A DNA stretch of 42,702 nt from Candidatus Aquidulcis sp. (GTDB lineage: Bacteria > Chloroflexota > Anaerolineae > UBA4142), in assembly GCA_020723345.1 (NCBI GenBank), contig DYJA01000003.1, positions 76,972-119,673 on the forward strand, in the 5' to 3' direction. Of the stretch, positions 1 to 42,702 are shown one piece after another; the stretch's first letter is position 1; the number at the start of each line of letters is the position of its first letter. Position numbers and translations under genes: made by a program. Below the pieces are notes generated by a model, which did no database searches, was not told where the DNA came from, and was given only the letters and a program-made list of their open reading frames with translations.

Positions 1-7568: not shown

Positions 7569-8234
7569 GACGCGCGGCACGCCCGTGATGCGGATTCCTG
7601 CGCCGCGCACTTTGTACTTGATGTTCACCGCGATCAAAACCGCCGTCAGCGCCTCGACGGCAACGGCGTTCGCGAGCGCGCCGCCGTCGAACGCGTCGAC
7701 GCCAATGCAGCGAATCAAATCGATCGCCGTCGCGCGCGCGTCTTTGTCGTTGCCGCAGACGATCACGTCCGTCTCGATTTTCTCTTCGACCGCTTCGAGT
7801 TTTTCAGGCGAGATGTTTTGGAACGCGCAAACGACTTTCACCCCATCGCCAAAGAATTGCTGTACCTCTGCCGTGACCGATCCGGCGGCAGGCGGTTTCG
7901 CGCGGCTCTTGCGTTCCGGGTCAAGCGACGACGCGACGCTGATGACGATTTTGCCTTGCGCCGCGTCGCGTATGTCTTCGAGAATCGGTGGCATCCCGGC
8001 GTACGGCACCGCGAGCAGAACGACGTCGGCTTGCGCCGCCGCATCGCGATTGGAATATCCTTCGACACGCGGAGCGGCTGCGCCGAGCCGCGCGTTCAAT
8101 GCGCTTGCCGCGTTCTGCGCCTTTGCCGCGTCGCGCGAACCGATCAACACGCGCACTCCGGCTTTTGCAAAGCGCGCGGCGATGGCATTACCTTCTCTTC
8201 CCGTACCCCCGATGACGGCTAACGTTGTTTTCAT
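7566..8234 (-). CDS. npdG: NADPH-dependent F420 reductase
   Basis: 222 residues. Transfers hydride between NADP(H) and F420. N-terminal Rossmann motif LAVIGGTGREGNAIAARFA, then VLIGSRDAAKA for the NADP phosphate, then DVVLLAVPYAG and a long C-terminal helical part with VKVVCAFQNI and CGNDKDA typical of the family. ATG at 8234 is chosen: AAAGGA is upstream and the glycine-rich motif follows at once; the longer open frame upstream overlaps the hydrolase gene and is not credible. It precedes cofE. Confidence 0.92.
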   Translation of the reverse strand: MKTTLAVIGGTGREGNAIAARFAKAGVRVLIGSRDAAKAQNAASALNARLGAAAPRVEGYSNRDAAAQADVVLLAVPYAGMPPILEDIRDAAQGKIVISVASSLDPERKSRAKPPAAGSVTAEVQQFFGDGVKVVCAFQNISPEKLEAVEEKIETDVIVCGNDKDARATAIDLIRCIGVDAFDGGALANAVAVEALTAVLIAVNIKYKVRGAGIRITGVPRV

Positions 8235-8254
8235 TTGTCCTTTCGTTGTTCGAC

Positions 8255-9346
8255 TCATCCGCCTCGCTTGACGTACTTGTCGAAGAAGGCGATTGACCGC
8301 TGCATCGCAACCGAAAAATTTTTGGAGAGATTGTGATCGTCGTTCTGATACCGGAAGAATTCGGCAACCTTGCCCGCCGCGAGGACTTGCGTATGCAGGG
8401 ATTGTGAAAAGATCCAGGGAACTTCGGCGTCCGCCTCGCTGTGATGCAATTGAATCGGACCGGAAAGATCGGCCAGGTAGGCATTGGGTGAAATCGAATT
8501 CCAGAATTCCGGATTCTCCGCCGGAGTTCCATATTGCTCGAAGAAATTCTCGCGCCACCGGCGACTCGCGCTGGGCGTCGGAATATTCGTCGGTCGGCGT
8601 CGCCACTGTGAAATCAGATCGGGATAAGACGCGACGACGCCCGACCAGATCACTCCGGCTTTGATGTCCGGGCGAATGACCATCGCGCGCACGATGATCT
8701 GCCCGCCCATCGAATGTCCCCACATCCCGACGCGATTCGGATCGGCGTCCTTGTATCGTTTGATCGAAGCCATCGCGTTGAGAACGTCGATTGTATAGTC
8801 CGGCGATCCATACCCGCCGCGCGCCTCGCCTTCCGAATTTCCATGTCCGCGATAGTCCGAACGCAGAACGATGTAACCGGCGCGCGCAATCGCGTCCACA
8901 TAGTTGACGTACCGCTCGGTCGTCTTGTACGTGGCGGGCGGAATATAACCGTGATTGAAGAGGATCACCGGAAAACCGGTTTGGGGTTTCGCGCTATTTG
9001 GAACGGTCATCAGCGCGTAGATCTTCAATCCATCGGAAAGATAGGAAACGATATAGCGTTTGTAATTCGCGCCGGGCGCGAGCGTTTGTTCGATGGTGAT
9101 GTCGCTGCCCGGATACTCGCGCTGCCGCATACTTTCGATGGTGAGTGGATTGGGCGGCGTCGGAGTTGGCGCGCTCGTCGGCGTCACAGTTGGCAGCGCG
9201 ACATTCTGCGCTTGAGTTGGGAGTGGCGGCAAAGTGGCTGAGGGTTCAACCGGCTGAACAGGTAACGACTCGCCGATGCCGCATGCCGTTAGTAACGCCG
9301 ACAGACTGAGCAGCGCACTCAGTATGATCGATCTATTCACTTTCAA
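8255..9346 (-). CDS. Secreted lipoprotein alpha/beta-hydrolase
   Basis: 363 residues. A lipoprotein signal (LLSLSALLTAC, Cys about residue 22) is followed by a Pro/Thr-rich linker to about residue 67, then an alpha/beta-hydrolase domain of the acylaminoacyl-peptidase/dienelactone hydrolase type. Nucleophile Ser in GMWGHSMGGQ, acid in HHSEADAEVPW, His in NDDHNLSK; FNHGY provides the oxyanion region. The start is uncertain: TTG at 9346 or GTG at 9340, neither with a strong binding site. Substrate unknown; an exported esterase or peptidase role is inferred. It follows the amidohydrolase gene and precedes npdG, with 20 bp to the latter. Confidence 0.82.
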   Translation of the reverse strand: MKVNRSIILSALLSLSALLTACGIGESLPVQPVEPSATLPPLPTQAQNVALPTVTPTSAPTPTPPNPLTIESMRQREYPGSDITIEQTLAPGANYKRYIVSYLSDGLKIYALMTVPNSAKPQTGFPVILFNHGYIPPATYKTTERYVNYVDAIARAGYIVLRSDYRGHGNSEGEARGGYGSPDYTIDVLNAMASIKRYKDADPNRVGMWGHSMGGQIIVRAMVIRPDIKAGVIWSGVVASYPDLISQWRRRPTNIPTPSASRRWRENFFEQYGTPAENPEFWNSISPNAYLADLSGPIQLHHSEADAEVPWIFSQSLHTQVLAAGKVAEFFRYQNDDHNLSKNFSVAMQRSIAFFDKYVKRGG

Positions 9347-9366
9347 AGGTTCACACTTTATTCTAG

Positions 9367-9388
9367 AAGTGAATTCAAGAATTCACTT
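9367..9388. repeat. Small perfect palindrome after the amidohydrolase
   Basis: Arms AAGTGAATTC and GAATTCACTT with a 2-base spacer. It lies between the amidohydrolase stop and the lipoprotein start. No T run follows, so a terminator role is weak; it could be a protein site. Confidence 0.6.
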
Positions 9389-9397
9389 GAGTATAGA

Positions 9398-10750
9398 TTA
9401 CAGCGTCTGCACGCGCCGCCACACTTTTTGCGCGGCTTTTTTCGCGCGCGCCGCAATCGCGGCTTCATCGAGCGTGAGCAGTTCGCGATCCTTCATCAGC
9501 AGTTTGCCCGCGCCGATCGTGTGCGTGACGTGCGCGCCGTCAATGCCGAAGATGAGTTGCCACGGAAAATTACCGGCGGTCAGCGGCGTGTACGGAATGT
9601 AATCGAGCAAGATTATATCTGCGAACGCGCCAACTGACAACTCCCCCACGCGCGGCTTCCAAAAAACCTGCGCGATTTTTGCGTTGTTGGCGTACGCCAT
9701 CTGCAAAACCTGATCCGCGCCCATCACGCGCGGATCGCGCCGCGCCGCTTTGTACAAAAGGTACGCGGTCTTCATTTCGCAAAAGTGGTTGTTGGAAAAA
9801 CCATCGTTGCCCAAGCCGACGTTGACGCCGCGCCGCAACATCCCCAGCACATCCGCGACGCCGACCGCGTTATTCATGTTCGAGCGCGAATTGTGGACGA
9901 TGTTCGTCTTGGTGCGCCGCACCGTTTCGATTTCGCCGATGTCGAGGTGGACGCCGTGCGCGATGATCGTCTTGGGTCCCAAAATGCCGCGCGCGTCCAG
10001 CCGGTCGGCGGCGCGCATTCCGTACTTTTGCAGCGAATCGTCCTCATCCGCGATGTCTTCCGCGACGTGAAGATGAAAACCGGTGTTCAGTCCGTCGAGT
10101 GCGGCGCGCGCTTGCTCCAGCGTTTTGTCGGAGACGGTGAAGGGTGCGTGTAATCCAAAAGATGCCGTGATACGTGTTGCGTGTTGCGTGACGCGCTCCC
10201 CTGCGACCCTTTTGATGAACCGCACGTTCTCGCGAATACCGGCTTTTGCCCCCGCCGCGCCGTTGCGATCCGTGACTTCGTAACAGAGGGACGCGCGCAC
10301 ACCGGATTCCAGCACCGCGTCGGCGATCGCGTCGAGCGAGCCGTCAATCGCGTTCGGACTCGCGTGGTGATCGATCAGCGTCGTCGTCCCGTTGCGAATC
10401 GCGTCCACGAGACAGACGAGCGCGGACAATCGGCAATCTTCGAGCGTCAGCGCGCGGTCGATCTTCCACCACAATTTGTCGAGGATTTCCGGAAAGTTCC
10501 GCGCGGCGGGACCGGGCGGTAGTGACATGCCGCGCGCGAACGCGCCGTAAAAGTGCGTGTGCGCGACGATGCTGCCGGGCATCACGAGTTTGCCGCGCGC
10601 GTCGAGTTTTTCCGCGCGCGGATATTTTCTCTCCAGCGCGCGCGTCGCGCCGATGTCCGCGATCTTGTCGCCGCGAATGTACACCGCGCCATTTTCGATG
10701 ACGCGATTTTCCGCGCCGAGCGTGATGAGCGTGCCGTTGGTGATTAACAT
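9398..10750 (-). CDS. ssnA: SsnA-like metal-dependent amidohydrolase
   Basis: 450 residues. Amidohydrolase-superfamily deaminase related to SsnA and to S-adenosylhomocysteine/chlorohydrolase enzymes. Metal ligands are visible: HTHFYGAF (HxH), HLHVAED, IAHGVHLD and GLGNDGFSNN (Asp). SsnA is associated in Enterobacteria and Clostridia with the selenium-linked purine cluster (family knowledge). GGAGGGCGG precedes the ATG. A run of ACGCAACACG words at 10166-10195 encodes residues near VTQHATRIT, in a spot where relatives are shorter as I recall, so an in-frame repeat insertion is suspected. Family firm; SsnA subfamily likely; substrate unproven. Confidence 0.8.
   Translation of the reverse strand: MLITNGTLITLGAENRVIENGAVYIRGDKIADIGATRALERKYPRAEKLDARGKLVMPGSIVAHTHFYGAFARGMSLPPGPAARNFPEILDKLWWKIDRALTLEDCRLSALVCLVDAIRNGTTTLIDHHASPNAIDGSLDAIADAVLESGVRASLCYEVTDRNGAAGAKAGIRENVRFIKRVAGERVTQHATRITASFGLHAPFTVSDKTLEQARAALDGLNTGFHLHVAEDIADEDDSLQKYGMRAADRLDARGILGPKTIIAHGVHLDIGEIETVRRTKTNIVHNSRSNMNNAVGVADVLGMLRRGVNVGLGNDGFSNNHFCEMKTAYLLYKAARRDPRVMGADQVLQMAYANNAKIAQVFWKPRVGELSVGAFADIILLDYIPYTPLTAGNFPWQLIFGIDGAHVTHTIGAGKLLMKDRELLTLDEAAIAARAKKAAQKVWRRVQTL
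10166..10195. repeat. In-frame ACGCAACACG word array inside the ssnA-like gene
   Basis: The minus strand carries consecutive words CACGCAA, CACGCAA and CACGTAT in frame with the amidohydrolase. The words belong to the same family as the intergenic arrays at 7538-7568 and 25517-25558. Confidence 0.55.
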
Positions 10751-10761
10751 ATCCGCCCTCC

Positions 10762-10934
10762 TGTCATTGCGAGGAGCATCCTGAGCGGAATCGGAGCGAA
10801 GCGAAGATGGAGTCGAAGGATGCGGTGCTGGGCGATAGTCGAAGCAAGCAATCCCCAGGTTACTCGGAGATTGCTTCGCATCCTTCGACTACGCGGCAGA
10901 GACCGCCGCTCCGCTCAGGACGCTCGCAATGACA
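10762..10934. repeat. Composite CATTGCGAG / CTGAGCGGA inverted repeat
   Basis: The outer arms TGTCATTGCGAG (from 10762) and CTCGCAATGACA (to 10934) are exact inverses about 150 bp apart. Inside them lie paired segments: CATCCTGAGCGGA...GTCGAAGGATGC against GCATCCTTCGAC...CCGCTCAGGA, and GAAGCAAGCAATCCCC against GGAGATTGCTTCG. It fills the gap between the PLP enzyme stop and the amidohydrolase start and should form a large cruciform or RNA structure. Confidence 0.8.
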
Positions 10935-10943
10935 CGTGCCGCG

Positions 10944-12323
10944 CTAGCCGCGCGCCGACTTCAACTTTGCATCAATCTCGCCAACCATCTGCTGATGGTT
11001 GATCCACCATTCTTGACCGGTCTGCGCGTTCAACTCTTCGACCGTCTTGCCTTGTTGTTCGATCCACGTGTAATATTTCAAGTGATGCCACTGCTTGCGC
11101 GTGTCGGTCGTACCTTCGCGAATCCAATCGGTCTTTTGATCGCAAAAGATGTGAGCGCGCGCGGTTGCTTCGGCTTCGTCCATCTTGCCGAACATTTTCG
11201 TCATGTCGTCCATTACCGAGTGATAACGATCGATCGCGTCGGTGCAAATCGTGACGATGACGTCGTTCTTGCCGAAGCCATAAAACTTCGCGGTTTTGAT
11301 CGCGCCGAGGACGTTGCACACGCCGCTGATGCCAAAAATCGCTGCCATTTTTTCAACCGACGCGCGCGGCACGCCGAATCGCTTGACGAGCGTGTTCCAT
11401 CCGGCTTCTTCGGTGAGCAACTGCAAACCTTTCTTGCACTCGATGTCGTCGAGGCACATCATCGCATCCTGGTTCATCACGTTGTGAATCCAGGTCACGT
11501 GCTTGTCGCCGATGCCTTGAATGTCGTGCGAGCCGTAGCCGTTGTTGAAAAGCGTGGGACATTGAATCGGTTCGAGTCCGACAATTTTGTGATCGTGCCA
11601 CACTTGCTTCAAGCGATCACCCGCGGCAATCGTGCCCGCGCTGCCCATCGCGGAGCAGTACGCGGAAATCTTGCCGGTGCCGATGCCTTGCTGCTTCAGC
11701 ACATCCGCAAGTTCGACAATCGTGCCGCCGGTGACGTGATAGTGGAAACGATAGTTGCCCATCACTTCGAACTGATTGAGGATGCGGACTTGCGGATCTT
11801 GGCGCAGGCGATGCGTCTCGTCGTAAATTTCCTTGACGTTCGATTCCGAGCCGGGCGTCTTGATGATGCGCGCGCCGTACGACTCGATGCGCGCGAAACG
11901 TTCCTTGCTCATTTCGGCGGGCAAGACGACGATGCTGTCAAAGCCCATCCGGCAGCCGACGTACGCGCCGCCGATGCCGTAGTTGCCGGTCGAGGGCCAA
12001 ACGAGCGTGTGCACGCTGGGATCCACTTCGCCGAACATTTGCTTTTCGATCAGCACGGAATACGCCGCGCCGACTTTGTGCGAGCCGCTCGGAAAATCTT
12101 TGCCGTAGAGGACGACGATGTTCGCGTCCACGCCGGTCAACTCTTTCGGCATGACGTGATAGTAGATGTTGTTGTTGCTATCACGCCAAGTGATGTTGAA
12201 CAGGTTGATCGGATCGAGCGGGTCTTTCGTTCTTGCTTCAACCGCGCGCTTGCGAATCTCCGGCGCGATCTGGTTGGGATGAAGCATTTCTTCGAAGGTG
12301 GGACCAAGAATTAGTTTGGACAT
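10944..12323 (-). CDS. PLP-dependent enzyme of the cysteine synthase/tryptophan synthase beta fold
   Basis: 459 residues. Fold-type II PLP enzyme. PSGSHKVGAAYS carries the Schiff-base Lys, STGNYGIGGAYVG the substrate-binding Asn loop, and SAMGSAGTIAAG the glycine-rich phosphate loop. It is longer than cysteine synthase (about 310) and not a clear match to diaminopropionate ammonia-lyase (YgeX). Close relatives are usually named only as PLP-dependent cysteine synthase family proteins. GGAGATACCC precedes the ATG. It is followed by the ssnA-like gene, so a beta-elimination or replacement step on an amino acid from purine or ureide breakdown is possible, but this is inference from neighbourhood. 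Confidence 0.82.
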   Translation of the reverse strand: MSKLILGPTFEEMLHPNQIAPEIRKRAVEARTKDPLDPINLFNITWRDSNNNIYYHVMPKELTGVDANIVVLYGKDFPSGSHKVGAAYSVLIEKQMFGEVDPSVHTLVWPSTGNYGIGGAYVGCRMGFDSIVVLPAEMSKERFARIESYGARIIKTPGSESNVKEIYDETHRLRQDPQVRILNQFEVMGNYRFHYHVTGGTIVELADVLKQQGIGTGKISAYCSAMGSAGTIAAGDRLKQVWHDHKIVGLEPIQCPTLFNNGYGSHDIQGIGDKHVTWIHNVMNQDAMMCLDDIECKKGLQLLTEEAGWNTLVKRFGVPRASVEKMAAIFGISGVCNVLGAIKTAKFYGFGKNDVIVTICTDAIDRYHSVMDDMTKMFGKMDEAEATARAHIFCDQKTDWIREGTTDTRKQWHHLKYYTWIEQQGKTVEELNAQTGQEWWINHQQMVGEIDAKLKSARG

Positions 12324-12353
12324 GGGTATCTCCTTGATAGATTTGGCGAGTTC

Positions 12354-12370
12354 GGAAACCTGTCAGGTCT
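12354..12370. repeat. REP half-site beside the RAYT gene
   Basis: GGAAACCTGTCAGGTCT, one arm of the palindrome found complete at 12743-12776 and 13035-13068, with one base changed. It sits immediately downstream of the transposase stop. Confidence 0.8.
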
Positions 12371-12372
12371 GT

Positions 12373-12981
12373 TCAATCGGCATCCTCTCCAATCAACTCC
12401 GCAATTTGCATTTCGTCAATCGGAAGATTGTGCGCTGATTTGAAATTGCTATCGCCGCTGAACCACTCCAACACAACGTCGCGGCAGAGTCGTGTTGGTT
12501 TCGTGGAAAAGAACGCTTGGTATGACGAGTATGGATACTCGCGAAAATCGCTGACGAAACCGTGCTTTTGCGGATTCAGGTGGATGTAGCGAATCAAGTT
12601 GGTGAAATATTCGTCGCGCGTTACGCGAATTCTGCCAAACGGTCGTTGAAACAGATTGCCCGTGCGCCCGTACGCAATATTGATGGATTTGGTGTAACTG
12701 TTGAACAAGTTGGAAAATTGTTGGGAGGGCTCCAGGTACTTTAGACCTGTCAGGTTTCCGGAAACCTGACAGGTCTCACACTCGCGAATCCGCGTCAAGA
12801 GATGGAAATGATTCCGCAACAAACAATACGCAAATGTTTCTGCAATCGGCTCGATGTGCTTGGCGTACAGCGTCAGGAAATAGCCATAGTTGCGCGGCTC
12901 GCGGAAAATGTTTTCGCCGCCATTGCCGCGATTGTAGATGTGATAGTACGCGCCATGGACAAGCGGGATTTGCTTTTGCAT
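12373..12981 (-). CDS. REP-associated tyrosine transposase (RAYT)
   Basis: 202 residues. HUH/Y1 single-strand transposase of the IS200-like RAYT type. N-terminal YYHIYNRGN is the family start, HFH at 58-60 is the metal-binding pair, and the catalytic Tyr is probably Y96 in NSYTKSIN; GNLFQRPFGRIRV and YIHLNPQKHG follow as usual. GGAAG precedes the ATG. A perfect 34-bp REP palindrome lies in frame at 12743-12776 and codes for about residues 69-80 (ETCQVSGNLTGL), between the HFH motif and Tyr. Further REP copies flank the gene on both sides. Whether the enzyme tolerates the insert is unknown; the frame is intact. Confidence 0.9.
   Translation of the reverse strand: MQKQIPLVHGAYYHIYNRGNGGENIFREPRNYGYFLTLYAKHIEPIAETFAYCLLRNHFHLLTRIRECETCQVSGNLTGLKYLEPSQQFSNLFNSYTKSINIAYGRTGNLFQRPFGRIRVTRDEYFTNLIRYIHLNPQKHGFVSDFREYPYSSYQAFFSTKPTRLCRDVVLEWFSGDSNFKSAHNLPIDEMQIAELIGEDAD
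12743..12776. repeat. Perfect 34-bp REP palindrome inside the RAYT gene
   Basis: Arms AGACCTGTCAGGTTTCC and its exact reverse complement, with no spacer. Each arm contains the mini-palindrome ACCTG-T-CAGGT. It adds in-frame codons to the transposase gene. Confidence 0.92.
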
Positions 12982-13034
12982 CGTTGCTTCCCGTCAAGAC
13001 GTGTCCGGTCTGTCAATTCGCATTGCCGCTACCA

Positions 13035-13068
13035 AGACCTGTCAGGTTTTTAGAAACCTGACAGGTCT
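13035..13068. repeat. REP palindrome upstream of the RAYT gene
   Basis: AGACCTGTCAGGTTT and GAAACCTGACAGGTCT around a very short loop; same family as the copy inside the transposase gene and the copy at 39221-39253. Confidence 0.9.
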
Positions 13069-13087
13069 GAATTCCCAAAATTTTTCG

Positions 13088-13112
13088 CTGGGGGGCAAAC
13101 TACGCCCCCCAG
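13088..13112. terminator. GC-rich hairpin downstream of the TIR-FGE gene
   Basis: Perfect 9-bp arms CTGGGGGGC and GCCCCCCAG with a 7-base loop. On the minus strand it lies 45 bases after the TIR-FGE stop. The bases that follow are A/T-rich but not a clean T run, so termination is plausible rather than certain. Confidence 0.5.
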
Positions 13113-13121
13113 ACCCCCCGT

Positions 13122-13162
13122 TCAGAGTTCCAGAGTCCAGAGGGATCAGAGATCAGAGTCAG
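13122..13162. repeat. CTCTGATC-like words at the TIR-FGE stop
   Basis: Read on the minus strand, the TGA stop of the TIR-FGE gene is the first of about five degenerate words such as CTCTGATC, CTCTGGAC and CTCTGAAC. Single arm only. Confidence 0.7.
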
Positions 13163-14856
13163 GACGCGCCCGCGACGACCCGAAAACCGTCGTACCTGAG
13201 CCCGAAGTTCGGGACGTACCAGCCGCGACACGCCGCGCGGACGTAGTCGGAACCAAAGTCGAACGCGCCGCCGCGCAGCACGCGGGCTTGCCCAGACGCG
13301 GGTCCTTTGGGATTTTCCTTCAGCGAATTCTTGTAGTAGTTCTCGTCGTACCAATCCGCGCACCATTCCCAGACGTTGCCCGCCAGATCTGCAACGCCGT
13401 AGAAACTGTCTCCTTGCGGTGAGTATTTCCCAACAGGCGTTGTATCTCCAATTCCCGATTCAGAAGAGTTGCATCTGGACACGTCGAAATCTTTACCCCA
13501 GGGGTAGATGCGTTTCTCTTTTTTGATGTCGTCCCAACTTGCCGCTTTCTCCCATTCCGCTTCAGTCGGCAAGCGTTTGCCTACCCATTGCGCGTATGCA
13601 GTTGCGTCATCCCAAGAGACATTAACGACAGGATAATTTTCTTTGCCCTGCGGAATTTTTCCGTTTTGCCAATGAGATGGCGGTGAATGTTTTGCGGCAT
13701 CCACGAATTTTTTGTAATCCGCGTTTATCACGGGAAAGCGAGAAATGTAGAACGCGTCAAGGTAAACCGTGTGCGGTGGTTTTTCATCATCACTACCTTC
13801 ATTGCCGCCCATCATAAACTCACCAGCGGGGACAAGCAACAGTTCTCTGCCATCTTTGTCAACTTTTTTGGTCACGCCCGCTTGAACCATTGGCGACCAC
13901 GCGCGCTCGAACAAAGTTTGGGTGCGTTTGTAATTCGGCTTGGCGCGGCGGATTTGCTCAAACAACGGGAACGCCTTTGCCCAATCGTCTATATCCAGCG
14001 CGTCCAGCAATCGCTCGTAAATTTCCGCCAGCGCGATCCAGCGATTCGTCGTCGCCAATTTCGCGCGCGCGTCCAAAAACTGCGGATCGAGTTGCAACAA
14101 TTCTTCCAAGCGCGCGTGCGCGTCCTGCCACGATTCAGCGCGGTCGTCTTTGTCCGCCAGCGCTTGCTTCATCAAATCGTCGGCGGCAAGATAAAGTTGC
14201 AGTTTTTGCAGACGCGCAGGCGCGTCGCGATAATCGGCGATCTTTTCAAAGCGCGCGGCGGCTTCGCGCAAGTTGCCCTCGCCTTGAAGCGCGCGCGCTT
14301 CTTGGTAGAGATCCGCCAATTCATCGCGCGGGAGTGTCGGCGCGCGTGGCGGCGCGGGCGTGGATTTCGGCGGCGCGCTTGCTGTGGGTGTAGCGTGGGT
14401 GGAACGCGCGGGCACTGCGGTAGATGTCGGACGCGCCACCTTGAAACCCTTGCTCAACAACTCTTCCAGCGCGGCATCGTATCGCCCCACAAAATTGATG
14501 TAAAGCACAGGTTTCAGTAAAACCGGCAAATCACAGGGTTCGACGACAAGCGGAATGATCTCCGGACGCCCGCGCACACGCCCTTTCGAGTCGCGTTCGT
14601 TCTTGAGCGTAATCGCCGCGTTGATTTCTTCTTTGCACCAAGGCGAATCGAGCGCAGCAAGCGAAAGAATTGGAACATAGACATCGCACTTTTCCAAGCC
14701 CTCTGAAATGCGCGCCGCGATATTTTCGCCGGGCTGAATCGAGTACGCGTCAAAAAAGCCCTCCAAGCCGTGCTTGCGTAAATCGTCGCACAGCCGCTTG
14801 GCAAAGTCAATGTCTTTCCAAGAATGAGTGATGAAGAATTTGGGTGTCTGTGGCAT
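13159..14856 (-). CDS. TIR-TPR-FGE protein, possible defence effector or diversified receptor
   Basis: 565 residues. N-terminal TIR domain (about 1-140: FFITHSWKDIDFAKRL, then LDSPWCKEEI carrying the Glu that serves as the NAD-cleaving residue in active bacterial TIRs). Middle part (about 165-310) is helical, TPR-like, with YQEARALQGEGNLREAA-type repeats. C-terminal formylglycine-generating-enzyme fold (about 325-565: LVPAGEFMMGG, RLPTEAEWEKAA, GNVWEWCADWY, LRGGAF, GFRVV). The active-site CxxxxC of true FGE enzymes is absent, so the domain probably binds rather than modifies. The tail carries NNY-rich codons like a variable region. GGAGGCGCG precedes the ATG. It is divergent from the nucleotidyltransferase-HEPN gene. 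Role in sensing or immunity is inference. Confidence 0.85.
   Translation of the reverse strand: MPQTPKFFITHSWKDIDFAKRLCDDLRKHGLEGFFDAYSIQPGENIAARISEGLEKCDVYVPILSLAALDSPWCKEEINAAITLKNERDSKGRVRGRPEIIPLVVEPCDLPVLLKPVLYINFVGRYDAALEELLSKGFKVARPTSTAVPARSTHATPTASAPPKSTPAPPRAPTLPRDELADLYQEARALQGEGNLREAAARFEKIADYRDAPARLQKLQLYLAADDLMKQALADKDDRAESWQDAHARLEELLQLDPQFLDARAKLATTNRWIALAEIYERLLDALDIDDWAKAFPLFEQIRRAKPNYKRTQTLFERAWSPMVQAGVTKKVDKDGRELLLVPAGEFMMGGNEGSDDEKPPHTVYLDAFYISRFPVINADYKKFVDAAKHSPPSHWQNGKIPQGKENYPVVNVSWDDATAYAQWVGKRLPTEAEWEKAASWDDIKKEKRIYPWGKDFDVSRCNSSESGIGDTTPVGKYSPQGDSFYGVADLAGNVWEWCADWYDENYYKNSLKENPKGPASGQARVLRGGAFDFGSDYVRAACRGWYVPNFGLRYDGFRVVAGAS
13186..13263 (-). other. Candidate variable region in the FGE tail
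   Basis: Between the conserved LRGGA and GFRVV, most exposed positions use codons ending in C or T (TTC GAC TTT GGT TCC GAC TAC, later TAC GTC, TTC, CTC, TAC GAC). Each can be derived from AAC or AAT by changing only A, the hallmark of adenine mutagenesis by diversity-generating retroelements in FGE/C-lectin tails. No template repeat or reverse transcriptase is in the window, so this is a pattern, not proof. Confidence 0.4.
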
Positions 14857-14892
14857 CGCGCCTCCGCTGGGACAATTACGTTACGATTTACG

Positions 14893-14921
14893 TTGCCAAC
14901 TCACATCAACTATGCTACAAT
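14893..14921 (+). promoter_or_regulatory. Promoter of the nucleotidyltransferase-HEPN gene
   Basis: TTGCCA (14893-14898), a 17-bp spacer and TACAAT (14916-14921), 20 bases before the ATG at 14942. It supports that start over in-frame starts near 14828, which overlap the divergent TIR gene. Confidence 0.6.
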
Positions 14922-14941
14922 CATACTCGACAGTGACTCAA

Positions 14942-15697
14942 ATGGCAAACCCAGATTACAAGCACGCCCTCCAATCCGCGCGTCGCTTCGTTCGGGCGGT
15001 TCAAAAAGACGGCATCCGCCTCGACGCCGCGTATCTCTATGGCTCGTACGCGCTCCGTACCGCGCATGAACACAGCGACATTGACATCGCGCTCGTGTCG
15101 AACGATTTTACGCATCGCTCGGCTGATTGGATCAAGTTGCGTCCTGCCATCCAATCAATGGACGCGCGGATCGAATACGTGCAGTATCGCCCCAAAGATT
15201 TCCGCGACGAGAATCCGCTCGTGTGGGAAATCAAGACCACCGGCATTTCGCTCTTGGGCAAAACGAGCGAGGAATTTTGCGTTGACCCGAATCGTCCACG
15301 CAAAACACGCGCGGTTGCAAACTATTGGAAGCGAACCGCGGATTACCATTGGCGATTCGCCCAATCATCGTTCAGAGTGCGACGATATTTGTACGCGCTG
15401 AGTTTCGGTCGCTTCTATGTTGAAGAGATGCTCAAAGCGGTGATTGTCCGCCGCACGCGCGCGCACGCGCCTTTTCGTCTGACCTTGTGCCAATTTGCAG
15501 AGACAGCTGGTCTCGCGCTCGCGCCCGCGCAATGTGCTCGGCTTGCGCGCTGGGATACGTACACCATCGAAGCCGACGCGCCCGATCATCCGCTCAGTTC
15601 GCGCAAATTCACGCGCCGCTTCTGCCAATTGGAAATGAACGAAATGCGTCGTTTCGGCAGATGGTGTCAACGAATGAAGAAACGAATAATCGAATGA
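14942..15697 (+). CDS. Fused minimal nucleotidyltransferase-HEPN protein
   Basis: 251 residues. N-terminal nucleotidyltransferase (about 10-120) with YLYGSYALRTAHEHSDIDIAL, the GSY(x)n-SDID signature of MNT/kanamycin-type enzymes. The C-terminal part (about 130-245) looks like HEPN: WKRTADYHWRFAQSSF, ALSFGRFYVEEMLKAVI and a PFRLTLCQFAE segment, as in ring-fused HEPN proteins. A clear RxxxxH ribonuclease motif is not obvious. MNT and HEPN usually form a two-gene toxin-antitoxin pair in which MNT AMPylates HEPN; here both sit on one chain. Its last residues are encoded by a palindromic word array shared with the convergent FGE gene. Confidence 0.78.
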   Translation: MANPDYKHALQSARRFVRAVQKDGIRLDAAYLYGSYALRTAHEHSDIDIALVSNDFTHRSADWIKLRPAIQSMDARIEYVQYRPKDFRDENPLVWEIKTTGISLLGKTSEEFCVDPNRPRKTRAVANYWKRTADYHWRFAQSSFRVRRYLYALSFGRFYVEEMLKAVIVRRTRAHAPFRLTLCQFAETAGLALAPAQCARLARWDTYTIEADAPDHPLSSRKFTRRFCQLEMNEMRRFGRWCQRMKKRIIE

Positions 15698-15744
15698 CTT
15701 GCCCACGGCGCGTAATTCGTTTATTCGTTCAAATTCGTTGACAC
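15664..15744. repeat. ACGAATAA-word palindrome at convergent 3' ends
   Basis: Left arm (15664-15697) starts GTGTCAACGAAT and runs through ACGAATAA-like words; right arm (15712-15744) is its inverse and ends ATTCGTTGACAC. The left arm encodes the C-terminus and stop of the plus-strand gene, and the right arm encodes the C-terminus (STNLNE) and stop of the minus-strand FGE gene. Same words recur at 28802-28862. Confidence 0.88.
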
Positions 15745-16494
15745 GCAACGAAACCCCACCGTCGCGTACCCGTTATCCGGCACGATGTAATCGCGGTTCG
15801 CGCAGCGCGCGTAATCCGGCGAAATATCCCACGCGCCGCCGCGCAGCACGCGCCAATCGCCGGACTCGGGACCCGGTGGATTGAAAGTGAAGGGACGCTT
15901 GTAATACTCCGCGTCGTACCAATCCGCGCACCACTCCCACACATTCCCCGCCATGTCAATCACGCCGTACGGACTGTCGCCCAGTTGCGCGTACTGCCGG
16001 ACGGACGTCGTCGCGCGCAAATCCGACATCTTGGTGTTGCAGCGACCTTGATCGAATTCCTGTCCCCAGGGATAACGTCGACCATCTGTGCCGCGCGCGG
16101 CTTTTTCCCACTCTGCTTCGGTTGGCAATCGCTTGCGCGCCCAGCGCGCGTACGCGCTTGCATCGCCCCAGGAAACGAAGACAACTGGATAATTGTCTTT
16201 CTCGCGCGGAAAAGTGCGGTCATCCGGATCCCAATCCGGCGGCGCGGGATGTTCTGGATTCGCGTCGAGGAAGCGTTTGTACTCCGCGTTCGTCACCGGC
16301 GTTTCGTCGATGTAGTACGCGGCGAGATCGACGCGATGCTGGGGCATCTCATCGGCAAACCATTTCAGCCGCCAGCCGTACTCTCGTTGCATTTCGACCG
16401 CGTCGGCGTCGCTCGTGCCCATCAAAAACCAACCCGCCGGAATGAGCATCATTCGCTTGCCGTCTCTGCCGATCTGAATTGGTTCGAATGCCAT
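15721..16494 (-). CDS. FGE-fold (sulfatase-modifying factor-like) protein
   Basis: 257 residues, the whole chain being one FGE domain: MMLIPAGWFLMGTSDAD, VTNAEYKRFLDA, RLPTEAEWEKAARG, GNVWEWCADWYDAEYY, VLRGGAWD, GFRCV. The first active-site Cys after RGG is missing, and only one Cys lies in the segment where a CxxxxC pair is expected, so oxidase activity on sulfatases is doubtful; no sulfatase gene is in the window. ATG at 16494 has GGAG 7 bases upstream. It resembles the C-terminal domain of the TIR protein 2 kb away, so the two may be paralogues. The last residues come from a palindromic word array. Confidence 0.85.
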   Translation of the reverse strand: MAFEPIQIGRDGKRMMLIPAGWFLMGTSDADAVEMQREYGWRLKWFADEMPQHRVDLAAYYIDETPVTNAEYKRFLDANPEHPAPPDWDPDDRTFPREKDNYPVVFVSWGDASAYARWARKRLPTEAEWEKAARGTDGRRYPWGQEFDQGRCNTKMSDLRATTSVRQYAQLGDSPYGVIDMAGNVWEWCADWYDAEYYKRPFTFNPPGPESGDWRVLRGGAWDISPDYARCANRDYIVPDNGYATVGFRCVSTNLNE

Positions 16495-16514
16495 AACGAT
16501 GCTCCTTTGCATAC

Positions 16515-16563
16515 GAGGGCAACCACCCTTCGACTGTGCTCAGGGCGAGCCCGGGATTGCCTC
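16515..16563. repeat. Hairpin with CTTCGACT-GCTCAGG core after thrC
   Basis: Outer arms GAGGGCAA and TTGCCTC; inner part CCCTTCGAC ... GCTCAGGG. It lies between the thrC stop and the FGE start and shares its core with repeats at 6.0, 10.8 and 24.4 kb. Confidence 0.75.
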
Positions 16564-17846
16564 TACGATTTCAGCACGCGGCGCAGCGCGTCCAACGATG
16601 GTTCGATGCGCGTGCCTTGCCCTGCGACCCGCATCGCGCTCTTGATGTCTTTCAAACCGCTGCCGGTGATCAAACACACCATCGTTTCGTCCGATTTCAC
16701 GAGACCTTGCTTGACCGCTTTGACCAACCCCGCGTACGCCGCCGCGCCAGCGGGTTCCGCGAACACCGCTTCCGCGCGCGCTAAATCGCGAATTGCCGCG
16801 AGAATTTCGTCGTCAGTCACAGTGAGGTACGCGCCACCCGTTTCGCGTACCGCGCGCACCGCGCGCACGCCGTCGCGTGGAATGTCCGCGCTGATCGAAT
16901 CCGCAAGCGTCGTCGCGCTGACCGGCGTGATTTTGTCCGTCCCCGCTTTCCACGCATTATAACACGCCGCCGATCCTTCGGCTTGAATGCCCATCAAGCG
17001 CGGCACGCGAAGCGGGTCGATCCAACCGAGCGCGGCGAGATCGCGCAGCCCTTTCCACAATCCGCTGATGATGTTGCCGTCGCCGACGGAAACGAAGATG
17101 CGATCAGGCGCGCGCCAACCCCCACCCCGCCCCTCCCCCGTTCCCACAGGGGAGGGAGACAGTTGTTCGCAAATTTCGATTGACGCGGTTTTCTTGCCTT
17201 CGACCGTGAACGGATTGTACGCGGTGTTGCGGCAGTACCAGCCGAATTCTTTCGACGCGGCGAGGCAGAGATCGAACGCTTGATCGTAATTGCCCTTGAC
17301 GAGCATCACGCGCGATCCGAAGATCAGCAGTTGCGCGATTTTCGCTGGCGGCGCGGTTTCGGGGACGAAGATCACCGTCGGCATTTGCGCGGCGGCGGCG
17401 AGTCCCGCGAGCGCGGCGCCCGCGTTGCCGGTGCTCGCCGTCGTGATGATCTCGACGCCGAGTTCGCGCGCTTTGGCGACGACGAACGCGCTCGCGCGAT
17501 CTTTGAATGACGCGGTCGGATTGCGTCCATCGTCTTTGATGTACAAGTTGCTCAAGCCAAGTTGCGCGCCGATTTTCTGCGCGCGATACAGCGGTGTCCA
17601 GCCGACTTGGAGCGGCGGCGCGAATCGCGAAGCGTGCGCGTCGTCAATCGGCAGCAGATCAGCGTACCGCCAGATCGAAAAATCGCGCGAGTCGGAAATC
17701 TTTCGCGGTGATGTTTTTTTCGCGATTTTCGCGTAATCGAGAATCGTGTCGAGGATGCCATCGTCGCCGTGTTTCGGGCAGACGTACCGCGTCGTCCTGG
17801 GATCGAGTTCGTCGCCGCACAGTGTACATTTGAAATGATAGGTCAT
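16563..17846 (-). CDS. thrC: Threonine synthase
   Basis: 427 residues. Converts O-phosphohomoserine to threonine with PLP. N-terminal zinc-ribbon-like CTLCGDELDP...CPKHG, Schiff-base Lys in NPTASFKDRAS, TASTGNAGAALAG loop, and VSVGDGNIISGLWKG with the phosphate-binding glycines. Between EICEQL and the conserved W..PD.IFVSVGDG there is an extra Gly/Pro-rich segment, SPSPVGTGEGRGGG, encoded by a palindrome rich in CCCTCCCC. This insert is in frame and probably on a surface loop. It is the last gene of the long minus-strand run led by GntR; each gap has a stem-loop. Confidence 0.93.
   Translation of the reverse strand: MTYHFKCTLCGDELDPRTTRYVCPKHGDDGILDTILDYAKIAKKTSPRKISDSRDFSIWRYADLLPIDDAHASRFAPPLQVGWTPLYRAQKIGAQLGLSNLYIKDDGRNPTASFKDRASAFVVAKARELGVEIITTASTGNAGAALAGLAAAAQMPTVIFVPETAPPAKIAQLLIFGSRVMLVKGNYDQAFDLCLAASKEFGWYCRNTAYNPFTVEGKKTASIEICEQLSPSPVGTGEGRGGGWRAPDRIFVSVGDGNIISGLWKGLRDLAALGWIDPLRVPRLMGIQAEGSAACYNAWKAGTDKITPVSATTLADSISADIPRDGVRAVRAVRETGGAYLTVTDDEILAAIRDLARAEAVFAEPAGAAAYAGLVKAVKQGLVKSDETMVCLITGSGLKDIKSAMRVAGQGTRIEPSLDALRRVLKS
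17117..17160. repeat. In-frame CCCTCCCC palindrome within thrC
   Basis: Arms CCCTCCCC (17131-17138) and GGGGAGGG (17149-17156) with a 10-base loop, preceded by a C-rich flank. It codes for the Gly/Pro-rich extra loop of threonine synthase. Confidence 0.75.
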
Positions 17847-17853
17847 AGGAACT

Positions 17854-17946
17854 CCAGTGTCCAGTATTCAGTATTCAGTGTTCAGTGTTCAGTGTTCAGC
17901 ATGTCTGCACTTCACTGGATACTGAAAACTGAATACTGCTTACTGC
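17854..17946. repeat. Stem-loop of CAGTATT/CAGTGTT words between M50 and thrC
   Basis: Left arm holds about six words such as CAGTATT and CAGTGTT; right arm holds the inverse words ACTGGAT, ACTGAAA, ACTGAAT. The TAA stop of the M50 gene lies in the right arm. Same family at 32234-32304. Confidence 0.85.
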
Positions 17947-19016
17947 TTTTCACCAAGTTGTTCCGCTCTCGCAAAATCCAGTTGCGCGTTCGCTTCATCC
18001 CCCAGAGCGCGCCGCGCCGTGCCGCGCCAGAAGAAAAACTCGGGCACGGTTGCATCGCGCAGGATCGCCGCGTCGAATTCGGGAAGCGCTTGTTTCGCGC
18101 CGCGGTGGTGGTAGATGCACAAGCCCAATCCAAAGTGCGCGCGCGCGCCAAGTGCGGGATCGCTGACGCGCGCGAGCGCGGCGCGAAAATGCTTCTCGCC
18201 GTCGGTGTAACGCTTTTGGATCAACCGAATTTGCCCGATGTTGTACAGCGCGCGCGAATTTTGCGGATCGATTTTCAGCGCAGTGCGGTAATCCACCAGC
18301 GCCAGATCGAATTGATTCTGCGACGCGAAAAAGTTGCCGCGCGCAACGATCGGATCGAGCGCGCCGGGTCGCGCGGCAATCGCGTTGTCGAGTTGTTTGA
18401 GATGATCGCGTGCGCCTGCGTACAAACTCACCTCCCAACGCTTGACGAACGCGCTGCGATCAAGCAGCCAGAGCGCGAGGACGAGCGCCGCGTGCGCGAC
18501 GCCGAGCGGAATCGTGAGCAGCCAACTCGTGCCGTAAATCGTCCGCCAATCGCCGTGAAAACCCGCGAGCGTCAACAGCGGATAGCCGACGAGTGCCCAG
18601 CCCAGTTGGATGCGCGCGAGCGCGAGCATCGTGTACTTGATCCATGGTTTGCGCGTGATCGCCAACAGCGCGATTGGAACGAATCCCAAAACAATCGAAA
18701 CGAGATTGCCCGACAGCGAAATCCACCACTTTTGCAAATCCGAGAAATTCCCAACTGGAACGACGTAACCATAGAACAAGGCGTAATGAAATTCGATGAC
18801 CTGTCCGCCGACTTGGAGCGTCGCGAGTGCGTGCCCGAGTTCGTGCAGCAAGACGCCAATCGGAATGAAAACGAAAAACGCGATTTCACTCGCGAGACGG
18901 CGATCAAACGCGGTCAATTCGTCGTCGGTGAACGCGCGCCAATTTTTCGCCAGTGTCCACAGCGCGCGGACGCCGAGAAAGGCATAGAGAAGCGAAAGGA
19001 GGTCGAAGAGTTGCAT
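17940..19016 (-). CDS. M50-like membrane metalloprotease with TPR tail
   Basis: 358 residues. Zinc motif HELGH at residues 58-62 inside a membrane segment (FVFIPIGVLLHELGHALA), followed by several hydrophobic helices up to about residue 205, then a soluble tail of about 150 residues with at least three TPR-type units (RGNFFASQNQFDLALVDYRTALKIDP and following). The second M50 motif (NPxxDG) is reduced to SGNLVSIVLG, so full proteolytic activity is uncertain. ATG at 19016 is taken; the longer open frame starts inside a repeat. GGAGGT-type bases are not directly upstream. It lies between carbamate kinase and threonine synthase; no functional link is evident. Confidence 0.75.
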   Translation of the reverse strand: MQLFDLLSLLYAFLGVRALWTLAKNWRAFTDDELTAFDRRLASEIAFFVFIPIGVLLHELGHALATLQVGGQVIEFHYALFYGYVVPVGNFSDLQKWWISLSGNLVSIVLGFVPIALLAITRKPWIKYTMLALARIQLGWALVGYPLLTLAGFHGDWRTIYGTSWLLTIPLGVAHAALVLALWLLDRSAFVKRWEVSLYAGARDHLKQLDNAIAARPGALDPIVARGNFFASQNQFDLALVDYRTALKIDPQNSRALYNIGQIRLIQKRYTDGEKHFRAALARVSDPALGARAHFGLGLCIYHHRGAKQALPEFDAAILRDATVPEFFFWRGTARRALGDEANAQLDFARAEQLGEKQ

Positions 19017-19024
19017 AAGTTTGG

Positions 19025-19110
19025 AGTGCAATAGTGTGTTAGTGCGATAGTGCGATAGTTTCACTTTTGGGCAACTATCGCACTATCGCACCATTGCACT
19101 ATCGAACTAT
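19025..19110. repeat. Stem-loop of ATAGTGCG words between carbamate kinase and M50
   Basis: Inner 17-bp arms GCGATAGTGCGATAGTT and its exact inverse close a 12-base loop; outer words continue the pairing imperfectly. The last three codons (IVR) and stop of carbamate kinase are read from the right arm. Confidence 0.9.
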
Positions 19111-20085
19111 GTGAGTTCCTGTCTCCCCGCGCAGCGCGCGCCCGATGTTTTCGGGATTCGTGATGATCGCGTGCTTGCCGCCGGCTTCGAGATACCAAAT
19201 GATCGCCTGCATCTTCGGCGCCATCGAACCTTTGGCAAAGTGCGTGCCCTCGGCGAGATATTGTTTCGCATCGGCGAGCGTCATCTTGTCGAGCCATTGC
19301 TGGTTCGGCTTGCCGAAATTGATCGCGACTTTTTCGACCGCCGTCGCGATCAAAAATAGATCGGCGTTGATTTCGCGCGCGAGCAAACTCGACGCGAAAT
19401 CTTTGTCGATCACTGCCGCAGTCCCGCGATATTCGCCGTCGCCAACGTCGATCACGGGGATGCCGCCGCCGCCAACCGTGATGACGATGATCCCTTTTTT
19501 GAGCACCGCTTCGATGGTCGTCTGCTCGACGATTTCCTGCGGCAGCGGCGACGGGACGACGCGCCGCCAACCGCGTCCCGCGTCTTCGACGACACTCCAG
19601 CCCATTTCGTTCTTGCGCCGCGTCGCCTCGATTTGATCCATAAATCCGCCGATGGGTTTACTCGGATTCTTGAACGCCGGATCATTTTGATCGACCAGAA
19701 CCTGGGTGATGATCGTCGCGCAGCGCTTTTTGACGCCGCGATGATACAACTCGTTTTGCAGCGCCTGCTGCAATTCGTAACCGATCGCGCCTTGCGTGTC
19801 CGCGCCGCACACGTCGAGCGGAACTTCGTGCATCCCTTCAACCTTCGCCGCGATTTCGGATCGGCGCAAAACGAAACCGACTTGCGGACCGTTGCCGTGT
19901 CCGATCGCGACATCCCAACCCTGTTCCACCATGTCCGCGATATGATGCGCCGTCTCGCGCAACGATTCTTCCTGATCTTCGACCGATTGATGCTGCGGAT
20001 CTTTGATCAGCGAATTCCCGCCAATCGCGACGACAGCGATCTTACGCTTTGCGATTTTCTTTACGATTTTCTTTTTTGTTGCCAT
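19099..20085 (-). CDS. arcC: Carbamate kinase
   Basis: 328 residues. Makes ATP from carbamoyl phosphate and ADP, yielding carbamate (then ammonia and CO2). VVAIGGNSLIK and GHGNGPQVGF are the nucleotide/carbamate-binding marks; ITVGGGGIPVI and AVIDKDFASSLLA complete the amino acid kinase fold. A lysine-rich N-terminal extension of about 14 residues (MATKKKIVKKIAKRK) is unusual. GGAG lies 8 bases before the ATG. It follows a knotted carbamoyltransferase and an aspartate-type carbamoyltransferase on the same strand, as in arginine- or ureide-fermenting clusters, and probably drains their carbamoyl phosphate to ATP. Confidence 0.93.
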   Translation of the reverse strand: MATKKKIVKKIAKRKIAVVAIGGNSLIKDPQHQSVEDQEESLRETAHHIADMVEQGWDVAIGHGNGPQVGFVLRRSEIAAKVEGMHEVPLDVCGADTQGAIGYELQQALQNELYHRGVKKRCATIITQVLVDQNDPAFKNPSKPIGGFMDQIEATRRKNEMGWSVVEDAGRGWRRVVPSPLPQEIVEQTTIEAVLKKGIIVITVGGGGIPVIDVGDGEYRGTAAVIDKDFASSLLAREINADLFLIATAVEKVAINFGKPNQQWLDKMTLADAKQYLAEGTHFAKGSMAPKMQAIIWYLEAGGKHAIITNPENIGRALRGETGTHIVR

Positions 20086-20102
20086 TGTCTAATCTCCTGG
20101 TC

Positions 20103-20159
20103 TGGTAGTCGGATAGTCGGGTAGTCAGACTAACCGACTACTCGACTACGTGACTATCA
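20103..20159. repeat. Stem-loop of TAGTCGGG words between carbamoyltransferase and arcC
   Basis: Three TAGTCGG-like words face three GACTACG-like words around an 8-base loop. It begins right after the TGA stop of the carbamoyltransferase gene. Same word family as 5492-5586. Confidence 0.85.
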
Positions 20160-21146
20160 AGACATCGTGAGCGCCATCACCGCTTTTTGCGCGTGCAAGC
20201 GATTCTCGGCTTCATCGTACACGACTGACTGCGCGCCGTCAATCACGTCATCTGTGACTTCGATGTTGCGGTCGGCGGGCAGCGGGTGCATGTAGATCGC
20301 GTCGGGTTTCGCCAATTTCATCTTCGCTTCGTCGGTGATCCAATGCTTGTACGAATCCTGGATTTTCTTTCCTTCATTCTTGTCGTCGGTCGTCAGCAGC
20401 GGACCCCACGACTTGGCGTAGATCACATCCGCATCCTTGAACGCTTTCTCCATCCCGTTCTTGTCCGCGACGATTTCAAACGCGGTGCCGAATTTCTTCG
20501 CCTGCGCTTGCGCCTGCGCGACGATGTCGGGCATCAGTTTGAATTCGGGCGGATACGCGAGCGTCACATCCATTCCAAAACGCGGCATCTGCAAGATCAA
20601 CGACTGCGGCACTGAAATCGGTTTGAGGTACGACGCGGCGTACGCCCACGAGACGACGATTTTCTTTTTGCGAAGATCGCGCCCCTTCTTTTCAAAAATC
20701 GTCATCAAGTCCGCGAGGCATTGGAACGGGTGATAGATGTCGCACTGCATATTGAGAATTGGCGCGCGCGAATATTTCGCGACTTCGTTGATGTACGCGT
20801 TGCCGAATTTCCAATCGCACTGTCGAATCGCGATGCCGTCGAAATAGCGACCGAAAATTTCGCCGATCTCTTTCGCGGTGTCGCCGTGCGCGATCTGCGT
20901 CGTGTCCGAATCGATGAACGCGGCGTGTCCGCCCAGTTGCGCCATTCCCGCTTCGAACGAGCCGCGCGTGCGCGTGCTGGAAAAGAAAAAGAGCATCGCG
21001 AGCGTCTTGTCGCGCAAGATCGGATGCGGTTCGTTCAGCGCGCGCTTGCGCTTTAGATCGAACGCGACGTCCAAAACTGTTTCGACTTCCTCTTTGGAAA
21101 AATCCAGGTCGCCGATGAGATCGCGACCGTGAAGGTAGGTTTGCAT
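20157..21146 (-). CDS. Knotted carbamoyltransferase, YgeW/AOTCase-like
   Basis: 329 residues. Carbamoyl-phosphate site SSTRTR (residues 56-61). The segment VVSWAYAASYLKPISVPQS matches the proline-containing knot loop of N-acetyl- or N-succinylornithine carbamoyltransferases and YgeW rather than ordinary ornithine carbamoyltransferase. YAKSWGP and MHPLPADRNIEVTDDVIDG mark the second-substrate region. It could transfer carbamoyl to an amine or, in reverse, phosphorolyse a ureido compound; with carbamate kinase next to it the catabolic direction is attractive. AAGGAGA precedes the ATG. The true amine substrate cannot be told by eye. Confidence 0.82.
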   Translation of the reverse strand: MQTYLHGRDLIGDLDFSKEEVETVLDVAFDLKRKRALNEPHPILRDKTLAMLFFFSSTRTRGSFEAGMAQLGGHAAFIDSDTTQIAHGDTAKEIGEIFGRYFDGIAIRQCDWKFGNAYINEVAKYSRAPILNMQCDIYHPFQCLADLMTIFEKKGRDLRKKKIVVSWAYAASYLKPISVPQSLILQMPRFGMDVTLAYPPEFKLMPDIVAQAQAQAKKFGTAFEIVADKNGMEKAFKDADVIYAKSWGPLLTTDDKNEGKKIQDSYKHWITDEAKMKLAKPDAIYMHPLPADRNIEVTDDVIDGAQSVVYDEAENRLHAQKAVMALTMS

Positions 21147-21172
21147 ATTCGTTGTCTCCTTGTTGATGAGTA

Positions 21173-21250
21173 CAATAGTGCGTTAGTGCAATAGTGCGAT
21201 AGTTGGCTGTCAATGAAGTCAACTATTGCACCACTGCACTATTGCACTAT
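21173..21250. repeat. Stem-loop of ATAGTGCA words between four-helix gene and carbamoyltransferase
   Basis: Arms CAATAGTGC...GCGATAGTTG (21173-21205) and CAACTATTGC...GCACTAT (21220-21250) with a 14-base loop. The TAG stop of the four-helix gene is in the right arm. Confidence 0.88.
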
Positions 21251-21618
21251 CCCTTTCGATTGCGTAGATACGCGATCAAGCCATTGATGAGACGCTTGGC
21301 TTCGCTAGCGAGGTCATAGGCGTGCTGACGTTGTTCCTCGGTGATGTACTTGCGATCAAGCGCTTGATAGAGTTCGGATTGGACTTCGCTGGCGGAGCGG
21401 CGCGCCATTTTCAGAAATCGAATGAACTCGGGGCCAGAGCCAGAGTCAAATCCTTCGGCAATGTTGTGCATCACCGAACTTGCCGCGCCGCGAATTTGAT
21501 CGCGCAGGTAGAAATCGCAGGCGAACTTGGGGCTGAACGCCAAATCGTCAATCACATTCGTCAGTTGCCGCGCTTTCTGCCACGCCAACAAATCCTCGAA
21601 TCGTTGAATCTTCGGCAT
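21247..21618 (-). CDS. Four-helix-bundle protein (23S rRNA intervening-sequence type)
   Basis: 123 residues. RFEDLLAWQKARQL near the start, YLRDQIRGAASSVMHNIAEGF in the middle (residues about 38-58) and EFIRFLKMARRSASEVQSEL are the shared marks of the small helical family first seen within 23S rRNA intervening sequences and now found as free genes in many bacteria. Function unknown. GGAGGTGCG precedes the ATG. It stands alone between two carbamoyltransferase genes, with arrays of the same ATAGTGC word on both sides, which suggests it arrived as a cassette. Confidence 0.88.
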   Translation of the reverse strand: MPKIQRFEDLLAWQKARQLTNVIDDLAFSPKFACDFYLRDQIRGAASSVMHNIAEGFDSGSGPEFIRFLKMARRSASEVQSELYQALDRKYITEEQRQHAYDLASEAKRLINGLIAYLRNRKG

Positions 21619-21629
21619 CGCACCTCCAA

Positions 21630-21678
21630 CTATCGCACGATTGCACTATCGCACTATTGCACTCTTGAACTATTCAAC
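21630..21678. repeat. ATAGTGCG word array between aspartate-type carbamoyltransferase and four-helix gene
   Basis: About five words (ACTATCGC, ACTATCGC, ACTATTGC and variants) in one orientation, without a full second arm. It includes the TAG stop of the carbamoyltransferase gene. Confidence 0.82.
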
Positions 21679-22650
21679 TGCCCCAAGCACGAGCGCAATC
21701 AACGCCATCCGCATCACGACGCCGTTGAATGCTTCTTGCCAGTAGCGCGACCAGCGCGTAATGTCAACGTCGGCGGGAATTTCGTCCATGCGCGGAAGCG
21801 AGTGCAACAAGATCGCGTCGCTCTTCGCTTTCGACATCAACAATTCGCGCGTGATCCTGTAATTCGCGGGCGTAAGCGATTTGTCCTTGCTCGCCTCCTG
21901 CCGCGCTTGCGTGTAATCGGGCTGCACGACTGGCTCGACCAAAATCACATCGGCTTCCGCAATCGCTTGCTCGACGTGCTCCGCTTCGCGAAAATTCAGC
22001 GCGTACTTTTTGAAATCGGCTTTGTATTCCTCGGGCATCCGCATGTCGGGCGAATTGGGAAAGAGCGCGTTCGCGCCGGGCGAGACAAACGTGATCGGGC
22101 AATCGAATTGCGACAGCGCGTAACCGAGCGAGTGCATCGTCCGCATTCGCATGTCGCCGACCGCGAGCCACCGCAATCCATCGATGCGACCTTTTTCGCG
22201 CAGCACGGTGTAGAGATCGGTGAGAATCTGGGTCGGATGTTCGCCCCAACCGTCGCCGCCGTTGATAATCGGCACACTCGACCACTGCGCGGCTTCGTGC
22301 GGCGCGCCTTTTTGGAAATGGCGCATCACGATCACGTCGCCGTAAAATTCGAGCATCTTGACGGTATCCTTGATACTTTCCTGATACCAATCGCCCGCGC
22401 GCGTCATTTTGAAATCGGCAAAGCCGGTGACGTGCCCGCCGAGACGATGCATCGCGGCTTCGTGCGCGAGGCGCGTGCGCGTGCTCGGCTGATAGAACGC
22501 GGCGACGAGCGTCTTGTCTTTCAACAGATCGCTGTTGCGGCGTTCGCGCGCGATCGGCTCCAGCCGTTCCGCAATTTCGAACACGCGAAAAAATTCGTTG
22601 CGTTCGAATTCTTTGAGCGACAAAATGTCGCGTCCTGCAAAACTACGCAT
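21670..22650 (-). CDS. pyrB: Aspartate-type carbamoyltransferase catalytic chain
   Basis: 326 residues. PSTRTR (residues 55-60) binds carbamoyl phosphate, HPTQILTDLYT is the shared carbamoyltransferase motif, and HSLPRMDEIPADVD with a C-terminal GVVMRMAL resembles aspartate carbamoyltransferase. Several insertions relative to PyrB (TQARQEASKDKSLTPANY) make the assignment to pyrimidine synthesis uncertain. No pyrI, pyrC or other pyr gene is nearby; instead carbamate kinase and a second carbamoyltransferase follow. A ureide-catabolic role is therefore possible. GGAGG lies ahead of the ATG. It is the first structural gene after gntR. Confidence 0.82.
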   Translation of the reverse strand: MRSFAGRDILSLKEFERNEFFRVFEIAERLEPIARERRNSDLLKDKTLVAAFYQPSTRTRLAHEAAMHRLGGHVTGFADFKMTRAGDWYQESIKDTVKMLEFYGDVIVMRHFQKGAPHEAAQWSSVPIINGGDGWGEHPTQILTDLYTVLREKGRIDGLRWLAVGDMRMRTMHSLGYALSQFDCPITFVSPGANALFPNSPDMRMPEEYKADFKKYALNFREAEHVEQAIAEADVILVEPVVQPDYTQARQEASKDKSLTPANYRITRELLMSKAKSDAILLHSLPRMDEIPADVDITRWSRYWQEAFNGVVMRMALIALVLGAVE

Positions 22651-22675
22651 GGTGAAACCTCCTGTTTGTTTTTGC

Positions 22676-22731
22676 CACAGAGGACACAGAGATCGCAGAG
22701 AAAACCTCTGTGTCCTCTGTGCGCTCTGTGG
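22676..22731. repeat. CACAGAGGACACAGAG stem-loop between gntR and pyrB-like gene
   Basis: Perfect 16-bp arms (22676-22691 and 22706-22721) with a 14-base loop, plus a further CTCTGTGGC word. It begins next to the TAA stop of gntR. Located in a likely operon, so it may attenuate or process the transcript. Confidence 0.92.
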
Positions 22732-22732
22732 C

Positions 22733-23473
22733 TTATCCGCTATTGCCCACGCGACGAATCACGTGGAACGAAAAATATCCTGGGACAAAATAACTGGTCG
22801 AATAGTCGATGATCTGTCCATCACGCGTGAAAAGTTGCGCGACGAGTTTATGCAGCGGCGCGCCGCGCTTGAGGCGCAGTTTGCGCGCGATAATCGCGTC
22901 CGCCGACTCGATGAGAATTTCGGTGCGCGAATGACTGAGCGTCAATTCGCGGCGCTGCAAGAATAGATCGAGAATGGAGCCACGGAAATTTTTGTCGAGG
23001 TCTTGACGGCGCAGAATCGTCGTGGGGACGACATCGACGAGATACGCGATCGGACGCGTGCCCGTCAAGATCACGCGCGCGACGGAAAGGACGGAGGTGT
23101 CCGGCGGCGCTTGCAGACATTCGGCTTCGGCGGCGGTCGCGCGACGCCCTTCGATGGTCGGCTCGCTCATCCGCGTTTCCAAGCCGATACCGCGCGCGAG
23201 CGTCTCTAGACTTTTCAGTTCTTCCAACCCCGTATCGATGCGCGGGGCAGGCGGCGTGGCGAACGTGCCGACGCCGTGGCGGCGCGTGACCGCGCCGCGC
23301 TGTTCCAATTGCGAGAGCGCCTCGCGGATCGTCGCGCGGCTTACGGTGAACTTTTGGCTCAACTCGGCTTCGGAGGGCAACAAGCCGTTGCCGCGCACCA
23401 GTTTGCCCGATGCGATGCCTTTGAGGATTTCTTGCGCGGCTTGGCGCGCGAGGGAAATATTTCGGCGGACCAT
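22733..23473 (-). CDS. GntR/HutC-family regulator
   Basis: 246 residues. Winged helix at about 8-75: LARQAAQEILKGIASGKL, then GLLPSEAELSQKFTVSRATIREALSQLEQRGAVTRRHGVGTF in the standard order (motif described over residues 30-70). The C-terminal UTRA ligand domain (about 95-240) ends DYSTSYFVPGYFSFHV, as in HutC regulators of histidine, sugar or ureide use. ATG at 23473 matches the family start; the longer open frame runs through the promoter. It is the first gene of the carbamoyltransferase/carbamate kinase run and probably controls it, with autoregulation through the palindrome just upstream. Ligand unknown. Confidence 0.9.
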   Translation of the reverse strand: MVRRNISLARQAAQEILKGIASGKLVRGNGLLPSEAELSQKFTVSRATIREALSQLEQRGAVTRRHGVGTFATPPAPRIDTGLEELKSLETLARGIGLETRMSEPTIEGRRATAAEAECLQAPPDTSVLSVARVILTGTRPIAYLVDVVPTTILRRQDLDKNFRGSILDLFLQRRELTLSHSRTEILIESADAIIARKLRLKRGAPLHKLVAQLFTRDGQIIDYSTSYFVPGYFSFHVIRRVGNSG

Positions 23474-23495
23474 TCGACGGCTCGGTGGAAAATTG

Positions 23496-23551
23496 GTCAG
23501 ACGATAGTCGTCTGACAAGTAGGAGTATACGAAAAATGGAGGAAATGTCAA
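23496..23551 (-). promoter_or_regulatory. gntR promoter with perfect operator
   Basis: On the minus strand TTGACA (23546-23551), 16-bp spacer and TATACT (23524-23529). Eight bases later lies a perfect inverted repeat, GTCAGACGA and TCGTCTGAC separated by TAG (23496-23516), over the transcript start. A GntR dimer bound there would repress. Confidence 0.82.
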
Positions 23552-23556
23552 GACAA

Positions 23557-23637
23557 AATGAGCCCATTGACCAATGTGCCAATGAGCCAAAACCATTGTT
23601 TTTCAAGTAGATTTGGTTCATCGGCTCATTGTGCAAT
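23557..23637. repeat. AATGAGCC-word palindrome between phosphoesterase and gntR
   Basis: Left part has words AATGAGCCC, ATTGACC, AATGTGCC, AATGAGCC; right part GGTTCAT, CGGCTCATT, GTGCAATCC. The TGA stop of the phosphoesterase is inside the right arm, and its last residues (IAQ) are read from it. Confidence 0.8.
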
Positions 23638-24363
23638 CCATTCCCCTGCCCACTCTTCCGCGTTCGGCATTCCGCTTTCGCGCGCCGCGCGCACGACCGC
23701 GCTGACGTCCAGCGGCACGCGGCGAAACTCCACCGCGAGATCGTCGCCGCGCGATGCGACGATGGCGTACTCGCTCCACGGCACACGCCGATTCATCTCG
23801 GGCGTCGCGCCAACCTTGACAGGCAACCCGACACTGCCCGGATTGACAAGGAGCGTATCGCCGAATCGCCGCAACATTTGCGCGTGCGTATGCCCGCCTG
23901 CCATCACCGTTGCGCGATAATTGCCGAACATGCGCGCGAGTTCGTCGTCCGGCGTGGTCGCCCAAATGACGTGCGTGTGCGCTTGCGGCGAGCCGTGAAA
24001 GCCGAGCAGGGTTTTCCCATTCTCCAGTGACAATTCAACACGCAGCGGAAACGCGCGCATGAACTCGATGTCGGCGGGCGCGAACTGCTGCATCGCCCAT
24101 TCCAACAGCGCCATCAGGCGCCGCTCTTTTTCCGAGTTGGGATCGTACGTCTGTGGCACAAGAAACCATTCGTCGGTGTTACCGCGCACAACCGGACAAC
24201 CCAGGTCACGGACGCGTTGAATCGTTTCGCGCGGCTGCGGACCGCCTGCCGTAACATCGCCGAGACAAATGATCTGATCGACGCGCGCGCGTTCGATGTC
24301 GGCAAGCACAGTTTCGAGCGCGACGAAATTCGCGTGAAGGTCGGAAATGATCGCGATTCGCAT
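23626..24363 (-). CDS. Metallophosphoesterase (YfcE/MJ0936-like)
   Basis: 245 residues. Calcineurin-like phosphoesterase: IAIISDLHANF (DxH), ICLGDVTAGGP (GDxxxxGP), VRGNTDEWF (GNxD), and the His clusters GFHGSP and AGGHTHAQ complete the dinuclear metal site. Likely a phosphodiesterase on a small molecule; the substrate is unknown. GGAGGG precedes the ATG at 24363, and the extra N-terminal open frame is unlikely to be used. It follows the PstS-like gene on the same strand. Confidence 0.9.
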   Translation of the reverse strand: MRIAIISDLHANFVALETVLADIERARVDQIICLGDVTAGGPQPRETIQRVRDLGCPVVRGNTDEWFLVPQTYDPNSEKERRLMALLEWAMQQFAPADIEFMRAFPLRVELSLENGKTLLGFHGSPQAHTHVIWATTPDDELARMFGNYRATVMAGGHTHAQMLRRFGDTLLVNPGSVGLPVKVGATPEMNRRVPWSEYAIVASRGDDLAVEFRRVPLDVSAVVRAARESGMPNAEEWAGEWIAQ

Positions 24364-24427
24364 TCGGTCCCTCCATCGGGAATGGTTTGGACGGCGAATC
24401 CATTCTAACACAACTTGCCGCAAAGTG

Positions 24428-24502
24428 TAAGGGCGAAGCATTTTTCGCATCCTGAGCGGAGCGTAGCGAAGTCGAAGGACGAAAAATGCTTCGCCCCTAC
24501 TA
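24428..24502. repeat. Nested hairpin GGGCGAAGCATTTTTCG with CTGAGCGGA core
   Basis: Perfect 17-bp outer arms (24431-24447 and 24480-24496) enclose TCCTGAGCGGAGCG...AAGTCGAAGGA, another repeat family in this window. The TAG stop of the PstS-like gene directly joins the outer arm. Confidence 0.92.
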
Positions 24503-25483
24503 TCGCGCCGCCAGCGGCACGTACCCGCTCGTCACAATCGTCGCCCGACCTTCATCGGTGAAAAGCCAATCGCGCAACATCATCGCGGTGCCGCCGCGCG
24601 GCAGACTCTTGCGCGTCACGGCGTACACTTCCGCCGTCAACGGATACGCGCGCGTCGCGATGTTGTCCGACGTTGGCTTGACTCCGTTGACGCCGATGAG
24701 TTTTACATTTTTGTCGGGCAACATGAAGGTCACGTAGTAGTACACTGAGTAGCCGATGCCGAGCGGATCGCGACCGATGGCATTCACCGCGCCCATCATC
24801 GTTTCGATGAGCATGTCGGGCGACTTGATCATCGGCGCGCCCTTCATCACCAGCGCCTCCATCAATTCTTGACTACCTGAATTGCGATCGCGTTGGTACG
24901 CCTTGATTTGTCCCTTGCCGCCAAACGTCGCCCAATCGGTTATCTTGCCGGTGTAAACGTCGCGCACGTTTTCGATCTTGAGATCGTCCACAGGATTCTT
25001 GACGTTGACCAAGATCACGAACGCGTCCAACGCGAAGGCGCGCACGTCCAACTCGACGCGTTTCTCTTTCGCGGCTTTCAGTTCATCTTCCGATGGCGCA
25101 CGCGCGACCAAGATGAGATCGGCTTTCCCTTCGATGAGATTGATGTACGCCGAATTGGTGCCAGTGTGCAGGGTGGCTTGGAATACTTTGTTCGCCTCTG
25201 GACTCAAACTTTGCATCAAATCGGGACCAAAGTTCCTCTCCCCAAACAACGGCGATTCAAGCCACGCGCAACGCACGCCGAACGTTTTGCACGCGATCAC
25301 AGTGTGCAACGGTTTCGTCGAAGTCGAGCCATCCACTTTGGGATAATCGCGCGCGATCAGAGTGAAATCGGGTTTGACGGTCGGCTCCGCGGTCGGAGAC
25401 GCGATTTGCGATTTCGGTGCGCAACTCGCGCAAGTCAAAATCAGCGCGATGACACCGACAATGTGAAAGATCATCTTTTTCAT
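24500..25483 (-). CDS. PstS-like phosphate-binding lipoprotein
   Basis: 327 residues. Lipoprotein signal ending ALILTCASC, then a periplasmic binding protein type 2 domain of the PBP-like/PstS group: VDGSTSTKPL is the phosphate-binding start, later YQRDRNSGSQELME, and the C-terminal ...AYPLTAEVYAVTR. GAGGAG precedes the ATG at 25483. No pst permease or ATPase is in view; a PhoR/PhoB-like pair lies 1 kb upstream on the same strand, so phosphate sensing is a reasonable inference. Other anions are possible. Confidence 0.85.
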   Translation of the reverse strand: MKKMIFHIVGVIALILTCASCAPKSQIASPTAEPTVKPDFTLIARDYPKVDGSTSTKPLHTVIACKTFGVRCAWLESPLFGERNFGPDLMQSLSPEANKVFQATLHTGTNSAYINLIEGKADLILVARAPSEDELKAAKEKRVELDVRAFALDAFVILVNVKNPVDDLKIENVRDVYTGKITDWATFGGKGQIKAYQRDRNSGSQELMEALVMKGAPMIKSPDMLIETMMGAVNAIGRDPLGIGYSVYYYVTFMLPDKNVKLIGVNGVKPTSDNIATRAYPLTAEVYAVTRKSLPRGGTAMMLRDWLFTDEGRATIVTSGYVPLAAR

Positions 25484-25516
25484 TTGAATCTCCTCATGTG
25501 ACGGGGGACAAGTGAC

Positions 25517-25558
25517 AAGGGACGTTTCACGCATCACGCATCACGTTTCACGTCCCTT
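25517..25558. repeat. Hairpin with CACGCATCACG words between SIMPL and PstS-like genes
   Basis: Perfect arms AAGGGACGT and ACGTCCCTT enclose direct words TTCACGCATCACGCATCACG. It starts 5 bases after the stop of the SIMPL gene. Same word family as 7538-7568. Confidence 0.85.
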
Positions 25559-25563
25559 TCCTC

Positions 25564-26325
25564 TCATTCCAGATCGAACGTCACGGTGACGCGCGCGCTG
25601 ATCGAGATTTGTCCTGGCGCGAAAGTACCTTCGTCGCCGAACGCGCTGCCGCCGCCGACATTCTGCATGACGTTCTGCGTCATCGCGCCGCCCCAGCGCG
25701 AACTGTACGACGACCACCAGCCCGACGAATTTTCCTGGATTGATTGCGGCTCGCCGATTTTGCGTCCCAGTTCGCCCGCCAACGCGCTCGCTTTTTCTTT
25801 CGCGGCTTGAATCGCGAGCGCGCGCGCCTGATCGCGGTACTTGCGTAGTTCGGTCGTGCGAAATTGGACACCTTGCACGTGCGTCGCGCCCGCGCCCAAC
25901 GCGCCCGTGAATACGTCTTCGAATTTGGAAACGTCTTTCAACGTGATCACCATCGTCTTGCGGATGAAATAGCCGATGAAATCCGCGTCGGTGTACGTTC
26001 CGTTGCGCCAGCGCGGCTCGACGTTGATCTGATCGGTCTGGACGTACTTGGGATCGATTCCAAAATCTTTCGTCAGCGCGGTGATGCGTTTGATCCGATC
26101 GTCGTTCTGTTTCTTCGCGATCTGGATATTCTTGTCCCAGGTCTCGACGCCCAGAACTACGATCACTTCGTCCGGTGCGACTTTGATCTCGGCGTCGCCG
26201 GTCGTCGTGATCGGACGCGCGGCGAGCAATGGCGCGGCGCGATTTTCCGCGTGAAGCGTCGGCGCGTTGGCGAACGCGAGAACGCCGAGAAAAAGAAACA
26301 CCACAAGCAAAACACTCTTTCGCAT
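25564..26325 (-). CDS. Exported SIMPL-domain protein (DUF541)
   Basis: 253 residues. Signal peptide (about 1-26, VLLVVFLFLGVLAFANA), then a SIMPL/DUF541 domain: ITTTGDAEIKVAPDEVIVVLGV at the start and the A..QA.AKAKALA-like helix AIQAAKEKASALAGELGRKIG, ending ISISARVTVTFDLE. Outer-envelope proteins of unknown biochemical role, often linked to stress. GGAGGA precedes ATG at 26325. It lies between the histidine kinase and the PstS-like gene. Confidence 0.88.
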   Translation of the reverse strand: MRKSVLLVVFLFLGVLAFANAPTLHAENRAAPLLAARPITTTGDAEIKVAPDEVIVVLGVETWDKNIQIAKKQNDDRIKRITALTKDFGIDPKYVQTDQINVEPRWRNGTYTDADFIGYFIRKTMVITLKDVSKFEDVFTGALGAGATHVQGVQFRTTELRKYRDQARALAIQAAKEKASALAGELGRKIGEPQSIQENSSGWWSSYSSRWGGAMTQNVMQNVGGGSAFGDEGTFAPGQISISARVTVTFDLE

Positions 26326-26345
26326 TTTTCCTCCTTTGAGCCGTT

Positions 26346-26367
26346 GGACAAATTTGCAAATTTGTCC
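26346..26367. repeat. Perfect palindrome GGACAAATTT-GC-AAATTTGTCC
   Basis: Two 10-bp arms and a 2-base centre upstream of the SIMPL gene. An interrupted version of the same element is at 6028-6073. Confidence 0.88.
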
Positions 26368-26430
26368 TACCCGTACCATACCAGAGGAATGTGTCACGCG
26401 TGTGGCAATGGGGAAATAGTTTGGGGACAA

Positions 26431-27882
26431 TTACGCGGCAGGGAGTGTAAAGCGAACCGTCGTGCCGTGACCTTCGCGGCTTGCGAGCGCGATGCGCCCG
26501 CCGTGCGCTTGAACGAGCGTCTGCGCGATGGAGAGACCCAAGCCCGCGCCGCCCGCATCGCGCGCGCGCGACTTGTCCGCGCGATAAAATCGCTCGAATA
26601 CGCGCGCCTGCTCGGCGGCAGGAATGCCGGGACCGCGATCCTGCACCGACACGGCGATACCTTCAGACGTGGACTCGATAGTCACGCGCACGACTTGTCC
26701 CGGCGGAGAAAATCGAATCGCGTTGTCGAGTAAATTGATCAGCACCTGGCGGATCCGGTCGTGATCGGCGTGAACGAGGGTCGCCGCGCCATCCACCACC
26801 AGCGCGACGCGGCGCGCCGCGGCGGGCGCGGCAAGTCCATCGGCGCACGCGCGCGCCAGACCGGCAACGTCGAACCACTCGCGGTCAAGCGCCAGCGCTT
26901 GCGAGTCGGCGCGAGAGAGAATGAGCAAATCGTTGACAAGCCGAATCAGCCGATCGGTTTCGCCTTCGATGGATGCCATGAACTTGTCGCGCGCATTCAG
27001 ATCGTCTACCGCGCCGTCGCGCAGCGTTTCGATCAGTCCTTTGATCGCGGTGAGCGGCGTGCGGAGTTCGTGACTGACATTGCTCACGAGATCGGTGCGC
27101 GCTTGGAGTGTGCGCCGCAGATCGCCGCTCATCGAACGAAACGCGCGCGCGAGTTCGCCCAACTCGTCGGACGCGCGCACGTCGAGCGGGTAATCGAAAT
27201 CGCCTTGCGCGAGACGATGCGCCGCGCGGGTCAGTTCGCGCACGGGTTGCGCGATCGCGCGCGCGAGTAGCAGTCCGATCAGCGCGGAAAGCGCGAGTGA
27301 GATCGCGGCGGAGACGAGCAGGCGCGCGCGCAAATCCGCGAGCACCGCGGCGACATCGCGCATCGGCTGGCTCAAGTACACCGCGCCGACGACGCGCGCA
27401 TCGCGGCGGAGCGGCACCGCGACGAAAATCGAATCGTCGAGCGTGCGCGCGAATTCTTGTCCGTGCAGCGCGGCGGCAATCGCGGGATCGCCGCTCAAAT
27501 CGCGTCCGCGCTCGGCGTTCGCGCTATCGGCTTGGACGATGCCGCGCGCGTCCACAACGCGGATGCGCGTCTCCAATTCCGCGCTCAAGCGAAGCGCGGT
27601 GCTGTCGAGCGTAGGGGAGATATTCTGCGTCGGCGCGGTGATCTGGCTTTGTTGAATGACGTTCTGCGCGGAAGGCAGCGCGCTTGGCGCAATCGAGGAG
27701 GTGCTCGCCGACGACACGAGGGCTTGCGCGGTCAAGCGCGCCTGCGTCGTCAAACTTGTTTGCAGCGCTTGCTCGAAATAACTCTGCACGAGCGAGAGCA
27801 GCAAAAAACCGAGCAGCGTCATTGCAATCGCAATGACGAGCAAGTGACTTGCAACCAGACGCGTGGTCAGTCGGTTAAACAT
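26431..27882 (-). CDS. PhoR-like sensor histidine kinase
   Basis: 483 residues. First membrane helix about 10-34, an extracytoplasmic sensor region with a Ser/Pro-rich stretch (about 55-95) and a PAS/cache-like part (TRIRVVDARGIVQADS), second helix about 190-212, HAMP (ARAIAQPVRELTRAAHRLA), HisKA with phospho-acceptor His in SNVSHELRTPLTAIKG, and HATPase with N box NLLDNAIRF, DRGPGIP and GGAGLGLSIA. ATG at 27882 is chosen; a TTG seven codons upstream is an alternative and neither has a good binding site. It follows its response regulator through a region with three hairpins. Signal unknown, possibly phosphate. Confidence 0.92.
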   Translation of the reverse strand: MFNRLTTRLVASHLLVIAIAMTLLGFLLLSLVQSYFEQALQTSLTTQARLTAQALVSSASTSSIAPSALPSAQNVIQQSQITAPTQNISPTLDSTALRLSAELETRIRVVDARGIVQADSANAERGRDLSGDPAIAAALHGQEFARTLDDSIFVAVPLRRDARVVGAVYLSQPMRDVAAVLADLRARLLVSAAISLALSALIGLLLARAIAQPVRELTRAAHRLAQGDFDYPLDVRASDELGELARAFRSMSGDLRRTLQARTDLVSNVSHELRTPLTAIKGLIETLRDGAVDDLNARDKFMASIEGETDRLIRLVNDLLILSRADSQALALDREWFDVAGLARACADGLAAPAAARRVALVVDGAATLVHADHDRIRQVLINLLDNAIRFSPPGQVVRVTIESTSEGIAVSVQDRGPGIPAAEQARVFERFYRADKSRARDAGGAGLGLSIAQTLVQAHGGRIALASREGHGTTVRFTLPAA

Positions 27883-27907
27883 CGGCGTACTACTTTGCCG
27901 CAATAAC

Positions 27908-28045
27908 GCCGCCGATTTCCAATCGGCGGCTCAATGAGGTGAAAACTCGATCAATCGAGTTGGTCATAATCGGTTTCCAACCGTCCTTCGGCTTTGCTCA
28001 GGATTGAAAATTTCCACCTTGCTGAGACCCCGAATTCATTCGGGG
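27908..28045. repeat. Three hairpins between response regulator and kinase
   Basis: Separate perfect hairpins: GCCGCCGATT with its inverse (27908-27930), AACTCGAT with its inverse (27944-27961) and CCCCGAAT with its inverse (28028-28045). Between them are partly paired bases with CTTCGGCTTTGCTCAGGA. The 188-bp gap holds no gene; it may reduce kinase relative to regulator expression. Confidence 0.82.
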
Positions 28046-28070
28046 GCGTTCTGTGGCAGAAATGGAATTG

Positions 28071-28757
28071 TCACAGATCGTCGCTCAATTTGTAGCCAGC
28101 GTCGCGCACGGTCACAATCAACTCCGCGTCGGGCGCGATTTGGCGCAACCGCGCGCGCAAGCGTTTGATCGTCGAGTCGACCGCGCGCGTGTCGCCGTAG
28201 TAATCGTAACCCCACACCTGGTTCAGCAATTCCTCACGCGAAAAAACGCGACCGGGGTTTGCCATTAGCACGCGCAGCAAATCGAATTGAATCGCGGTCA
28301 GATCGAACGGCGCGCCACGCCACGCGACCTCGCGCCGCGCGACATCCAATCGTAAATCGCCGATTTGCAGCGCGGGCGCGGCATCGGCTGGCTTGGGCTG
28401 CGCGCGACGAAGGACCGCTTTGACGCGCGCCATCAATTCGCGCGTGCTGAACGGCTTGACGATGTAATCGTCCGCGCCGATTTCCAATCCGACGACGCGA
28501 TCCACTTCTTCGTCTTTCGCGGTAAGCATAATGATCGGCAAATCGCCGTCTTTGCGGAGCGCACGGCAAACTTCCAGCCCATCGATCCCAGGAAGCATCA
28601 GATCGAGAATCACCAAATCAGGGCGTTCGGCGCGCGCGAGTTTCAACGCCTGTTCGCCATCGCGCGCGATAACAGGTTGATGTCCTGCTTTCGCCAAGTT
28701 GTACGTCAACACGTCTACGATGGACGGCTCATCATCGACGACCAGAATTTTGCTCAT
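28071..28757 (-). CDS. OmpR/PhoB-family response regulator
   Basis: 228 residues. Receiver domain with acidic pair D8-D9, phospho-acceptor D52 in VILDLMLPG, the Thr in IIMLTAKD and Lys in VKPFS; then a winged-helix domain with LTAIQFDLLRVLMANPGRVFSREELL and VDSTIKRLRARL. Binds DNA when phosphorylated by the kinase downstream. A TATAAT box lies 7 bases before the ATG, so translation is probably leaderless. Confidence 0.94.
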   Translation of the reverse strand: MSKILVVDDEPSIVDVLTYNLAKAGHQPVIARDGEQALKLARAERPDLVILDLMLPGIDGLEVCRALRKDGDLPIIMLTAKDEEVDRVVGLEIGADDYIVKPFSTRELMARVKAVLRRAQPKPADAAPALQIGDLRLDVARREVAWRGAPFDLTAIQFDLLRVLMANPGRVFSREELLNQVWGYDYYGDTRAVDSTIKRLRARLRQIAPDAELIVTVRDAGYKLSDDL

Positions 28758-28764
28758 CGCTCAA

Positions 28765-28770
28765 ATTATA
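28765..28770 (-). promoter_or_regulatory. -10 box of the response regulator gene
   Basis: TATAAT on the minus strand, 7 bases from the ATG. No -35 hexamer at normal spacing; a TTGACA at 11-bp spacing is too close. The layout matches the -10 at 161-166 and suggests leaderless mRNA. Confidence 0.55.
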
Positions 28771-28801
28771 TCACGATTGTGTGTCAATGGCGCGGCAATT
28801 C

Positions 28802-28862
28802 GGTGTCAACGAATGTCCAACGAATAAACGAATCCGCGTTCATCCGCGTTCGTCCGCGTCCA
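28802..28862. repeat. ACGAAT / CCGCGTTC word array at the M20 gene stop
   Basis: AACGAAT words (as at 15664-15744) followed by three CCGCGTTC-like words. The last residues (DADERG) and TGA stop of the M20 hydrolase are encoded by the latter. Confidence 0.82.
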
Positions 28863-30042
28863 AAATCATTCGCGGCAATAGCGCGTACCACTCCGCCGCG
28901 CGCACTACATCGTCTACACGCACGTGCTCGTCAAGCGTGTGGACGATTTCTTCTTCGCCGGGACCGAACCCGACCGACGGAATTTGCGCGACGCCCGCCC
29001 AGTACGCGCCATTCGTCGAAAAATTCCATTTGCCGGTCGTCGTCTCCAAGCCGATGGCGCGCGCTGTTTCGATTGCCGCGTGAATCAACGGATGCGATTC
29101 TTCGAATGTCCACGCGGGAAAGATTTGCTCGCGCTCGCGCAGATAGCCATTGTACGACGGACGCGTGTAGCGCAGAAACTCGATTTCGAAATCGCGCGAC
29201 GGCAGCAACGCGCGCACTTGCTCGAGCGCGCCTTGCGCGGTCTCGCCGCGCGTCAAGCGGCGATCCAGCACAATCGAGCAGCGATCGGGGACGACGTTGA
29301 GCGAGCCCGCGTCGCGCACGTCAATGTGCGTCGCGACAATCGAGCCGCGGCCCAGGAACGGATCGTTCGGCAGACGCGCGTCGAGTTCGGGGATCGCGCG
29401 GATCACGTCTTGCATTTTGTACAACGCGTTATCGCCGAGCCAGTGCGACGCGCCGTGCGCGCTGCGCCCGCGCGCGGTGACGCGCATTTCGCAGCGTCCC
29501 TTTTGTCCGCGATAGACGCGCAGGTTCGTCGGCTCGCCGATGACGACGAAATCGGGACGCACGCGCTCTTCTTCCACAAAGACTTGCGCGCTTAAACCTT
29601 CGCACCACTCTTCAATCGAGCCGAAGTAGTACGCAGCGAAGCCATCGAGCAGTCCCAGGTCGCGCGCGATTGTCAAGCCGTAGATCATCGGCGGCGTGGA
29701 GCCCTTTTCGTCGACGGTGCCGCGTCCGTACATCAAGCCGTTTTCGATTGCGCCGCTGAACGCGCCACGCTCCGCGTTCCACTCGCGCTCGTCGCCGACG
29801 CCGACCGTGTCGAGGTGCGAGTCGTACAAAACGACGCGCGAACCATCGCCGATCTTTGCAACAATGTCACCGTACGGCGCGTAGTGAATGTCGGAAAAAC
29901 CGAGCGCGCGCAATTCGCGTTCAACGCGCGCGGCAACGGCGCGGATGTTGCCGTCGTAACTGGGAATCGCGACGAGGTCGCGGAGGAAAGCAAGAATCGC
30001 GTCGCGGTGTGCGGCAACCTGAGAATGAACTTGCTGAATCAT
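28840..30042 (-). CDS. ygeY: M20 family hydrolase, YgeY-like
   Basis: 400 residues. Zinc amidohydrolase/peptidase: SHLDTVG (His-Asp), YGRGTVDEKG (bridging Asp), GSIEEWCEGL (Glu pair), VIGEPTNLRVYRGQKGRCE and VHTLDEHV (final His), a set that best fits YgeY, the selenium- and purine-cluster hydrolase, rather than ArgE. Expected to cut an N-acyl or carbamoyl amide. ATG at 30042 overlaps the stop of the methyltransferase by 4 bp (ATGA), so the two are coupled. It lies 6 kb from the carbamoyltransferase set. Subfamily inferred by eye. Confidence 0.82.
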   Translation of the reverse strand: MIQQVHSQVAAHRDAILAFLRDLVAIPSYDGNIRAVAARVERELRALGFSDIHYAPYGDIVAKIGDGSRVVLYDSHLDTVGVGDEREWNAERGAFSGAIENGLMYGRGTVDEKGSTPPMIYGLTIARDLGLLDGFAAYYFGSIEEWCEGLSAQVFVEEERVRPDFVVIGEPTNLRVYRGQKGRCEMRVTARGRSAHGASHWLGDNALYKMQDVIRAIPELDARLPNDPFLGRGSIVATHIDVRDAGSLNVVPDRCSIVLDRRLTRGETAQGALEQVRALLPSRDFEIEFLRYTRPSYNGYLREREQIFPAWTFEESHPLIHAAIETARAIGLETTTGKWNFSTNGAYWAGVAQIPSVGFGPGEEEIVHTLDEHVRVDDVVRAAEWYALLPRMILDADERG

Positions 30043-30860
30043 GCTTTGGTCTTTCGGCTAACGATCAAAATGTGTTCGCTGATTCCGACGACGGTTGGGT
30101 GCGTGCAAGTTTGAAAATGCGTTTCGCGCCAAACCTTCCAGCGTTTTGGATCTTTAGCGAGTTGATTGATTTCTTTACGGTGATTCGAACCCAACCCTTC
30201 CAGTCCGACCATTTCCAAAACTTGCAGACGCTTGGAGCAAAACGTCTCACGCAATTCTTCGGGCAGGAAAAAGTGGCACGAAGTGAAACCTGTAGAGCCA
30301 TCAATGTCGCCCGTATCGCGCAGGCGTTTGAATTGCGGCAATTCGATTTCGTGCGGAAACAGCGTTAGCACAACCACCAGCACGCTCAAGCGACTCATCA
30401 CCGAAGCGAAAAACGGCGCGCCATTTTTGGCAACGCGCGTCAATTCCGCAACGGCTCGCGCGCGTTTGCGCGCGTCGACGACATGCGAAAGCGGACCGCC
30501 CAAACAGACGACGGCATCAAACGAGTTGGACGAAAAGCGCGACAAGTCGACAATCGAACCTTGCGCGACCTCCGCGACATTGTTTTGTACGCGCGCGCGT
30601 TTGATTTGGCGTTTCGCAAATTCGAGATTCGCGGGCGTCACGTCGAGCAAAACGACTTGGTAGCCGCGTTTCGCCAACTCGATGGTGTATCGTCCGGGTC
30701 CGCCGCCCGCATCGAGGATGCAGCCGCGCTTGGGTAAATATTTTTCGAGGAAATGCAGCGTGGTCTCGAATTCGAGATGATGGTAGGCGTCGCGAACCAA
30801 TCGTTGCCATTCTTTGCGAACTTGACCGGTGTAATAGGTTTTGACGCGTTGTTCGGACAT
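30039..30860 (-). CDS. SAM-dependent methyltransferase
   Basis: 273 residues. Class I methyltransferase: motif I CILDAGGGPGRYTIELA (about residues 46-62), motif II VVLLDVTPANLEFAK, later FDAVVCLGGPLSHV. Family knowledge says substrates vary widely and cannot be assigned. GGAGTGAC precedes ATG at 30860. The longer upstream open frame is not used, since it crosses the promoter and the divergent gene. Translationally coupled to the M20 hydrolase. Confidence 0.88.
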   Translation of the reverse strand: MSEQRVKTYYTGQVRKEWQRLVRDAYHHLEFETTLHFLEKYLPKRGCILDAGGGPGRYTIELAKRGYQVVLLDVTPANLEFAKRQIKRARVQNNVAEVAQGSIVDLSRFSSNSFDAVVCLGGPLSHVVDARKRARAVAELTRVAKNGAPFFASVMSRLSVLVVVLTLFPHEIELPQFKRLRDTGDIDGSTGFTSCHFFLPEELRETFCSKRLQVLEMVGLEGLGSNHRKEINQLAKDPKRWKVWRETHFQTCTHPTVVGISEHILIVSRKTKA

Positions 30861-30924
30861 TGTCACTCCAAGTGATTGACGACGGGGATTTGGCTCCAGA
30901 GACCCAGGCAACCTTGCGCCTCCG

Positions 30925-30953
30925 ATTATACTTTGAACCAACGGAAAAAACAA
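30925..30953 (-). promoter_or_regulatory. Promoter of the methyltransferase-M20 operon
   Basis: TTGTTT (30948-30953), 17-bp spacer, TATAAT (30925-30930) on the minus strand, about 65 bases before the ATG. Part of a divergent promoter region. Confidence 0.6.
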
Positions 30954-30962
30954 TTTCGCTGG

Positions 30963-30991
30963 TTGCCGTGACCCGCCTTCTGGGTTATAAT
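30963..30991 (+). promoter_or_regulatory. Promoter of the LysM/M23 gene
   Basis: TTGCCG (30963-30968), 17-bp spacer, TATAAT (30986-30991), 23 bases before the start codon. Confidence 0.7.
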
Positions 30992-31014
30992 ACGCACGCA
31001 CGAAAGGAGCATGG

Positions 31015-32232
31015 ATGAAGTTGATTTTCCGCGCGCTGATCTTGCTCGCGCTCGGCGCGCTTGCGTTGACGATTGCGCTGCGCCCCGCAGACGCCGCGCC
31101 GCCGCAAGGCGCGCCGGAGACGTACACCGTCCAGCCCGGCGATACACTTTTCGCGATCGCGAAACGTTTTCGTACGACCGTTGCCGCGATTGTCCAATTG
31201 AACTCGCTCGGCAACGGCGATCTCATTCAGGTCGGACAAAAGTTGCTGATTCCGAACGACGACGCGCCGGTGGCAGCGACTGCCGCGCCGTACATCGTTC
31301 AGCCGGATGACACGCTCTATCGCATCGCGCTGCGGTACGGCACGACCGTGCGCGCGCTGCAAGATCTCAACGACCTGGCGAGTCCCAACTTGATCGCGCC
31401 GGGGCAAGCCATCGCGATTCCGCACAACTCCGATCTCGTCAAGCCCGGCTTGGTGATCGATCCGCCCGCCGCGCGGCAAGGGGGCACCGTGATGATTCAA
31501 GTCACTCAGCCCGAACTCGCGTCGATCACCGGCACGTTCAACGGCAAGCCGATCACGTTTACGCACAGCGCGGGCTATTTTTACGCGCTCGCCGGGATCT
31601 CGCGCTGCGCGAAGATCGGCGGCGAGCCGCTCAAAGTCACGCTGAATGATTCCAATGGCGCGACGACGCCGGAAACCGCGACCGTCAACGTCGACGCGAC
31701 CGCGTTCGTCGTGCAGCGGCTCACGCTGCCCACCGGCAAAGGCGCGCTGCTCGACAACGCGTTGCAAGCGCGCGAAGGCGCGCAACTCGCCGCGCTCGTG
31801 AATCAGTACACCCCGACGCGTCTCTGGAGCGGCGCGTGGCGACAACCGCTTTACGGTCCGATTTCGTCCGCGTTCGGCACGCGACGTTCGTACAACGGCG
31901 GACCCGTCGGCGCGTGCGGACACGAAGGCACCGATTTCGATGTGGATGCCGGCGTGCCGATCTACGCGGCGGCGCGCGGCAAAATCGTCTTCGCGGGATT
32001 GACCCAGATACGCGGCAATATGACGGTGATCGATCACGGCATCGGCGTCTTCAGCGCGTACTATCATCAAGCGGAAATTGTCGTTCCAGCCGGGCAAATG
32101 GTCGAGCCAGGCACATTGATCGGCAAAGTCGGCACGACCGGGCTTTCGACCGGACCGCATTTGCACTGGAGCGTTTTCGTCAACGGCGAGTACGTCGATC
32201 CGTTGGAGTGGACAAGGCGCGTGATACCGTAG
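31015..32232 (+). CDS. LysM-LysM-M23 cell wall endopeptidase
   Basis: 405 residues. Signal peptide about 1-27 (LILLALGALALTIALRPADA), two LysM repeats (about 37-81 YTVQPGDTLFAIAKRF and about 93-138 YIVQPDDTLYRIALRY), a beta-rich middle part, and a C-terminal M23/LytM domain with zinc ligands in GHEGTDFDVDAG and GPHLHWSVF. Cuts peptide cross-links of peptidoglycan outside the membrane. ATG at 31015 is used rather than the out-of-frame ATG at 31011; GGAG lies 5 bases upstream. It starts a plus-strand series of envelope genes. Confidence 0.93.
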   Translation: MKLIFRALILLALGALALTIALRPADAAPPQGAPETYTVQPGDTLFAIAKRFRTTVAAIVQLNSLGNGDLIQVGQKLLIPNDDAPVAATAAPYIVQPDDTLYRIALRYGTTVRALQDLNDLASPNLIAPGQAIAIPHNSDLVKPGLVIDPPAARQGGTVMIQVTQPELASITGTFNGKPITFTHSAGYFYALAGISRCAKIGGEPLKVTLNDSNGATTPETATVNVDATAFVVQRLTLPTGKGALLDNALQAREGAQLAALVNQYTPTRLWSGAWRQPLYGPISSAFGTRRSYNGGPVGACGHEGTDFDVDAGVPIYAAARGKIVFAGLTQIRGNMTVIDHGIGVFSAYYHQAEIVVPAGQMVEPGTLIGKVGTTGLSTGPHLHWSVFVNGEYVDPLEWTRRVIP

Positions 32233-32233
32233 C

Positions 32234-32304
32234 GTGCAGTGTACAGTATTCAGTATCCAGTGTCCGTAAATCGAATACTGAATTCTGAACACCGAATACT
32301 GCAC
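32234..32304. repeat. CAGTATT-word stem-loop after the LysM/M23 gene
   Basis: GTGCAGT...CAGTATTCAGTATCCAGTG faces GAATACTGAATTCTGAACACCG...ACTGCAC (words described, arms 32234-32265 and 32273-32304). It begins 2 bases after the TAG stop. Same word family as 17854-17946. Confidence 0.82.
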
Positions 32305-32316
32305 TTGGAGGGAACG

Positions 32317-32802
32317 ATGGAACTTAAAATGATCCCAATCGAAAACCCGAACGAACTCAACTTCATCCTGGGTCAAACGCACTTTATCAAAACGGTCGAA
32401 GACGTACACGAAGCGCTGGTGACCGCGGTGCCCGGCATCAAATTCGGTCTCGCGTTTTGCGAAGCGTCGGGGTACGCGCTCGTGCGCGCGAGCGGCACCG
32501 ATGACGCGCTCGTCGAACTCGCGAAGCAGAACGCGTTCGCGCTCAGCGCGGGACATTCGTTCATCGTTTTTCTCGGCGCGGGCTTTTTCCCGATCAATGT
32601 CTTGCGCGCGATCAAAAACGTGACGGAGGTCGTCAACATTTTTTGCGCGACGGCGAACCCGGTGCAAGTGATCGTCGCGGAAACGGAGCAAGGACGCGGC
32701 ATCCTCGGTGTGATCGACGGCGTCAAATCGAAAGGGATCGAGGACGCGTCCGGCGTCGCGTGGCGCAAAGGGCTGCTGAGAAAATTCGGATACAAACTAT
32801 GA
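32317..32802 (+). CDS. Adenosine-specific kinase family protein (PF04008 type)
   Basis: 161 residues. MELKMIPIENPNELNFILGQ, FGLAFCEASG, HSFIVFLGAGFFPINVL and VVAETEQGRGILGVIDG-like text match the small family named adenosine-specific kinase after an archaeal member, common in thermophiles and archaea. Biochemical function in bacteria is not settled. GGAGGG precedes the ATG. It follows a word-array stem-loop and is 13 bp from the next gene, so probably cotranscribed. Confidence 0.82.
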   Translation: MELKMIPIENPNELNFILGQTHFIKTVEDVHEALVTAVPGIKFGLAFCEASGYALVRASGTDDALVELAKQNAFALSAGHSFIVFLGAGFFPINVLRAIKNVTEVVNIFCATANPVQVIVAETEQGRGILGVIDGVKSKGIEDASGVAWRKGLLRKFGYKL

Positions 32803-32815
32803 ATTTGGAGGGCAA

Positions 32816-33703
32816 ATGGATCTCGCGCGCTTTACGCAAGTCGAAAACGAATACTTTCGTCTCAAGGGCTTGCTCACCGCCGGACGGCTGAACCGACAAC
32901 AGTTCGAGGAAGCGCTCAAGCCGTTGATGGTGCAGGATGATCAAGGTCAGTACTGGATGCTGGGCGTGGATGATGCCAAGTGGTACGTGCATGATGGCAA
33001 ATCCTGGGTTCAGCGGGATCCCTCCGGCAGTCCGATTTTCAGTTTGCCTGCCACCAGCGCGCCCACTGCACTGCCGCGCCCAAAGTCGCGCCTACCGCTC
33101 CTTGTGATCGGCGGCGGCATCGTCTTGCTCTGCCTGTGCGGAATTGTTGGAATTCTCTTTGCCATGAACCAAGGATGGGTGAGGGTCAATCCGGCGAGAC
33201 CGCCAACGGCGTTTCTTATTCCAACGCCGTACATCTTTCCATCGCCATACATCGCTCCTCTTCCGACCAATCCACCCGCGCCGACCGCTGCCGTACTTCC
33301 TACGCTAGCGCCAGTGCCGACACTGACGCCAACTTTAACGGTTGCGCCAACCGCGACGTTGACGCCAACCCTCACCGCGACGCCGACCGCCACCCTGAAA
33401 CCGCAAGGCAACTGCGCCGATCCCAACGCGCGTTGGGAAAACGTCGTTGACGGACAAACAATCGATCCGTACCAAGCATTCATCGGCACCGCGAATCACG
33501 AGAATTTTGCGGGTTATGTTGTCGAATGGATCAGACCCGGCAATGTGCTACATCGCTCGACGACACCCGTCACACACGGAGTGATTTTCGTGTGGAACAC
33601 GTATACGGTCGAAAACGGCGTCTACCCTGTCGCGCTGACGGTCGTTCTGAACGATGGCACGACGCTTGCGTCCTGCGTCGTTGTGGTGCGCGTGGCGCGC
33701 TAG
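32816..33703 (+). CDS. Membrane-anchored protein with Pro/Thr linker, unknown function
   Basis: 295 residues. N-terminal cytosolic part (about 1-85) with ENEYFRLKGLLTAGRLNRQQFEEAL and a WYVHDGKSWVQ segment; one membrane helix about 97-119 (LLVIGGGIVLLCLCGIVGILFA); an extracellular Pro/Thr-rich linker about 128-200 with TPTLTATPT-like repeats; and a C-terminal beta-sandwich-like domain with Cys pair (NCADPN and LASCVVV). Such architecture is common in Chloroflexota surface proteins. I cannot assign a function. Confidence 0.75.
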   Translation: MDLARFTQVENEYFRLKGLLTAGRLNRQQFEEALKPLMVQDDQGQYWMLGVDDAKWYVHDGKSWVQRDPSGSPIFSLPATSAPTALPRPKSRLPLLVIGGGIVLLCLCGIVGILFAMNQGWVRVNPARPPTAFLIPTPYIFPSPYIAPLPTNPPAPTAAVLPTLAPVPTLTPTLTVAPTATLTPTLTATPTATLKPQGNCADPNARWENVVDGQTIDPYQAFIGTANHENFAGYVVEWIRPGNVLHRSTTPVTHGVIFVWNTYTVENGVYPVALTVVLNDGTTLASCVVVVRVAR

Positions 33704-33766
33704 TCGCATACCGACCGACGAATAACGTGTTTGGCTTCGGCTTGTCCGAGGCAGGAGGAGGTCCAG

Positions 33767-34699
33767 ATGAAACCGTTTCGCAAGCGCGTCGCGATCGCGA
33801 TTGACGGCGGCGGCATTCGCGGCGCGATGGTCACGAAAGCGCTCGAAGCGCTGGAAGTCGCGCAGGGAAAAAAATTGGGCGATATTTTCCAACTCGCCGC
33901 CGGGACTTCGACCGGGAGCATCATCGCCGCGGGAATTGCGCTGAGTCTGCGCGCCGCGGAGATGACAGATATGTATCGCCGTCGCGCCTCTGATATTTTC
34001 GCGCGGACATGGCGTTCTCGTTTCTGGTTCCTCGCCAACTACCGCTACTCGAACAAAGCGCTCAAGCGCGAACTCGACGCGCAGTCGCATCGCCAAAAGA
34101 TGGGCGATCTGTGGACGGACGCGCGCAAATTCGATCTGGTGATCGTCGCGCGCGATTTGCACGAGGCGCGCACGCGCTTTATCAAACCGTACAAGCCGGA
34201 ATACGCCGCGATGCCGATCACGACCGCCGTGTTAGCCAGCGCCGCCGCGCCGACATACTTTCCGGTGATCCAGGGAAGATTCGTCGACGGCGGCGTCGGC
34301 AGTTTTGCGAATCCCTGTTTCATCGCCGCGTACGAAGCGTGTTTCTGCCTCGGCTGGAAAGCGGAAGAGACGACGCTGATCAGTCTCGGCACCGGCAAAC
34401 CCAAGCCGGGCACGAACGGTATGCCGCTCCACGCGGCGGACAATTTTGTTCCGCTGAAATGGATCGCGCCGCTCATCGATTCATTTATGAGCGACGCCGG
34501 AGATCAGCAGGCGCGCATCGTCGACCAATTTTTCACGGGCTTGGATTTTCGGCGCTTTCAGATCGTCACCGAACCGATCACTTTGGACGACATCGCGCAG
34601 GTGGATCGCCTGATCGAATACGGCGAACAATTCGGGCAGATGATTCTGAACGATCAGACTGATCCGGATCTGGTGAAACCCGTATACCGGGCACCGTGA
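33767..34699 (+). CDS. Patatin-like phospholipase
   Basis: 310 residues. IAIDGGGIRGAMV supplies the oxyanion hole (DGGGxRG), AAGTSTGSI the nucleophile Ser (GxSxG), and FVDGGVGSF the catalytic Asp (DGG). A lipid acyl hydrolase. GGAGGAGG precedes ATG at 33767. Patatins can be CBASS effectors, but no nucleotidyltransferase or cap genes are near, so a house-keeping lipase is more likely. Neighbours are envelope genes. Confidence 0.92.
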   Translation: MKPFRKRVAIAIDGGGIRGAMVTKALEALEVAQGKKLGDIFQLAAGTSTGSIIAAGIALSLRAAEMTDMYRRRASDIFARTWRSRFWFLANYRYSNKALKRELDAQSHRQKMGDLWTDARKFDLVIVARDLHEARTRFIKPYKPEYAAMPITTAVLASAAAPTYFPVIQGRFVDGGVGSFANPCFIAAYEACFCLGWKAEETTLISLGTGKPKPGTNGMPLHAADNFVPLKWIAPLIDSFMSDAGDQQARIVDQFFTGLDFRRFQIVTEPITLDDIAQVDRLIEYGEQFGQMILNDQTDPDLVKPVYRAP

Positions 34700-34714
34700 T
34701 CGAGGAACACAAAC

Positions 34715-35602
34715 ATGCACCCATCCACCTTTTCAATCACCGCGCTCGATCCGGCGACCGGCGATCTCGGCGTCGCGGTCGAATCGAAATTTCTCGCGGT
34801 CGGCGCGGCGGTGCCGTTCGCGCAAGCCGGAGTCGGCGCGGTTGCGACGCAGGCATGGGCGAACACGTCGTACGGTCCGCGCGCGCTGCGAATGTTGAAA
34901 CGCGGACTGTCGCCGAAACAAGCGGGCGCGCAACTCGTCGCGGCTGACAACCACGCGGCGCAACGTCAATTTGGAATCGTGGACGCGCGCGGTCGCGCGT
35001 TTTCGTACACCGGCAAAGAATGTTACGATTGGGCAGGCAGTCGCACCGGGAAAAATTTCGCGGCGCAGGGAAATATTCTGGCGGGCGCAGCCGTCGTCGA
35101 CGCGCTTGTCGAGACGTTTGAACAGACGCGCGGCGAACTTGCGGAACGACTCGCCGCCGCGCTCGCCGCGGGGCAAGCCGCCGGAGGCGACAAGCGCGGA
35201 CAGGAGAGCGCGGCGCTACTCGTCGTGCGGAAGAAAGGCGGCTATGGCGGATTCAACGACCGGTACATTGATCTCCGCGTCGACGATCACCCGAAGCCGA
35301 TTGACGAATTGAGACGCTTGCTCGATCTGCATCATCTTTACCTGGGCAAGACAAATCCCGCCGACATTTTGCCAATTGACGCGGAGACCGCGCGCGAACT
35401 GCAAACGATGATGCGCACGCACGGTTATTACGCGGGCGCGCTCAACGGCGCGTGGGACGCGGCGACGCAAAAAGCGTTCCGCGAATTTGCCGGAGTTGAG
35501 AATGTCGAGGAGCGTTTGCTCGACGGCGCGTTCATCGATCGCGTCGTGCTGAATTTTTTACGCGCGCGCTTTACGCAATTGACGTACGATGGGGAGCGAT
35601 AA
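34715..35602 (+). CDS. DUF1028 protein with peptidoglycan-binding-like tail
   Basis: 295 residues. The DUF1028 (Ntn-hydrolase-like) domain covers about 1-225: STFSITALDPATGDLGVAVESKF, GVGAVATQAWANTSYGP and GNILAGAAVVDAL. The rest (about 226-290, LQTMMRTHGYYAGALNGAWDAATQKAFREF) resembles a peptidoglycan-binding domain 1. This combination is known for the family; activity unproven. No strong ribosome binding site; it follows the patatin by 15 bp. Confidence 0.87.
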   Translation: MHPSTFSITALDPATGDLGVAVESKFLAVGAAVPFAQAGVGAVATQAWANTSYGPRALRMLKRGLSPKQAGAQLVAADNHAAQRQFGIVDARGRAFSYTGKECYDWAGSRTGKNFAAQGNILAGAAVVDALVETFEQTRGELAERLAAALAAGQAAGGDKRGQESAALLVVRKKGGYGGFNDRYIDLRVDDHPKPIDELRRLLDLHHLYLGKTNPADILPIDAETARELQTMMRTHGYYAGALNGAWDAATQKAFREFAGVENVEERLLDGAFIDRVVLNFLRARFTQLTYDGER

Positions 35603-35616
35603 ACACCTTTCTCAAT

Positions 35617-35645
35617 TTGCGCGTTCGTCGGTTTTGTGCTAGAAT
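35617..35645 (+). promoter_or_regulatory. Promoter of tRNA-Trp
   Basis: TTGCGC (35617-35622), 17-bp spacer, TAGAAT (35640-35645), 11 bases before the tRNA. Confidence 0.6.
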
Positions 35646-35656
35646 GTCAAACAGAT

Positions 35657-35730
35657 AGGTGAGTAGCTCAATTTGGCAGAGCACCGCTCTCCAAAAGCGG
35701 GGGTTGGGGGTTCAAGTCCCTCCTCACCTG
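35657..35730 (+). tRNA. trnW: tRNA-Trp (anticodon CCA)
   Basis: Complete cloverleaf: acceptor AGGTGAG/CTCACCT, D arm GCTC/GAGC, anticodon stem CCGCT/AGCGG with loop CTCCAAA (anticodon CCA), T arm GGGGG/CCCTC with TTCAAGT loop. The 3' CCA is not encoded. It has its own promoter and terminator. Confidence 0.96.
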
Positions 35731-35735
35731 TGGAC

Positions 35736-35768
35736 AAACGGCAGCCGCGTGGTTGCCGTTTCGTTTTT
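35736..35768 (+). terminator. Terminator of tRNA-Trp
   Basis: 11-bp stem (35736-35746 and 35751-35761, AAACGGCAGCC with GGTTGCCGTTT, one G-T pair), 4-base loop, then TTTTT at 35764-35768. Confidence 0.88.
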
Positions 35769-35778
35769 GCAAGTTCAT

Positions 35779-37050
35779 TCACCCCTCGGCTCCGGTAGAT
35801 GCCGGAGGCATTCCCAACACGAACCACAGTTTGTTGATTGTCAGGCGATTGCGCAAATAGTGACTGGACTCAAGCGCACTCGCCATCTCCGAATCATTCA
35901 AACCCAGCGCGCGACCATCAACTTGCCCGCCAACCGATTTGAGCCAAGCCATCAACTCCCGCGTCGACGGTACGGCGCGTGCGATTTCTTGAACCTGGGT
36001 CCAGCAGTCAACGACGCGTTGGCGCAACTGATTGAATTCTGACTCGGTCATCGCGAGGAAAGGACTGTGCTCTCGAATAACTTCTTCCGCAATCGAACCG
36101 TAAGCGCGGCGGATATTTTGTTCCTGCTGTTCGCGCGACGGCAGACGCGACCACCGCATTTGTTCCGCGATCTGATCGCGCGTCATTTGCTCGATCGTGC
36201 GATAGCGTTGCGCGGTTAAAATAGACGCCACGCCGACTTTCGCGCCGTGCAGAATCGCCGGTCGCTTTTCGCGCAGCAACTTCATTTCCCAAAAATGCGA
36301 CATGTGATGTTCCGCGCCGGACGCTGGCGCCGAGTTGCCAAAATCTAACATACCGAATCCCGATTCGATCAGTCCGGCGATGAGCGTGCGCACGCCTTCT
36401 TCCGAACGCGCGCCGATATCGTTCGCCCGCGCCGCGCACGCATTCGCGGCGGCTAGAAATTGCTGCGCGATCGATTCGTCGTACAGTTCGTCGCCCAAAA
36501 TGTGTCCCAACTTCCAATCGGTGACTGACAGAATCTTGCCGATCATATCGCCAAAGCCAGCGGCGATGAGGCGCGGCGGCGCGGCGCACAAGGTTTCCAG
36601 ATCGGCGAAGAGCGCGCGCGGCGCGTGACAAATGAATGTCCGCTTTAGCCCTTCGACGACGAGCGGCGCGCCGAGCGACGTGAAACCATCGACCGATGGC
36701 GCGGTCGGCAGCGCGATAAAAGTTGTTTTAGTACGATGGCTGACGAAACGACTGATGTCGGTCAACGTGCCGCCGCCGACTGCCAAGTACGTTCGATCTT
36801 CTCTGTCGGCGCGCGTCAAAACCTGGACGACATAGTGCTCGTCGGCAATCACTTCGTCGCCCTGGAGAACGACGGCGATCACATCGCACTGCGCGGCTTG
36901 CAGCGCGCGTTCAACCGAACGTCCCAACGCCGCGTACGTATTCTGATCGGCGACCAATACAAATCTGTCGAGTCGATTCGATTTGCAATACGCGATCAGT
37001 TCCGCGATCGCGTTCCGTCCGATGTAAACCGGCGCTCTATCTTCCATCAT
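35779..37050 (-). CDS. Glycerol-1-phosphate dehydrogenase, AraM-like
   Basis: 423 residues. Metal-dependent dehydrogenase of the Fe-ADH/G1PDH fold: YLAVGGGTLTDISRFVSH (NAD-binding, then substrate) and TAPSVDGFTSLGAPL are shared with archaeal EgsA and Bacillus AraM; metal ligands in AGFGDMIGK, EHHMSHFWE and LHGAKVGV. Makes or oxidises sn-glycerol-1-phosphate. Archaea use it for lipids; in Bacillus araM lies in the arabinose operon, as here. ATG at 37050 overlaps the rpiB stop by 4 bp (ATGA). A role in ether lipids is possible but unsupported. Confidence 0.85.
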   Translation of the reverse strand: MMEDRAPVYIGRNAIAELIAYCKSNRLDRFVLVADQNTYAALGRSVERALQAAQCDVIAVVLQGDEVIADEHYVVQVLTRADREDRTYLAVGGGTLTDISRFVSHRTKTTFIALPTAPSVDGFTSLGAPLVVEGLKRTFICHAPRALFADLETLCAAPPRLIAAGFGDMIGKILSVTDWKLGHILGDELYDESIAQQFLAAANACAARANDIGARSEEGVRTLIAGLIESGFGMLDFGNSAPASGAEHHMSHFWEMKLLREKRPAILHGAKVGVASILTAQRYRTIEQMTRDQIAEQMRWSRLPSREQQEQNIRRAYGSIAEEVIREHSPFLAMTESEFNQLRQRVVDCWTQVQEIARAVPSTRELMAWLKSVGGQVDGRALGLNDSEMASALESSHYLRNRLTINKLWFVLGMPPASTGAEG

Positions 37051-37514
37051 TCTCTCCGATACTTGTCGTCCACCTGCGCGATCTTGGCAACCTTGGGCGC
37101 AGAACGTCCACCTTGAAATTCACTGTTCAACCAAATGTCAACTAGTTTCTTGGCGACTTGAGGCGTCGTCACCTGACTACCGAGCGTAATAATCTGCGCG
37201 TCATTGCTCGCGCGCGCGCGTTCCGCCAAATACGGATCGGTCACGGCGACGGCGCGCACGCCGGGCACCTTGTTCGCGACGATTGCCATCCCCGCGCCGG
37301 TGCCGCAGATCAAAATGCCGCGCTCGAACTCGCCACGCGAGACGCGCTCGGCGAGTTTTACCGCGATGTCCGGATAATCGACCGGCGTCGCGTCGTTCAC
37401 GCCGATGTCCACGATAGTGTAACCTTGGGCGCGAATGTAATCGCGGAGGATTTCTTTGAGCGGCAACCCAAAATGATCCGCACCTATCACAATCGGTTTC
37501 GTTTTGTCTGTCAT
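37047..37514 (-). CDS. rpiB: Ribose-5-phosphate isomerase B
   Basis: 155 residues. Isomerises ribose-5-phosphate and ribulose-5-phosphate. GADHFGLPLKEI start, DYPDIA, GILICGTGAGMAIVANK with the catalytic Cys, and SNDAQIITLGSQV are typical for RpiB/LacAB. ATG at 37514 is used; a TTG at 37538 overlapping the araB stop is a possible alternative. Coupled to the G1P dehydrogenase downstream. Confidence 0.9.
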   Translation of the reverse strand: MTDKTKPIVIGADHFGLPLKEILRDYIRAQGYTIVDIGVNDATPVDYPDIAVKLAERVSRGEFERGILICGTGAGMAIVANKVPGVRAVAVTDPYLAERARASNDAQIITLGSQVTTPQVAKKLVDIWLNSEFQGGRSAPKVAKIAQVDDKYRRE

Positions 37515-37534
37515 ACTCTTGCTCGAAGATAAAG

Positions 37535-39211
37535 TCAAGCGCGCGCGTCGCAGTGCGCGCGTCGTTTGATCTCGCGCAGATTTTTCATCACCGAATTTTC
37601 ACCGTAGCCGAAATAGTCATGCACGCGCCGGTATTCTTGAAACAGAATCCGGTAGATCGCGTGATGCGCTTGAACCGGCTGATATATTTTTCTCGGCGGC
37701 TGAGCCATCTGTTTGGCAGCATCGGCAAGCGAATCGAATGTGCCCGCCGCAACTGCCGCCAACATCGCCGCGCCCATCGCCGAAGTTTGTTGCGCCGCGG
37801 ATAGATGAAGCGGACGCCCTGTCACATCGGCATAGATTTGCGTCAACAGCGCGTTCCGTTCCGCCAAACCGCCGCACGCAACAATTTCGTTCACGCGCGC
37901 GCCATGCGCCTCGAAAGTTTCGATGATGACTTGCGTACCAAACGCCGTCGCTTCGATCAGCGCGCGATAAATGTCCGGCGCGCGCGTCGCGAGCGTCGCG
38001 CCAAGCAACATTCCGCTCACGTTCGCGTCGGCAAGCACAGAACGATTGCCATTCCACCAATCGAGCGCGAGCAAACCATGCTCGCCCGGCTTTTGCTGCG
38101 CGGCTTGTTCTTCCAGGAGTCGAAACGCGCCGATGCCGCGCGACGCGGCGCGCTCAAAGTAATCCGCCGGTACCGCGTGCTCGACAAACCATTCAAAAAT
38201 ATCGCCGACTCCGGCTTGACCGGCTTCATACGCGACGAGTCCGGGAATGATTCCATCGGCGATGACGCCGCTGATGCCCGGCACGGGATGCTTGGCAGAA
38301 TCTACCATCATGTGGACAGTTGATGTGCCGAGAATCATCACCATCCGACCGGACTCGGTGACGCCCGCGCCCGGTAGCGCGGCGTGCGCGTCGATCATCG
38401 CGGCGGCGACTGGCGTGCCGGGACACAAACCGATCCAGCGCGCGGCGCGTTCGGTCAACCCGCCAACGCGCGAACCTTGCAAGATAACTTGCCCGGCTAA
38501 CTTGGTTTCGTTCAAGCGATCCAAACGCGGATCGAGCGCGCGCAGAAAATCGTTGCCGGGATAGCCGCGCGTTTTTTGCCACAACGCGCGGTGTCCCGCC
38601 GCGCACGCGTTGCGACTCAACACGCCGGTCAACTGCCAGACGAGCCAGTCGCCGGCTTCGAGCAATTTGTCCGCCGCCGCGAAAACATCCGGCGCTTCGT
38701 CCAGAATTTGCCGCGCTTTGCAGTGCAAAAATTCGGACGAGATTTTTCCGCCATAGTCGCGCAGCCATGCCTCGCTCCGCGCGCGCGCCAACTCGTTGAT
38801 GCGATCCGCTTCAGGTTGCGCGGCGTGATGCTTCCACAACTTGACCCACGCGTGCGGATGCGTTTTCCATTGGTCGAGCGCGCAAAGCGGCGTTCCGTCT
38901 CCCGTCGTCGGAATGATCGTCGCGGAGGTAAAATCAATTCCAAGCCCGATCACGTCGTCCGCGCGCACGCCGCTTTGCTTCAGCGCGTCCGGAATGACTT
39001 GGCGCAGCGACTCGACATAGTCGTTTGGATTTTGCAGCGCCCAGTCCGGCTCGAGGCGAATCGTCGTACCGGGCAGGTGTTCGTCGATCACACCATCGGC
39101 GTACGCGCGCACTGCGGTGCCGACTTCGCAACCGCTGTGAAGATCGACGATCAGCGCGCGGACGGATTTCGTTCCAAAATCCAAACCGATGACGAATTGT
39201 TTGTCGTGCAT
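37535..39211 (-). CDS. araB: Ribulokinase
   Basis: 558 residues, normal for AraB. FGGY kinase with VIGLDFGTKSVRALIVD at the N-terminus, THPHAWVKLWKHHAAQ, YGGKISSEF, AGHRALWQK and GYPGNDFLRAL, which set ribulokinase apart from xylulokinase; C-terminal VACGGLAERNALLTQ. Phosphorylates ribulose. Followed by rpiB and the AraM-like gene, preceded by the binding protein and two permeases. Isomerase araA and epimerase araD are not in the window. Confidence 0.9.
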   Translation of the reverse strand: MHDKQFVIGLDFGTKSVRALIVDLHSGCEVGTAVRAYADGVIDEHLPGTTIRLEPDWALQNPNDYVESLRQVIPDALKQSGVRADDVIGLGIDFTSATIIPTTGDGTPLCALDQWKTHPHAWVKLWKHHAAQPEADRINELARARSEAWLRDYGGKISSEFLHCKARQILDEAPDVFAAADKLLEAGDWLVWQLTGVLSRNACAAGHRALWQKTRGYPGNDFLRALDPRLDRLNETKLAGQVILQGSRVGGLTERAARWIGLCPGTPVAAAMIDAHAALPGAGVTESGRMVMILGTSTVHMMVDSAKHPVPGISGVIADGIIPGLVAYEAGQAGVGDIFEWFVEHAVPADYFERAASRGIGAFRLLEEQAAQQKPGEHGLLALDWWNGNRSVLADANVSGMLLGATLATRAPDIYRALIEATAFGTQVIIETFEAHGARVNEIVACGGLAERNALLTQIYADVTGRPLHLSAAQQTSAMGAAMLAAVAAGTFDSLADAAKQMAQPPRKIYQPVQAHHAIYRILFQEYRRVHDYFGYGENSVMKNLREIKRRAHCDARA

Positions 39212-39220
39212 TTGAATCCA

Positions 39221-39253
39221 AGACCTGTCAGGCGTTGGTCACCTGACAGGTCT
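39221..39253. repeat. REP copy between the binding protein and araB
   Basis: AGACCTGTCAGG and ACCTGACAGGTCT arms with an 8-base loop; the same REP as around the RAYT gene 26 kb away. Confidence 0.85.
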
Positions 39254-39267
39254 GCTTCGCACTGCCC

Positions 39268-40689
39268 TTACTTTTTCAGTCCCTCTTCCACAAGAATCTG
39301 CTGCACTTGCTTTTGGATTTGCGGCATCAGTGTCTTGGGATCGGCTTTGAGGTTTAGGACCTGCAACATCGCGTCGTAGTAGACATCCACCGCGCGCGGC
39401 ACGGTTTGGATCATCGATTGACCGCGCGACCATGCGAGTTGTTCGACCGCGACCTTGCGGCGCGGGTCCTTGTCCATTACGTCTTTCATCGCGTCGGCGG
39501 CTTTTTTCGTAAAGGGCAAATAACCGCTCACCTTGGAATAGCGCGCGATCTGTCCCGGCTGTTCCATCCAACGGATGAATTCCCACGCCGCTTGTTTCTT
39601 TTCCGGTGTGCGCCCTGCCATAATGCACAAACCCGCGCCGCCGGTCGGCACTTTGCGCCCGGCGGAACCTTCAGGCAAATACGCGACGCCGGGCTTGAAT
39701 CGACCGCCCGCCGTATCGTCAATGCGACCAATCACGCCGGTAGACTCGATCAGCATCGCACCTTTGCCGCTGCCAAAGTACGCGAGCGCGTTGCCGTCGG
39801 CTTTGGTGGGGAGGTACGCTTGTCCGGCTTGGAAGAGTTTCTGCATGCGCGAGAGAAATTCGATGACCTGCGGGCTGTCGAAATAGGTATTCCATTTTTC
39901 ATCGCTCAGTTCGCCGCCGTGCATCCACGCGTAACTCTGTTGCCACCACCAGTCGGCGTTAGCGAGGAAAATGAAACCATACAGCGCTGTCTTGCCGCCT
40001 TCCAGCACCGTCGCCTTGGGCGCGTACTCGTTGAAGAACTGATCCCAGGTCTTGGGCGGTCCGCTGAACCCGGCTTTTTTGAGCGCGTCTTCGTTGTAGT
40101 AAAAGACCGGCGTGCTGACCGCGATGGGGAGTTGGTAATACACGCCATCCATCTTGCCGCGCTCGACCACGCCCCAGAAATCGCTCAAGTCCAAGCCGTT
40201 GGAACCTTTGATCAGATCGTCGAGTGGTTCGAGGCGTTTGTTGCGCGCAAAGTTTTGGTACATCACATCCGCGAGCATCACCATATCCGGCATCGCGCTG
40301 CCGCCCGCGGCGACCGCCGCGGTAAGTTTGTCGCGCAGTTCGCCGTACGCGCCCTGGAACTCGCCTCGGACGAAGACTTTGCTTTGCGACTTGTTGAAAT
40401 CGGCGACCATCTTGTCGAGTTCTTCGCCGTTGATCCCGCTGAGGGATCGCCACCAGGTTACTTCGACCGCGCCTTTGGGCGCAGCGGGCACCGCTGTTGC
40501 CGGGGGCTTGGTCGCCGCGACCGGCGATGCACCCGCCGGAGCACCCTGGGCGGCAGTCGAAGGGGTCGGTGCCGGCGCGGGCGCGGGCTGCGTTGCGGGC
40601 GTGCAACTCGCAAGCGCGGCAACGCCCGCCGCGCCTGCCGCCAGCCGAATAAATTCGCGACGCGTCAGTTTGCGAGAATCGTTTGACAT
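39268..40689 (-). CDS. Sugar ABC transporter substrate-binding lipoprotein (UgpB/AraN-like)
   Basis: 473 residues. Twin-arginine lipoprotein signal (LTRREFIRLAAGAAGVAALASC, described rather than relied on; RR at 12-13 and lipobox ALASC), a Pro/Ala linker (about 37-72), then a group 1 extracellular binding protein: VTWWRSLSGINGEELDKM, YQLPIAVSTPVFYYN, WEFIRWMEQPGQIA. AAAGGAGA precedes ATG at 40689. It belongs with the two permeases upstream; the ATPase is not in view. Confidence 0.9.
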   Translation of the reverse strand: MSNDSRKLTRREFIRLAAGAAGVAALASCTPATQPAPAPAPTPSTAAQGAPAGASPVAATKPPATAVPAAPKGAVEVTWWRSLSGINGEELDKMVADFNKSQSKVFVRGEFQGAYGELRDKLTAAVAAGGSAMPDMVMLADVMYQNFARNKRLEPLDDLIKGSNGLDLSDFWGVVERGKMDGVYYQLPIAVSTPVFYYNEDALKKAGFSGPPKTWDQFFNEYAPKATVLEGGKTALYGFIFLANADWWWQQSYAWMHGGELSDEKWNTYFDSPQVIEFLSRMQKLFQAGQAYLPTKADGNALAYFGSGKGAMLIESTGVIGRIDDTAGGRFKPGVAYLPEGSAGRKVPTGGAGLCIMAGRTPEKKQAAWEFIRWMEQPGQIARYSKVSGYLPFTKKAADAMKDVMDKDPRRKVAVEQLAWSRGQSMIQTVPRAVDVYYDAMLQVLNLKADPKTLMPQIQKQVQQILVEEGLKK

Positions 40690-41000
40690 GTTCTTCTCCT
40701 TTCCTCGGAACATAAAATCTCACCACGAAGACGCGAAGGACGCCAAGTTTTCGATAAGAACGATTTTCAAACCCTGGCGTTTGCTCTTCGGGATCTTCGT
40801 CTTGGTTCGAATCAATAGACTTTATCGGGAATAAGCCAATATCATCATTGGGACACTGATGAACGCTGATTCACACTGATTTTTATCTGTGTTCATCTGT
40901 GTTTATCTGTGTCCAAAACTATTTCCGACAAGGTCTAATCCGCAGAATGTCTAAAAGATCAGAATGCTCGAACGTACCTCCTTCCCCATTGCGCCGCGAG
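40690..41000. repeat. 311-bp gap with two word-array inverted repeats
   Basis: No gene is seen. At 40721-40807 ACCACGAAGACGCGAAGGACGCCAAG-type words (described) face CTGGCGTTTGC-TCTTCG-ATCTTCGTCTTGGTT; at 40851-40918 ACACTGATGAACGCTGATT words face ATCTGTGTTCATCTGTGTTTATCTGTGTCC. Both are inverted word arrays between permease and binding-protein genes. The rest is plain spacer. Confidence 0.8.
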
Positions 41001-41870
41001 TCATCCTTTGAGCGCGCCTTGAACCGCGCCTTCGAAGAATCTCTTTTGTCCAACCAAGAAAAGTGCGACGAGCGGCAGGACGACCATCGTCGCGCCGGCG
41101 TTGGCAACGTGCCACAAAGGCACGTCGCTGTACAGGTTTTTGAGCGTTTGAATTCCAATCGGAAGCGTGCGCATATCGCGCGTGTTCGTCACGATGAGGG
41201 GCCACAGATATTCGTTCCAGTGCGCGACGAACGCGAGCAGCAACAGCGTCGTCGTGATCGGCACGGACATCGGCAGCGCGACCTGGAACAACTGGCGGAG
41301 ATAACCCGCGCCGTCCATTTTCGCCGCGTCGAAAATTTCGTCCGGCAAACTTGCAAAATGCTGGCGCAGCAAGAACGTCGCAAACGCGGATGACAATTCG
41401 GGAACGATCAAACCTTGATACGTGTTGATCCATCCCAGATCGCGCAACATCAAAAAACGCGGAATCAAAGTGATCACGCCCGGAATCATCAGCGTGAGGA
41501 GGACGACGAAAAAGATGACGTCCTTTTTGGGAAAATGCAATCGCCCGAACGCATAACCCGCCAAAAGCCCCATCAAAAACTCACCAAGCGTGATCGTGAT
41601 CGTGTAGATGAGACTGTTCAATCCAAAGCGCGCCATCGGGACGCCGTTCCACGCGACGAGATAGTTGTCGAGATTCCAATTCGACGGCAGCCACTGGATC
41701 GGCACCGTGTAGACTTCTTGCAGCGTCTTGAACGAAGTCGTCACCATATAGAAAAACGGGAGACCGATCGCGAACGCGGTGACGATGATGAGCGCGTGCG
41801 AAAAGAGCGATTGCGCGATCGCGCGCCAACGGATCGGGCGATAACGCGCGGCGATTTGTAGATTCGTCAT
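41001..41870 (-). CDS. Sugar ABC permease (AraQ/UgpE type)
   Basis: 289 residues, six predicted membrane helices. The EAA loop DAAKMDGAGYLRQLFQVALPM (about 200-220) contacts the ATPase; start with ALIIVTAFAIGLPFFYMVTTSFK and the LPSNWNLDNYLVAW segment typical of MalG-type permeases. AGGA lies ahead of the ATG. It follows the other permease by 10 bp. Confidence 0.92.
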   Translation of the reverse strand: MTNLQIAARYRPIRWRAIAQSLFSHALIIVTAFAIGLPFFYMVTTSFKTLQEVYTVPIQWLPSNWNLDNYLVAWNGVPMARFGLNSLIYTITITLGEFLMGLLAGYAFGRLHFPKKDVIFFVVLLTLMIPGVITLIPRFLMLRDLGWINTYQGLIVPELSSAFATFLLRQHFASLPDEIFDAAKMDGAGYLRQLFQVALPMSVPITTTLLLLAFVAHWNEYLWPLIVTNTRDMRTLPIGIQTLKNLYSDVPLWHVANAGATMVVLPLVALFLVGQKRFFEGAVQGALKG

Positions 41871-41880
41871 CTTGTTTCCT

Positions 41881-42702
41881 TTACGAATACGTCACCCAGC
41901 GATTCGCGAGGCGCGTCTGTACGAAAGTAAAGATCATCATCACGACAAAGAAAATCACCGCGATCGCCGACGCGTACCCCATTCGATTGTAGTGGAATGC
42001 CTCGCGGTACAATGAGAACACGTACAAATTCGTCGCGTTGACGGGACCGCCGCCCGTCATCACCGACACGATGTCGAATGTCTGAAACGCGCCGATCATG
42101 CCGGTGACGACGAGAAAGTACGTGACGGGCGAGATCGCCGGAAAGGTCACCGCCCAAAACGATTGCCACGCGTTCGCGCCATCGACGCTCGCGGCGTCGA
42201 GCAGATCGTTGGAAACGCTTTGCAGCGCCGCGAGAAACACGATCGTCGAAAATCCCAGTCCCTTCCAGATCGCGACGACGATCAGCGCGGGCAATGCGAG
42301 TTCGGTGCTTGCCATCACATTCGGAAAATCGAGACCGAAGAGCGAGAAGAGCGCGCTAAAGGGACCGTAGTTGGGATCGTACATCGAGAGCCAAACCAGC
42401 GCCATCGCCGCGCTCGTCGTGATGTGGGGCGAGAAAATAATCAGACGCCAGAGACTTCGCAAGAACAGATTTTGATTCAGAAGAATCGCCAAGCCCAGCG
42501 AGATGGCGAGCCGGACAAAGACCGTGCCGAGGGTGAAGAGGAAAGTGTTAAAAACGACTTGATGAAACGCCGGGTTTTGTAGGAGATTGATATAGTTCTG
42601 CAACCCGACAAAGTTGATGTTGGGACTGAGCAAGTTCCAACTCGTCAGACTGAGGTAGAACGAGTAGACAAATGGATAATAGACCCACATCACCAGCAAA
42701 AA
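41881..42702 (-). CDS. Sugar ABC permease (AraP/UgpA type), cut by window edge
   Basis: 273+ residues; the reading frame stays open to the window end, and the visible N-terminus (VMWVYYPFVYSFYLSLTSW) is the end of the first helix, so a short N-terminal part is missing. MalF-type permease with FVGLQNYINLL and EAA loop DAASVDGANAWQSFWAVTFPAI. First gene of the sugar transport operon in this window; its promoter lies outside. Confidence 0.92.
   Translation of the reverse strand, partial: FLLVMWVYYPFVYSFYLSLTSWNLLSPNINFVGLQNYINLLQNPAFHQVVFNTFLFTLGTVFVRLAISLGLAILLNQNLFLRSLWRLIIFSPHITTSAAMALVWLSMYDPNYGPFSALFSLFGLDFPNVMASTELALPALIVVAIWKGLGFSTIVFLAALQSVSNDLLDAASVDGANAWQSFWAVTFPAISPVTYFLVVTGMIGAFQTFDIVSVMTGGGPVNATNLYVFSLYREAFHYNRMGYASAIAVIFFVVMMIFTFVQTRLANRWVTYS

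What the first reader, a model, noticed from the sequence alone, without database searches (positions are those of the whole stretch)
12743..12776. A perfect REP palindrome sits in frame inside the RAYT transposase gene
The 34-bp palindrome has the same sequence as REP copies flanking the gene and at 39.2 kb. It adds about 11 residues between the HFH motif and the catalytic Tyr and keeps the frame. A RAYT carrying its own substrate in its gene could be self-targeting or self-limiting.
Basis: partly seen in the sequence, partly recalled or inferred. Interest (0 to 1): 0.75.

Follow-up and report, generated by a model that had tools for sequence, protein, structure and literature searches.

The report
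Transposase gene carrying its own palindrome
A bacterial enzyme gene thought to spread short DNA palindromes carries one of those palindromes inside its own coding sequence, and distant relatives carry different palindromes in the same place that match the palindromes beside their own genes, which suggests the enzyme and its DNA partner evolve together.

Summary
A perfect 34-bp palindrome (12743-12776) lies in frame in a 202-aa RAYT/TnpA-REP gene (12981-12373, minus), in a disordered loop between the HFH motif and the catalytic tyrosine. 'Same sequence' needs correcting: only the upstream copy (13035-13068) has the same 15-nt arms; the downstream site is a half copy and the 39.2-kb copy is eroded.

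It is not a one-off. At least 46 of 102 distinct relatives from several phyla carry a palindrome at the same site, with different sequences, phases and peptides. The internal palindrome matches those beside the same gene (27/37 loci, against 9.8% across loci). Sister genes at 51-60% amino-acid identity, with four-fold sites saturated, keep 30/30 identical arm bases, and nearly all differences are mirrored in both arms.

In-frame REPs in RAYT genes are already published for TnpA-REP subclass 2.4 (PMC6006769). This lineage fails that subclass's other defining features (F for W, YIHxNP, SS extension, no GTAG foot), so I call it a new variant of a known kind. Most likely the tolerant loop is repeatedly seeded and homogenised by the gene's own palindrome family. 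Self-limitation is possible but unshown; other genes here carry in-frame copies too.

The parts
12373..12981 (-). RAYT / TnpA-REP (Y1 HUH transposase), 202 aa; NHFH 57-60, catalytic Tyr132 in YIHLNP, SS 152-153
   Evidence: NF047646 E=3e-14 below its cut-off; best fold match 4er8 E=7e-9
12743..12776 (.). Perfect 34-bp palindrome in frame in the RAYT loop between the HFH strand and the next helix
13035..13068 (.). Upstream palindrome with the same 15-nt arms and a different centre, midpoint about 70 bp before the RAYT start codon
12354..12370 (.). Half copy (one arm, GAC type) a few bases after the RAYT stop codon
39221..39253 (.). Distant copy with intact outer arms and an eroded centre

Best explanation
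The locus is a REPtron: a RAYT gene with its cognate palindrome family. The family here is a perfect, footless palindrome made of two inverted mini-hairpins, ACCYNNNRGGT. One copy sits in frame in the protein's tolerant, disordered loop between the HUH strand (beta3) and helix alpha-C. The most likely mechanism is this: the RAYT acts on single-stranded palindromes and preferentially seeds copies next to and inside its own gene. Insertions survive only where they keep the frame, and the element lacks stops in two of its three frames. As the RAYT changes specificity, the internal copy is replaced or homogenised together with the flanking and dispersed copies. Selection acts on the DNA element or not at all, rather than on the encoded peptide.

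Shown here: position, recurrence, cognate matching, mirrored changes and predicted loop disorder. Inferred: RAYT-driven copying, cis preference, and turnover as the cause of homogenisation.
For: Recurrence at one site: 46 of 102 distinct homologues have a strong palindrome (score 12 or more) in the HUH-Y loop, and 50 have one (score 10 or more) anywhere in the domain CDS, against 5 of 2040 codon shuffles. Ten of the remaining 56 keep a single arm in the loop, against 0.7% expected.

Cognate matching: internal and flanking palindromes share a 10-mer in 27 of 37 loci, against 131 of 1332 cross-locus comparisons. Genome counts rank the matching genomes highest: GTC type G000 30 and G008 14, others at most 5; GAC type G108 96 and G066 28; CCCGAAGGG type G003 101. 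Within G000, other Y1 genes are flanked by unrelated palindromes.

Association: of 149 genomes, those with a close RAYT have a median of 39 palindromes against 0, p=4e-10, and p=1e-7 outside the window's own order.

Homogenisation: arms are 30/30 identical between RAYTs at 51-60% aa identity whose four-fold sites are 24-29% identical; 14 differences are mirrored and 1 is not.

Tolerance: pLDDT is about 59 in the loop against 93 overall; in-frame copies occur in other genes.

Architecture: palindromes cluster about 31-40 bp before the start codon and 10-29 bp after the stop; 21 of 92 loci have upstream, internal and downstream copies.
Against: No cleavage, binding or insertion was measured. Cognate matching is not exclusive: G000 also has 25 GAC-type and 15 CCCGAAGGG-type copies, and G013 has 43 CCCGAAGGG copies although its RAYT carries another palindrome. 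G001, whose RAYT carries CCCGAAGGG, has only 8. Thirteen genomes without a detected RAYT have 10 or more palindromes. About half the homologues have no clear internal palindrome, yet their loops are almost as long. Selection to keep the internal copy would also give mirrored changes. The pairs are not all independent.
Confidence: 0.6

Rival explanations
1. Autoregulation: the internal palindrome, with the one near the start codon, is kept by selection because the RAYT binds or nicks its own gene, or its mRNA hairpin slows translation, so the enzyme limits itself.
For: Very strong hairpin in the mRNA (-25.5 kcal/mol). The upstream copy often sits at -31 to -40 from the start codon. Arms stay perfect while the rest of the gene saturates.
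Against: Similar in-frame palindromes sit in unrelated genes of the same genome. About half of the homologues lack a clear internal copy, and the tree needs about 19 gains or losses. The best structural relative, 4er8, is solved bound to a REP DNA hairpin, which gives no support for RNA binding.
Confidence: 0.18
2. Portable substrate: carrying the cognate palindrome inside the gene is selected because, after horizontal transfer, the enzyme arrives with its own substrate and can found a new palindrome population.
For: The patchy spread over Chloroflexota, Bacteroidota, Geobacteraceae and Armatimonadota suggests transfer. Sister RAYTs carry cognate copies in each host.
Against: Flanking copies already provide that linkage: 16 loci have flanking copies on both sides and no internal copy. 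No transfer event was followed directly.
Confidence: 0.13
3. The segment is an ordinary protein insert whose palindromic DNA is a side effect of coding.
For: The frame is kept, and non-palindromic loops of similar length exist.
Against: Peptide and phase differ between homologues while the DNA palindrome recurs. Codon shuffles almost never give it. The same DNA occurs dispersed across the genome.
Confidence: 0.02

Closest known systems
TnpA-REP subclass 2.4 (RAYT group 4), Quentin et al. 2018, PMC6006769
   Different: Subclass 2.4 has WQ and YIxNNP, no core extension, and canonical long REPs or REPs with a GT[AG]G double foot. Here it is F in place of W, YIHxNP and a conserved SS extension, and no foot was found around 29 copies.
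TnpA-REP subclass 2.1.2 (RAYT group 1), PMC6006769
   Same: The motifs NH[YF]H, FQ and Y[IV]HLNP and a serine motif after the core fit the window protein.
   Different: That subclass was reported without REP-like sequences nearby and with additional C-terminal, often HTH-like, domains; the window protein has palindromes and no Pfam hit.
Intragenic REPs and Rickettsia palindromic elements (RPE), Di Nocera et al. 2013, PMC3733652
   Same: Short palindromic elements sit inside unrelated genes and add residues to their proteins.
   Different: In the passages read, that paper does not describe a matching internal copy at one conserved site of the transposase gene itself.
REPIN / REP-RAYT system of Pseudomonas, PMC3116915
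   Same: A RAYT with a dispersed short palindromic family; two inverted hairpin units resemble a miniature REPIN (from title and abstract, and own knowledge).
   Different: The elements here are about 33-34 bp, symmetric and without a GTAG foot.

Membership tests
RAYT / TnpA-REP (Y1 HUH REP-associated transposase) | HUH motif and a single catalytic Tyr in Y---NP | tested here: met
   NHFH 57-60; Tyr132 in YIHLNP, invariant in the alignment
RAYT / TnpA-REP (Y1 HUH REP-associated transposase) | TnpA-REP fold | tested here: met
   AlphaFold model pLDDT 93; best match 4er8 E=7e-9, then IS200/IS605 TnpA
RAYT / TnpA-REP (Y1 HUH REP-associated transposase) | Gene flanked by palindromes repeated in the genome | tested here: met
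RAYT / TnpA-REP (Y1 HUH REP-associated transposase) | Cleaves or recombines its single-stranded palindrome | not testable with these tools
   needs biochemistry
TnpA-REP subclass 2.4 | In-frame REP between HUH and Y | tested here: met
TnpA-REP subclass 2.4 | WQ motif and YIxNNP motif | tested here: not met
   F at the W position in 82 of 88 aligned homologues; YIHxNP, window YIHLNP
TnpA-REP subclass 2.4 | No extension after the core domain | tested here: not met
   Conserved SS plus a further conserved C-terminal part
TnpA-REP subclass 2.4 | REPs with GT[AG]G foot or double foot | tested here: not met
   No conserved tetranucleotide around 29 own-genome copies; ends are RRACC..GGTYY
TnpA-REP subclass 2.1.2 | NH[YF]H, FQ, Y[IV]HLNP motifs | tested here: met
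   Window protein fits; across the family the fourth residue of the Y motif varies
TnpA-REP subclass 2.1.2 | No REP-like sequences nearby | tested here: not met
TnpA-REP subclass 2.1.2 | C-terminal HTH / Bac_DnaA_C domain | tested here: inconclusive
   No Pfam hit, but the C-terminus is helical
TnpA-REP subclass 2.6 | 21-residue insertion between alphaC and beta4 | tested here: inconclusive
   The alignment to 4er8 shows only a one-residue gap there, but covers 69 positions

The most novel reading that the evidence does not exclude
A RAYT lineage without the GTAG-reading residues has adopted footless, fully symmetric palindromes and keeps a cognate copy inside its own reading frame as a working part of the system: a self-carried reference copy that is rewritten in step with the enzyme's changing specificity and may also control its expression.
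Probability: 0.2. Interest if true: 0.8.

Novelty: new variant of a known kind. Interest (0 to 1): 0.52.

Why it matters
How RAYTs recognise REPs and how enzyme and repeat stay matched is open. Here each gene records, inside its own coding sequence, which palindrome it is paired with. The pairing can therefore be read from one gene, and specificity changes between sister enzymes can be tested directly. The lineage also seems to work without the GTAG foot and with the neighbouring W94 position changed to F, so it offers a natural comparison for REP recognition. It shows too that repeats can rewrite protein loops in frame.

Tried and rejected
Chance or coding side effect: rejected by shuffles and by changing phase and peptide.

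'Other RAYT paralogues in this genome carry the palindrome at the same place': first suggested by weak tblastn hits. On inspection those were the palindrome itself in other ORFs or on the wrong strand; rejected.

Subclass 2.4 membership: rejected on three features.

A conserved flanking foot such as GTAG: none seen.

The first genome pattern search used a wrong spacer and found nothing; repeated correctly.

A text search for the palindrome sequence in papers found nothing.

Insertion length and target duplication from empty sites (PyrF-PyrE, methyltransferase): not resolvable, because the same loops in relatives are filled by other repeats or vary in length.

Full report
WHAT IS THERE. The window is G000:C102:76972-119673 of a 6.34-Mb genome in 132 contigs. 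By the best database relatives it appears to belong to the Chloroflexota (inference). ORF 12981..12373 (-) encodes 202 aa. It has no Pfam hit, a sub-threshold hit to NCBIfam NF047646 'REP-associated tyrosine transposase', and its family profile hits the TnpA-REP structure 4er8. The AlphaFold model has pLDDT 93, and 4er8 is the best Foldseek match, followed by IS200/IS605 TnpA. The palindrome AGACCTGTCAGGTTTCCGGAAACCTGACAGGTCT at 12743-12776 is perfect and in frame. Its peptide falls in the only poorly predicted stretch of the core (residues 71-80, mean pLDDT 59), between the strand with HFH and the next helix. Three further sites exist: 13035-13068 (same arms, other centre), a half copy just after the stop codon, and an eroded copy at 39221-39253. 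So 'the same sequence' is true of the arms of one copy only.

GENOME-WIDE FAMILY. A strict pattern finds 34 copies of this palindrome in the genome and 0 with the reversed control. A generic pattern for the whole class (ACCYNNNRGGTYY-loop-mirror) finds 132 copies, again 0 in the control. Each arm is itself a small hairpin (ACCTG-T-CAGGT), so the element can be read as two inverted mini-REPs. No conserved flanking base was seen around 29 copies; lengths are 34 bp (17) and 33 bp (12). Copies sit in frame inside other real genes: a methyltransferase, an FAD-linked oxidase, a DNA methylase, a PMT-type transferase and PyrF-PyrE. In the PyrF-PyrE linker a sister species has a different palindrome of the same class, and other relatives have unrelated repeats. 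This is the key control against reading too much into the RAYT insert: loops in this lineage are filled by repeats in general.

SAME SITE, DIFFERENT PALINDROMES, ACROSS PHYLA. 110 homologous loci were collected, 102 of them distinct. Fifty have a palindrome of score 10 or more in the domain CDS, against 5 of 2040 codon shuffles. Forty-six have one of score 12 or more in the HUH-Y loop. Ten of the 56 others keep one arm there, against 0.7% expected. The sequences differ widely, and phases 0, 1 and 2 all occur, so the peptide is not what is conserved.

COGNATE MATCHING. Internal and nearby external palindromes share a 10-mer in 27 of 37 loci, against 131 of 1332 cross-locus comparisons. In 18 genomes, the GTC type is most frequent in the two genomes whose RAYT carries it (30, 14; others at most 5). 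The GAC type is most frequent in its two carriers (96, 28), although G000 also has 25. The CCCGAAGGG type is most frequent in carrier G003 (101), but G013 (43, not a carrier) exceeds carrier G001 (8). Pairing is strong but not exclusive. Inside G000, the other Y1 genes have their own unrelated palindromes, one of them a GTAG double-foot type. Genomes with a close RAYT have a median of 39 palindromes against 0 in the others (p=4e-10; p=1e-7 outside the window's order); shared ancestry inflates these p values, and 13 genomes with no detected RAYT still have 10 or more palindromes.

HOMOGENISATION. On a tree built without the loop, presence or absence needs 19 changes in 86 rows. Between sister RAYTs the arms can be identical (30/30 bases) even at 51-60% amino-acid identity, where four-fold sites are only 24-29% identical. 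Differences between arms are mirrored 14 times and unmirrored once, in partly overlapping pairs. Either turnover with other copies or selection on the palindrome explains this; the data do not separate them.

ARCHITECTURE. Palindrome midpoints cluster 31-40 bp before the start codon and 10-29 bp after the stop. Of 92 loci with enough flank, 21 have upstream, internal and downstream copies, 16 only the two flanking copies, and 22 none.

LITERATURE. Quentin et al. 2018 (PMC6006769) report that subclass 2.4 TnpA-REP genes have REP insertions within the gene, in frame, generally between HuH and Y, in a peripheral region, and call this unique to that subclass. Di Nocera et al. 2013 (PMC3733652) describe intragenic REPs in many genes. 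So the basic phenomenon is known. This lineage differs from 2.4: F in place of the W next to the GTAG-reading residues, YIHxNP, a conserved SS extension, and no GTAG foot. By motifs it is nearest to 2.1.2, which was reported to lack REPs. I did not have the published profiles, so placement is by motif only. I found no paper describing the cognate matching and mirrored changes of the internal copy, but only open-licence papers were searchable, and the supplementary files, where figure S10 of PMC6006769 lies, were not readable here.

VERDICT. Real, widespread, partly known; a new variant. The most economical explanation is repeated seeding and homogenisation of a tolerant loop by the gene's own palindrome family. 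A regulatory or 'portable substrate' role remains possible and testable.

Noticed in passing
window 17103-17162 (ORF 17846..16563, -): The threonine-synthase-like ORF has an odd loop, LSPSPVGTGEGRGGGW, encoded by a strong G/C-rich hairpin (CTCCCTCCCC..GGGGGAGGGG). It looks like a second repeat class inserted in frame, and the PyrF-PyrE linker of L163 holds similar DNA.
   Followed up: partly
L162-L170 (PyrF-PyrE) and L177-L187 (methyltransferase): Homologous loops in related genomes are filled by different repeat classes: palindromes, 7-10-bp-period repeats and G/C-rich hairpins. Repeats seem to rewrite tolerant loops in this lineage generally.
   Followed up: partly
L002, L003, L004, L005 (same genome): Other Y1 transposase hits in this genome have their own, unrelated palindromes nearby; L002's is GTAGGACAAATTTATAAATTTGTCCTAC (GTAG at both feet), with a relative at window 26343-26370.
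   Followed up: partly
window 14856..13159 and 16512..15721 (-): A TIR + FGE-sulfatase fusion lies next to a second ORF of the FGE type (114-nt repeat, 73% identical). Their ends recall variable-protein ends of diversity-generating retroelements; no reverse transcriptase was looked for.
   Followed up: no
window 19008-19118 and 21160-21681; also 17856-17945, 4248-4310, 5480-5530, 20085-20149: Short-period (7-8 bp) repeat arrays in inverted pairs, e.g. ACTATCGC/GCGATAGT, that can form large hairpins.
   Followed up: no
G146, G030 and 11 other genomes: Many palindromes of this class although no related RAYT was found; another mover, a lost RAYT or an assembly gap could explain it.
   Followed up: no
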